Below, one piece after another: positions 1 through 64,000 of a stretch of DNA of 64,000 nt. Every line of letters starts with the position of its first letter. Positions within the stretch are counted from its first letter, which is position 1. The stretch comes from Pohlia nutans. Lineage: Eukaryota > Streptophyta > Bryopsida > Bryales > Mniaceae. The notes beneath the pieces are model-generated. The model was not told where the DNA came from, searched no databases, and worked only from the letters and a program-made list of their open reading frames with translations. The DNA is taken from NCBI GenBank assembly GCA_022496805.1, contig CM040092.1, forward strand, positions 15,890,113 to 15,954,112. The letters are read 5' to 3'. The position numbers and the translations under genes were made by a program.

Positions 1-288
1 CACCGGAATCAGTTCATATGTTGGTAAAAAATAAATTAATTGCAACTAAAGAACCTAGTTAAAGAAATATGACTCGGTCCTATTCAGGTTTCTTGGTTCT
101 CTAGGGGCTAGTGATGCGTGCAATTCGGTAACTAAGTGATTCTCCATTCAATGCCCGAATGACTGCCATTCCAAAGAAATACCTGAATGAACAATCAGGT
201 GCCGATCGATCACCACATGTCGACCTGAAATACGGCGAAAATTAACAACCGAAGTTCCTTCAGGAGTGTTAATAATACCAATAGGAAT

Positions 289-633
289 TTATGCATGTTG
301 ATGTACACTCACCACAATAAGAAAGGTGGTCCACTTGGACACATGTCCCTCATGAACCTCTTCGCCGCAGGCTTCAGTGGAAGGATGGAAGAATGGAGGG
401 TTGTGGAGAAAGAAAAGCCCCAAAAACCCTCGCTCCGGCACGCCTTTCAGATGATGTTCTTCTAGTCGTGACCTCGCCGTCCGTTTCCTGAATCGCGTTG
501 ACGTCAAATCATCACTGGGTTCCAGAGTGTTCACGACCACAGTAGTGCCGGTACCAGTGGCTTCGACATTCACGACCGTGTTGGTAACCTGCGCCATGAC
601 CCGGACTCTGGACACGTACTCCAGATGTACCAA
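289..633 (-). CDS. Exon-like ORF, copy 1 (possible first exon of an unrecognised gene)
   Basis: This is a minus-strand open frame of 114 codons. Its counterpart at 3263-3613 in the second duplication unit is preserved over about 100 codons with only scattered substitutions. I do not recognise the family. The shared part begins MAQVT, then an Arg/Lys-rich stretch (RFRKRTARSR) and a Phe/Pro-rich stretch (FLHNPPFFHPS). Near its 3' end both copies hold a strong splice-donor match, G|GTGAGT on the minus strand (about 310 here), so the frame after that point is probably intron. Any further exons of this copy would lie left of the window. It could also be a decayed fragment. No signal peptide or membrane segment is visible. 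Confidence 0.3.
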   Translation of the reverse strand: MVHLEYVSRVRVMAQVTNTVVNVEATGTGTTVVVNTLEPSDDLTSTRFRKRTARSRLEEHHLKGVPERGFLGLFFLHNPPFFHPSTEACGEEVHEGHVSKWTTFLIVVSVHQHA

Positions 634-689
634 AACTCCAATCGATTCTAGACCTGGATGATCAATATATCACCGACACTGTACGAAGA

Positions 690-2061
690 AGTCAAACCCT
701 AAGATGGCCGGACTCCCTTACTACACTCACCCTGGCTAAGTCTATAATCATAGTAATTATGTCATCGATCCTCAAACCCAAGTGATTGTCCTAACTTTCG
801 ACATCCTGAATGATCTCTTCTACTAACCATTTATGTTGCAAAAGAGATCAAATGAAATGCATCGTTCATTTCGCAAGATGGCGGGTTGAAAGCGAATCGA
901 ACATATGTGGTAAGTCTCCAGTAATAAATACACGTGCGACGGTCGGATAAAAGCAGCAGATCGAAACTAGCTCACCGGTTTCCTCGCTCTTTAATTTGAT
1001 AAGTCTGTATCTACCGTAATCATGTGAGTTGATGTGACATGTCGATCAGAAAGGGATCTTTGACAATTGAATCAGCGTCCTTTGGAGGATTAATGCGAAG
1101 CATCGATAATGAATATTCGATCACATGACATCATGCTTAAATCATTCACCGGGGATCTTTGACAATTTAAATCGATCTACCAGTCCTGACTTATCGGTCC
1201 CAGTGCAAAGTAGAAAATATAGTCAAGGTTACTTCTGCATTACTTATGACCACTTCAATATCGTCGGTAAGAATCTGAGCGCACGTGTTGACTTTGAATT
1301 CATCCGACAACTGGCTCGTTTAAATCTAGTGATATTTCAGTATAATTGATTGGTACGATATTTGTACCGCGCGCCCCCCAAGTTGCAAGAAAAGTTCCGA
1401 GATTCGTCCCTGAAATGCTCGAAGAACCTACACTAATTTTAAAAATATTGCGGAGTTTGAATTTCTTGTGATGAAACCACGGTCCGTAGAAAAGATACTG
1501 TGTGCACATCGTTTGAGTTGAAAAGAGATTCGGACTGACGAATTCTTGAACACCAGTACTGAGTACTACGGTCCAAAACAAGAGTTTCTCATTCACGTAC
1601 AGTACTTGTATTCTGACTTCCTTGTCTGGAGGTAGCTAGGATCTGACTCTTTCTTTCTTTTTCTACCACACAGAGCCTGTCTTGGCCACAAAGTGAAAGT
1701 CTAATCGCTTGAGCACTGATCAAGGTTTCCTGTTTTCATTCGATTTGACATGATATGTTAGGAAGAAATGACCGAGTCCCTTCGATTCAGGAATGAAGGT
1801 GATGCTTGCTCATGTGAGCTCTTCGCTACTGGGACCATACACTGATTGCTACGTTTGTTAGCAGCGTTAGACACAGGGAACCTTGACCGATTCACTGCCA
1901 AGTAAATATTACTGCCAAACTGCAGATTGTAGCAAGTTTTGCAAGTGGTTGTTCAATTTTGCAAGTGTTCACCAAGAATTCACCATCATTCTTGTACCAT
2001 TTACTACCTGGTAAATGTGTCAAGGTGCCCTGTGAGACTACAGTAATTTAGTAGCTTCAAG
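690..2061. other. Noncoding upstream region of LRAT copy 1
   Basis: No convincing coding sequence was found. Most of this stretch is duplicated, with divergence, at 3660-5240. It presumably contains the promoter and 5' leader of the LRAT gene at 2062, but I could not single out a TATA box or transcription start. Confidence 0.5.
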
Positions 2062-2714
2062 ATGCCAAGAAGTCCGGTCGCGGCTGCTTTGGGACTTGTC
2101 CCAAGGAAGATCAAGGACGAGGAGCTTCAGCCGGGGGACCATATCTGCACGGACCGGAACCTGACACTGTACTACCACCACGGAATCTACATGGGCAACG
2201 ACAGAGTGATCCATTTCTCCAAGGTGTCGGAGAGCAATCCCCCCGGTGAGAACGACAAGTGCGATCACTACGAGGACACCACCACCGATGAGCCCTGGGC
2301 AGTTCGTAAGTGCTGCCTCAAGTGCTTCGTGCGCAGGAAACCAGGCTCCTGGCACGTCCATCCTCACTCCCTCTACATCTTCGAGTACGGGAAATGGCTC
2401 ACGCCCTTGTCGATCATCAACACCGGAGGCAGCCACAAGAAAGCCTTACCGGCGGAGGAGGTGTTGAGGAACGCTGCTGAGATGCTGGACAATGAGAAAC
2501 TCAAGTATGAGATGCTGGGAAAGGTGAGAAGGGGAAATATGAGATGCTGGTGAGCGAGAACCGCGAGAAGAAATGCTTCGGGGATTACTCTCTGGGGTTC
2601 AAAAACTGCGAAACGTTTGCATTCTACTGCAAAACCGAGAGTCGGTACTGGTTTGGGAGCAAGCAGGTGCTGCTCGCAGCGGCTTGTGTTGTTCTTCAGA
2701 TTGTAACTAGCTAA
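2062..2714 (+). pseudogene. LRAT-domain (NlpC/P60-like) protein, frameshifted copy
   Basis: The frame from 2062 encodes the first two thirds of a plant LRAT-domain protein. It has GDHIC (His27), the YYHHGIY block (His39-40) and VIHF, then a Cys pair CCLKC and a tyrosine/phenylalanine strand (LYIFEY). LRAT-family proteins use a His and a later Cys in an NCE motif; their substrates in plants are not established. As read, this frame stops at 2551-2553, before that Cys. The missing C-terminus, with FKNCETFAFYCKT and a hydrophobic tail, is intact in another frame (2535-2714). A 32-bp imperfect tandem duplication (units at 2503 and 2535) separates the two frames. The gene is therefore broken, or makes a short product, or contains an assembly error. 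It is the better preserved of two tandem copies. Confidence 0.75.
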
Positions 2715-3091
2715 ATTGAGCAGCAGACCTAGGTAAACCCTAAACTTAAAGCATCACAGCCCTCCGCAACAGAGGTGCACGGCACTGGAGGAAGCTAGCA
2801 GATAGGATGTGGCCAGTGTGAAGTAATTTTTCACAAGGTAGCTGAATGAAGAATCAGGTGTTTGTTGGAATATAGCTATTGGAATATACGTACTAGACTA
2901 CTGAGATTTTATGAATTGAGTTTAGTGTTACTTTCTACTCCTTACTATATATGAACTGGATGAAATTGGGAAGAACTTACCTCAATTTTTGGGACCAGGT
3001 CTGTATGTATTGCTGGTGCATGGTTCTGGAATAGGCACCCACTACTGCCCTGCCACAAACGAGTAGTTTTCCTTACTGCGTGCAATTCGGC
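2715..3091. other. Spacer between the duplicated units
   Basis: Noncoding. It contains a stretch (2875-2905, GTTGGAATATAGCTATTGG) with a close relative at 6960, so part of it is repeat-derived. Nothing else was recognised. Confidence 0.4.
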
Positions 3092-3262
3092 AGTAATGCG
3101 TGCGATTCGGCAGCTGATTCTCCATTCAGATTTCAGAGTGCCATTCCAAAGAAATACCTGAATGAACAATCAGGTGCCGATCGATCACCACTTTTCGACC
3201 TCAATACGGCGAAAATTAACAACCGAAGTTCCTTCAGGAGTGTTAATAATACCAATAGGAAT

Positions 3263-3613
3263 TTATGCATGTTGATGTACACTCACCACAATAAGAAAGA
3301 TGGTCCACTTGGACACATGTCCCGCATGAACCTCTTCGCCGCAGGCTTCAGTGGAAGGATGGAAGAATGGAGGGTTGTGGAGAAAGAAAAGCCCCAAAAA
3401 CCCTCGCTCCGGCACGGCTTTCAGATGAAGTTCTTCTAGTCGTGACCTCGCCGTCCGTTTCCTGAATCGTGTTGCCGTCAAATCATCACTGGGTTCCAGA
3501 CCGTTCACGACAACAGTCGTACCGATACCAGTGGCTTCAACATTCACGACCGTATCGGTAACCTGCGCCATATGTATGTCGGTCGATGAATCTGACCTGG
3601 ACAATATGAACAC
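3263..3613 (-). CDS. Exon-like ORF, copy 2
   Basis: This is the second-unit counterpart of the 289-633 frame, sharing the same MAQVT start (about 3571) and the same G|GTGAGT donor near 3284. Keeping an open frame and a donor in both copies suggests a first exon rather than chance. No continuing exon could be identified between here and 2715, so the gene may be a remnant. Product unknown. Confidence 0.3.
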   Translation of the reverse strand: MFILSRSDSSTDIHMAQVTDTVVNVEATGIGTTVVVNGLEPSDDLTATRFRKRTARSRLEELHLKAVPERGFLGLFFLHNPPFFHPSTEACGEEVHAGHVSKWTIFLIVVSVHQHA

Positions 3614-4089
3614 TTCACATGTATCGAAACCCTAGCCCTGGATGATCGCTGTATGACCGACACATTGGGAATTCAAACCCTTAGATGGCCTGACTACCTT
3701 ACTGCGCTCATCATAGTAAATCGATCCTCAAACCCAAGTGATTGTCCTAACTTTCGACATCCTGAATGATCTCTTCTACTACCCATATATGTTGCAAAAG
3801 AGATCAAATGAAAGGCATCGATGATTTCGTAAGGTGGCGGGATGCAATCAAATCGTACTTATATGGTAAGAATTTCTGTGACAGAAATACACCTGCTCCG
3901 GTCGGAATGAAGCTGTTAATCAAATTGCAAACTAGCTCATCGCCCTTTAATTCGATACCGTAATCATGTGAGTTGCTGTGACATGTCAATCAGCAGGGGA
4001 CCTTTGACGAGGGCAATGGCTTGAATCAGCATTTGGATGAATACGAAGCATCGATAACATGACATTACGCCTAAATCGTTCACCGGGAA

Positions 4090-4242
4090 CACAGGGAGAT
4101 AAATACAAGATTCCCATATGGGAAAAAGGGAGACGATTGTAACTTTCCCAGATCAAAATACACTACAATCATCCCATTCTGGGAATTTTGTCCCACTTCC
4201 CATATGAAATCCCATGTGGGGATGTCTTCATTTCTCCCTGTG
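4090..4242. mobile_element. CACTA-like MITE, 153 bp
   Basis: The ends are CACAGGGAGA and its inverse TCTCCCTGTG. The flanks carry a 3-bp direct repeat GAA (4087-4089 and 4243-4245). The block is absent from the equivalent place in duplication unit 1 (about 1150), which supports an insertion. CAC...GTG termini and a 3-bp target duplication are typical of the CACTA (EnSpm) superfamily. No coding capacity. Confidence 0.7.
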
Positions 4243-5240
4243 GAAGGTAAGATGCTTTGTATAAATGCAGATTTACTCTCACTGTATAGTTAAAGAACTG
4301 AGATCCTTTTCGAGGATCAAGAGTCGATCTTTCAGAACTTATCGGTCCCAGTCCAACTTAGAAAATAAAGTCAAGGTTACTTTTGCATCATATATTCAGA
4401 CCAGTTCAATACTGTAGCATCGTCGGTAAGAAGTAAGAATTTGAGCGTCTTTGACTCTCGATTCCGACAACTGGCTCGTCTTAATAAAGTGGTGTTTTAC
4501 TAACTTCATTGGTACGATATTTGTACCAGGCGTCCCCAAGTTGCAAGAATAGTTCCGAGATTCGTGCCTGGGATGCTCTAAGAACCAATGTAAAAAATAT
4601 TACAGGGTTTAAATTCCTTGTGATGAGAGCATGTGGAAAAGATTCTGTGCATCGTTCGAATTAAAAAAGATATTCAGAAAGACGAATTCTTGAGCACCAG
4701 TACTACGTACGCTCCAAAACTAGGGTTTCTCCTTCTCATTATGTAGATGGAGACTCAGAGGTCATTAAGCAGAGCTGCCTGTCCAGATCATGGTGTGAGT
4801 TCAAGATCGATAGTTACAAACTTACAACAGGTGATGCATGATCAAGTGAACATACTTCTCACTTCATTGTCCAGAGCTAGCTAGGATCTGACTCTTTCAT
4901 TTTTGTGCTACCACACACAGCCTGTCTTTGAGACAAAGTGAAAGACTATTCGCTCACTGATCGAGTTTTCATGTTTTCATTCGATTTGACATGATGTGTT
5001 AACCTGAAGAAATGAGTGCCTTCGATTCAGGTATGATGGGATACTTAGTCATGTGACAGAGTCCTTCACTACGTTTGTTAGCAACCGTTAGTGAAGTAGG
5101 TCTAACAACATTAGGGTATATGTATATTCATTAGGTTTGTCAGGCTCCAGGACGATAGAATTACGAGCTGGAGGTGAATCTCAACACCCCGAGATCGATA
5201 TTATATATTCAACCTCCTACACTAATTAAGTAGCTTCGAG

Positions 5241-5745
5241 ATGCCATACCCACCAATCATGGCACCTTTGGGACTTGTCCCACGGAAGATAAAAAATGAG
5301 AAGCTTAAGTTGGGGACCACATCCACTAGAAGTTTTGGAGGACTTAGCTAGGGCTAACGCTTCAGCCCCCTTTTAACCCCTGTAGCATTGGGTTTCTTAA
5401 CTCGGGAACTTTATTTTATGAAGACATTAGCCCCCAGAAATGGTCCGCTTGCCCCGGCTAAAGTAAATTAGCCCCAATTAAAGTTTGAGGGATTAGCCCC
5501 CATTATTGGGGAATTAGCCCCCCATTGGTCCATTAGCCCCGGGGGCTAACACTCCAAAATCTTCTTGTGATCTGCACGGACCAGACCCTGACAATTTACT
5601 ACCACCATGGAATCTACATGGGCAACGACAAAGTGATCCATTTTTCCAAGGTGTTGGAGAACAAGGCCCCAGGGAGAAGGACAAGTACGATCACCACAAG
5701 AACATCACCACCGACGAACCTTGAGGAGTTCGCTAAAGGCAACAT
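5241..5745 (+). pseudogene. LRAT-domain pseudogene, split by a MITE
   Basis: This is the homologue of the LRAT gene at 2062 in the second unit. The start codon and first 20 or so codons are recognisable, followed by a 1-nt deletion in the run of G before GDH. A 246-bp insertion then follows (5324-5569). Afterwards the HHGIY and VIHFSKV region resumes, with another 1-nt deletion and a premature stop near 5722. The 3' third, with the NCE cysteine, is missing. This copy cannot encode the enzyme. Confidence 0.85.
5324..5569. mobile_element. CACTA-like MITE inside the LRAT pseudogene
   Basis: The termini are CACTAGAAGTTTTGGAG and, inverted, CACAAGAAGATTTTGGAG. The flanking 3-bp target duplication is ATC (5321-5323, 5570-5572). 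Removing the insert and one ATC rejoins the LRAT sequence seen in copy 1. The interior is rich in TTAGCCCC/GGGGCTAA motifs in both orientations, so it can fold. It is non-autonomous. Confidence 0.9.
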
Positions 5746-5859
5746 TGTGTATTTTTTTTAAAGAAGATCACAACTTTTTTCATAAAATTCTTGTACTGCA
5801 TTTGTTATAAATTGCTATTATTTGGCTGGGTCTTTGTTAATGTTTGGCACTTCATTATG

Positions 5860-6000
5860 GATTAGGTAATTGTGAAGCTGGGCAAGTTATCAAAGATAAT
5901 GTGCAGGTTAGTACCTACCGAGTCGCGGGCCGACAAGGAAGGTACTAACTTGCAAATCATCTTTGATGACTTGCCCTACCGTTTACAATTACCAAACATA
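5860..6000. repeat. Short-loop foldback (arms about 55 nt)
   Basis: The arms 5863-5916 and 5940-5996 are inverted copies with few mismatches. The core is GGCAAGTTATCAAAGAT against ATCTTTGATGACTTGCC, with a loop of about 23 nt. The size and arm pairing resemble a plant miRNA precursor, but a small MITE would look the same. Confidence 0.6.
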
Positions 6001-6205
6001 ATCTCAATGCAGGCTAGTTTGAGCCGTTTGATTACCTTGAGATCACAAATTTATAACACAACAAACAAGAAGTTGCAACTCTATCATTAGAGCTCCATTG
6101 ACTTGGATGAATTGTTAACGTGACTGAGCATAATATCAAGATCAAAATTCTAAAGTACAAGAAGTATTGAATGAATCAAATCCTTCTCTGCTAATGTGTG
6201 CATAT

Positions 6206-6732
6206 TTAACCCTTAAACGTCAAAAAAGCCCCACTGGCTTGTTTTGAGAGAAATATGAAGAAAAAGTGGATTTTTTCAACCAAAATTGAAATGGATTGAT
6301 GCTTTGGAAAGGTGATGAAAAACCAAGGCTAAATTTAGTAAATACACTTGTTTTATTAAATTGTACATTCCAAGGAAATTGAAAAGAGAATTGGTGGGGA
6401 GGAAGGGGAGGGAGTTGGGCAGCTTGAGACCTTGATGCATACCATAGCTGGCAGCCTATGCCAGTGCTGTTCAACAATGTTTTTTTTTTTTTTTTTTTCT
6501 TAGGTTTTTAATCCACAATTGCAGAGCTCACAGCAAAGCTGGAATCTCATTGAATTTTCTTAATTCTTTTTTGGAGTGACACTGTTCACTCCATTCATTG
6601 TTCATAGAGGATTTGAGAAATTCTCATTGGTTGTTCACGTTACTCAAAGGGTGACTATTGAGGGCAGCTGTCTAATTTTTTTAAATTCCTTTGGACTGCC
6701 CGTCCAAGACCCTCTTGACATTTAAGGGTTAA
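6206..6732. mobile_element. TTAA-bounded MITE (element A)
   Basis: The left end is TTAACCCTTAAACGTCAA and the inverted right end TTAACCCTTAAATGTCAA. It is 527 bp, has no transposase, and contains a T-tract at 6480-6499. It belongs to the window-wide TTAA family described in the findings. Confidence 0.75.
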
Positions 6733-7056
6733 TGCTCTTGTACACATAGTTATTGCACACTGTCAAACTTCTAGCATTATTAGTCTTAACGTTCTTCCTG
6801 TTTGCCAATCACAGCTTGCCATAACAGCGAAACTAGTTTGCATTGAGATTATGGGACGGGAGTCTCTTGTGGATGCAACCAGCCCTGGCAATGTCCCGGT
6901 GGCAGGCCGCTTAGCATGTGAAGGGCTGTAGTGCTATGAATGCTCTTAGCATGAGGCTTGTTGGAATATAGCTGTTGGAATATATGAAGACAAATGTAGT
7001 TAAGAAAAATGTACTCAGAGATATGAGAGTGTAATTTGCCACCCAATTGTATTTGT
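6733..7056. other. Intergenic, no gene seen
   Basis: AT-rich noncoding DNA. A piece near 6960 is similar to 2875-2905. Nothing else was recognised. Confidence 0.4.
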
Positions 7057-7230
7057 AAAGAGATATTGAGAAATATTTATTTTTCTCAATATCTCAATAT
7101 ATAGAGATATTGAGAAATATAAAGAGATATTGAGAAATATATATTTTTCTCAATATCTCAATATATAGAGATATTGAGAAATATAAAGAGATATTGAGAA
7201 ATATATATATTTCTCAATATCTCAATATTA
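7057..7230. repeat. Tandem array of palindromic hairpin units
   Basis: The 16-mer AGATATTGAGAAATAT and its inverse alternate several times in about 170 bp, in a unit of about 63 bp repeated nearly three times. The single strand can form stacked hairpins. Confidence 0.85.
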
Positions 7231-8031
7231 TGCTTCACTCAGTTGTATCCCTTTCACCCTCCAAGTCATTTTTAAGCAAGAAGAACTGTGTGCCATAAGC
7301 ATTTTCTGTTCTGCAGTCACTAGAAGTATCCCCACGAGCAGCAAAAGCACTATCTAAAGGTAGCAGCACCAACAAGGAGACTTTGGGGCCTCTTGGCTGG
7401 GATTTGGTAAAAAAATCGTGGAAAAACATATTTAGAGTTTCGGCAAATAGAGAGGATGTTGAGGGGGAAAAAACGCATCATTCTGACTTGTATTTGATTT
7501 TATAAGAATTTTTAAAGCTTTGGAACCATGTGGACTATTGAGCGAGATTAGGAGGCTATTGAATTTGTATGCAAGAGAACCAAAAAGCAACAAAGAGTTT
7601 TGTTACATTCCTACTTTTAGGATAGTGGTCCCATGCTTCCCAATTATTGGAACACCTACAACTCGGCAACTGTCTAGTCTCTCCCAATTATTGATGTTGC
7701 TACATTATTATACATATCTTATTGAACTAGACTTGACACTGCATCACACATGAAATGGTAGCCATAAATAACTCCAATCTCTATCCTAAGCCAAAAGAGC
7801 CAAGCAAACTATAAGGTTAGGACACCCAAAACTACTATTTTTGCTATTGAGCTCATTTGTTATTGTCTCTGTCACAAGGACAATGACTACTCAACGATTT
7901 CCACTCTTTAGAGCCAACTTCTTATTCAGCACCCTTTTGACATTGCCTACTTAAGAGTTAATAATGATTCAAAATACATCCTTTTACACAACGCTAACTA
8001 CATTAAGAAAAAATTAATTTTACGAGCAATG
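7231..8031. other. Intergenic, no gene seen
   Basis: The short open frames here (7235-7429 minus, 7520-7753 plus) show no family features, and the composition is that of the surrounding noncoding DNA. Confidence 0.4.
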
Positions 8032-9013
8032 TACAGTGGGGTCCAACATGGAATGGCGTTTTTGGTTTCGCAGTGAGAAAAATTTCAGTACTGCCAACTT
8101 TGAAAGCCTCCCGAGAGCTCAAATATTGGTATTTTACCACGAAAATTTTACCAGAGACTTATCTTTAAGTTAATTATATGTATGCCAAATTTCAAGGCCA
8201 AAAGATTCACCAAAAAAACGTTATTCAAAATCTACCAACATTGGTAGTTATTCACTGCTGCCAACTTTGACAACCTCCCAAAGATTGAATTAATTTTTTT
8301 TTGCCATGAAATTCTTGGAAAAAGAACTTCTTTATGTTAATAACATATGATAAAAATTTCAAGGCCAGAAGATTAATACAAAAAATATATTGACAATCTA
8401 CCAACATGTGTAGTTGTGGGAAACAATGGGGGAAACTTTGCTACCAACTTTGACACCCTCCCTACGGTTGAGAAATTGTCTATTTACCATGAAATTTTTG
8501 GTACAACATGCTATTTATGACAAAATCATTCATGCCAAATTTCAAGGTCAAAAAATCTATACAAAGAAAATTATTTACAATCTACCAATGTGTGTAGTTT
8601 CCCCCATTGTTTCCCACAACTACACATGTTGGTAGATTGTTAATATCGTTTTTTGTATTAATCTTTTGGCCTTGAAATTTTTATCATATGTTATTAACAT
8701 AAAGAAGTTTTTTTTCCTAGAATTTTATGGCAAAAAAAAAATTAATTCAATCTTTGGGAGGCTGTCAAAGTTGGCAGCAGTGAAAACATTTCCACAGCTA
8801 CCAATGTTGGTAGATTCTGAATAACTTTTTTTGGGTGAATCTTTTGGCCTTGAAATTTGGCATACATATAATTAACTTAAAGATAAGTCTCTGGTAGAAT
8901 TTTCGTGGTAAAATACCAATATTTGAGCTCTCGGAAGGCTTTCAAAGTTGGCAGTACTGAAATTTTTCTCACTGCGAAACCAAAAACGCCATTCCATGTT
9001 GGACCCCACTGTA
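8032..9013. mobile_element. Large foldback element, Tc1/mariner-like termini
   Basis: Two arms of nearly 490 bp are inverted copies almost to the centre (about 8600). The termini are CAGTGGGGTCCAACATGG and its inverse, flanked by TA on both sides (8032-8033, 9012-9013). CAGT ends and a TA target duplication fit the Tc1/mariner (pogo-like) group. The small open frames inside are mirror shadows and not genes. A second, interrupted copy lies at 40876-42377. Confidence 0.8.
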
Positions 9014-9535
9014 CTATCCAAATAGACCATATATCATCTTATACTCCTAGTCGTATATGTCATCCAAACATTTATATTGCTTCAACAATTAAAAAAACCA
9101 TTTTAAAACCTATTTAAAATTTACAATAAATATAAAGAAGATTGGAATAGATATTGGAACGTTTATGTATATACCAACTTTGTTATTATATTTTCTCGCT
9201 AACAACTGAAAGAAGATCTCAACTCGCCAAAAAATGTGTCATTTGGATATTGTATGCAAAATATATACGAAAGGATCAAAGGTTTGTTTCTCGGTTTGTT
9301 TTAGTAGATTTTCTAAAATCAAGTCTTGAACAAAGATAAATTATATTGATAAAAAGGATGTGCATTTGGTAAAGATGATGCATTTGGATCACTGACAATT
9401 TTGGATGTCTCCACCTCCGTGGACCTCAGCACACAACTAAACACACTACATGCTCTTAAAACATCAACCACATCAAGTTCCCGGACCTCCATCTCCACAT
9501 GTGCTTCCATAGTGAGCTCTCCTTCCTCAATCATC
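9014..9535. other. Intergenic, no gene seen
   Basis: AT-rich sequence with no coding or RNA gene recognised. Confidence 0.4.
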
Positions 9536-10345
9536 TTAACCCTTCAGTGCCCAAGTAACCAGTAAGTGGTCACTGGGGCACTAGAAAATGAAATGCTGTA
9601 AAATCTGTGAACCATCTCAGTTCAGTGTTTAAAGTTGAGATGTGTATCTTTTGATATTGAACATGATGCAAAAAAAATTGGAATCAGACTTTCTCAGATA
9701 TGCAAATATCTATGTACAAATCACCAAAATACTCCAAATACTTCAAAATACAGCGGATACTTACAAATACAACACATGTACTATGCGACATTTCTTGTGT
9801 TTGGAAGTTTGTTATCTTGTATTTATTTTTTGGATTGTGTTCTTTTGTTCACGTTCCATTAGTGTATGTATTCTGATCTTAATCAATGTACCAACTCCTT
9901 TCATATTTTAATGTACAAATTTTTGTCCTAAATCGTATATAAATAAGTCATTCTCACTTACAAAAATTGCAATAATTATTTGTGAATCCGTTCTTGACAT
10001 GTAAGATTGCAATGGAGAGGTGTTGACACAGGTCATTGCTGAACAACTTCACTTCCATTTTTGAAAATTTAACCCAAATTCTATTTAATGTTGAAGTCAT
10101 ACACCCTCCAAAATCTCATTTTTGAATGTGCATTATACAACTCAAAGACATATTATGATCTTCCAATCTGACGGTCCGATATTACCAAGATTTAACCAAC
10201 ACTTGTTTTATTAAACTATGCTTAGTACATTTATACAATTGAATATTATTAATAGTATCCCTAATTTCAACATAGAAAGTTTTAAAAAAATATCACCCAA
10301 AAAGCAATGGTTTCTTTAAAACCACCCTGGGTACTAAAGGGTTAA
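9536..10345. mobile_element. TTAA-bounded MITE (element B)
   Basis: The left end is TTAACCCTTCAGTGCCCA and the inverted right end TTAACCCTTTAGTACCCA. It is 810 bp, AT-rich and without a transposase. Confidence 0.65.
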
Positions 10346-10444
10346 CAATAGAAAGAATTATCAACAACATAATCTTGTAAAAACAAGTGATACCTTAATT
10401 TACTGGTTTTGTTTAAGAATAAATTAGGAGGTGCATAAACCTAT

Positions 10445-10562
10445 CACTAGTAGAAAAGGTGGCGCTCCCTTAGGGCATGCCCAGGCAAAATCACTCTGCA
10501 TGCGTGGAATTGGGCACTACTTGCCTGGGCATCTCCCTCAGCAGTGCAACCTTTTCTACTAG
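10445..10562. mobile_element. Short CACTAGTAGAAAAGG-ended MITE
   Basis: The ends are CACTAGTAGAAAAGGT and, inverted, CCTAGTAGAAAAGGTT. An internal inverted pair, CATGCCCAGGCAA and TTGCCTGGGCAT, makes most of it a hairpin. The target duplication is unclear. It is related by its ends to 35732-35841. Confidence 0.6.
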
Positions 10563-10681
10563 GTTGGTCTGTATATGACCATCGGAGAATCTACCATTGC
10601 CAACAACAGTCATCCATTTCTCCGAGATGTTCTAAAAACAAGCCTCCGGATAAGTGTTCATTTTTTCGTTTTTCATTCATA

Positions 10682-10985
10682 GTAGAGTTAACCGAAAAGT
10701 CAGCTTAAAGAGGAAAGTTTTAGCAAACTCCTCTTGAACTCATATTGAAATATAAATAATCCGAAAACTAGTTCATGATGAGTTGGGAGACAATCTAAAA
10801 CAAGTCACTGTCATTATTCTCCACACCTCGCAATGACTTCCACACCTCCTACCAAAGCTCCAAGCCCATGGCCCACAAGGGGACAAGTTATGACACGACA
10901 CTATTCAACTCCAGTATAGCTCAAAAGAGAGGTTAGAAGGAGGGCAAAAAGGGAGGTTAGATGGGCTTCTTTTCGGTTAACTCTA
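10682..10985. mobile_element. MITE with GAGTTAACCGAAAAG termini, copy 1
   Basis: It starts TA|GAGTTAACCGAAAAG and ends CTTTTCGGTTAACTC|TA, which suggests a TA target duplication. Its interior matches the two copies at 25735-26812. Confidence 0.75.
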
Positions 10986-11115
10986 GTGGCTCTAAGAATT
11001 TGTTTGAGGCTACCGATTCTGGCAAATCAAACATAATAATTTTGTTCTTTTACGAGATAAAATATAATATAGTATTATTAATCCATGCAATCGGAGTGTC
11101 TTTTGTCAACATTGA

Positions 11116-11639
11116 GGGCCGCTTTACATGACCAAGGTCAAAGCCAATTCACAAGAAATAGTGGCTCACGCCAAGAAGGGAGGGAGCTTTGACACGGCCC
11201 CCAAGGAAAGTGAATTGGGATTCCATTTTTGGCCTTTAGTACTAAAGACCACTTTACACTACATTGGAGAAGTCCACCGGTCATGAATCCTAAGAGAATT
11301 CTAAAATATGATTGGTCAAGAGTGACAGCCTTGTCCGGTGGTGGTTTACACTGCGGCCAAGAGTCCTCCGGTGGAGAACTTTGTACATGGATGAAAAAAT
11401 GACATGGCTGCCAATGTGGTGACACTTTTTTGAAGGGGAGTTCTCCGAAGGTCAAGTTTCTTGAGCAACCTCAAAGCCTTGGACAAAAAACTTAGCCTCT
11501 GGAGAACTTCAACTTCAAGGCATTTTTATATTGTCTTTTCATCTTCTCCGGCATACCATTCCTAGCCTCAAATAACCATGTCTTGGGTTGAAATTCTTAA
11601 CTGACCGGTGCACTTCTCCACCGTAGTGTAAAGCGGCCC
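11116..11639. mobile_element. PIF/Harbinger-like MITE
   Basis: The ends are GGGCCGCTTTACATGACC and, inverted, GGGCCGCTTTACACTACGG. They are flanked by TGA (11113-11115, 11640-11642). The 3-bp target and GC-rich start resemble PIF/Harbinger. The termini are related to 25966-26423. The minus-strand frame at 11138-11455 lies inside and looks like chance. Confidence 0.65.
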
Positions 11640-11881
11640 TGATAGTAGGGCGTCAAGCTCCCACTGTCTATCCAAATCCTTTCAGACTTTGAGCTTTTAG
11701 GGCAGATTGTTGGCAGACAGTTGGATTCCAGTGCCATGAGAATTTCTGTTAAATATATGAATTCCACTTAATATACCAAATTAGCGATTCAGTGGTACCG
11801 ATTCAATTCAGCTTTACACTCCCAATTTCCGGTCAAAGAAAGCTTTTTTAGTTTAAAGTTCGCAGTCCAATCACTTGTAGA

Positions 11882-12290
11882 GCAGTGCAATCCAATCAGA
11901 TGAGCATGTTCTCACAGCACTATGCTCACATGATTCGTAATAATATCATCAATAACCTGAGAATGATTCTCTGTTCTATTCATCTGCACAGTGATGCTAT
12001 CTTCCTACTATTCAATGTCAAGAAAATATCACAGATGAGGGCAATAATCAAAATAATTATTGCACAAATTATTGCAAGAAACATACACATAAGTAATCTA
12101 AGTAAGTAGGAAGCGATTCCTCATGAAGAGCATAACGACAACCGATAAAAGGACTTGCACAAATAGCTGAAATCACTCCTATAACCCACCCCTCGGGCAG
12201 CGGGATGCAAATCATAAGGAATAAGATTGGAAAGGAGAAGAAAAACAAGCAGGTATTGAGAAGGGACATCACTAGAAGGAAATACATGTG
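11882..12290 (-). pseudogene. Duplicate of the bL33-pseudogene 3' flank, with a conserved hydrophobic frame
   Basis: Read on the minus strand, this block matches 55166-55860. The match includes a frame at about 12069-12287 that contains FPILFLMICI and GWVIGVIS followed by ASPFIGCRYA. The same frame is open in the 55-kb copy before stopping after RYASS. It would make one or two membrane segments. I do not recognise it. It may be a remnant of a small membrane protein gene, or noncoding DNA duplicated together with the ribosomal pseudogene. Confidence 0.4.
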
Positions 12291-12809
12291 TCGTTTTTCA
12301 CTTACTATAAATGAAAAAGAAATGAAACGGCGCCAGGCACATGGGCTGTGTTAGTGCTGATGAGTAGTTTTGGTCACAAGAAGACAGAAACGTAAGTATA
12401 ATATTCCGGTACTATTCACTGTTCCCACAAAATGAGGAATGAAAAACGACAGGTTTGCTACTAGTGCATGAAGACATTTGTTTGAATGAACACGTAGAAA
12501 ATTTGTAACTAAGTTATTGAACCTTACTGTACAAACTACATCATCAGAAGATGTGCTTTGACAGACCACAAAGTACATGCTTGAGCAAAGATGGGCACAA
12601 TGGTGTAGAGAATTTCTGAAATCTTTCCACGTCATCATTCAAGCGTTACATATTGATACAGCAGGGACCTCGAATAATCAAAATCCCCAACCAGACTTAC
12701 CACAATTTGAATTCACACTAATCAAGCAACTTCAAATAATTTCCCACAGAAGGAAGACACTAGTAATGAACAGATCCTAGCACAGAAAGTTTAGAGTATA
12801 ATCCTTGAA
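12291..12809. other. Intergenic, no gene seen
   Basis: No supported gene. The overlapping short frames on both strands near 12350-12780 have no family features. Confidence 0.4.
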
Positions 12810-13062
12810 AGGCCATATTCGTTATATTGAGACTTTTCACACATTTTGAGACAGAATGCTAGTTATTCAAAAATTCAATTTAAAAATAATAACTGAAACT
12901 AGAAAATTAATAATGCTCAAATAGAGATTCTACAATGAAATTCTAAAAGTTGGTGTTGTTACCTATTTATAAAAAAATACTAGTAAAAAGATAAAACAGT
13001 TTATCTTTGAGTCGAAGATAAAAATGAGACTGCGAAAAATCTCAATATAACGAATATGGCCT
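12810..13062. mobile_element. MITE with GGCCATATTCGTTATATTGAGA termini
   Basis: The first 20 bases, GGCCATATTCGTTATATTGA, recur inverted at 13042-13062, and similarity continues about 8 bp inward. No clear target duplication and no coding capacity. Confidence 0.6.
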
Positions 13063-13329
13063 ATCTTGAACCGAGAATATAATTTAAGCCAATTCCAAAA
13101 TGCGTGATGAAACTCGAAATAGACCTACTAAGCTTGCGGAAATGGGGTCCTCAAGCATGAAATAAATCTAGCTATGGATTTCTTCATTTGCTAAAATCAA
13201 AGAATGCAAAAGAGCAATGGACTGGAAACCCTCACTCGTATGCGTTACAGAGGCCACTAAATCAAATCGTCTCAAGTAGTGTAACTGACGTAGGCCACTA
13301 TGAGAATCCTGCAAAACACTGCGGTTCAA

Positions 13330-13548
13330 CTACACTGAAATCACTATATACTGTGGCCCACGGTATATTTGAACCGCCACACTAATAATCATTTTCCAAA
13401 ATAGAGGTACTGTGGTCAAATTCATCCAAATTTGATGAAAATTTGTTCAAATGGATGCAATATTGTTCAAACATATAAGAATTTGTCCAAATTGATGAAT
13501 GTACCCACAACAATTATCCACCCACAGTATATGGTGATTTTAGTGTAG
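13330..13548. mobile_element. MITE with CTACACTGAAATCAC termini
   Basis: The termini pair over 27 bp (CTACACTGAAATCACTATAT with a near-identical inverse at the right end). A 3-bp direct repeat CAA flanks it (13327-13329, 13549-13551). It abuts the next TTAA-family element. Confidence 0.7.
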
Positions 13549-13784
13549 CAAAGGACGAAGGATTCATTGTTTTTTAAATGACAAATGCAATCGATCATAT
13601 TGTGAAAAATGCATTTCTAGTGGGACGAAATTTTATACCACCAGAATCAATAAAGAGCATTGTGTGTGTGTTGATTAAAAATAAAATTAAAAAATTGAAC
13701 AAAAGGAATTCTATATGGAACCTATTCAAAAGTGTTATAAGAAACATAAGGCCAATTTGAGCTTCTTGATCCTTTAGGGGTTGA
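13549..13784. mobile_element. TTAA-family short MITE (subfamily I), degraded
   Basis: It is homologous to the intact copies at 37290-37519 and 63027-63264. The right end is GATCCTTTAGGGGTTGA, with the target mutated to TTGA. The left end is eroded. The weak open frame it carries (MTNAIDHIVKN) also appears in the 63-kb copy, so it is repeat-derived. Confidence 0.6.
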
Positions 13785-13961
13785 TATTATCAAAATACAG
13801 TCACTTATGATAAACTTAATATATCATCAAAATATATTAAAAAATCATGTCAAGTAAACCGAACATTCTCATTTGAGAATGTCAATCATACATTTCAAGA
13901 CTTTTCTACTACTTTGTGGCTCTACATTGTATGTTTGAGGTGTCAGTATGGGTGCTATTGG

Positions 13962-14198
13962 CTATGCTCTAAAAGACCAAATATAGATTCACAACTTTTA
14001 AATGTCCAATTTTATTGATCGTACAATGAATATAAATTTTAAATGGGCCCGAATTTTATAGTACTACTAGAATCAATGAAGAACATTGTATATGTCAGTC
14101 AGAAAATAAGATAAAATTGAATATGTAAAAATCTCTATATAATCAACTCCCAAGAAACATAAGTCTTGATTTGTGTCTCTTGGTCTTTTAAGAGTTAA
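13962..14198. mobile_element. TTAA-family short MITE (subfamily I), degraded
   Basis: The same interior as the copy 180 bp upstream. The right end is TGGTCTTTTAAGAGTTAA; the left end is decayed. Confidence 0.55.
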
Positions 14199-14379
14199 TG
14201 ATTATATAGTTTTGTTAAATGTTTTAAAAGAATGATATGAACTTCTACGTTGTTGGCATCTGCCGGGGGCTAAGTCTTTTTTCTTCACCGTCTGTTGTCA
14301 TCATTGATTGCACACTAGCAAAGAAGTTGGTTGTTTTTATGCAAATAAGGAGTTTGTTTCTCCATTTGTTCCCAGTCAA

Positions 14380-15735
14380 CCAAATTATGAGGGAATCAAA
14401 TGTGATCATGACACTCTTGTTGAGGAGCGCATTGTTGGTTAGGATCTTTGCAGCAAGTTCTACATTCCATTGAGGAGGAGAAAAAGCTTATCAAGATGCA
14501 TGGGAGGCCTTTGGAGGAGCAAGAATAGCAAGAATTGGGCTTGTATAACATTCGACGAATGGCGCAAGTATCGTGGCTTGCCTATGAACAAGTCCATAGA
14601 AGATCTCAGCGGAGAGAGTAACATTCAGCCTCTTGTGGACATGCTCACCATGTTCATGTTACAAGTGACGAAAGAAGAACGACAGTCTTTTCCGCCTATC
14701 CCGTAAGTTGTTTAATGTTGTTTCATTTGCTTTTTTGCTTATTTTTTTTAAATTTAATTTTTTTTTCTAATGCTTGAAATTTTGTGCAAACTTTAGAATA
14801 TGCTTCGTGTTGTTGGAAGGGTGATCCAATCCGGCTAGGAACAACGTTGTATTGAGAATAATGAGCGTCCACAAATACCATCTAACATTTTAAATGATGT
14901 TCTCTACCAAGCATGTGAAGCTTGCTGCGGATCAAGCCATGCAATGTAGTAGCAAGGCTGGTCTTGGGCACAATGTGCAAAAGAGTGATGTATTCAGTTG
15001 TGACGAAGAGCTTCCCATGCTTGCTTTGGAGGGCGCTTCGATTAATACTCCAACCGTCTTAACAATAGGTTTGTTTATTTTTCTACTAAGAATTTTTCAT
15101 GAAGGGAGGACAGGAAATGCGAGATTTGGAGTATGTTGACTTTAGCATTGTGAAGGACTCATTTGGAGATGAATGCCTCAAGTAAGATATATCTTATCTA
15201 TTTTCCTTGCAGTTTGTGTTGTTTCTTAAATTTGACTTTGTTTATATAAAACTAACGTAACTTTGGTATATTTCATAAGTACATCCCTAGTATATACAAG
15301 AATTGGAAAATTGACGTGCAACGCTATTTTGCTGAGAGTTTTAGAAAGCATGTTTTGTGTTATGATTCCGATGTGATGGAAACATACCGTTTAATGGTTT
15401 CTCACTGGCATGTTTTCAAGGAACCAAATCTTGCCAAACCTCGCCCGGTTTACTTGACTTCGAAAGCCAAGTACCAAAAATATGAGAGTGTTTGGTTCAT
15501 TAACGGCCTTGTTAGCCGTAACAAGCTTGCTAGTATAACCAAGTCTATGTCTGATAGTATTAAATCTCTTAAGGGTAAGCGTATAATTAATAAAATTGGC
15601 GGCGTTGTGATAACAAGGATGGAAGATGCTCTCATCCTGCGTAAGACTGGCATGGAGCACATTGGCCATTGCGATGTTAATTTGTATGAAAAGTATAATT
15701 GTGAGAGTAAAGTACCAATTAATAAGGCAGAATAG
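14380..15735 (+). pseudogene. Decayed multi-exon gene of unknown family (possibly transposase-derived)
   Basis: At least four exon-like segments lie in order on the plus strand. The first, about 14470-14702, contains CITFDEWRKYRG and ends at a GTAAGT donor. The second, about 14796-14960, starts after TTTAG and is interrupted by stops. The third, about 15100-15180, has GGQEMRDLEYVDFS and ends at GTAAGA. The last, about 15275-15735, has KNWKIDVQRYF, SVWFINGL and KVPINKAE before a stop. In-frame stops in the second segment argue for a pseudogene. The WKxDxxxYF stretch faintly recalls plant En/Spm-associated transposase proteins, but I cannot support a family call. Confidence 0.35.
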
Positions 15736-15902
15736 AAGGTTATTTCCAAGGGACCTCTTGGCGGGCGTCTACTGTATGCAGTTGTTATAGTTATAGATTA
15801 GAAGGTAATGCCATTGTAATGCCATCGTTTTTGAATGTTTCATTAATGTATATGCCAATCAATTCATCATACTTTATTGTGTGGCAAGATCGATTGAAGG
15901 CA

Positions 15903-17030
15903 GGGCAATGGTCTGATATGGGTACCTCGAAAAGCCCTTTTAACTCTTAAATCAACTCCTATGGCAACTTTGAAAGATCCTTCTTTTGAAAAAATAAAAA
16001 ATGAATTGATCAAATGTAGCTTTGATTTCCTACATTCATAAAGTACACAAAATATCATGTAAAAATTGAAGAGTTTTATAGATTTTAAAAGAGACTTTTT
16101 GTACAAAAATTAGAATTTGTCCCAACTACTTAAAAACATCCAAAACATTTGTTTAAAATATCCAATGATGTCATTTTAGTACCAATTTTGATATGAAGTA
16201 CATCTAGATGTATGTCATTTGAAATGATTAATTCGAAGGATTAAAAATATTATTTATTTTGTACTACAATGCTTGCAAATGCTGATTTTTGGCAATTTTT
16301 CTTACAAAGCATAAACATATGAAAATTATTTATTCAATTAAGAAGTTGAACTTGGATTAAATTATTCATGTCATCTAGGTGTGCATATTTTTATAATGTA
16401 TTAGTTTGTAATTTTAGTCAATTAAAATGGACAAATTCGTTGAAATTTGGATAAACAAATGTATGTTCGAAATTTCGAAATTTCGACAAATTTTTCCACT
16501 TCAATTAACCAAAATTAATTTTTTTAAATTAAATATATATCCACACTTGGATGACATTAAATAATTTAATTCAAGTATAACTTTTTAATTGAATAAATTA
16601 ATTTTCATGTTTTCATGCTTAGTGAGAAAAATTGCCAAAAATCAACGTGTGCAGGCATTGTAGTACAAAATAAATAATATTTTTAATCCTTCGAATTAAT
16701 CATTTCAAATAACACATATCTAGATGTAGTTTACATCAAAAATTGGTACCAAAATGACGTCATTGGATATTTTAAACAAATGTTTTGGATGTTTTTAAAT
16801 AGTTGGGACAAATTCTAATTTTTGTACAAAAGGTCTCTTTTAAAATCTTTAAAACTCTTCAATTTTTATGTGATATTTTTTTGTGTACTTTATAAATGTA
16901 AGAAATCAAAGCCACATCCGCTTAATTCGTTTTTTATTTTTTGTAAATAGGAAGTCATTCAAAGTTGCCATAGGGGTTGATTTAAGAGATGAAAGGGCTT
17001 TTCAGGGTACCCATATCAGACCATTGCCCA
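15903..17030. mobile_element. Large foldback element
   Basis: It begins GGGCAATGGTCTGATATGGG and ends with the exact inverse. The two arms of about 560 bp stay alignable to the centre near 16470. It encodes no protein; the open frames near each end are mirror images of one another. No convincing target duplication was seen. Confidence 0.75.
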
Positions 17031-17140
17031 TCAGTGGAGTAGGATTGTGTGTTTTTGAGTTCTATGGTTGCATGAGGCGAAGGAGTGGAATCAAATTGAG
17101 GAGCGGCAGTTTTGCATTTATGAGTAGTTGTTCACAATTG

Positions 17141-17246
17141 TGAAAATCTGTCCGTGTGGGACCAGAAATGCATGCCTTCTCCTCGTGTGCATACACCGTG
17201 ACGCGTGGATCTCGGTGCTTTTTGGTCCCACACAAACAGATTTTGC
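17141..17246. mobile_element. Small hairpin MITE
   Basis: AAAATCTGTCCGTGTGGGAC pairs with GTCCCACACAAACAGATTTT about 60 bp further on. Confidence 0.55.
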
Positions 17247-18305
17247 CTTTATACTTGCATTCTTTTTGCAAATTGAAATTGTGGGATTCTTCCACATCCC
17301 TTCAAGGAGAAGACCACATCCTTACTTAATAGCTCGTTGCCACCCTTGCACTCTGCCACTTCATATTGTTAGGCTACTCTACATTAAAGTTCAATCCAAT
17401 TGTTGTCTCAAACCCAATTGATAAGTAATTGGATCAATGATTGTACATATGGTAAAGATGCGTAAAATCCAACGGCGAGGGAGCATTTGAGGTGTTTGTG
17501 TTCAAGTTGTGAACTTGGTCTTAAGAAAAACCTCCATTCAAATTTTTTGGGCCGGTTCAAAATTTTGGCGCCACCCAAGTAGACAGTTACAGAAGATGAG
17601 GAAAAGTCCGTGTCAAAGCCTAGTGTAAAATCCTTCAACTTGATTTGCCAAATTCGAGCAATCCTAATGGTTGAAGTTTGTGAAGTTTGGGTTGGACCAA
17701 CAATTAGGCCGTAATGTAATGTGGGCCTTAGAGCCAAGTTCTCTAGGTAAAAAACAAATTTTTAAGAACTTCGGGGGACCAAGTTCCACATTTCAAGTGC
17801 GCTTTTGAAAAAAGAAAAAAGATGGTGGAGAAATTTTCATGAAGTATGGAGGTTCTCAAGTCCAAGAGTTTATACCAACTTCTCCCTAACTAATCAAATT
17901 TGTTCATGTTTCACGTAAAGCAAGTCCATGGAACGCGCCAAACTGCATGGCATTTGGATGGCTCTTTTAGAATTCTATTTGCGTTTGTTAAGGGAGAGAA
18001 CATTCGGGAACCCAAGGGAACTTCAAGGGAACACCCAGTGCGTGGAGTTGCCGACCTCCGCCTGTACCCTAGTTTCGGAGCTTTGCCGTGACCGTCGTCG
18101 CGCCATCGTCGTCGTCGTGCTTGATTGAACGATCCAACGCCAAGTCACACCCGGTCTCAATTGGAACTCCCTGGCTCGCCTCGCATCCGTTTTTCCCAAG
18201 AAAATTCCACTGGTTCCAAGTGATCCATTATCCTACTTTTTTGTTGCGGTTTCAAGCTCGCATTGCACTTGGAGTTTGCACGACCTCGAACAATCAATCG
18301 CAGCG
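17247..18305. other. Upstream region of the bL33 gene
   Basis: The distal part shows no gene. From about 18050 the composition becomes GC-richer, as expected for a promoter and 5' leader. No TATA box can be assigned with confidence. Confidence 0.4.
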
Positions 18306-18479
18306 ATGGCGAAGGCGAAGGGCGGATCCATCCTGGTGCGTCTCATCTCGGCTGCCGGCACCGGCTACTTCTACGTGAAGCCCAAGAACCCCCGCAAGCT
18401 CACCACCAAGCTTGAGTTCCGCAAGTACGACCCCGTTGTCAAGAAGCATGTGCTCTTCACCGAAGCCAAGATGAAGTAG
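18306..18479 (+). CDS. Mitochondrial-type large-subunit ribosomal protein bL33
   Basis: This intronless CDS encodes 57 residues, the usual length of bacterial-type bL33. It contains the family landmarks [25 protein letters not shown] and the C-terminus [10 protein letters not shown]. The protein sits in the large ribosomal subunit near the tRNA exit site. Plants have a nuclear-encoded mitochondrial copy of this form without a cleaved presequence, and no presequence is seen here. The start is the only Met in frame before the conserved core. The CDS is GC-rich compared with its surroundings. A GGTAAG shortly after the stop (18523) and TTTGCAG at 19260 suggest a spliced 3' UTR. A rearranged partial copy is present at 55083-55165. 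Confidence 0.9.
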
Positions 18480-18540
18480 TCCTCATCCATGGGGGTCGTC
18501 GTACCGCTCCTTCTTCTTTCTCGGGTAAGCAGATGATACC

Positions 18541-19206
18541 GCCATTTTTGCTTCTTGGAATCCGATTTTGATCACTCATGTGAAGGGTTTAGGGTTTAAG
18601 GATTTAAAAAAAATCGCATGTTTCATTTTTGGAATGCTTTTACACCGCTTTTTCTGTAGTGTTGCAGGTGTTGTGCAACCCGGAACTGTCATGGTTGTGG
18701 AAATTGAGTTTCGGATTACCTTAAGTGCCTTTACACAATTGATTCAAACGAAGAATGCCTAAATTTCTAAGTGCCACGAGGCATGTTGGCAATGGCTGAG
18801 AGTGTTATCAAATCCTATGTGGCACCTTGACAAACAACCATTTCATTCAAAACTACAGTAACGAATTGCCATTTTTGCTTCTTGGAATTCGTTTTTGATC
18901 ACTCATGTGAAGGGTTTAGGGTTTAAGGATTTTAAAAGTTTGCATGTTTCATTTTTGGAATGCTTCCACACCGCTTTTTCTGTAGGAGTGTTGCGGATGT
19001 TTCCGGGGTGTTGTGCAACCCGGAACTGTCATGGTTGTGGAAATTGTGTTTCGGGTTAACCTAAGTGCCTATACAGAATTGATTCAAACGAAGGATGGCT
19101 AAATTTCTAAGTGCCACGAGGCATGTTTGCAACGGCTGAGAGTGTTATTAAATCCTATGTGGCACCTTGACAAACAACCATTTCATTCAAAACTACAGTA
19201 ACGAAT
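18541..19206. repeat. Tandem duplication downstream of bL33 (2 units of about 330 bp)
   Basis: The unit starting GCCATTTTTGCTTCTTGGAA at about 18541 is repeated at about 18867. Both units contain a plant telomere-like GGGTTTAGGGTTTAAGG and end at CTACAGTAACGAAT. The repeats lie in the likely 3' UTR intron. Confidence 0.85.
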
Positions 19207-19399
19207 AGTCTTTTCTAGTTGGAAATTTTTTCATTGTATTCTGACGAGGTATTACCATTTGCAGAAATGGAAGAATTGGATTATATGATTTTTGTTGCAC
19301 ATGAGCATGATCGAGGCGGCATGAGTAATGCGTTCATGAAAGCGACTCGGATGTGGACAGAGTTGTGATTTCTGCCTAGAATCCAACTTGACATGGCCG

Positions 19400-21787
19400 A
19401 GTGTTCGAAGGCGCGACAGATGTTTCTGATACTATTGCTATGCCCTCAAGAGGGGTTTTGAATTTATAAGTAGGCTGCAGAATGCTTTCTCATCTTGCAT
19501 ATGCTTTATCATTGCAACTTGTGAATCATAATGCACTGAAGCTTTTGTCAACAAAGCTTATTCCAAGGTTACGATAATTATGTTTGTAGCTCCAAGTTTT
19601 GTGCAGCGTTGATTGTGATTGAGTTCCACAGTGTTTCTGCAAATGTGAGTCTTTCTTTTCTTTCTTTTTTCTCTACGTGTTGATGTTTGAGCCAAAAAAA
19701 ACTCTCCTCAAATTTCCTCTTGAATTGCTTAAGAGTAATGTGTCTATTAATTTGAGTTTCACATGTCTGGGCACTGAGAGTGGGTTGGAGCAAGTATAGT
19801 GTGTCGAAACTATTTTCCAGCTTATATTTGATGTAGAAGTTATGAGTGTACAATAGGGGGAGTCACAACAAGGGCTGCGGCTGCTTTCAGTGAACTTATT
19901 GAAAGTTGTGAGGTAGCATGTGAAGAATGAAACTCAATGTTATTACTTTCACTTGCCTCAGAACTTTCAATGAGTTCAAGAAGAACTCCAAACCTCTTTT
20001 ACAAAGGCCAGCGCGAATAAAGTGTTTGTTCGTCAAATTCAATGAGTTCTCTAAAAGCAGCCTTTGGCATGACTACCCTAATGTGGCTATGCCATGCATT
20101 TCAACAAACGTGGAGGTAGTTATTGGACTTTCCTTGTTTTATTGCACACCAAGTTATAAAGCAATTGCTCATATTTTTCTTATTGTTGGGTGTATAGGGC
20201 ATTGCCGCCCACAAGGTAGCAATTGATGCGCAAAGGGCTAGAGTTCTTGCCCTCCAAATTTGTCCTTCACTCCAAAAGTGATGAGATCCTACCCTTGATT
20301 CCAAACACACTTGCCATCTTCAGCCCTAGAAAGATTCCTCACAAGCTCTTCCCTTTGATTTGGTTGCATTTTTGCTACAGCTTTTTCTCTATCTTGGGCC
20401 ATTGTCAACACAACAATGATCAACCAAAGTTTGGAGTCACAAAATGGACCTGCAATTTTATAGCAAATGAGCTTCCATTTGAAGGGCCCTCGTTGGAAAA
20501 ATCATGTGGCGAGTTGTGGGTGGAGCTATGTGAAGGAAGCAGACTCACCAAACAACCTATGGTGTATTTGTTGCTTGGAATGGTGGTAATGTTTTTATTG
20601 AGTGTGAGACTTTATGATTCTTGCTCCACGGTTTGTACGTGTTGTTACCAAATTGGGCACATGATTTTTCTTTTCCAAACGTATTAGCTCCCTCTCGGTA
20701 GAGCTTTGGATGAAATCACCTTGAGTTTGTTTGCTTTGCCACATGAGATATCCTAATAGGGGAATGGATTTCCGTGACATCTTTTAGGCATTCTTTGTCC
20801 TTTGGCTACCTCATTCACTAAAGGAATATGCTTGTAAACTATGTTTGAATTCGAGACTTAACAATGATTGATTGATGCTTGAAATGGAGGGATGACTAAG
20901 CATGTTCCTACTTCAAAGAGGACCCTATTCACAAGCAACCAACTTACACCATTAGATGGCAGTAAATTTTGTAATATCTCAAATTTGCATGTAGCAATAG
21001 ACCTTCCAATGAGTAAAAATGTGTATTTGGAGCACCAAACTATAGTGCCAAAGCATGATACTAAATGGCCATTTGGATACCAAATTGTGCACTTTTAACA
21101 AAGGCGATGTTTTCTCTCTATATTGGCCCAATCTCACATCCTTGCTAGTTCACGGCTCTCTTCTGCATACATATTAAACTAGGAAGGATGTAGCCTTTTT
21201 ATACATATTAAACACGGCTCTCTTCAGTTGCCAATGAATAGAATAAACACACTATTTTGTTGAAATCAAAATGATTAATAAACAAATATTGAACATAGCT
21301 GACCATCAATTTGTATTCATTTTGAACATAGCTGATTACCTCAGCATGCATCCAACAAGCAAAGCGATAGCAAACAAAATGTCAGAGGCCGTCCATTTAT
21401 CAAATCCACACAAACCAAACTCTTCTTTTCCTGGCCAAGTCTGTTCCATTCATAAGGGGCCTGCACAAAAGGAATAATCCAGATACTTTTTGCGCACTAT
21501 CTTGAGCTCAGGTACCAAAAGCTATTATACAAGAAGAAGAGAGACTGTGGCCACTCACTATGCACAATGCATGCTCTCTACAGTAATTATATCAGACCTT
21601 TTTGTTTTTTTTGTTGTCATCTACAGGGTGAGTTCTCCCAACTGCTAAAGACTGTTAAGTTCCTGAAGTAAGGAGGATGGAAATGGATGGATGTCCATGG
21701 ACCAATCCCATATCAACCATGAACTTCAAGTAATTGGAATAGCAACACCTTTTTCAATGAGTCACTAACGTAAGGCTACCATTGATG
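19400..21787. other. Intergenic region, no gene supported
   Basis: Several frames of 60-150 codons occur (for example 20223-20687 plus) but none shows a family motif, and they overlap one another. Around 19990-20040 there is a fragment of the repeat with GAATAAAGTGTTTGTTCGT that is also found at 29.0, 29.3 and 31.7 kb. Confidence 0.4.
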
Positions 21788-23343
21788 TTATCTTAAGAAT
21801 TGCGACGACAGGTTTCGCAAACTCAGGTTCGTGTACTTCCCTTGATAAGATGTGATAGGAGAGTCAAAGTCGTTCTCACCAACTGGTCGCACTAAGGCTT
21901 GTGGATGTGCAGGTAAGAGAATGGCCGATTCACTCACCGGATTGTACGATATCAGCTTCCCTGATAAAGTTGACATCAAAACAATAGAAGCACAGATCCC
22001 ACCTGCATTCACAAATGGAACTGCATATGCAATTTCGAAGTCAACGTTCTCCTCACCAAACATTTGCCGGAGGTGCGTCTTTGGAATTTGCACCACCATC
22101 CTGCTTGAATTCTCGGCAACCAAAATTTCTCTCACCTGAAATGACAAGTGGAACTTCCTTTCATTGCCACTGTTCCAAGACTCACCCAGCCACAACATTA
22201 GAAACAAGCGATTGCAGCTGACCACCAGTTGAGGCTGGTGCTTCTTCCTGGGTATCTTCACCTTCACTTTGTCCCACGCATCCTCCTGAACATTGTATTT
22301 CAATAGAGCATACTTTGTTCCAAGGTACACTATTACGTACAAAGTTTCACAAAAAACCACAGCTGACAGGGCAGCTCCTTCGAAGGCCCCTGGTGGCAAT
22401 TTCAATATGCTCCATTGAGTATGGTTAGGTTGTTCATTGTCGGATGATTCGTACAGATATATGCACGTCACATACTCCTCGGAGCTGGTGATAAGAAATA
22501 TCTTGAAGCTGCGAGTGCTCGCATCTGCGCTGGTCACTATTATGGGAAGCGGTTCCTCAGGGTTATAAGATATAGGTAGCAATAGATCCTTTCTGGTCCC
22601 GGTAATTGAATCAGAGATGGCTAAATCGAGCTCTCCAGCAGTTGAAATCATCGCACAGACAAGGCCTTCCTCCATCGTCAACAACTGAACTGTTCTCTCA
22701 TCAGCAGAAGGCTCGCCACACCTGAGCAGTGATTTTTTTGTCAGGAGACAGTTTAGCATTTTTGCTACTTTTCCATGGCTTGAAGAGCAATCCAGGCTCC
22801 TTGGATGCTCTTTTGATGTTAATATATAGGTAATATCAGGGTAATACACATGTGCTACTTAGGCAACACCTGGGTGATACCTAAGTTTAAAGAGGCTACA
22901 CATCTTGACTTACACATGTAAGGAAAGCTGGCTATTATTCCTTTCTTCTTTTTTCAAAAATCCTTTGTATCAATTAGCCAGCCCAAATTTTATGTAGCAA
23001 TTTGGCTAAAATCACAAATTTGGCAATTAGCAACAAAAAAGTCACTGCACCTGAGAATGTACCACCGCCTCGCATCCAGGTCGAGTAAGCTCGTTGAATT
23101 CTCGATTCCAAAGTCAATCTCACAGAACTCCCCATAATCCAGATTGCGGGTGACAAGCAGATACGCATTCTGTTTCTTGTTCTGTTCACAGAGCTCGTGG
23201 AAGCTTGGCTTGCAAAGCAGCTCGTTCCATCCCTTGCAAACGGATCGAAGTCTGCACAATTCGGGCGCCGGCATGAATGACAGCACGCGCTCTATGAGCT
23301 CAAACGGGAGCCTGCTCCATAAACCCGGATTCATATCCATCAC
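21788..23343 (-). CDS. F-box protein with C-terminal beta-propeller-like region
   Basis: Two coding exons (23343-23051 and 22721-21788) give 408 residues. The F-box lies at about residues 7-48 (LWSRLPFELIERVLSFMP, then CRLRSVCKGWNELL). It is expected to bind SKP1 in an SCF ubiquitin ligase, with the rest recruiting a substrate. The remainder is rich in short beta strands and resembles plant F-box/kelch-type proteins without clear kelch signatures. The exon join AG|G keeps frame and reads ...RRWYILRCGEPSADERT. The ATG at 23343 was chosen because it precedes the F-box closely and follows a CAG acceptor of a likely 5' UTR intron. The 329-bp CDS intron has transposon-like ends (see findings). The substrate is unknown. 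Confidence 0.8.
22719..23055. mobile_element. Introner-like element forming the F-box gene intron
   Basis: On the plus strand CACCTGAG (22719-22726 and 23048-23055) flanks a 321-bp unit. Its ends are CAGTGATTTTTTTG and CAAAAAAGTCACTG, inverted repeats matching at 13 of 14 positions. An 8-bp duplication and CAGTG ends fit the hAT superfamily. Read in the gene's direction, the duplication is CTCAGGTG: one copy gives the donor CTCAG|GTG and the other the acceptor CTCAG|GTG. Splicing leaves exactly one copy. Confidence 0.8.
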
Positions 23344-23351
23344 GCCTCTGC

Positions 23352-24530
23352 ACCAATGAAAAAATCACCATACAAGATTCATGTCATTCACTAAAAAACT
23401 GCAGTCTCAAAGCTATATCAAACAAAAATACACCAGGTGTTAGAGTTGTATCATCCTCTAATTAGTACATAGTGTCAAGCTTTCAAATGGTACATAGTCT
23501 CCAGCCAATTCTGATGTTCACAATACAAGCAGCTAAAGTTGTATCATCCTCTACTTAGCAAGCTTGCAAATGGTTCAGAGCCTCTAGCCAATTCTGATGT
23601 TTACAATTCTCTACAAGATAAGTAGTTAAAGCTGTATCATCCTCTAAATAGTACAGACTTAATGTTAAGCTTGAAAATGGTACATAGGGTCTCTAACCAA
23701 TTCTCATGTGAACAAGCTTCTGTGAACTAATTTCTCTAACTGTTCAGGGTTTCTAAATTCATGTGAACATTCGTTCCCAGCTTTGCCAGACGATCCCCGA
23801 ATTCCACTATTGCTCCTCCGTGGTTCAGTTTCTACAAAAGCCAAATCCTAATACCTGAATGCAACACTATTGATAGCGATCACCCGATTCCCCCAAAAAC
23901 TGCAATCTCGAAGGTACATCAAATAAAATTATACACCAACGTCCTTCAGGAGTTAAGCTGTATCATCCTCTGATTAGTGTTCATAGTTCCAAGAAAATGG
24001 TACATAGAATTTTGATTTTTACAGAACAAGCTTCTGTGACCTAATTCCTCTTCATCAGAATGGTTGCTCAGAGTGTTCTGAATCCATGTGATCATTCGCT
24101 TCTCAACTTCGTCAGATGGATTCAGACCTTCCCCGAATCACTCCTGTTCCTACAAAAGCCAAACCCTAATTCCCGATACACAAGAATCTCCACCACCGTT
24201 GATAGTGGTGGCTACAGAACGAGACATAGGATTCCCCACAAATACCAGAAAAATCATACCAATTCAAGAGCTATTGATAGCGGTCGTCCAGCCACAGAAC
24301 GCTTGCAAATTCTCCAGCTCGAAGCAAGTCCACATTGAGTCCTTTGCTCCAATTCTTTCGGCCTGCATGAGTATTGTGAGGGGTGGCTTGCTCACACGGC
24401 TCTCTGCTTGATTGCTCAAGGAAGGCAGACAAGCTTCACAAACCCTAATCACAAAACCCCGCTCGGTCTGCTATGAGACCCCCGATTCTACAGAAGAGAT
24501 TGAATGGAAAACCCTAAACCCTAGCTCTGT
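23352..24530 (-). promoter_or_regulatory. 5' UTR, 5' UTR intron and promoter-proximal region of the F-box gene
   Basis: A CAG acceptor lies just upstream of the start codon, so an intron in the leader is likely. Its upstream exon is probably within 24100-24520. The block 24500-24560 carries a telo-box (AAACCCTAAACCCTAG at 24508) and is shared with the PORR gene start. Between 23436 and 23740 (and again near 23950) a diverged unit of about 110 bp containing TGTATCATCCTCTA is repeated three to four times. Confidence 0.5.
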
Positions 24531-24614
24531 TAATGTGAATCAACGACAACCATCATTTTCATCCATTGAATAACTATTATTACCCCTTTTCATCCATTTG
24601 TAGGAACTTCAAGG

Positions 24615-24776
24615 TATGTGAACATGGTGCCATGATGGTGCATTGAAATGCAATTAAGAGAATTTGGTGCCAACCTCCATACCAACCTAGTATGGATAAA
24701 ATAACACTAAAATGACCTGTATGCTGCCTTTAGTGTCAAAATGGCACCAAAATAGTTTAGCCCAACTTTTTTGATG
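24615..24776. mobile_element. Short repeat element, copy 1
   Basis: A unit of about 162 bp, from GTGAACATGGTGCCATGATG to TTTTTTGATG. A close copy sits at 56491-56652 inside another element, where its absence in a sister copy marks it as an insertion. Confidence 0.65.
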
Positions 24777-25074
24777 CGTTACCCATTATCAGATCATAGC
24801 AGGGAATTTTTTTTGGTTTTTGGAGAAATGCTAAAGTGGCGACATAAAATAAACTGGTGTAGCCAAATATTTTCATATTCATCTATATTTTGGATAGAAC
24901 TATCTTTCATTCACACAATTGAATGACTTTCATTAGAAACTGGCAATTTCATCCAATTTATTTTCAAAAATTGGAACAATCCGGCATTTTCATCCATTTT
25001 TTCTTCAAAGTTTTACATAAGACTTGGTGCACACCAATTATTTTTTATGCTTTTTGACCTTAAAAAATCATTGG

Positions 25075-25299
25075 ATCATAGCATAATAAAGCAATGTGAG
25101 CCAAACACCCTTTTGCAATGGGACCACAGTCAGTTACAATTAGAAACTAAGTATGCGTGGCAATGACACGGTAATCCCAAATTTCATGGAATACAGATGG
25201 AATTCCTTCATTACTTTAAAAAATGAATCTAAGTGAAGATTCTCTTTTGATCCAAATTTCAAAAGGGTACTCCATTGCACTGCTCTATTATGCTATGAT
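25075..25299. mobile_element. MITE with ATCATAGCATAATA termini, copy 1
   Basis: The ends ATCATAGCATAATAAAGCA and TCTATTATGCTATGAT are inverted repeats. A second copy is at 50465-50686. It is about 225 bp and noncoding. Confidence 0.7.
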
Positions 25300-25734
25300 A
25301 CATTGTCGAATTTTTTTCTTTTTTTTGGTTTTCCTTACAAGGTATACTTGAGGCTTGAGGGTGATTTCTCACCTAAGGCAAGAGTTGTTATTTTTTCCTC
25401 ATCAATTCAAATAGTTACACATACCTAGGCTACGAATATTAGTAGGAATGAAATTGTTCACCTAATTTTTTCTGACAGGAACGTAAATAAAAGCGGCTGA
25501 ACATAAATCAAAGTGTGCAGTGCCAACAGCGTTCCCCAATTGATGAGATACGTGTTGAAAACAGTTCCATGCTTATACAATTTTCGTGAGCTTGAGGTCC
25601 CGATGAACGTACACCGAGAGTTGCAAAAAAGTTGATGATGTCGCAACTAAAACCGAGGCTGCTCTTTGTTAACAGAGAGTAGATAACACCGCCGGTATTC
25701 TTCTAGAATCTATGTTTTTCTTGAATCCAACATT
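25300..25734. other. Intergenic, no gene seen
   Basis: The minus-strand frame at 25458-25646 has no recognisable features. Confidence 0.35.
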
Positions 25735-26497
25735 AGAGTTAACTTAAAAGAGAAGCCCAAAGAGGAAATTTTGTCAAACTCATATTCAACTACTGTTGAA
25801 TTCATATTGAAATAAAAATAGACCAAAAACTAGTCTATGACTAGTTGGGAGACAATTTAAAACAAGGCCCTGTCATTATTCTCCACACCTCGCTATGACT
25901 CCCACACCTTCCCAAGTCCATGGTCCACAAGGGGACAATTTATGACAAGACACTATTCTTCCTAAGGGGCGATTTACACTACGGACCAAGAACTCGTCCC
26001 ATGCAGCTCTAAAATTTGTGATTGGCTCCATCAACTCGTCCCGGGATGACTTGGGTTTACACTACCAGGAAAAAAAAAAAGTGACCAAAGGAGTTGAGGT
26101 CCTAAAAAGGCTAGAAATAGGCCTAGTGGATAATGTTGAAGGGTCCCCAGATTTTGTGGTGAGAGAGGCAAAAAGGGTTCTCTCATTGCCGAACAAGGAG
26201 ACCATGGGCTTGAAATGCCGTTTTATTATTTTTTAAGTCTCGGTCCAAGTTCGTTTTACACTTAGTGAGAGGCCCAAGGGCTTTAAAAATTACATTTTTT
26301 TGAAGTGTGACCATGGAAGTGTGACCATGAAGTGTGACTATGGAAGTGTGACTATGAAGTGTGACCATGGAATTAATCCATTTTCCTTGATCACGGCTCT
26401 TGGTTTGTAGTGTAAACCGCCCCTAAGTATAACTCAAAAGGGAGGTTAGAAGAATAACAAAAAGGAAGTTAGATGGCTCTTTTTTTTATTAACTCTA
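25735..26497. mobile_element. GAGTTAACCGAAAAG-type MITE, copy 2, interrupted
   Basis: It has the same interior as 10682-10985, split by the nested PIF/Harbinger-like element at 25966-26423. Its right end TTAACTCTA directly meets copy 3 in the opposite orientation. Confidence 0.75.
25966..26423. mobile_element. PIF/Harbinger-like MITE nested in another MITE
   Basis: The ends are GGGGCGATTTACACTACGG and, inverted, GGGGCGGTTTACACTAC, flanked by TAA (25963-25965, 26424-26426). The uninterrupted relative at about 10908 shows the empty site. A small tandem repeat with GAAGTGTGACCATG lies at 26303-26370. Confidence 0.75.
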
Positions 26498-26500
26498 TTT

Positions 26501-26812
26501 GAGTTAACCGAAAAGAAGCGCATCTAACCTCCCTTTTTGCTCTACTTCTAACCTCTATGTTGAATTATACTTGGGTTGAATAGTGTCGTGTCATAAATTG
26601 TCCCCTTGTGGACCATGGGCTTGGAGCTTTGGTCGAAGGTGTGGGAGTCATAGTGAGGTGTGGAGAATAATGACAATGCCTTGCTTTAGATTGTCTTCCA
26701 ACTCATCATAGACTAGTTTTTGGTCTATTTATATTTCAACATGAGTTCAAGAGGAATTCAACACGATTTTGCCAAAACTTTCCTCTTTGGGCTGACTTTT
26801 TGGTTAACTCTA
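26501..26812. mobile_element. GAGTTAACCGAAAAG-type MITE, copy 3
   Basis: Inverted relative to copy 2, with intact ends. The two copies together form a long inverted repeat around the nested element. Confidence 0.75.
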
Positions 26813-27221
26813 TTATGTAAAAGTAGGTTGTGGTCTCGTAGTTCTATTTTGGAAATTGTAGCACTTTTTTTACTAAATTTAGTCTTATCCTTTTGCCACA
26901 TCTGCAAACACGTAGGCTTAGAGGATACCAACTACTGCTGGTGTGAATGGTCGAGCAACTACCACTCTAAAATTGCTTATATGACCTTGGGCCTAACGCT
27001 AGGTGCGAAAATACCTCCAGGCTTTGCAACATTTGTAAACAACGTTTATATAACTTAGCAACTTTTGAGGAAATAAACAACGTCTAAGAGCAATTTTTGT
27101 CTTTGAGCAACATTATGGAGGTGAAAGCAACGTTTATGTTCCCAATGACGTTGCCACAATGTTATCAAATCCACTATTTATTCCATATGCTTTATCAAAA
27201 GGTGTATGAGGTTGAAGATAC
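26813..27221. other. Intergenic, no gene seen
   Basis: The frame at 26720-27058 starts inside copy 3 of the MITE and shows no family motifs. Confidence 0.35.
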
Positions 27222-27768
27222 TTAACCCTTAAACGTACCACTCCTTTGTAGGAAAGTCAAACTACACAATTTAGCCTTCAAGATTTATCAAAATATATTT
27301 TGAAATATTTTTCATCCATGGAATTGAATGTTTCCTATCAGTCTTGAAATTTTCAGAGTTTTTTGATTTAATACGGCCTTTTTAACAAAATTTTAAGTCA
27401 AATACTTCAAAAAATAATTTTTATTACAAAAAAGCTTTAAAAAATTAATATTTTTTTGGGAGCAGGTACAAATTACAATGGAGAATCACATGATATGTTT
27501 TCCATAGAATTTTTTTATTTAAATTTTGAAATTCGAAAGGTGAACATCCTATGTAGTGTAATTCAAACCTTGAGCTACAAAGCTTGCACACGCAATAAAA
27601 TACTCAATAATTGGAATTTTTGAGATTTGAAAAGTGGAGTACAAACTAGACTTAATAAACTTCATTTTCTTAGTTGGGTGTATTAGCAACAAAAGTCATC
27701 TTCAAGATCAAAATTGGGTTTGACCAACAAACATCCAGAAACTGGATGCGTGGACGTTTAGGGGTTAA
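27222..27768. mobile_element. TTAA-bounded MITE (element F)
   Basis: Left TTAACCCTTAAACGTACCA; right end TGGACGTTTAGGGGTTAA. A subterminal ATCCAGAAACTGGAT palindrome lies about 12 bp inside the right end. 547 bp. Confidence 0.75.
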
Positions 27769-28763
27769 GGTGAAGATGGCCAAGTGTTAGCCTGTCCAAT
27801 ATGATACATTATTTATACAATATTATATATATAATTATATACAATGTACTTTATATTTTATATATATAGTACTTTACTTTATACATATTTTTTGTATGCA
27901 TATATTTTATTGTATACATAAATGGTATTGTATTGTATATTGTATATGGCTAGATTACGTATAGATAATGTATGTAGCTACTATATATATTTTAAAATAA
28001 ATTATGGACATTTTGAAAACTAAAAAATCAAATATAGCATATGACTTAGCATTTATTTCTAAAAATAGAAACCCAATGAGAACAAAGAGTTTCCAAACAT
28101 GGAAACTTGCATTCCTGAAACCCTTCTAAATGTTGTTTAATGCACTTTCCAAATTCGTTGCTTTCCCTAAGCAACGTTCCTTCTAACAGTTCTAAGGCAC
28201 GAAGCATTGTTTTCACTCTCTGCCTTTGTACAAATTTCAATCAGATCATTCACAACCATTCCACAACTCAAAAATCCTCAGAGCTTCATCACCAACATAT
28301 CCGCCACATCATAAACAACCACCGTGGAAAAACCAACTTAGTACTCCCAATACCCTAATTTCGCCCAACTGTCACCACCATTCGAAAATCCGCTACATTC
28401 AAATTCCCGCAAACTACATCACCTCAAGCTCCCGATGAGCTTTGTGATCTGAAACAAATTCCCCTTGAATGGACCGAGAAGTCATGTCATTTAGACACAA
28501 TGTTCCTAGACATCTCTTCTTCACCATCCTCCTCTTGCCCATAGACGAAGAAGACAACAACCGGCGATACAACAACGTACTCAACACGCGAGCTTGACAC
28601 AACTTCACATCCCGTAAAGTTGAAAGTAAAATATTAATAAATGTAAAAGCTTAAAAAGTAAAAACTTTATACAACATATATAAATAGATAGAGAGTATAC
28701 AATCCGGCATCGATCATTACTCATCTAATATTAATTTTAGTAAATAGTTATAAATCATTTGCA
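27769..28763. other. AT-rich spacer
   Basis: 27795-27990 is a long TA/TATATA-rich tract. The frames at 28046-28608 have no recognisable family. No gene is supported. Confidence 0.4.
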
Positions 28764-29247
28764 ATGTCTTATCTTCTTCCACATCTCCATCATGCTTACC
28801 ATGTTGATCAAGCTATTGTAAATGAACAAGAGTTTGTTACAATTATTCGATTTGGGTGTGATGGGGATACGACATGCATGGAAATGGATGAGGTTCTTGC
28901 AAGTGTTGTGGAAAAAATTAGAAACTTTGCAGTCATTTACCTTGTTGATATCAAAGAGGTGCCTGACTTCAAAGTCATATATGAGCTGTACGATCCATGT
29001 CAACAACAATAGATAGAAAGAAACTCCGGCCTCGTTAGAGGCCAACGTGAATAAAGTGTTTGTTCGTAATGTTAATGACCCAATGTCCACCGGACGGCAA
29101 CAAAAACAAAATTAATTGGGCACTCAAAAACAAAAAAAAACAAAATTAAAAATTATTGCTATTGTAGAAATTGTTTACAAGGAAGCAAGAAAAGGGAAGG
29201 GGTTAGTTATTTCTCCAAAAGACTATTCAACTAAGTACAGGTATTAG
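28764..29247 (+). pseudogene. DIM1/YLS8 (U5 snRNP 15-kDa, TXNL4A-type) pseudogene
   Basis: The frame from 28764 begins MSYLLPHLH and continues with VDQAI, EMDEVLASV and NFAVIYLVDI to YELYDP, matching the N-terminal half of the highly conserved 142-residue spliceosomal thioredoxin-fold protein DIM1. The sequence then breaks into repeat DNA (29010-29095). After the break the C-terminal half resumes as GNKNKINWALK. A further frameshift or stop in an A-rich run follows, and then KGKGLVISPKDYSTKYRY and a stop at 29245-29247. The central FFFRN region is missing. It is intronless, so a processed copy is possible. It is non-functional. Confidence 0.9.
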
Positions 29248-29395
29248 ACGATGGGTCTATTCTCAACAGAGGAAAGTAGTCTTGTACCAATGGCCTTTTG
29301 TCCGGTGGACACTGGCTCATTGACAAGACGAACAAACATTTTATTCACGTCGGCCTCAAATGAGGACCGGAGTTTCTATCTTTCTACCTATCTAT
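29010..29395. repeat. Pair of inverted 85-bp repeats around the DIM1 3' fragment
   Basis: 29010-29095 and 29306-29395 are inverted copies sharing GAAACTCCGG and GACGTGAATAAA (or AACGTGAATAAA), then TTTGTTCGT and TGTCCACCGG. Further copies lie at 31650-31795 and, partial, at 19990-20040. The outer ends are GATAG-rich. Confidence 0.75.
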
Positions 29396-30235
29396 TTACT
29401 AGTAGATGAAATAATTACTTTGAAAAAACAGAGGGTGTCCTCACAAGTCGCTAAATTTACTGATTTAATGATTGAATTTTAAAATTTTGAATTAATCTAT
29501 TGGAGAAGGGTTCTTAAGAATTTTTTTTTTTACTTTGAGTCTTTTACTTTTATTTTAAACAATTATATATCGATGCAAACGCTCACCGATAGTCGCCATT
29601 CAATATCCACTTGTTTGTACTAATATTAGCATTTTTAAATGTTTTATTTATTTATTTTTAGTTTCACTTTCACTCTTTCACTTTCACTCTTTTACTTTCA
29701 TCAGTAGTTAAATATCACTTTTGGTTAAAGCAAAATATCATTTATATAACTTTTATAATTTTGTTTTGATAATCTCCCACATCTTCAGTCTTTTACTATT
29801 TGATGTTATGATCTATTACAATGGAGTTTCACTCAATAATTTATATTTTAAAAAAGAAACCCTTAAAAAATTCAGATACATTCAAAAAATTGGTAAGTAA
29901 TTTTCATTATGTATTTGAATAATTAGCTTTCATTTAGACATTATTATAGCTTGCTTAAGTAGTAGGTTTAAGAAAATCTAAATACGAAATATTCATTTAT
30001 TTATTTTCATTAATTTTAATTACAGCCTTCAATATCATATGCTTGAATTAGGAGAACTTGAGTACTAACTTTTGTAATCTTGTGTCCTTAGTTACTCTTA
30101 GTCCTCTTGATGATTTGGTGGACTTCATATATAAGGCAACTAAAAAGGTGAGTTTTCAATCATTTCAATTTCAAATTATTGATCATCATTGCATTTCCTA
30201 CCTGTTTAACTAAAGGAGCTTTTTGAAATATTAGG
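29396..30235. other. AT-rich spacer with simple repeats
   Basis: A TTTCACTTTCACTC-type simple repeat lies at about 29660-29700. No gene is supported. Confidence 0.4.
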
Positions 30236-30872
30236 TAACTGACCTTGCCTGAACTCAACCACTTGATTCAATGTTAAATTTGGTTCATTGGATTAGAACA
30301 TGCAATAATGGTGGCGGTTTGTCCTCAAAATACATATCGTCATTGTTTAAAAACATATTGTTTCTTCAATCATTCAAATTAGAAGATGCTTTTGTAAAAT
30401 CATTTGTTGATGTGGAAAATTATGAAAAATCCTTGTATTTTCATTTAATTATAAATATTGAAATAAAAGGATTTTTCATAATTTTCCACATCAGCAGGTG
30501 ATTTTGCTGGAACATCTTCTAATTTGAACGATTGGTGAAACAATATGTTTTTAAACAATGACAATATGTATTTTGTGGACAAACTCCACCATTATTACAT
30601 GTTCTAATCCAATGAACCAAATTTAACGTTGAATCAAACGGTTGAGTTTGGGCAAGGTCAACAAGATCGCCACCTAGATATTTTATAATTGTATCAAAAA
30701 AATTAACATTTGATATTTGGTGTCGAGAAGATTCCATTTGTTGTTGTACTAGTCCAAGTGGAGGTCCGTTAATTATACTTGATGTTTGTTGTGAAGACGA
30801 TTCTATTTGTTGAATAGAAGTGTCTATTGGTCTCTTCAATATTGCAAGAGCCCCAACATTCCAGAATCGCAT
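30236..30872 (-). pseudogene. Gene fragment with an inverted duplicate (long hairpin)
   Basis: A minus-strand frame of 117 codons (30872-30519) has Gln/Ser-rich segments and ends LNLVHWIRTCNNGG. Its 3' half is duplicated in inverse orientation at 30236-30446, separated by a spacer of about 20 bp. This gives a hairpin with arms of about 205 bp and few mismatches. I do not recognise the protein family; a transposon-related origin is possible. Confidence 0.5.
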
Positions 30873-31649
30873 ATGTGCGTCATGAACTCTAGTTTTTGAA
30901 CAAAAAACCTAAACCAAAAAACTGCATCATATAGCTCTAATATATAAATTGAATGCATTGGCCTATTCAACAACTATTTCAAATGCAAGGGCATTAAGAT
31001 GTAACAATGGTTCATGTTGCAACCTATGCTCTCTATACAATGGCCAATGCAGTCCCATGCTCTCAATTCCAAAAAATAATTCAAATATCGTGAGAACCAA
31101 CATCATTTGCATGTTTGTCAAATTGTGAATATTTTAAATTCTATAAATATCAACTTCCTTCAATTTTTATGTACAACAATCTTAAATGATGTATACCAAC
31201 ATGCCAAGGCACAAAAAGATTTTGGGAATCTCTAAGAAAAAATTGACAAAATGTAAAGTAGTTCCGAATTATATCGCACAAAACCGAGTTTTAGACATGG
31301 CTAACTTTGAAATCCATTTTCTTTCAAATCACAATTGAGTTTTTCTTCAAACTTATGTAGTAATGTGTTATATGTCGCACACTACAACTTTTGCATATTC
31401 ACTTTTGGACTTTGCCCATTGATGCTCATGGTATGGTTGTTTGAATGGAAAAGTTTCAAATCGATACTCAATTTTGTCCGTCACTGTATGTATATATATA
31501 TGTAAATATATAAACATATATACATACACATATTAACCCATACACTTGACAGCCGCATCATCCAAACATACCTCCTCCACCTCATAAAACTACCCACACC
31601 ATCCATCCAACCACCCATACTGTAGAGCGTTACTCATGTTTTCTGTCCG
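30873..31649. other. Intergenic, no gene seen
   Basis: AT-rich, with a TATATA-type tract at about 31487-31530. Nothing recognised. Confidence 0.4.
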
Positions 31650-31795
31650 TAGTTACTAATAGTGTCTATTCCCAAGAGGGGTGAGTAGTTTTGTCCCAAT
31701 GACCCAATGTCTTGTGGACTTTAGGTCATTGCCATTACGAACAGACACTTTATTCACGCCGGCCGTGAACAAGGACCGGTGTTTCTATCTATCTA
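31650..31795. repeat. Solo copy of the 29-kb inverted repeat
   Basis: It contains ACGAACAGACACTTTATTCA and ends GTTTCTATCTATCTATC, matching the right-hand repeat at 29306-29395. Confidence 0.65.
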
Positions 31796-31799
31796 TCCC

Positions 31800-32897
31800 T
31801 TTAACGAGCCAGCGGCCTCCTCCAGGGGTGGAAATGCTCTGAGACAAATACTTTGCATTCTGACACCTCGACTGTTTTCCACTGTTGTCGAAAACAGAAA
31901 AGAGTAAGCAGGTAACTACAGTAAGTTAGTCAGCCTTCAAGAGCGTGCAAAAGTCAACACCCTGACGGACGGAAACAATCTTCGTCAACCGCTTCCGTTC
32001 GGAACGAAGGAATCATGGGATCGACGTCGGACGGACGGACGGACGGAGAAGCCTTTGTGAAAAGCCTGCTTTAGATCCGTCTCTCGATCGCTCCCCGCCT
32101 AGCTGATGACTTTCTTCCAGGAAAAAAGTAGATTCAAGAGTTGCCTGAGGGAGGTTTCCTGCTTTCAGCCTCGGTTGCTGCGCGTCGTGGTTCGGTTTCT
32201 TGGCCTACTATGTGCCTCACTGGTACCAGTTTTTCGGTTCGCATTTTTGGAAGCAAAGCGGCGGTTGAATCTCTTGCTCGTTAGCGCTCTCTTGTGTTTT
32301 TTCCTTTTGTCCTTTGGGTCATGATCGATGAGCAAATGGCGTAGTCCGATTGTTGGAGAGAATCAATCCCTTGCCCTATGCCCCAATTTCTGTGCTGGGC
32401 GCCACTAGCTTTGTCGGTAAATTCGATCTACAGTAATGGATCTCATGCTAGTCTCGGATTCGGTTGCATTCTCTTAAATTCCTCGATCTCTCGTTTCGTG
32501 GGTCATCTTTCAGGGTTTTCACAAATTGTTGGAGCGTTAGGAACTCAATAAATTGATATAATCACGGTTCAGGTGATCGGGGAATTATGTCGTCGCAATC
32601 ATGCGAGGTCTATCTACGATGTTGTCTGAAAATTCTTGCAAGAAAGAAATTAAATCATGTTCTCAGTGCCGGATGTGTTGAGCATTTCTGACACGCAGAC
32701 AACATTTTGCAGGAGTGACAGAATTTAGCAAAGGGTTTAGCTCTTCAATATGAATGCTTGCGATTTCCCACACGCAATTTTACGGTGACAAAAAATGGGG
32801 AGCAGAACGGATGCATTCTTTTGAAGAATGTGTCAATTGCAAGCACCTTACAGTGGTTTATTCTTCTTAGACTCTCAACCGTGAGAATTCGTTTTTG
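31800..32897 (+). promoter_or_regulatory. Promoter and 5' leader region of the PAN/cyclophilin-like gene
   Basis: GC-richer sequence with a GGAC tetranucleotide repeat at 32029-32047, preceding the CDS by about 870 bp. The 72-codon frame at 32106 has no features. A 5' UTR intron is likely but cannot be bounded. Confidence 0.35.
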
Positions 32898-35800
32898 ATG
32901 GCGATGAAGCGATTGCATGACTCGGATGGGAGACGATGGCGATCCTTTGTCATGGTGCTGGCTGTGGGCTGCTCCTGCGTGGTGGCCTATCTCTGCATCT
33001 CCCCTCTCCTCCAAACCTCTTCCTTAGCCTCTTCTTCTCAGGTAATAAAACACCCAACATCCTTTTGATTAGCCCCTTAAGGACCATAAGGCCACCAGGT
33101 GGCTCCTGTGTTTTTCAGTAATTTTGAGTAGGTTTTATGTAAATTCTTTTTTGTTAAAGTAAAAAAAATAAAAATTCAACATATGTAATATTCTTCACTA
33201 ATTCCAGTGATATAAAATTTGGTCCCATTCAAATTATAATTTTCACAATATGATCGTTTAAACTTGTCATTTTAAAACCATGAATCCTTGATCCTTTAGA
33301 GGTTAAATCTAGTTTATGTTAACCCCTAAAGGACCCACATAACATTCAGTAGAGTGCAGTGGCTCTGCCTAGCCACAAGGGAATGTACAGCATATTCCAC
33401 ATCCAACAGGACCTTCATCAGTAGCTAATTGGACAAGTGGAGTCTGAAAATGATGAACATAGTGCATGAATGTTATGCAGAAGCCTGAATTGGCAATGTT
33501 ATTTAATTTGAATCATATTTGTGACAATATGATTGTCATTTTCAAGGGGGGTGAAAACAGAGGTAATCTCTTAATATTAATTTTCAATGGAAATAAGAGT
33601 ATTGGATTCTCCTCTTCTGCTCAGGCACTGAAAAAATTCGCAGCTGTGGAGGAAGATGGTGGAGGGTGTTGCAGGGGTTCAGAGCACACGGAGCTTTGGA
33701 GCGAGGCTGTGAACTGGGGCAGTGATTTTCTGGTGGATTCCACCCGGGAGTGTTGTGAGGCTTGTAAAGCCCACCGGAACTGCAACTCGTGGGTGTATTG
33801 CGCTGATCCAGCCAAGTGTGGGAGCTTTCATCGTCAGGTCAGTTGGTTCAATCATTATTTTATTTTTTTGGATGGAAAGAAAATATGTAGCTGAGCACAA
33901 TGCACTTTGAATTAATAGAATTGGGTGCTTGTGCAATTAGTTATGCTTTTTTGAAGTTGGTGACCTAAAAGCTCGAACTTAGGCTGGAGCCTGATTTTCT
34001 GGTCCAATCATTTTTGGAGTGGTTTTTTTTTTATAGAAAGATGAAACGTAGGTGAGAACGACGCATTTTGAACCAAAAGAATTGGGTGCTTGTGCAATTA
34101 GTTCTGATTTATTGAAGTTGGTGACCTAAAAGTGTCCTTCACCCGTAAAACTTGTAGCTGCTGTTCCTTTCAAAATACTGCAGCCTGATTTTCTGGTCCA
34201 ATCATTTTTGAGTGATTTGTTTGGTGGAAAGATGAAATGCAGGAGAGAACAATGCATTTTGAATCAAAAGAATTGGATGCTTGTGCAATTAGTTATGATT
34301 TTATCAAAGTTGGAAGTCACAAGTGTCCTCATTCTAAAACTTGTAATTGTGGTTCCTTCAAAGGTTTCAACCTCAATTTCTAATTCAAACATTTTGGAGT
34401 GATTCTTTTTTTTTGGGGCAAAAGATAAAATGTGGCATGGAGCAATGCACTTTGAATTAAAAAAATTGGATACTTGATTAATTAGTTATGATTTACCAAA
34501 ATTGTAGTGATCTAAAGCATCTTCATCTTGAAACATTACAACCTAGTTTCTTGGTCCTATATTTGAGTGGTTTTGCTTTGTAAAGACAAAATGCAAGAAC
34601 CACTTAATTTGAAGAACCATGAAGAACCACTTAATTTGAATCAAAACATTTGAATGTTTGTGCAATTAGTATAATTTTATCAAAGTTGAAAGTCATAGTG
34701 TCGTAAATGCATCCCCACCCTAAAACATGCACATTGAAAAAATTATCATCAACCCATGTTAGACTAGCCTCAAGTTATGTTTTTAGAATGGAGACAATTT
34801 TAGATCATCCTTTTTCAATCTTGATTAGTTCAACTTCATCCTTTTCAGGCTTTAAACTTTATATTTTGCACATCATTAAATATCACAGTTCGTTGATTGA
34901 TTTTAAATCATCTCATTTATGTGGTCAAGAGGTGTGCAAAAGTTTTATAAGATGAAAGAGGAAAACAATCATGCTATTTGATTAATTTACTAGGTTTTTT
35001 TTGGCTAAATATCACCGGATTTCAACAGTTTTTTTTTATCTGGTGGCATCAGACTCTAAGCCTTTAGGAAAAAAATTGCAATCACTTAGTCACATTTTCA
35101 AAAACACGTATACTTAAATGTGAATTTTTAGCCAGATTTTGTAATGTAGGTTTTAAACTACAAAATAAATTGCTAGGATTAGGAGCTTGAACCAAATTTT
35201 TGGAGCCACCCTAGCCAAAAGTGAAAATTATAAACAAAAAAAAGCTTTGGAATTTTAAAATTCTTAATTTTGGAGAGTCTATAGTTCTAAAAATTTTGTT
35301 TCTTATCCATGGTGTGTTTAAGGTTTGGGGAGGATTTGGAAAGAAACAACAATAGTTCCCTCTATATTGAAATATTTGATCATGATAGGCTCAATTGTTG
35401 TGTCTAGTTTAGGGGACACATGTCACTTTTGATAAGAGTTTATTGGGTTTTTTTCCTAAGCTTTTGAAATTCAACTAGTCAAGTATCAATTCTAATCGGT
35501 CAGTTTTGTCAATTCTCCATGTTCATTGGGTGTGTTGCTTCCTCTTTCACAAGACTATGAAAACTATGACAAATAATAAAAGACAACCTAGTGAATGCTT
35601 TTGACAGTGCTGGTTGAAGAGACAAAAGGATCCTCTCAATCCCGACGTTCATGACTCAAGCTCGTCTAATCCTTGGACCTCTGGCATGTTGTTCGACAAA
35701 GACGTTGTACGACATCTTCACCCATCTTTTACACTAGTAGAAAAGTCGTATTTGTGCACCAAGGAAGTGTCATATTGATACCATAAGAGCGTGGCATTGA

Positions 35801-38237
35801 TACTATTCCATGGTACCCAAAGACTACCCTTTCTGCTAGTGTTATATCCATAGAAAGGTATCAGTTACTCCCTTTCAATAATTCATCATTCTTAATGAAT
35901 TTTAAGTTTTGGGGTTAAATGGCTTGATGATTGATGAATTTTAGGGGTTTGAAAATTCATCAAGCATTTAGGTTGTTGAATCCCAAGCCCTAAAGTTCTT
36001 CGAGAATGATAAATTGGAGGGAGTACCTATGATTTCTTATATTGAGGTCACATGTTTTTTTTAATTTTTTTCTTATGTACTCAATGAGGTATATGCCAAG
36101 TATTTATAAAGGCATGATGAAATAATATGATTATTGTATCAGGGAGTTGTGGGGTTGGCAATTGATAGTGGCGCCATGAAAGGACAAGTCATTCATATGA
36201 AGGTGAGTTCTCATTGCCGTTAAAGGATTAGACTTACTGTCTTTATAAAATTAGCAAAATCATTTGATGTATTTTTAGCTTTTTTGAATTAAAATTACAT
36301 GTTATATGTACCTTATCATGGATGATCGTAGACCTACTTTATCATCTTTTGTAGTTGGAAAAAAAACATACCCCATATCTACATGACAAAGCAATAGGCT
36401 TTAGCTAAGATTAATATTTTTTTTCCTAAATTTCCTCTAATTGGTCTATTGGCAATTGAATGCAGTTGCTACCTGATTGTTCACCACAGTCAGTGTTGCA
36501 CATTTTGGAGCTTGCGAAGTTGACCCACTGCCAAGGTTGTAAGTTTTATCGTGCAGAAGGACGTGGCAAAATGTGGGACTCTAATGGTATTCACATCTCC
36601 AAGGTAAACAATCGATGTGAACTTGCCCAAAATCAAAGAATCTTGTTCTATATCAAAGTCTTGTTTTATTGAGAAATTTATAATTGAGAGGATTAAATTT
36701 TATATCATCAAAATTAGTAAAGAATATTACATGTACTAATATAAAAAACAAAAACCGAAATTAAAAAATTAAAAAATTAAAAGTCTTCATATGACCTACT
36801 CAACATTATTAAATAAACATGAGGCCACTAGAAGTTAATGAAGTTGCCTTATGCACATAGCAGGTTTGTCCTTCTATAGTAAAAGTCACAAGTTTTTTGC
36901 GTTTACATCATTAAATCAAGGTTGTCGCTTTCTTTGACATCTCTTTTTAGGATTTCAACCAGTGATGGGTAGGTATTGTCTCAAGATTTTTAGAATATAG
37001 GCACTATTGGATTTGAGGTCTTGCCCTTGTGCAACCCTTATTTGTGGATATCTCAAATTTAGCAAGAGTTTGCATTTGAGGACTTTACCAATACCGACCC
37101 ATCAGTGGATCCAACCCATCAAGCAATGATATGTGTAATTTATTTTTATTTTTATTTTTATTTTTGAATGAACCTAATACGCAAATATGGTGTGGGCAGG
37201 ATTGTCACATCTATGCCAAATATTTAATTATTTTGAATGAAAGTGTTTTTTTGGAAAAAAATGGTTCTCCCCAAAATTCTGCATTTTTCTTAACCCTTAA
37301 AAAACCAAGAAACCCAAATTGGGCCTCATGTTTTTTTTAGTAGTTTTGAGTAGGTCCTATGTGGTCTTCTTTTTATTCAAATTTATTTATTTTTTGACCA
37401 ACACATGCAATGTTCTTAATTGATTGATTCTGGTGATATAAAATTTGGTCTCATGTAAATTGTATTTTTCACATTTTTGACATCTTAAAACCATGAATCC
37501 TTGATCCTTTAAGGGTTAATATTTTTCCACCAATCCAACCCTTCACCTAAGGTAACTATATCTAAAAGCGACCTTTTCCTTGAATCGTCCCTAGCTTGGT
37601 CTTCCATAATAAGTCGATTCTGGCACCCTACTATTGATGAGAATGTGCACAATCTAAACATCAAAGTTTAGGGTCGCTTTATGGTCAACCTATAGTCAGC
37701 ACTTTGGAAATTCATAACTTATTCATACGATGTCCAAATAATGCATGCTAAAGTGCATTGGGATCCTCTTGAACTTGCTATTAAGACCCACCAAAAATAT
37801 TTTATGTTTTATGTGTGTAAATAGGCTCAGTTCGTAAGGGGGATGCTTTTAGGTATAGTTACCTTATGGTATTCAAATTCTAGTTGCTTGGAGTGTAAAC
37901 ACAGATGAACACAGGTCCGCCGTACGCGGTTGTCCAAGGCACGCTGGAGGCTCAGCATGTTTCGTTCAAGAGGATTTCCAAGGAGTACACGCCGGCCATA
38001 CGGCGGGGCATGGTGGGATGGGTGGGTGGAGGGCCTGATTTTTTCATCAGCTTGGTGGACCATCACGAGTGGCCTCGGAAGCACACGGTTTTTGCAACCG
38101 TGGTGGACGCCGACATGCCTCTTGTAGAAAAGCTTGCAGAGCTGCCAACCACGGCAACGACATGGGAGAATGTGGCTATTGAGGTTCTAGATACCCCGGT
38201 CAATGTGAAAGTTCAAAGACCACCGCCAAAGGTATGA
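32898..38237 (+). CDS. Membrane-anchored PAN/Apple-like plus cyclophilin-like protein
   Basis: Five exons (32898-33041, 33625-33837, 36143-36202, 36466-36603, 37905-38237) all join in phase 0 and give 295 residues. Residues 16-38 form one hydrophobic segment after an Arg/Lys-rich start, so a type II signal anchor is likely. Residues 60-117 are a Cys-rich PAN/Apple-like domain (CCEACKAHRNCNSW). Residues 120-295 fold like a cyclophilin: FYRAEG (Arg168) where the active Arg lies in FHR, DFFIS (230-234) and W241 before KHTVF (244-248). Peptidyl-prolyl isomerase activity is plausible but several consensus residues differ. Intron 2 contains tandem repeats; introns 1 and 4 contain TTAA MITEs. The stop follows PPPKV; AAG|GTATGA could instead be a donor. 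Confidence 0.75.
33069..33306. mobile_element. TTAA-family short MITE (subfamily I) in intron 1
   Basis: The left end is TTAGCCCCTTAAGGACC and the right end TTGATCCTTTAGAGGTTAA. 238 bp. A further left end TTAACCCCTAAAGGACCCA starts at 33319 without a visible partner. Confidence 0.7.
33884..34700. repeat. Tandem repeat in intron 2 (4-5 units of about 185 bp)
   Basis: Each diverged unit carries AATGCACTTTGAAT or AATGCATTTTGAAT, then GTGCAATTAGTTATGATTT, a TGACCTAAAAG or equivalent segment, and TTTCTGGTCCAATC. Units begin near 33890, 34065, 34250, 34445 and 34610. Confidence 0.8.
35732..35841. mobile_element. CACTA-like MITE, 110 bp
   Basis: The ends are CACTAGTAGAAAAG and, inverted, CACTAGCAGAAAGG. 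The flanking 3-bp repeat is TTA (35729-35731, 35842-35844). It lies in intron 2. Confidence 0.85.
35868..36023. mobile_element. Stowaway-like MITE, 156 bp
   Basis: It starts TA|CTCCCTTTCAATAATTCATC and ends GATAAATTGGAGGGAG|TA, with a foldback interior. It is 26 bp from the CACTA-like MITE and in the same intron. Confidence 0.8.
37290..37519. mobile_element. TTAA-family short MITE (subfamily I) in intron 4
   Basis: TTAACCCTTAAAAAACCAAG at the left, CTTGATCCTTTAAGGGTTAA at the right. 230 bp; intact termini. Confidence 0.8.
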
Positions 38238-38239
38238 CT

Positions 38240-39000
38240 CATAAGGTAGAAACATCCAAAATCGTACTTTTAAGCCATCTAGCATAGTTGGGGGCACTTT
38301 TTTCAAGATAAAATATTTTGTAGTATTAGCAAATTGAAAATGATGATTTTACCAGAAAAAAATAGAATTTTTGGATAAGCCATGTAATTGCTATGAATTT
38401 TCAAAGTGGAATTTGCCTAGACTACTTCAACTGTCCCATAGACTTGTCAAAAACCCATCCCTATGAAATTCAAATTCAATCAATGAGAGTGTTGACAAGG
38501 AATGGTTCAAAAGCACTTTGTGGGACAGTTTTAGAGCAAGTCTACACTACAAGAATGGGTGCAGGGATGGAATTGGTTGTTTCTACCTTAGAGCATCTAC
38601 ACCCTCTCCCTCAATTCACCCCTTGACCACTATCATCACATTCAAAATTTGGTGTCACAAGTTATCTTCTCCACACCCTTGAACGGCTATGTGTCCCTCT
38701 ATGTAATTCGTGAACCAATCACAATCATTGTACATGGATACTCATTATTGTTCATCAATTTAGGATACCGAACCCTTCCTAAACTTAATTCAGTATAGAG
38801 GGACCTATTGAGGTGTCTTTGTATTGTGCTCCTATTTAGTGGCTCTCTCACGCTCCCCGAATATACATTCTGAATTTCATCCATTCTATTTTTTAGAATC
38901 TTGATAATTCAGTGGGAGGATGGGTAAGCTCTTGGGTCAGTTTTTTGTCATAGGATGTCACTAAGAAACTGGTACTGAACTCATGGCTGTAAGAACAAGG
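38240..39000. other. Downstream repeat-derived region
   Basis: 38250-38540 is similar to 47190-47530 (shared TTTAGCATAGTTGG, ACAAGAATGG and other landmarks), so it is a dispersed repeat of unknown class. No gene. Confidence 0.5.
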
Positions 39001-40518
39001 CTGTCAAGTTGGTCCTTTGAGCTCAATTCAAATGTCAATTTTTAATTTTTATTAATCCTTCCTTGCATTAATACCCTATGTCAAGGTCAGTAACTAAATG
39101 AATTTTTATTTTCAAATGCCACGTGTCATTTTGTGATTGGTTGAGGGTGACATGGACATGTTGAACAATGATGTGGAAATTCAATCTTGGCACCAGGCTG
39201 TCAAATCTGATCCTCACAGATGGTAGTTGTTGAAAGCATACAAGCGTACATCGTACACCATGCGTAGATATCATCATGATCCTCATGTGCAAAAAAATGT
39301 ACGTAATTTGGATGCATGAGGAGGAAGATATGAGGGGTCTAAAGTGACGCCTAGATAGCCTCCTTGCAACTCAAAAAAATCACCAAAAATCGCACACTTC
39401 ATGATTTCCAATTAGGATGTAAGGTGGAAGTACCTAAAAGCGATAACTTAATCCCTAAATGCCTAGAGCCCTCTCCAAATTCAGCAGTTTTGCAAAGATG
39501 CATTATAAAATGCAACCTAGAGGGATATTTTGAACTTGATACATCAATAAAAGTTGTACGTTATGAATTTTAAATTCTATCCATACGGTTAGATCTATGA
39601 TTGCTATTACCAATAATTTTGTATAAAATTTGAAACGTGAAAATTTTGTAATTCAATTACGAATAAGATATTGACAATCTACGGATGAATTTTTTTTTGA
39701 TTGGTTGAAATGTAACACTCTAAGTGTAGTGATTTTTGGAGATTTTTTGGTTGCTTAATTTTATGAGTTGACTTTTTTTAGACCGCTTTTACATTGAAAT
39801 TTTCAAAATTTTGGATGAATCACTACAACATGAAATGAGGCATAATTTTTTCACAAATCAACCCTTTTCTAATCGGATCACATAATCATGAAGCTAACTT
39901 CCCATAGAATCTACAGTAAAAATTCCACACTGCAAAAAGTGCATGACGGATGAGAAACTATGGATGTAATCTGTACATCGTCCAAAAAATGGACGCTTAG
40001 GCAATTAGGGGTTAAGCTATCTAGACTATTTCGGTACCACCTATTAATAGGGAGATAATTTTCTTATGTTGGAAGTCAGTTTTCATGATGAATGCAATTT
40101 TTTTCTCAATTTGTTTTTCAATATTGAAATTACTACGATTTTTGAAAGTGCCAAGTACTTCGTGACCCACTTTGATCAATGGGCTCTCCTATGTCCACCT
40201 CAAGACAATACCCTAAACCTATCACTAATATTCTCTCAAGAATTCTCAATGCTTGAATGCATTTAGTAGGATGCTTCCCTGTGAATAGTGAAATTTATCG
40301 ATTTTAGGTCAAGTGATGAGTGATTGTGTCAGAAGTCTATCGATCGTTTTTGTGGCACTGGTCGCTTTAAGATTCTTCTACCTTATCCACGGATTTAGCT
40401 CTCAAAAAGAGCCAAGGTCTTTTTGTTTCTCACCCTACATTTCATGGCCCAACAACTCAAATCTTCTCACTTTTGAATTCCAAAAGCCCCCTGGGAGCTT
40501 ATGGTCCTTTAAGAGTTA
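39001..40518. mobile_element. Nested cluster of TTAA-family elements
   Basis: The outer parts (about 39250-39415 and 40270-40518) match the interior and right end of the element at 41013-41595. Inside, TTAATCCCTAAATGCC (39448) to GCAATTAGGGGTTAA (40015) is a 568-bp member with a subterminal CGTCC..GGACG hairpin near 39985. The outer element ends TGGTCCTTTAAGAGTTAA at 40518. The left boundary of the outer element is uncertain. Confidence 0.6.
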
Positions 40519-41012
40519 ACCCCTCACCTACCCAAGGTTGGCTATGTGTTTTGTTAGTGTAACAAATTTTGTGTCATAACTTGTGTAATGAGGTCACAAA
40601 TTGCATCACAAAATGAGCCTACAGAAAAATTGGAGATCACAAAAAAGTTACAAAGTATTATATGAAGTAAGGTAGAGACACCCATTCCCGACTACTTAAG
40701 ACATGCACTATATTTGGGATAGATGAATCAATATTTTGAGATTTTTCCTCTTTTAACTATAAGAAATTCAAAAGTTTCCACATTTTAATATATTTTTCTG
40801 ATAATTATTTGAATGAGTGAAAATTTCCAAAGTGAAAGATGTAGGTTCACCCAAAACCAATCATAAGCTTTAATGTACAGTGGGATGAGAATCAAAATGG
40901 CATTTTTGAATTCGTAGTGAAGTAAATTTCACATCTATCAACTTTGATAGCTTCCCAAGGATTGAAAAATTGGTATTTTACCACAAAATTTTATTACAAG
41001 ATCGTCTCTAAG

Positions 41013-41595
41013 TTAACCCCTAAAGGACCGGGGGGGTTTGTAGCTTAGCTCTTGTTTTCTTGACTAGCTCTTATAACAAGCTCAATTCCTCATTGGTGTG
41101 GTTTAATTTTGACGATCGGCACCGTTGAATTTAAAGAAGACTTACATAGCTTTTGTATGAAAAAAGGATCAACAAAATCGCACAATTTTTGAGAAAATGC
41201 CACCGTTGAGAAGATTGATGGATCTCGTTCGGGGTATTTCGTACATATGCTGAAATCGGATTGATAAAAAGTGCTCCAAAAATTCTGAAATTTCTACCAT
41301 GCATAATTATCATCATTTTGAGCATGTGCAAAAAAATTCACATAATTTGGAGGTGTGAGGAGGAAGATATGAGGGTCTCAAGTGACGCCCAAATAGCCTC
41401 CTTGCAGCTCAAAAAAATCACCAAAAATCGCACACTTCATGAAATTTCGATCAAGAAGTACCCACGGATTCAGCTCTCAAAAAGAACTAGGGTCTCTTTG
41501 TTGCTCACCTTACAATTCACAGCCCAACAACTCGAATTTCCTCACTTTCTAGTTCCAGAAGCCGCGTGGTGGCCTCGTGGTCCTTTAGGGGTTAA
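41013..41595. mobile_element. TTAA-bounded MITE (element N1) with demonstrable target duplication
   Basis: TTAACCCCTAAAGGACC to GGTCCTTTAGGGGTTAA, a perfect 17-bp inverted repeat. The host element at 8032 has one TTAA at the corresponding place (8170-8173), so TTAA is duplicated on insertion. 583 bp. Confidence 0.9.
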
Positions 41596-41955
41596 TAACA
41601 TGTGTACCAAATTTGAAGGCCAAAAGATTCACCAAAAAAAGTATATTAAAAATCTACCAACATGTGTAGCTGTGAATTTTTTTTTACTGCTGCCAACTTT
41701 AGCAGCCTCCCAAGGATTGAATTTTTTTTTTTTTGCCATGAAATTTTCGGAACAAGTTCTCTATGTCAATAACATATGTTCCAAATTTCAAGGCCAAAAG
41801 ATCAATACAAAAAAAGATGTTCACAATCTACTAACATGTGTTGTTTTGAGAAACAATCATGGAAACCGTTTCACTACTGCCAACTTTGACACCCTCCCAA
41901 GGGCTGAAAAATTGCTTATTTACTGTGAATTTTTTGGCACAAAATGATTTCTATG

Positions 41956-42222
41956 TTAACCCCTAAAGGTCACAAGGTGTCCCTAGAATTGACAATTTGA
42001 GGAAAACCATTGTAAAGTATTGTTTGAAGGAATATTTTGGAATTGATATACAAATGAAAGTTGTAGATTTTGAATTTTAGATTCCATCCATGTGGTTAGA
42101 TTCACCAATGCTATCACTAATGTTTTATTATAAAATTTGAAAGTAAAAATTTAAATAAATCCTTCTAAATTTGATTACAAACAAAATGTTAATAATTTTT
42201 GAGTAAAAAATGTTGAATCAAA
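41956..42222. mobile_element. Truncated TTAA-family element (N2)
   Basis: The left end is TTAACCCCTAAAGGTCAC. The body matches the inverted right half of 51768-52361. There is no right terminus; host sequence resumes near 42223. Confidence 0.7.
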
Positions 42223-42377
42223 TTTGGTACACATGTTATTACTTAAAGATGATCATGTAAAAACAATTTATGGTAAAATACCAATTTTTCAGCCCTCGGG
42301 AGGCTGTCAAAGTTGGTAGATGTGAAATTTCCTTCGCTGCGAATTTAAAAACGCCATTTTGATTGTCACCCCACTAT

Positions 42378-42990
42378 ACAAATGAGACACATCTTCCCTT
42401 TCAAAAATCTTCCCTTTCACTATACATCTAGAAATTAGGCAAGAATCTAGGGTGGTTGATTTTGTGCATATGGTCAGGAATGGGTGTCTCTACCAATCTA
42501 TTATTACCACGTTTCCAATTACATCTCATATTTCGGTGGTGTACATTCCAAACCAAAAATGTCATCCATCGGTACATGAGGGGAGAATTGGAAACATGGT
42601 GGTAATAGGTTCTGTACTTTACATGCCACCAAACCATCAACAATGAAAGTTTACACATGATATCACAAAACAACTGAGATCACAATATTTTCCAACCGGG
42701 TTTCATTGTAGTGTAGCATCAGCCAAAAACCACCTGCAGCAAGTCAGATTCCACAACATTGACTGAAAACCAAAAGAGCTCAGCATGTACTGCCCAACAT
42801 AGCCAGAAGCCGAGCAAGAAAATTCAAGAGATGCTGCATTGAAGTTAGTAGCTTCCCTTGAACTATAAGAATTGCAAATAAAATACAGCTCAACTATGCC
42901 CAGTAAGCAAAGCTGGAATACAATGTGTAACCACAGTGAACTACGATATCAAATTTCACAGTAGTGGTAATTCTACAGTGGTCGCTTATA
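42378..42990. other. Intergenic, no gene seen
   Basis: No features recognised apart from a small inverted pair around 42500-42640. Confidence 0.35.
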
Positions 42991-43926
42991 TTACAAGTTA
43001 TGGAATACATGTAGGTGCTTCACTTCGCCAGAAAAGACTTGACACCAATCTGACTCAAACGTCGGAGAGGTTCCCTCTTTCTCGAAGAGCTTCCCTGTAA
43101 GAACAGAAACCGATCTCAACATGGCATAATCTACACCTCCTGCTACATCGGCCTGAAAATGAAGAGAATCGTCCTTGTGATCATTAAGGTTTAATGAGCA
43201 ATGTATTGCAGTTGAGTAGGACAGCTCCCAGATAAATGCCTGCAAATAGAAGTTGTGCTGTTACGCAAAATTTGAGGCGACACTCACAGAAAGGGAAAGA
43301 CAATAGACTTCTACCTATCATGTATGTATGCAAGCAACCCACATCTTTGATGAAAAATAACCATGATGTCAAAAGACAGGAATACTATAATTAAAAGACA
43401 ACCTGCAACCTCACCATATCGTTTCCTAAAAAATGAAATGCTATTATCACTACAACCACATATATATGAATTGACAACTACCACCACTGCTTTCAAAAGG
43501 CCATGTATACATACGTACCGATCACATTCGCGTTGGTATGATCCACGCAGATGGAAAAAGCGAGCGAATTGTGGATGATGCTGTTCTTATCCTCACGGTC
43601 CCCGACCAAGAATGACATCAGAACACCGCCACACAACGGTGGACCATCAATGTTGGAACCTGTTTCCAATTGCAGCTTCCAGATCTATTCAACCTGAAAG
43701 ACGACAAAGCATCAATACTGGCAGAAAACTACATACAGACTACCGGCAGGAAAAGTGACACGATGGACAAATGGTACCAAAACCTTCGTGTGCTAACAGA
43801 TCCTTTCAAACAACTTCCTGAATATTTATGATAAGTAAAGCTATACGGAGTATTATACATGATTTCTACAGAAAGGCAACACAGCACATGATCACATGAC
43901 TTCGTTAGAAACAGGAGCTTCACCTA
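42991..43926 (-). other. 3' flank of STIPL with exon-like segments
   Basis: On the minus strand 43693-43519 lies between TTTCAG and GTACGT, and 43239-42991 follows TTTGCAG. Each has one open frame, but no family is recognisable. They may be spliced 3' UTR exons of the STIPL gene, whose stop is directly followed by a potential GGTGAAG donor, or chance. Confidence 0.25.
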
Positions 43927-46488
43927 TTACTTCCACCGGCTACCACCGCGGCTGCGATGCAACTTCAAAATCATGTCAAGATAAGCCGCGTTCCACCCAT
44001 CCCCAGTCTGAGCCAAAATACTCTGATTAGCGGAATCTATGACCACACTGACAGCACCAAAGCTGTACACTTGTAAACCCTCGTATGTACGCCCTGGTTT
44101 GGGCATGAATTGGACATCGTTCTCTTTAGCAAACGCCTCTACCACTTCTTTCAGAGTCAACTCTTCTCCAGATCCATTCTCTTCCATATGAATTGGTGCA
44201 TGCTGCTTTTGCGGTTGTACATACGCGGCACCATGGGCGTGCTGGGATTTGTCGTGTAGCCTCTGTTCCGTGGCTCGGAGATATGTCAGTTTGTCCCGTG
44301 TTGCCTGTGAAACGCTTGGTGTTCCCTCCATACCTTGGTGTATCAACTCCAGTGCTAGGCTGAGCTGGTGCCGCACCTTCTCGTTAGCCAAAAACTCCGG
44401 CGGCAGCAAGGACTTCCAACCCACAAACCATATAGTAACCTCTTCATAATCCGGACTTGCCCTAAGCCAATGAAGCAACACCTGGTGCCACTTAGGGAAA
44501 AAATTTACTTCGAAAAGGTTGACCATGTGGTGCAAAGGGACAGCAGAAACCCAGGCCATGACCCAGTGAAACTGATCCAATAATTGATTGGCAGGGTTTA
44601 TCACGAACTCCTGCATTGCCTGGATAAGCTTGGGCATGATCGAACGCACAATCAGGAGCTCCCAATTGGCAGGATCGAACACAGTTTTCCAAGGAGAGAG
44701 AAGCGCAAGAGCAGACGAGTCTCCAGGGTGCCAATTGACAAGCGCCACGTACAACTTGTGTCGAATTGGAACGTAAAGCGGCTCCATTCGTGTACCTAAC
44801 CAAGGTAGCCAAGGATGAAGCCACGCATGAATAGGAACTTCCTCGCGTCGCGGATCCCATGCGTCCACAGCAGCAGTCAGCTTTGGCATAACAACTCCTT
44901 CCAGAAGATTCTGTTTAACACCTCCAGGAAGCACCTTATCCCAAGCTTCGAGAAACCGCAGTATCGGCTCGGGATCTCGAGGTTGCCACACGTTCGTGGT
45001 GGCCAAACGAATGTGGGGGAACACAACCTCAAGGACGAGCTGAAGATACGGTGAATTGTCAACATCCTGGAATATGGCATGATCGTTTGCTTCGTTTCCC
45101 TGCAGAAGCTCCTGCCATGCAGCCATAGCCTCGATACCATGCTGAGGTTGCAGAAAGGGTTGCCAGCCTCTGAACAGGTTGGACATCAACGGGAGCGCAA
45201 ACGAAAGCGCTATGAGGCTGACACTGAATAACTTGTACTCCTCTCGATATGAATACTTAATCCTGGCAAACGCGTTGGCTAACGTTTCTAAACTCATACC
45301 TCCCTCCCCAACCTGTCTCCGGATCTGCTCCAGAGAGGCCATCACAGCCTCCATGACAACAATCTGCTTCCCTTGCGCGCTCACTGCAGTTTCCAGTCGC
45401 TCCCTTTCTTTGTTCAGAATCAGCACCGTGTCCCTCTCGTTCTGCAACCGTTGATTGCACGTTTGAACCTCCGCTTCTGTCATGTCTACAATGAGCCGGA
45501 GGTTATGTTGCAACTCAGGCATCGGAGTGTTGTCTTCAATTGCCGTCTGCTCGGCATTCAAATTCTCCAAATTCGTTAACAGCCTAGGTTGGGGACCACG
45601 CATATCAAGCACCGTCTGCTGGATAATTCCTCCGTTCTGCGCCTCCTTCTCCGCAATAAGCTCAGCTGCAGTACGAAGCTCAGTCTTCTTCTTCCCCTTG
45701 TTCTTTTTCATCCACAGCTTCTCCTTAGACTTGGGCTTCTCAACCACAACCTCTTCGTCTGGTTGCTGCATGCCAGGAGGAGGAGGCAACCCGGTTGTCG
45801 TTTCCCTAAATTCATTGAACCCCATCCCCATATTCTTAGGTCGCAGTCTCGCTTCAATTGGCTTCGCAATCCCCTGTTGGTTTTTTCCCAGACCTCCACC
45901 TTTGTACCCCATCTTCTCTAGCAACTTCGCCCCAATCCCTTTAGTGTGCATTTCAAATCCAGCGCTAGCAGCACTTAGCCCTCCAGATTTCGCCTTCGTG
46001 GCAGCTTTCTTCCCCTTTTCCCTCTCCATCTCTCTACGCTCCGCACCTTCTTTAATCCTCCTCCCAAACGCTGTCGGTAGCAACTCCTCGACCTCTTCCT
46101 CCTGTTGCAAGTTCAAGTTTGGGCCGAACCCTAAACCAGCAGCCGATCCCAGGCCCGCAGTGCCAAACCCTAATCCAGCACCAACACCATTCGCATTATT
46201 ATGCTCCTCCTTCTCCTCCTTATCAATCTCTTCCGACGGCATCACTGTCCCTGTGGAGACAAAACTGACGGGCTTTGAGAGGTCCCCCTTCTTACCATCG
46301 CCCCGTCGCCGTCTCTTCCCTGAGTCTTCGTAATCCGAATCACTATCTTCCACTCCATACAACGCCTCCTCCTTCGACTGCCGCTTCTTAGATTTCTGCT
46401 TTCGGGCAAAAAAGTCGTCATCTATCCACTTCCCATCCTCAAATTCATTATCTACACTAAACCGCTCCATGTGCTGATACTCGTCCAT
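43927..46488 (-). CDS. STIPL: STIPL/TFIP11 G-patch splicing factor
   Basis: This intronless CDS encodes 853 residues from the Met at 46488. That start is preferred over an upstream in-frame Met at 46584 because MDEYQxMERFSxDN is the conserved plant N-terminus. The order is an acidic/basic TIP_N region, a Gly-rich linker (about 101-122), a G-patch at about 181-224 (GIGAKLLEKMGYKGGGLGKN), and a long helical GCFC/TFP11 domain with Trp-rich repeats (about 400-700). A conserved C-terminus ends GDGWNAAYLDMILKLHR. TFIP11/Ntr1 proteins recruit and activate the DEAH helicase PRP43/DHX15 for release of the lariat-intron spliceosome; the G-patch is the helicase-binding part. Nuclear. A long antisense frame is composition-driven. 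Confidence 0.93.
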   Translation of the reverse strand: MDEYQHMERFSVDNEFEDGKWIDDDFFARKQKSKKRQSKEEALYGVEDSDSDYEDSGKRRRRGDGKKGDLSKPVSFVSTGTVMPSEEIDKEEKEEHNNANGVGAGLGFGTAGLGSAAGLGFGPNLNLQQEEEVEELLPTAFGRRIKEGAERREMEREKGKKAATKAKSGGLSAASAGFEMHTKGIGAKLLEKMGYKGGGLGKNQQGIAKPIEARLRPKNMGMGFNEFRETTTGLPPPPGMQQPDEEVVVEKPKSKEKLWMKKNKGKKKTELRTAAELIAEKEAQNGGIIQQTVLDMRGPQPRLLTNLENLNAEQTAIEDNTPMPELQHNLRLIVDMTEAEVQTCNQRLQNERDTVLILNKERERLETAVSAQGKQIVVMEAVMASLEQIRRQVGEGGMSLETLANAFARIKYSYREEYKLFSVSLIALSFALPLMSNLFRGWQPFLQPQHGIEAMAAWQELLQGNEANDHAIFQDVDNSPYLQLVLEVVFPHIRLATTNVWQPRDPEPILRFLEAWDKVLPGGVKQNLLEGVVMPKLTAAVDAWDPRREEVPIHAWLHPWLPWLGTRMEPLYVPIRHKLYVALVNWHPGDSSALALLSPWKTVFDPANWELLIVRSIMPKLIQAMQEFVINPANQLLDQFHWVMAWVSAVPLHHMVNLFEVNFFPKWHQVLLHWLRASPDYEEVTIWFVGWKSLLPPEFLANEKVRHQLSLALELIHQGMEGTPSVSQATRDKLTYLRATEQRLHDKSQHAHGAAYVQPQKQHAPIHMEENGSGEELTLKEVVEAFAKENDVQFMPKPGRTYEGLQVYSFGAVSVVIDSANQSILAQTGDGWNAAYLDMILKLHRSRGGSRWK

Positions 46489-47150
46489 ATTGTCGGCGCA
46501 ACAAGAACAACCAGGCCGTTTTCCAATCCGCAAACCCTGAAATCGTTCCAAAAACACGCCCGGGGTCAAATTCGACTCCCACAACGAACTCCAAACCCTA
46601 AATCTCTATCAGATCAAAACAGCGAACCTCGCCTTAAGTCCACAGTAGATAATCGAGGGAGCTACAACTCAACTTCTCAACGGGAATTCGACACGATTTT
46701 ATTATTTTTTAAAGTAAAACAAAAAGCAATGAAAGAACTAATCACGTAACCCTAAAACGAAAAAAATAAGAGAGACAATGAAATTGCGTCAGTACTTACT
46801 CGAACCAGCACAAACTCTACTCTCTTCGCATTTCGTAACAAAGAATGCAATCTAGTAATATGAACTCCAGCTATCAACCCCGCGAACTGACTCAACTTCA
46901 CCACCAACCCTACACAACCCAATCTGTGTCAAATCCTCACCAAAAACCCTAAAATAAAAGCCAGAATGGTCACGAATCCAGAAAAAGGCAAGATATGCAT
47001 CGGACAAGTGATCGAGAATACGAGAAATCTGACTTACCCCTCCAGGAAGGAGAAGTGTCTAGTCCGAGAAGGGACTATGGCCAGAGAGATTGTTGTGCAA
47101 TGCTACTGGAAGGAAGGGGCCATAGACTTGATACCCGGGCCAGACGTCTG
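46489..47150 (-). promoter_or_regulatory. 5' leader and promoter region of STIPL
   Basis: It contains several AACCCTA telo-box-like motifs (near 46600, 46748, 46907 and 46948, on the plus strand) and a possible leader intron donor GTAAGTAC on the minus strand at about 46797. No TATA box was assigned. Confidence 0.4.
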
Positions 47151-48060
47151 ACCGGTGTATCAATAAATGTAGAACAATTTTGAAATTTAAAAATAAGGTA
47201 GGACCGTTACTTTAAGCAATTTAGCATAGTTGGAGGCACCTTTTAAAAATAGAATTTTTTAGTATTAGGAATTGAAAAATATATATGTGTGTGTATGTAT
47301 GTTTGTTTGTTGACAAGTCGCCTAATTGTTACAAACTTTTTTAGATCGATTGAAACTGTTCCATTCACCCGTCATAAAGCCAACACCTATAAAATTCAAA
47401 GGAAATAATAAAAAGTATGGGGATGGTTTCCATGTACTTTATGGAGACAGTTTGAAAACTATCCTACATGACAAGAATGGATGTATGGACGGTTTTAGTT
47501 CATTCTATCTTATTATGAGCTATGCTAATTTTGAAGATAAATTAGAATTCATTTAAACTACATATTTAACCCCTAATGGCCCAAGCAAACATTTTTTGTG
47601 GTTGTTGCATGTCTTCAAACACCGTTTGTGAGCCAAAAAAGAATATGCAATCTTTTCTTTTTTATGCATAAAGTAAGTGGGTCATAAACCGACACTTTAA
47701 GCATTGTTCCTATTTATAGTAATATGAGGTGCAATATGATAGTTTGAATGGATTATCAAATTAATTCTAAATCTACCCCAAGTTGAATCATAATTTTTGG
47801 AATTATATTGAATAAGTTATGAATTTTCAAAGCCCAAGGTCTAGGTTGTCTATTTGTGACAGTAGACATGGGCTAAATTTGACAGTGAATATGTCTCAAA
47901 GGATCATAAAGTGACTTTAAATAAACATAGTTCTTACAAATGAGGTGAGTCCAAATAGTGCATTAAAGTCAACAATCAGTCACTAAACTATTTGAGCGAT
48001 TGTTGGTTTTTGGTATAGTGGAGTGTTGTCGATGAAGTAAATATAGGAGTCTCTTTATGG
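47151..48060. other. Intergenic repeats
   Basis: 47190-47530 is a relative of 38250-38540. A solo TTAA-family left end, TTAACCCCTAATGGCCCA, starts at 47566. No gene. Confidence 0.45.
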
Positions 48061-49560
48061 ACGGCGTTGGTTATTGTCCCATTCACCTTAGTGCAAGGAC
48101 ACGACCAACAAGCGTCCGGTTTGGGAGATCTCAACGCATCATACAAACAAACAAAACAAAGTATTTTCGTATTTTCCTTAATGTGTAGACTAGTATGGCC
48201 CAGTGCCTAAATGTTCTCCGTGTTCCAGATGTCCCTCGTGTTCCCCAAGTGCTCTCCATCTTCCCGTGCATTCCCCAAGTTGTTTGTGCTTTTTCTTTGT
48301 CTTTTTAGAATAGATTATCTATAATTTGATTCAATTAATTAAAATTCCATAACTCTCAAACCGTATGTGGCCGTTTGTATGGTACAGTCCACCAACTCCT
48401 CTTGGTGCACGTTTGTGCATTTTGCGCATTCTGTATAAAAAGCTAATTTTCAAACCAATTTAAAAATTATGCAGCCATGATTCAATGAAAAATGAAGTGA
48501 ACCAACTTCTAGATATATGTACATATTAATCAAAAATAAAAGTTTAGAATGTTTAACCCCTAAACGTCCAACCGTCCAAAACGTGGACGATGAATAGAAT
48601 CAAACACAGTTTTTTCAATCGTCATTCACTTTTTGCAGTGTGGATTTTTACTATTTTTTTTGGGAGCTTAGCTTCATGCATGTGTGATCCGATTAGAAAG
48701 GGGATGATTTTTGAAATTTTTATGCCTCATTTCATATTGTAGTGATGCACCCAAAATTTCAAAAATTTCAATGTAAAAGTGCTTTTAAAAAATTCAACTC
48801 ATAAAATTGAGCAACCAAAAAATCTCCAAAAATCACTACACTTAGTTTACTCCTACTCGTTGAGAGCTTTCCGATGATGCCAAGAATGACATTAAAAACT
48901 CCCTTATTCCATTTTTTATAATTTAATTCGTTTTATTGTGACAAAACTCAATTAAAAATCCATAACTTTCACACTGTAGGTCCAAACGTGACGAAAAGAC
49001 TCCGTGCATCCTTCATCGTCAAGAGATATCTAATGGTACTAAGAACACGGTCAGTGGACACTCGGTCCAGGAGATTCTAACGTAATATACACAACCAATA
49101 AACAACCTTCCTTCATGTATAGATAGATACTAGTGTGGCCATGTGCCGTTGGTTTAGATGATCCTTTTATTTCTGTGTTCCCGTGTGCTCCCTGTGTTCC
49201 ACTTTTGCTATTGCTTTATCCATAATTCAACCCATAACTTTTGCACCGTAGGTCCAAAAACTACGAGACAACTTTAGTACACCCCTGCTTATTGAGAGCT
49301 TTTCAACGATGCCAAGAATGTCATCCAAAACCCCTACATTCCATTTTCCATAATTTAATTCAATTTATTGTGACGAAATTCAACTAAGAATCCATAACTT
49401 TCACACCGTAGGTCCAAACACAATGAAACAAACTCCGTGCACTCTTCCTCATTGAGAACTTTCTGACATTACCAAGAATGCGATCGGGGGGGGCTCACGG
49501 TTGGGAGATCTCAAGATAACAAACAAAAAACCTATCTTATTGTATAGATACTGTAGTACC
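48060..49560. repeat. Diverged tandem repeat, three units of roughly 450 bp
   Basis: Each unit contains GGGAGATCTCAA (or GGAGATTCTAACG), then AACAAACAAA or similar, TGTATAGATA, TGTTCCC-rich text, ATTCCATTTTCCATAATTTA and CCATAACTTTCACACCGTAGG. The first unit is split by a TTAA-family fragment (48553-48846). Class unknown. Confidence 0.6.
48553..48846. mobile_element. Truncated TTAA-family element
   Basis: The left end is TTAACCCCTAAACGTCCA with the subterminal hairpin CGTCCAAAACGTGGACG. It matches the inverted right half of 39448-40015 and then stops; no right terminus. Confidence 0.7.
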
Positions 49561-50464
49561 ATAGCCAGGTCGCCGAAAAAAATATTAAAAAAATATTAAA
49601 AACCATAAATTACAAGGTCAAAATAGCTATATTATGCTATTCTAAGCTATTTTTGGCTATTTTGAATCATTTTTTTGCTCAAAAATAAAATCAATAAGTT
49701 AATTTTTTGAAGGGTGAACCTTATTTTTCAAAAAATAATAAATATTTGCTCAAGGGGTAGCGACTCTACTATGGTACTACAATATCAACCATAGAGTCTA
49801 CATGGAATCTATATTGAGTATGTTTCCAACCATTAAAGGCATATAGTCTACATAGAGGTTACATTTGGACTCCATCCATAAGATTAGCAATTTCATTCCT
49901 ACTACACTGATTATTGCCATTACCATGAGTAACAATAATTCAATATTATTACAGTAATTGTGGCATTAAAACAAAAGTGTGAGTCATAGTAATTGAGAGT
50001 ACTTGAGAATTCTTACAATAATGTACATTTGAGATGTATGTACTAAAATCAATGTGAGGATTGGTGTAAAGTCTCACACTAATTTTGTGACTCAAAGTAA
50101 TGATAATAATCAATGTACTATTCGTAGTGTAACTACTTGATTGATAAAAAAAATGCCCTCATAAAAATGCCAATAAAAGGTTAGTCATGTTATTCAATTT
50201 AATTATTTTATTGATTTATTTTGAATCAAATGAATGTTTATTCTATTGATAGAAGAACAAACAAATACAAAAAGAGAAGGGCGAATCCCTCAACAAAAGA
50301 CTTCTAATTTTTTTTGATACAAGTGATCCATTTATTAAATCACTGCAAATAAGGTTACAATGACCAGGGCGAAGCCGGTGAAAAGAATCTCAAAAAAACC
50401 GGCAACAATTTTTAAATTCAATTTAAAAAAAGAAGTTAGTCCTATTATTCTACAGTAGCGACAA
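49561..50464. other. Intergenic, no gene seen
   Basis: AT-rich; nothing recognised. Confidence 0.4.
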
Positions 50465-50686
50465 CTATAGCATAATAGAGCAATGGGAGTCAACACCCTT
50501 TTACAATGGGACCACGATCTAGTTACAATTAGAAACTAAATTTACGTAGCAATAACATGGTAGTCCCAAAATTTATGGAATACAAATTGCATTCCTCCAT
50601 TACTTAGAAAAGTGGATCTAAGTGAAGATTCTCTTTTGATCTAGTTTTTAAAGGTGCTCCATTGCACTGTTCTATTATGTTATGAT
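50465..50686. mobile_element. MITE with ATCATAGCATAATA-type termini, copy 2
   Basis: It aligns end to end with 25075-25299 in the same orientation, including the inverted ends. Confidence 0.7.
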
Positions 50687-50992
50687 TGAGTTCAAACCTC
50701 AATCTTCACTATGTACATAACGTTCTTTCAAGGCTCACTATTGCACCTCCAAATCCGAAGCATCTGTCACGGGATTAGAGGAATCACAAAGAATTTTCTC
50801 TAACTTCAGCTGCTCCAAGTGAAGAGGGTTGGAGAGTTGGAGTGTCTTATTAGTAGTTTATCTACAATGTTGCTACAATGTAAAGCGTGTGGACCAGCAA
50901 GGGACTAAAGAACGTTATGTAAAATTTAAAATTTAAAAATAAAGAAAATCTAACTGAGGAGGGGGAACGGACTTAAAATGGATGAAAAAGGA
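50687..50992. other. Upstream flank of the PORR gene, before the TTAA array
   Basis: No gene. The last 20 bases (AAATGGATGAAAAAGGA) resemble the F-box 5' block, so the array that follows was inserted in a promoter-proximal sequence. Confidence 0.4.
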
Positions 50993-51771
50993 TTAACCCC
51001 TAAGCGACCATTAAGGATTAAGAGACCATTTTGTGATTGTTTCCCATTTCCTGGGTTGCCTGGACCCAAAAAAATAACTTTTTTTTATAATAAAAAATAA
51101 TATGATGTCATAGGTAAACGAGTCTTCTTTTCAACTCAATTGGAATTATGTTCATCTGATCAAAACTCCACTTAGGGGATTTTTTCAAAGTAAAACACCT
51201 CAATGTTGAAAGACGGTTTCAACACTTCAGATAAACTTGCCAAAAAATCAAAGCCAATGAGATTCATTGGGCACGTCAAAGGAACTTTTATTCAACTCAC
51301 ATGGGTTGCATGTCATAAGTTGTGGGCTCTTTCAATTGGAGAAGAGTTGAAGGGATAATTTAATTTAGCCAAAATCTTTTGCTTTCCTTCATACCCCTAC
51401 CTATTACAAGGTCTCTAAAAAATGCTAATGAATTGCACATCTTGTCAAATTGAGTCATGCATCTTGCGAATGGTAAAAAATGAGACATCATTTTAAATTA
51501 CTTTTTTGGGTTTGAGAGCCTATCAAAGCAGGGATGCCTAAATTTTTCAGGGCTTGAAATTTCAAATTTCAACTTCATTTGCTGTAATCTTGACATCCGT
51601 ACGGTCAAGTGTTTGGAAATTTTGAGGGATGGTTTATAAGGCCTAGGAGTACAAGATCCTATAATTGAAATGTGAAAAAAAGTTTTTGAAAAGCATTTAG
51701 AGATCATGAACGAAAATGTCCAAAATGAAGCAGTTTTGGGGTGGGGCACCCCTTAGGCATTTAGGGGTTAA
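50993..51771. mobile_element. TTAA-bounded element H (array member 1)
   Basis: TTAACCCCTAAGCGACC at the left, GGCATTTAGGGGTTAA at the right. Its right TTAA is shared with the next element. 779 bp. Confidence 0.7.
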
Positions 51772-52361
51772 CCCCTAAACGTCAGAGCGTCCAGAAACTG
51801 GACGACTAACAGATTCAAACCCTTCTCACGTTCTCATCAATGCTTGGATGAAAGTCATCCATTTTTTTGGAGATTCTTCACCAAGTTGTTGTCTTAGTCT
51901 TATCTAACGGTTGGATTTAGTCATACTTGATTACATATTTTTCTAAAATTACAAATGTAGAAGTATGTCAAGTCATTGACCAAGCCAAAATTGCATTAAC
52001 TGTAGTTCAAAAGTGGCCTTACAAAAACGAGGTCATAGATTTAAGAAACACAAAAATTTCAAAGAATCACCATGTTTAAGAGTATCTCATTTCAAATTCA
52101 TTCCAACAAATCTTACTCAAAAAATATTAAATTTTTGTTTGTAATCAAATTTAGAAGGAATCTTTAATTTTAACTTTCAAAATTTATAATTAAATATTGG
52201 TGATAGTATTAGTGAATTGAACCGTACAGATGGAATCTAAAATTCAAAATCTAAAATTTTCATTTGAAAATCAATTCTAAAATATTCTTCTAAATAGTAC
52301 TTTATGATATTTTTTCTCAAATTGTCAATTCCAGGGACACCCTGGTACGTTTAGGGGTTAA
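51768..52361. mobile_element. TTAA-bounded element G (array member 2)
   Basis: TTAACCCCTAAACGTCAG at the left, with the subterminal hairpin CGTCCAGAAACTGGACG; GTACGTTTAGGGGTTAA at the right. It shares both TTAAs with its neighbours. 594 bp. Confidence 0.8.
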
Positions 52362-52897
52362 CCCTTTAATGTCCCAATTCAACACTGTTTTCAAAGATTC
52401 GTTATAAAATGTTTGATGAAAAATAAAAATGGAGTTGATATACAAAACAAAGTTGTAAATGTCAATGTAAAGATAACATCTGTATGGTTGGATTCATCAT
52501 ATTTATTATTAATATTTTTTAATTAATTTTGCAAGGTTTTCTCTTGAAATTCAATTTAAAATCCAAATTCAACACAAAAAAATCAAAAAAATATAGTAAT
52601 GAAATTGGAATAACATGCACTACAAGATGGTATGGTTTCCATTATTTGATTCTATTTATTATGGAAAATCATGTTTAAGGTCTCGCTTTTTGAACTAAGA
52701 ATGAAACTTGACATAAACCACTTTTGTTATTTTTCATAAATTCACATTATCTTATTTTGAAGATCCATACCGTACAAATGGTAGTCAACTAGCACAAGAA
52801 TCAAGAGAATTTTGGATGGATGAAAAACATCACCGTATGTGGTGAAGGGACGCGTCAGAAATCATCCAGCGTCCAGAATATGGACGCAAAGGGTTAA
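52358..52897. mobile_element. TTAA-bounded element J (array member 3)
   Basis: TTAACCCTTTAATGTCCCA at the left, CGTCCAGAATATGGACG and AAAGGGTTAA at the right. It is homologous to 56230-56944. 540 bp. Confidence 0.75.
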
Positions 52898-52904
52898 GAA
52901 GGGG

Positions 52905-53137
52905 ATGAAATGGATGAAAATGATGGTTGTCGTGGATTCACACACAGAGCTAGGGTTCAGGGTTTTCCTCAATCTGTAGAAGCAGGGCTGGCAATGACAA
53001 AAGCTTCAGCTGCAGGCAGCAGAATTAGGGTTTCAAGATTTCAAGGCATCGGTTCTTGCACTGCGACGATCTCCATGGCATTTTCATTGTCGAGTATGAC
53101 GAGGGCGATGCCGTTGTGATTCAAATGTGTACAAGCC
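52905..53137 (+). promoter_or_regulatory. 5' leader of the PORR gene with a block shared with the F-box gene
   Basis: ATGGATGAAAATGATGGTTG (52910) through GCTAGGGTTCAGGGTTTTCC (52949-52968) to CTGTAGAAGCAGGG is nearly identical to the minus strand of 24480-24575. It includes a telo-box-like AGGGTT. The short frame at 52910 is not the PORR frame. Confidence 0.6.
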
Positions 53138-54951
53138 ATGGCTTTGAGAGGCAGATTCAGGTTCGCAAGGACCGTGGCAGAGGCGACTTTCAATGGAGTT
53201 TTGAGACCTTGTCGCATTCATTCATCTTCCTGTTTGTTGTTGAAGAGAGAATCTCGAGTGAAGCCTGAAGATGTCATTGACGCTCCCAGTAGTCGAGGTC
53301 TTCAGCATTGCATTAGGGCTTTCAGGCTCTCCAACTCGTATTTTTCTGAAGTTGATTATGAGTGTAGAGCATTAGGAGCTAAGAGGTTTCGAAATTTGGA
53401 GGCTCCGCACTCGCGATGTTTTGCGACAAGAAATAATGCAGAAGAAGAGGATGGATCGGACGATGACGTATCTGAAAAACCAGATAGATTTGTGAAGTGG
53501 CACGTAGATAAGCTTTTTCCGACGAGTTTGCGAGTGCGGCAGCTGAAGGAGGTCGATTTCGATGACATTATCGAGAAAGAGAAGAAACTGAAAATAGTTT
53601 TGAAGGTGAAGGAGCTTCTTCTTGCGGATTTGGAGACTTTCATGACTCTTCAGGACCTAGGGAAGTGTAGGGACTACATTGGTCTTACAGGTAACAAACG
53701 GATTATCGCATTTTTGAAGAGGTATCCAGGTGTGTTCATCGTTTACGAGAAGGTCGAGCCGGGCAAACTGCCTTGGTTTCAGCTTACTCCGGAGGCAGAA
53801 GCAATTTGTGAGGAAGAAAGAGAAATTCGCAAAGGTATGAAGGTTGAAGCTGTTACTAAGTTGCGGAAGCTTCTCATGATGTCAAATGACAAACGTCTTT
53901 TGCTCGGGAAAATTGCACATATAGCACGCGACCTCGGTCTTCCTGAGGATTTTAGGACGCGCTTGGTGTACAAATACCCCAAGTATTTTCGTGTGGTTGA
54001 AGGTGAAGACGTTACTAATGCGGATATGCGCATTTTGGAGCTTGTGAAATGGAGTGATCGATTGGCCGTTACTTCAGAGGAGCAGAAAGTTCGAGATACT
54101 ATGGAAAAAAATGAACTCGGTACGTTCCCTTTTGTTTTCTCACTGATTACCGGAGTTTAGGGTTTAGGGTTTAGGTTAGTTTCATGTAGTTGAGGGTTGA
54201 ACCTTGCTTCTGCAGACCTCTTAATTCTTTTTATTTGTCATTGGATGCTTTTGGTTAACAGACAGTCCGCCAAGATTGGAAATTCGACTGCCAAATAGAT
54301 ATCGGCTCTCGAATAAAGACAAGTATGTGCTATACAAATTTCACGAGCTTGAATGTCCATCACCTTACGAAGCTTCAAACTACCTTAACCCAGCATCAGC
54401 GGAGGCTGAAAAACGTGCTGTTCTTTTAATTAAAGAGCTCCTGACTCTTACCTTAGAAAAGCGAGTGTATGTGGACCATCTTACTCACTTTCGTAAAGAG
54501 TTCAGATTCTCAAATCAGGTACGTTTAGGTGGCATTTGAATTCCTTTTCTCTTGTTTTGATATGTAAGAAGTTGCAACGAGCGGTCTGAAGCAACAGTTT
54601 CGATAATTTGCATTTTGAGATTCTCTTTGATGCCTCTGTTTGTAGCTGCGGGGTCTGCTAATCCGCCATCCAGAGCACTTCTATGTCTCAAGGAAAGGTG
54701 CTCGTGATACCGTGTTTTTACGGGAGGCTTATGAGGGGATCCACATTCCTGGTCAACGGCAACAGTATTTACTGAAGGACAGACACCCATTGGTAGATCT
54801 CAAGGAGAAGTATTTCTCTCTCATGGAGTGGAAGCGGGTGCCTTCTACACTTCAGAGTGGTACCGATTCCGTTCCTCTTCAGGAGTCCTTCACTTCCCAA
54901 GAGCCGAATGATCATTCGCCACAGGAGAATGCATCATCCCTATCTGTGTGA
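53138..54951 (+). CDS. PORR-domain organelle RNA-binding protein
   Basis: Three exons (53138-54119, 54262-54518, 54646-54951) give 514 residues. Residues 1-45 are rich in Arg, Ser and Ala with few acidic residues, as in a mitochondrial or plastid presequence; the targeting cannot be decided by eye. The PORR (DUF860) domain spans about residues 130-460: LRVRQLKEVDFDDIIEKE, LTGNKRIIAFLKRYPGVF, LRKLLMMSNDKRLLLGKI, LRGLLIRHPEHFYVSRKGAR and the YEGIHIPGQR region near its end. Family members (WTF1, WTF9, RPD1) bind organelle RNA and promote group II intron splicing. The start is the first Met in frame ahead of the presequence. Intron 1 (54120-54261) contains TTTAGGGTTTAGGGTTTAGG near its start. The C-terminal 60 residues are a variable Ser/Gln-rich tail. 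Confidence 0.88.
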
Positions 54952-55082
54952 GCCGAGGTGTGAGTTTGTTATCACAAGGCCTCCAGTTTGGAGAATTCCA
55001 TCAAACGACATGGTTCTTATAGCTATGTATGGATCTTTAAAGTTCTCATATAGCCAAACGCAACTTCGTATAGCTTCTACTC

Positions 55083-55165
55083 TGGTGCGCCTCATTTTGG
55101 TGCGTCGAAAACCACAAGCTCACCGCCAAGCTTGAGTTTTGCAAGCTTCTCTCTCGGGTAAGTAG
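55083..55165 (+). pseudogene. Rearranged bL33 pseudogene fragment
   Basis: CTGGTGCGCCTCAT matches the 5' part of the bL33 CDS at 18333. CACAAGCTCACCGCCAAGCT then continues into the middle (18394 on), and CTTCTCTCTCGGGTAAG matches the bL33 3' UTR and donor (about 18511). The intervening coding parts are deleted, so it encodes nothing. It lies in or just after the PORR 3' UTR. Confidence 0.75.
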
Positions 55166-55870
55166 AAGCTTCATATCTGCTTGTTCTTCTTCTCCTTTCC
55201 AATCCTGTTCCTTATGATTTGCATCCTGTTGCATAAGGGGTGGGTGATAGGAGTGATTCCAGCTATTTCTGCAAGTCCTTTTATCGGTTGCCGTTATGCT
55301 TCTTCGTGAGGAATTGCTTCCTTCTGATTCTGCTGCATTCTATATGCGTCTAGAGTATTTCGCATCACAGGATGGCTTTGTTTTGTCTTGGTTACTTAGA
55401 TTGCTTATTTTGAGCTTCAGCGTTTCTTTTTCTTAAGTATTGTCATGCTTTTATGTATGCAGGAATTGCAATTATCGTCTTTAGGGGATAAGAAAATGAG
55501 TTCCTACAGATTTTTTGTTACATATGAGCCTGTTTTAGCGGCATTGGCTACTTCATGCTGGTTTGCTGCAGCAGCAGCCGCCGCTTGGGTGTGGACATGA
55601 GATGAGAGTTGCGATCAGTTGTGATCGTTAATGAAAGCCAACGTCATTGCTGAGTCTACCTGCTGTGGAAGGTGCAACAAATTATGTGTATGTTTCTTGC
55701 ACGTTTGATTATTTCTCTCATCTGTGATATTGTTTTGACATTGAACAGTAGGAAAATAGCATCACTGTGCAGATGAATAGAACAGAGAATCATTCTCAGG
55801 TTATTGATGATATTATGAATGTGAGGATAGTGCTATGAGAACATGCTCATCTGATTGGATTGCACTCCCT
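55166..55870 (+). pseudogene. Flank of the bL33 pseudogene, duplicated at 11.9-12.3 kb
   Basis: Most of it matches the inverse of 11882-12290, including the hydrophobic frame ending ASPFIGCRYASS. A segment of about 340 bp (55335-55680) is absent from the 12-kb copy; it has an acceptor-like TGTATGCAG at 55456 and lies where the bL33 3' UTR exon would be. Confidence 0.45.
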
Positions 55871-56229
55871 ATTTCTAAGATGAGCATGTTCTCACTGTTC
55901 TAGAAACATGGAATCACTTCGTCTCTTCACGATTTCTACTTCTCTGTTTAGGAAAAATATGTCTTTGATCAAACTTCCATTTCTAAGATGCAAAACACCT
56001 TATTTCTCGGTTCATGGTATTTCTACCTTACTCAATGCTTCCCTTCAACTTTAGTCTCATACTGTAATAGGAACTATGCTCAACAATAGCAGACGTGGTG
56101 ATTTGGGTGTCCCTGTCAATTAAAATTGTTGTAAATTGTTATAAATTTGTAACAGTATCAAGGCTATGCCAGATACTTCTGTCAGAGTCTTTAACAAGCT
56201 TAGCAAACTACACTCAATAGAGTTATCCT

Positions 56230-56944
56230 TTAACTCTTTAATGTCTTGATTCAACACTGTTTTCAAAGATTCGTTATAAAATGTTTGATGACAAACAGAA
56301 ATGGAGTTGATGTACAAAGCAAAGTTGTAGATGTCAATGTGAAGATCACATCTGTATGGTTGGATTCATCATATTTTTTATTAATAAATTTTAATAAATT
56401 TTGCAAGGTTTTCTCTTGAAATTCAACTAAAAATCCAAAACAAACACAAAAAAATTTAAAAATTTAATAATGAAATTGGAATAACATCATCATGTGAACA
56501 TGGTGCCATGATGGTGCATAGAAATGCAATTAACATAATTTGGTGCCAACCTCCATACCAACCTAGTATGGATAAAATGACACTAAAATGACTTGTATGC
56601 GGCCTTTGGTGTCAATATGGCACCAACATAGTCTCGCCCACCTTTTTTGATGATGCACTATGAGATGGTATGGTTTCCATTATTTGATTCTACTTATTTT
56701 GGAAAATCATGTTTAAGGTCTCACTTTTTGAACAAAGAATGAAGCTTGATATAAACCAATTGCGTTGTTTTTCAAAAAATTACAATATTTTATTTTGAAA
56801 ATCCATACTGTACAAATGATAGTCAACTAGCACAAGAACCAAAAGAAATTTGGATGGATGAAAAACTATACAGGATGTAGTGTTGAGAAAAGTTGCAATC
56901 GATTCGTTGTTCATTATATGAACGCAGGTGTGTTAAAGGGTTAA
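56230..56944. mobile_element. TTAA-bounded element K, with a nested insertion
   Basis: It is homologous to 52358-52897. Its ends are TTAACTCTTTAATGTC and GTGTTAAAGGGTTAA. A 162-bp element (56491-56652), also found at 24615-24776, splits it. Confidence 0.75.
56491..56652. mobile_element. Short repeat element, copy 2 (nested)
   Basis: It is absent from the sister element at 52358-52897, where GGAATAACATGCACTAC is continuous. The ends are CATCATG-like at the left and GATGATG at the right. Confidence 0.7.
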
Positions 56945-57998
56945 GTCTTTCATCTTGTGTTTTTCCTTTGACCTCCTATAAATTAGTGTATTCAATCATC
57001 AATGGAGTACTATGAACCATTCTTGACTAATTGAACCCCTAAAGATTCAACTTTTTAATCAATTTAACCATCAGATGGAATAATAGATATTGAGTTTGGA
57101 AGTTGATAGTGAGTTTATCTAGCTATAAGTTCAGCATGAGAAACAAAGTGAAATATATTCCATTGAAGTACAATACATGCAACCTTGCAAATTCAAATGT
57201 ACAGTAGGGTAACATAATGATTGTTGCCCACCAAATTTGGAACCTAGCTTTGATTACGAGTTAATTTCATGTGTGCCAAGTTTCGTGGCTTAAAGATTTT
57301 CCAAAATAGAATTATTGCAATTTTACTAACGAGTATCTTTTTTTAGGGTCATTAAGTTAATGCTGATGAAAATACGACACCTCGTGCTTCTAAAATCTAA
57401 GTTTCTATCATGCATAATCCTTTAACATAAGCACTTTTCAAAAATATTAGCCACATGTCAATATGAAGCTGCACACTTGTTTCATGACCGTTAAAGTTCA
57501 TGTTTGAAAATTGCAGCATTTTGTATGCATGTGTATCTGTTAGTAAATTTGTTAGTTAATTTGCAATATGTCTTGATCACAAAACTTGTTGCGCATGTTC
57601 TTTTATGAGCTAATTACATGTGTGCCAAGTAAAACAATCACGATGCATAAAGTCATATAAAACCCTCGTAGTGGCTGTGGTCCTGTTAGTCCATTTCAAT
57701 AACTACAAACAAAGAATATTCATGAAGTGATCCTTCAACAGATTAATAGTCAAACACCTATGGCTGAAGTGAGGTCACCTTGTGTAATGGTAGGCAGAAA
57801 CTACAAGCCCAACAACAACAATACCTTCTACACTCTATTTGTACAAAAACCCTCCCTGTAAAAGCAGCTGCTAATAATGTCCCTACAAGACCTCCAAAGC
57901 CTACAACAAAATATGCAGCCAGCTTATTGTCATGTGAGACTCTCAAGAATGGCTAATCTAAGCAAAGCGAGAAATGCAAGTCTACTAAACAGCAAAGT
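56945..57998. other. Intergenic spacer and SCYL2 3' end
   Basis: No gene. The right-hand 200-300 bp are probably the 3' UTR of the SCYL2-like gene. The sequence near 57190-57360 faintly resembles the Tc1-like family. Confidence 0.35.
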
Positions 57999-60900
57999 TC
58001 ATAGCAAATCCAGCAGAGGAGGTTGCTCACTTGAATTGCTCTTGTTATGTCTGGCCTGGGGAGGCTGTATGGGACGGATGGGGTTGCGGCCTCGGCCTTT
58101 GCCTAAGCCTGAAGCAATGGCAGGAGGAGGAGCCAACTTCAATGGCGCCTCGTGCCTCGAGCCGTGCTGAGGAGACGAGCTGAAGAAGTCACCAAAATCA
58201 TTTGTGTCTTTCTGTGGGCTTGGCATGGTCCAGTCATTTGCACTGAGCATCGTATTCGCGCTTCCCTTCGAGGTCTTGAGGCTGCTCAGACTATTTGAAG
58301 AAATGGATCCAGTATTATTCCAGCTTGATTGCGTCGAAGTTGCAGTGCTCTGAGGTGGCCAATTCGAGAATGGATCATTGCTAACTGAACTCATATTTGG
58401 ACTACTGAAGCCTGCACTCATTTCACCAAGAATAGAAGCCTTATTGCCCAGGTTCGAAGCACTCGACGTTTTAAGAGCAGATGTCGGTGGAGGCCACTCA
58501 AATGATAGAGCTGGTTGTTGCTGAGGCGGTGGAGTGGACACTGCAGGAGCAGGGGCAGGAGCAGGGGCAGGGGCAGGGGCGGTTTTTTTAGGGAATAGGC
58601 CATTGTCAATTGTAGGAGCCTTCTTTGGTGCGGTCCAGTCAGCATCCCATGAATTGCTGTTGTTGTTGTTGCTGTTGTTGTCTGTCCCGTTCCCAGTTGC
58701 CTTCACACTCTCTTTTGTAGGTCCACTCAGAGCCATTGTCTTCATATCAAGCGAAACTGGCTCCACCTCGTTCACAACAACGCCTCGCTTCTCCTCTATT
58801 TTCCTGCCAAAACGTGTATGTCGTTCTCACATCAGCAGAAAGCATTGGTTGAAACTCCTAAAGCTGAGAGAGAACAAAACTTGTGGAATAACTAATACTC
58901 CCTCGGTCCGGAAATAAAAGTCCTAGTTTTTGGCGTGTTTAAACTTAATGTACTCGAAAAATGGTCTATCTTTAATAGTAGTATGAAGTTCTTGTGTCAC
59001 TCTCATTGTCCAACCCGTTTGAAGTGGACAGGGCTCAAGTTTGAAGTATAAAACATAGGACAATTATTTCGGAAAGAAAAATGCTAAAAACTAGGACAGT
59101 TATTTCCAGACAGAGTAGCAATTACAAAACAGCATTAGGAAGCTCGACCATTTTGTACCATCAGTTCCAACTTAGCTTGGATTAATTATCACCAAGTAGA
59201 CACATTAATCACACAATCCACATATATAAAAAGAAGAGCAGGGAGGTCTGACAGATTTACCTGAGAACCTCTTTCACAAAGTGCATATATTTTGCAAATT
59301 GTTGAAGGTTCAACTGCTGAGCAGTGAGAAGAGGGCAAACAAGTGGAAGCAGATACTCTGCAGCATACTCAACACCCATCTGAGGTCATAGAACAAAAAA
59401 ATGTCAGTAACATAATGTATAAAGAGAAATGTAACTTAACGTCTTCATTGGTCACAGGTATTCTGTGCATCCAAAAAAGATAGTCTGATTCATTGAAACC
59501 ATCGTCAATCCATAATGCAGGTAAGATGCCTAAATGTGATCGTAGTGGTCTTGCTAATTTCTGGACTATTATTCTGGACTATTAAATTTCCAACTTATTA
59601 ATTGTAAGTCGGTGATTAAAAGATCATGAACACAGGGTTTGCTTACGGCAGAACGTCGAACCTGTTTGTGTATAGCAGAGACAACCCCGAGAGAGCACAT
59701 TAGAGTTGGAGCCGAATGGTCAACAGCAGTGCAACGCTGCAGAGTCTGAAGCACTTCTTGTATGGCCACTTTGTCAAGGCGGGGAACAACCTCGCCTAAG
59801 CACAACAACGCATTCACTCGCACCTGCATCATTTATTTCGCTTCTGTGTTAATTTAAATTCGACATTTGTTGAAAAGTGGTGAACATCCTCAGCTCTATT
59901 TCTAAAATAAGGAGATAAGAAGACAAAGCCTGCAACGAGGATTTATTGATAACTAGGAACTGGCAAAGTGCTGTTTGATTCACGCCAAGTACAACTAAAT
60001 CACAGTTTAAAAAAAGGTTCTTTATAAGAAATTATTGCATCAATGCAAATCTAGTAAAGCAAAGGCAGATCCTTACTGCTGCCATCGTAGTCTTGAGAGC
60101 GAGACCATGAACTCGGGGCAAAATTGATTGCCTCAATACCTGCAAATACAAAAGACCACCAAGCAGTCAATACTCACAGGCAGGGTGTCAAGTACACTAC
60201 ACTAGTTACGTCTGTCGAAACCAAAGCACTCAGATGATGATTATAACCAAGAGCGACAAATGCAGCTGTTTTTGACAGTCTATGCAACCCGGAAGTTGCC
60301 TAATTTAACATGGAAATTTAAAAAATTCAGATTCAGTATCATTAGTCATATTTTTTCTACCTTTTCAAGAAAACCCGTATGTTCTGAAAAGCTTGTTTCT
60401 ATTCCAGGCCAAAATGAATACTGTCTAGTGATCAACATGTAAACGAAGACAAGGAGAGGACAGTAACTGTGAAGTCCAGCTGCTTGGTGAGGGTCAAGGT
60501 GCGCTTTAGAACTTCCTCTTGCATTCGGGCATCAGGGTCCTCAAAAGCACGGATCACCATAGGCACCACGTGGGCTGCCAAGGCATCTGGTCCTGCCTGC
60601 AAAACAGATGAACGGCAGAGCGCAGGATTAAGCTATGTCATATGATGAACTAGAACCATGCCAGGAACAATTACAAAACAGTACAAGACTCTTCAACAGA
60701 ATCCATTCCATATTGCTTCCCAAACAGGAAAAGGACAATTTCCTCTATTACTTTAGAGTAAAAGTAAAACAATAAAACACGCAGAACAAGCGTGCAATGT
60801 ACAGAAAAAGTATATACCTTATTGATGAGAAGGCTTGCATGCTTAACAAGCAAAAGTAAAGCATCTCCTGTGGCGGTGCTAAGAACAGGCAAAAGTGCTG

Positions 60901-63670
60901 GGAGTGTTGCAGACTGGAAATCCACAGTTTCCTGCAACACACGACGGAAGCATGAGAGAAACTTACTTGAGCAGGGCAAGGGTTTCACTAACCAGCATAT
61001 TTCATATAGAAAAAGCAAAGCATATTCACCGGTTAAAATAAAGAATATAGCTTCTGTCAGAAAAAAGGTCATAAACAGGCGCATACCTGCGAGTCTGCTA
61101 TAGTGAGCACCATGGGGAGCACCATTGGCAGCATCACCTCATTCCGAAGCTCCGCACACAATGGTGGCAGCACCTTCATCCCAGGAATCGAGTTGAATCT
61201 AAATTAGTAATGTCCCAAAAAGTCCACACAGCACACACTACTCTAGAAAAGAAATCCTCTATCATACTGTCTCTATAGCACCTTCCAGACATACAACTAA
61301 TGATAACAATAAATCAAACCAAATTTAAGGTCAGGCCGTTCAAAACATCCACATTAACAAACCTTGTAACGCAACACACGAGCGTCGAAGCTGGTCCACA
61401 TATCTGACATAGCTTTCAAGAACTGAGACTTTTGCATATTGTCCCTTTCCTGTACATCCGACAGACGCTTGATGTAAGAATAGAATCCAACCAACTGTAA
61501 AGCACTTGGGTGACATGAAATATCAGAGTAAAGTCGTAGTATCTAACATGTCTCAAGTCTTCGCACCCTACTTCACTTGTGTTGTCATAACAGTAGCCAT
61601 TTTGCAAGAAACTCTGCTAAATATCCTCATGCCTACAAGTGAGTATGTAGGTCATAAGTATGTCAGCTATGAACTCTAGAGACTCAGTCACGATTTGAAG
61701 ATATTCTACTAATCTTAGAAACTACCCTACCCATATTTCAAGGTGAGTCAAATAAGAAAAAACGTATTTACCAGCATGTGATCTAAGAACCGCAATGCCC
61801 GCAGCCTTGTGTCATCCCGGAAAAAAGGAGAGGCTGTAAAACCATGTCCAGAGTCTCCATAAGTATCATATTCCTCATAAAACATTATGGTTATGCATGA
61901 TAGTTAGCCTGTAACAAGCATATTTCAAAACAAACAAAACTAAGGATTGAGGGCAAGCGTTCACAATGCTTGCAAATAAAATATAAGTACAGATCACTGA
62001 CAGCCTTTGCACACATATTAACCCCTAAGAGCCCAGGTGGTCAATTCCATATCTATAGGAGTTGAAATAAATCATTTAAGAAGCTTCAAGGTAACAAAAT
62101 GTGCTTATAGAAAGAAGAAATCATACCCTACAATTCTGAGCAATAGAAATATGTTTTGAAAGTTACTCTAATCGACTATTAGCTTCCAAGGTTGGCTTTC
62201 TATTTTCAGCTATGGCACTTAGGGGTCAATGTGACGATCAAACATGCAACAAAGTCAGGTAGGAGCAGGGAGTAATGCTCTAAGAACAACATTCCCTACT
62301 GACGAACTTACTTGTGAAGTCAAGAGCACGTGGTCTGGAGTGCTCATCCGGACTGAGCATCCGCTTCAAGTCTTGACCAATATCTGCTGGCACATTTGCA
62401 AAACTTTCGTTTGGAAAGTATGAAACCTTGCTTAGGTACTGCAGCCACCGAATTAGATGCGGATCAAATGGTTGTCGTGTAAAAGCAGTAGTGGGACTGA
62501 GACCATGTAACGAAGTGGAACATTTTGGCCTCTTTCAAGCCGGAGAAAAACTCAGAAATGAAGGAGGGCAACCCTGATGAAAGAGCGCATGTATCGAAGG
62601 TTTGAAAACAATTAATCCACAAACACTAATTCTCGTAACATCGAGAATATTCACAGGCTCCTATCACTTGGAAGAAAACCATACCGTTTGCAAATTATTA
62701 TTGCACTGAAGGAGTGACTGCCGGGATACAAGGTGATATGCAAGCAAAGCAAGGCTGAAGATGTCTGATGATGCAACGGGGCCACCAGCTCCTTTCCGTG
62801 TCAGCTCGGGTGCTGTATAATCAAGCGGTGGTTGCAATGGCATAATTACATCATCCACATCATAGTCCTGCATAGTAGAACAAATAAGAGTTCAGGAAAT
62901 GTGTAAAGTTAGGCGCATCCCAAGTAAAAACAAAAAAATGAGAAGAATAAAACTCAGTAATGACATTATCCATGCAAGCAGAGTGTCGAAACAACATAAC
63001 ATTCTTGTGAAGCTGCCTGAACACCCTTAACCCCTGAAGGACCAAGAAGCCCAAATTGGGCTTCATATTATTTTGACAATTTGGAGTAAGTCCTATTTAG
63101 ACTTCCTCTTGTTCAAATTTATTTGTTTTTTGACCAACACGTGCAATGATCTTCACTAGTTCAGGTGATATAAAACTTGGTACCATCTGAATTATATTTT
63201 TCACAATATGATCGATTGAATTTGTCATTTTAAAACTGTGAATCCCTGGTCCTTCAGGGGTTAAAATCAATGAACAATGAGACAAGAAAAGGAACCCAGA
63301 ATCTTTTTGTGCACAATCTTGAGCTCATGTTATGTTTGCAAAGGCAAGTGTAGCTCACAGTATAATTATTTATTTCCTTTCATGTCGGCATGTTTGCATG
63401 CGGGCTCATCTGGCAATGGAATAAATTGCTTCAAAAGTGGGCTATGTCTTCAATATTTTGATGCTTTAAATTGTTTTTGTGCTATAGTGGAAAAGGATAC
63501 AAATTGTATTCTACTCTACAAATGTTATGAAGAAGGTCAAACGGTCCATAAGACGTTACCTGGTAATGAAAGGCAGGTCCTCCAGTCGGATCAGCCCCAG
63601 ATTGGTCTAAGCTGATAGCGAATCCAAATCCAGCAAGCTTCCATGCTCCACTAGCCGTGATATAAACAGA
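57999..63670 (-). CDS. SCYL2: SCY1-like protein 2 (SCYL2), clathrin-associated pseudokinase, 5' partial
   Basis: Exons read on the minus strand, all in frame: 63670-63560, 62867-62685, 62438-62312, 61833-61772, 61449-61363, 61173-61087, 60931-60818, 60596-60468, 60139-60077, 59823-59662, 59379-59261 and 58803-57999. They start within the kinase-like C-lobe ([14 protein letters not shown], then YTAPEL and [14 protein letters not shown]). The DFG position reads GFGFA, so catalysis is unlikely. HEAT-type repeats follow ([17 protein letters not shown], then [53 protein letters not shown]). The last exon is a low-complexity Ser/Asn/Pro tail with Ala-Pro repeats, a DPF motif (NDPFSNW) and a final LLDLL, which resembles a clathrin box. 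SCYL2 works in clathrin-dependent trafficking at the trans-Golgi and endosomes. The N-lobe exons lie beyond the window. Confidence 0.92.
58898..59115. mobile_element. Stowaway-like MITE in an SCYL2 intron
   Basis: It starts TA|CTCCCTCGGTCCGGAAATAA and ends TTATTTCCAGACAGAG|TA, with paired CTAGTTTTT and AAAAACTAG inside. 218 bp, in the last CDS intron. Confidence 0.85.
62018..62229. mobile_element. TTAA-family MITE in an SCYL2 intron
   Basis: TTAACCCCTAAGAGCCCA at the left and GGCACTTAGGGGTCAA at the right (target mutated to TCAA). 212 bp. Confidence 0.65.
63027..63264. mobile_element. TTAA-family short MITE (subfamily I) in an SCYL2 intron
   Basis: TTAACCCCTGAAGGACCA at the left and GGTCCTTCAGGGGTTAA at the right, a nearly perfect inverted repeat. 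238 bp. This is the best preserved subfamily I copy. Confidence 0.85.
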
Positions 63671-64000
63671 CTGTCACAGCAAATGACGAGATATTTTCAC
63701 ACATACTTTCTATTACATATAGAATGATCATTGAGAAACGCCAAGGTGAACAACATTATATTAACTGGGGAAATTTCCAAAAACTCAAAAACTTCAAAGT
63801 AGTTGTCAATGACCATTAATACAAGCGAACAAAAACTCCAGAACTGCACGCACTAGCTTTCCTATGACATAAAACCCTTCATTGGTGCACCTGTGTACTA
63901 ATGAAGTTCATCAAATTCAAAATGTATTCCATGTGTAAATGACTACAAGTATTGGTTTGAGGTGTGTCATACACAGTTGAACTTTGAAAATCACAAGAAA
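63671..64000. other. Intron of the SCYL2-like gene
   Basis: No further exon could be recognised before the window edge; the next upstream exon is probably outside. Confidence 0.5.

What the first reader, a model, noticed from the sequence alone, without database searches (positions are those of the whole stretch)
22719..23055. A CDS intron that is a transposon-like unit with its target duplication used as both splice sites
Seen directly: the F-box gene intron is bounded by an exact 8-bp repeat (CTCAGGTG in gene orientation). Just inside are 14-bp inverted repeats CAGTGACTTTTTTG / CAGTGATTTTTTTG. The donor cut falls within the first repeat (CTCAG|GTG) and the acceptor cut within the second, so the spliced RNA has one CTCAGGTG and keeps frame. 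Known: introners and some DNA transposons create introns in this way when the target contains AGGT, and 8-bp duplications with CAGTG ends suggest hAT. Inference: this is a recent de novo intron gain. Such cases are rarely reported in land plants.
Basis: partly seen in the sequence, partly recalled or inferred. Interest (0 to 1): 0.92.

Follow-up and report, generated by a model that had tools for sequence, protein, structure and literature searches.

The report
Moss transposon family that becomes introns
In this moss genome a short cut-and-paste transposon inserts into protein-coding genes and, because the few bases it duplicates on landing contain splice signals, it appears to be cut out of the RNA like a normal intron, so one mobile element seems to have given many genes new introns.

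Summary
Frame restoration alone proves nothing, so splicing was tested indirectly. The unit belongs to a hAT-type MITE family (3,294 first-look candidates in a 698-Mb genome). Copies with AGGT in the duplication repeatedly sit in exons of conserved genes (ATG18, IPMS, LDH, PP2C, OPT): 24 of 33 examined restore open frames of at least 50 codons on both sides, against 1 of 17 copies without AGGT. Of 21 spliced products, 15 have a Pfam domain across the junction. In nine duplicated gene pairs sharing an insertion, the downstream exon shows 30 nonsynonymous against 76 synonymous changes. Unbroken F-box, LDH and OPT paralogues show empty sites. This looks like an Introner family in a land plant, a group in which a survey reported none. 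The terminal repeat CAGTGA completes the donor (AG|GTCAGTG). "Recent" needs qualifying: the F-box insertion predates a duplication that looks genome-wide. No RNA evidence was available, and target preference explains part of the AGGT excess.

The parts
23051..23340 (-). Exon 1 of the F-box gene (ATG at 23340; 290 nt, ends ...ATTCTCAG)
   Evidence: translation; Pfam F-box PF00646 E 2.6e-12 at residues 8-49
22722..23050 (-). Proposed 329-nt intron, GTGCAG...CTGCTCAG
   Evidence: Sequence; splicing inferred, not seen in RNA
23048..23055 (-). Target duplication copy 1, CTCAG|GTG: supplies exon-end CAG and donor GT
22719..22726 (-). Target duplication copy 2, CTCAG|GTG: supplies acceptor AG
22727..23047 (-). 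hAT-type MITE copy, 321 bp, 5.3% from the consensus of 33 copies
23033..23047 (-). Inverted end at the donor side, CAGTGACTTTTTTGT; its first bases complete the donor (GTG+CAGT)
22727..22741 (+). Inverted end at the acceptor side, CAGTGATTTTTTTGT
22740..22744 (-). CTGAC in the family's CTCCTGAC motif; candidate branch point, its A 19 nt upstream of the last base of the intron
   Evidence: Sequence; the plant branch-point consensus CURAY is recalled, function inferred
21788..22721 (-). Exon 2 of the F-box gene with stop; 12 nonsynonymous and 16 synonymous changes in 310 codons against the C7 duplicate

Best explanation
A hAT-type MITE inserted into an exon of a moss F-box gene and became a spliceosomal intron. 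Its 8-bp duplication contains AGGT: the left copy gives the exon-end AG and the donor GT, the right copy gives the acceptor AG. The element supplies the rest: its terminal repeat begins CAGTGA, so a duplication ending in AGGT makes AG|GTCAGTG (the F-box case is one base off, AG|GTGCAGT), and its CTCCTGAC motif offers a branch point about 20 nt before the acceptor. It is A+T-rich, as plant introns are (36% GC against 51% and 46% in the exons; the plant rule is recalled). The same family has done this in many genes, in both orientations but more often in one, so it behaves as an Introner family. Shown: structure, family, exonic placement at splice-compatible duplications, selection on downstream exons, empty paralogues. 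Inferred: splicing itself, the branch point, and mobilisation by a hAT transposase.
For: Family with 8-bp duplications and CAGTGA ends. 556 right ends carry the family motif; AGGT follows within 8 bp in 60 (background 2.0% of flank 8-mers, binomial p 8e-26). The base before AGGT is C in 53 of 60 (own count on the list; exon background 30 of 80, p 4e-16). Of 40 of those 60 loci held, 33 have a left end and 24 restore ORFs of at least 50 codons on both sides, against 1 of 17 non-AGGT copies (Fisher p 1e-5). Pfam domains cross the junction in 15 of 21 spliced products tested, one marginally. Nine duplicate pairs sharing the insert: 30 nonsynonymous and 76 synonymous changes downstream (p 3e-26), while their introns differ by 3-8 indels each. 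Donor offsets among 27 sites: 16 adjacent, 8 one base off, 3 three off, none at 2 or 4. Empty sites: LDH and OPT paralogues match unbroken through the junction; the five next-best F-box relatives are unbroken from residue 9 or earlier to 404 or later.
Against: No RNA was seen. The best full-length-type hit to one spliced product (IPMS) was 94%, so transcripts of this species are probably not in that database. The F-box donor GTGCAG is weaker than GTCAGT. A letter-permuted control tetramer (TGGA) also follows the right end in 28 of 556, more than its flank background of 2.6-2.8% (4.0% in exons), so target preference explains part of the duplication bias. Seven of 27 and 7 of 40 sites lacked a clear second end by the script's rule (one, L073, was found later). 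Some restored frames (L074, L106) look like chance frames. The neutral expectation (0.77 nonsynonymous) was taken from one exon and not corrected for transition bias. Some pairs are not independent: duplicates of one gene count twice among the loci.
Confidence: 0.9

Rival explanations
1. The insert is not spliced: it is a MITE that broke the F-box gene, and AGGT in the duplication is chance.
For: Frame restoration is automatic for such inserts; a flank 8-mer contains AGGT about 2% of the time; the F-box donor is weak.
Against: Both gene copies keep 310 intact codons after the insert with dN/dS 0.21 (12 nonsynonymous, 16 synonymous, p 8e-5). Dozens of other copies show the same arrangement in coding genes.
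Confidence: 0.05
2. The transposase simply prefers targets containing CAGGT, and splicing is partial or incidental.
For: Permuted control TGGA is also somewhat enriched next to the element (28 of 556); hAT elements have target preferences (recalled).
Against: Preference alone does not put AGGT copies in coding exons in reading orientation: 24 of 33 against 1 of 17. Nor does it explain purifying selection downstream. The one coding copy among the 17 has CAGGCAAG in gene orientation, which fits a GC-AG intron.
Confidence: 0.05
3. The MITE landed inside an older intron rather than creating one.
For: Two copies do sit at apparent existing splice sites (L039 duplication GGTTGCAG, L044 CAGGTAT).
Against: For the F-box gene the splice sites lie in the duplication itself, and the five next-best relatives in the genome are unbroken there. 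LDH and OPT paralogues are unbroken.
Confidence: 0.02

Closest known systems
Introners / introner elements (DNA-transposon type)
   Same: Repeated element that forms introns at many unrelated positions, in some families with target duplications used as splice sites (PMC9860276, passages and section 6 seen).
   Different: That survey found Introners in only two groups among animals and land plants, both animals. Here the host is a moss, and 17 of 21 copies with a clear duplication are not in a coding exon by the ORF test.
Maize Ds in shrunken2 (Giroux 1994)
   Same: hAT element in a plant exon, removed with one 8-bp duplication copy (content recalled; the citation is listed in PMC3443670; paper not held).
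   Different: A single mutant allele with partial splicing (recalled), not a family with many established introns.
Transposon-into-AGGT model of intron gain
   Same: AGGT duplicated on both sides supplies both splice sites (PMC3443670, passages seen).
   Different: The passages mention that a transposon may carry its own splice sites but give no such terminal repeat. Here the repeat extends the donor to GTCAGTG and an internal motif offers a branch point.
hAT-type MITEs of plants
   Same: About 300 bp, inverted ends CAGTG..., 8-bp duplications.
   Different: In the unselected set the coding copies (4 of 21) all have splice-compatible duplications: three AGGT, one CAGGCAAG.

Membership tests
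Introner | Similar element forming introns at several non-homologous positions | tested here: met
   24 of 33 AGGT copies restore ORFs, in many unrelated genes; 15 of 21 products with a domain across the junction; splicing itself inferred
Introner | Intron-lacking relatives at the same position | tested here: met
   Unbroken F-box, LDH and OPT paralogues; not tested for the other genes
Introner | Splicing confirmed in RNA | not testable with these tools
   No transcripts of this species found; best IPMS hit 94%
Introner | Enriched in genes relative to chance | tested here: inconclusive
   4 of 21 copies with a clear duplication are coding; no gene annotation to set an expectation
hAT superfamily | 8-bp target duplications | tested here: met
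   21 of 39 copies match at 7 or 8 of 8 under strict end criteria, 3 at 6 of 8, 15 gave no call
hAT superfamily | Terminal repeats of the YARNG type | tested here: met
   CAGTG ends; the end-call script favoured CAGTGA, and the YARNG consensus is recalled
hAT superfamily | Mobilised by a hAT transposase with the same ends | not tested
MITE | Short, non-autonomous, high copy number | tested here: met
   Consensus 304 nt, too short for a transposase; 3,294 first-look candidates, 40 scored

The most novel reading that the evidence does not exclude
This is an Introner family in a land plant: a hAT MITE whose terminal repeat completes a donor site when it lands next to AGGT. It has created a large set of spliceosomal introns, possibly several hundred, mostly before a genome duplication in this moss, in housekeeping genes as well as expanded families.
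Probability: 0.8. Interest if true: 0.92.

Novelty: new variant of a known kind. Interest (0 to 1): 0.88.

Why it matters
Where new introns come from is an old question, and land plants were reported to lack Introners in a survey of 3,325 genomes (PMC9860276, passages). A moss family with recognisable ends, duplications, empty paralogues and duplicated-gene pairs lets intron birth be dated, counted and tested in a group where gene replacement is routine (recalled). It also suggests why some transposons make introns: the terminal sequence already resembles the inner half of a donor site.

Tried and rejected
Searching the window for more copies found none. Searching GTDB prokaryote contigs and IMG/VR for a 22-base family motif gave 0 and 0. 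A transcript-based test through the protein database failed because no near-identical protein was listed there (best 120 of 1,108 hits shown). The control tetramer TGGA was counted, but its loci could not be fetched. GT at the donor in 32 of 33 loci is not used as evidence, since left ends were chosen by duplication match. A count of all exact terminal repeats was asked twice and never answered. The relative-rate comparison with P0001 showed no exon-2-specific acceleration (6 against 2 derived residues in exon 1, 30 against 17 in exon 2) and is only weak support. Tandem duplication of an AGGT segment was rejected because the inserts share sequence and inverted ends.

Dropped rows: 3 of 24 strict calls with duplications of 6 of 8 were left out, as were 15 of 39 copies with no end call (L017, a PFP gene copy whose duplication contains AGGT, among them). 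L033, with unclear ends and an unclear ORF, is not counted among the loci. Only 40 of the 60 sites were held. P0016, P0020 and P0021 of the 21 hits were left out of the alignment.

Full report
WHAT IS THERE. On the minus strand an F-box gene runs from ATG 23340 to the stop at 21788 (Pfam F-box E 2.6e-12). Codon 97 is interrupted by a 321-bp unit, 22727-23047, between two identical CTCAGGTG octamers, with 15-bp inverted ends matching 14 of 15. No other copy lies in the window. Splicing at CTCAG|GTG removes 329 bp and gives 407 aa; retention gives a stop after 116 aa. The best database relative is 71% identical, and the only hits with an organism name are from the moss Ceratodon purpureus, so the genome is taken to be a moss.

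WHY FRAME IS NOT ENOUGH. Cutting out an insert with one duplication copy restores the frame of any insertion. Whether such inserts are removed from RNA must come from other evidence.

THE FAMILY. The window lies in G000, 698 Mb, contig C8. The unit has 3,294 first-look candidates, of which 40 were scored. I fetched 39. Under strict end criteria 24 of 39 have ends, 21 of these a duplication of 7 or 8 of 8; 15 gave no call. Ends begin CAGTGA in most called copies. The consensus of 33 copies is 304 nt; copies differ from it by 2-13%, the window copy by 5.3%. This is a hAT-type MITE. hAT dimerisation domains are common in the genome but were not linked to these ends.

SPLICE-COMPATIBLE TARGETS AND CODING EXONS. 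Of the 21 copies, 4 carry AGGT (three in element orientation, one antisense) and 3 of those 4 lie in coding exons. Of the 17 without AGGT, 1 does, and its duplication reads CAGGCAAG in gene orientation, as a GC-AG intron would need. This set was ranked by similarity to a query that included the duplication, a slight bias. Pattern searches avoid it. AGGT within 4 bp of an exact terminal repeat occurs 27 times. Of the 20 with both ends called, 17 restore sense ORFs of at least 50 codons on each side; a later look added L073, making 18 of 21. On the acceptor side the motif CTCCTGACN{4,14}ATCACTG occurs 556 times, with AGGT following in 60, ACCT in 26 and the permuted control TGGA in 28. Flank backgrounds are 2.0% for AGGT and ACCT and 2.6-2.8% for TGGA (exons 1.9, 1.8 and 4.0%). 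So AGGT is about five times expectation, ACCT (antisense AGGT) about two and a half times, and TGGA 1.3 to 1.9 times: target preference accounts for part of the excess. Of the 60 loci, 40 were held, 33 of these had both ends and 24 restored ORFs. By position, together give 44 loci with restored ORFs (own tally, duplicates of one gene counted apart; a few frames may be chance).

THE GENES. Spliced products include ATG18 (PROPPIN), ODR4-like, PFP, FBPase, PPR, an MFS protein read as NRT2 (reading recalled), PHO4, MutS read as MSH1 (recalled), TPM, LRR, FAM32A, LDH, PP2C, mTERF, GCIP, OPT, Phi_1 and 2-isopropylmalate synthase, where the junction PVICGLSR|CNK lies in a stretch invariant in the eight sequences aligned. 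Of 21 products scanned, a domain crosses the junction in 15 (FBPase by about two residues), the listed domain lies only beside it in 4 (MutS, LRR, WDR75, pectinesterase), and none is found in 2 (L050, L058).

SELECTION. The F-box gene has a duplicate on C7 with the same insertion at the same base. Exon 2 differs by 12 nonsynonymous and 16 synonymous changes, dN 0.017, dS 0.080, without indels, while the insert differs by several indels, one of them a large insertion. Nine such pairs pooled give 30 nonsynonymous and 76 synonymous changes downstream. Downstream exons are therefore still translated, which is most simply explained by removal of the insert. In a further test 8 of 8 introner junctions queried had duplicates split in the same place, so these insertions predate duplication of paired chromosomes (C1/C2, C5/C6, C9/C10, C11/C12, C19/C20, C19/C21; one search adds C3/C4 and C7/C8).

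EMPTY SITES. In one search LDH paralogues on C2 and C1 (86 and 85%) and OPT paralogues on C3 and C4 (80 and 79%) match without a break through the junction. In one search the window gene and its C7 duplicate are split at residue 97; the next five relatives (41-42%) run unbroken from residue 9 or earlier to 404 or later. Two weaker relatives on C11 and C12 stop at residue 94 and resume at 194 with over a kilobase of extra sequence between; their structure was not resolved. Some other weak matches stop near residues 95-100 and resume after about the expected distance (for example C3:22686139, C4:24265009). Proteins of other mosses run through the site, which does not show their gene structure.

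HOW IT WORKS. The repeat starts CAGTGA. A duplication ending in AGGT gives CAG|GTCAGTG, five of six positions of GTAAGT (consensus recalled). Of 33 acceptor-set loci, 20 have donor GTCAGT and 4 GTGCAG, the F-box type. Among 27 sites offsets are 16 at zero, 8 at one, 3 at three (those three have GTGAG or GTGAA within the duplication) and none at two or four. CTGAC sits 19 nt before the last intron base in the F-box copy. Antisense copies also serve, for example IPMS.

STANDING IN THE LITERATURE. PMC9860276 (passages and section 6) reports Introners in no land plant. PMC3443670 (passages) states the AGGT model and lists Zea and Oryza among transposon cases. PMC12550479 (passages) surveys MITEs in 207 plant genomes; the passages seen do not report intron creation. 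The listings showed no title or abstract start on an Introner family in a moss; the library lacks most subscription papers and all bioRxiv preprints.

ESTIMATE. If the 60 of 556 share held for all 3,294 candidates, some 350 sense introners would exist; this is extrapolation from copies with an intact motif.

Noticed in passing
window 8094-8951: 858-bp unit with a 12/12 inverted end (CCAACTTTGAAA) between palindromic CAGTACTG octamers.
   Followed up: no
window 16107-16821: 715-bp unit with 12/12 inverted ends AAATTAGAATTT between TTGTACAA octamers.
   Followed up: no
window 110-2306 and 3092-5732: Collinear duplicated blocks, 75-85% identical; an LRAT-like ORF (name recalled) lies at 2062-2553.
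   Followed up: no
G000 contig pairs C1/C2, C3/C4, C5/C6, C7/C8, C9/C10, C11/C12: Homologous genes on paired contigs (91-99% identity in the eight genes): the genome looks recently duplicated or allopolyploid.
   Followed up: partly
L049 about 1506-1752 (C1:10881441): Insert with the same kind of ends and the same CTCAGGTG duplication as the F-box copy but no BLAST match inside: a second family sharing termini may also form introns.
   Followed up: no
L039 and L044: Family copies whose duplication looks like an existing acceptor (GGTTGCAG) or donor (CAGGTAT), so the element may also duplicate old splice sites.
   Followed up: no
nine duplicate pairs: In all nine pairs one of the two shared introns is longer by 204-548 bp; in the one aligned in full (L062) the difference is mainly one large insertion.
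   Followed up: no
G000 C11:2175505-2177957 and C12:1603740-1606703: Two F-box relatives stop matching at residue 94 and resume at 194 with over 1 kb extra between, near the position of the studied intron.
   Followed up: no
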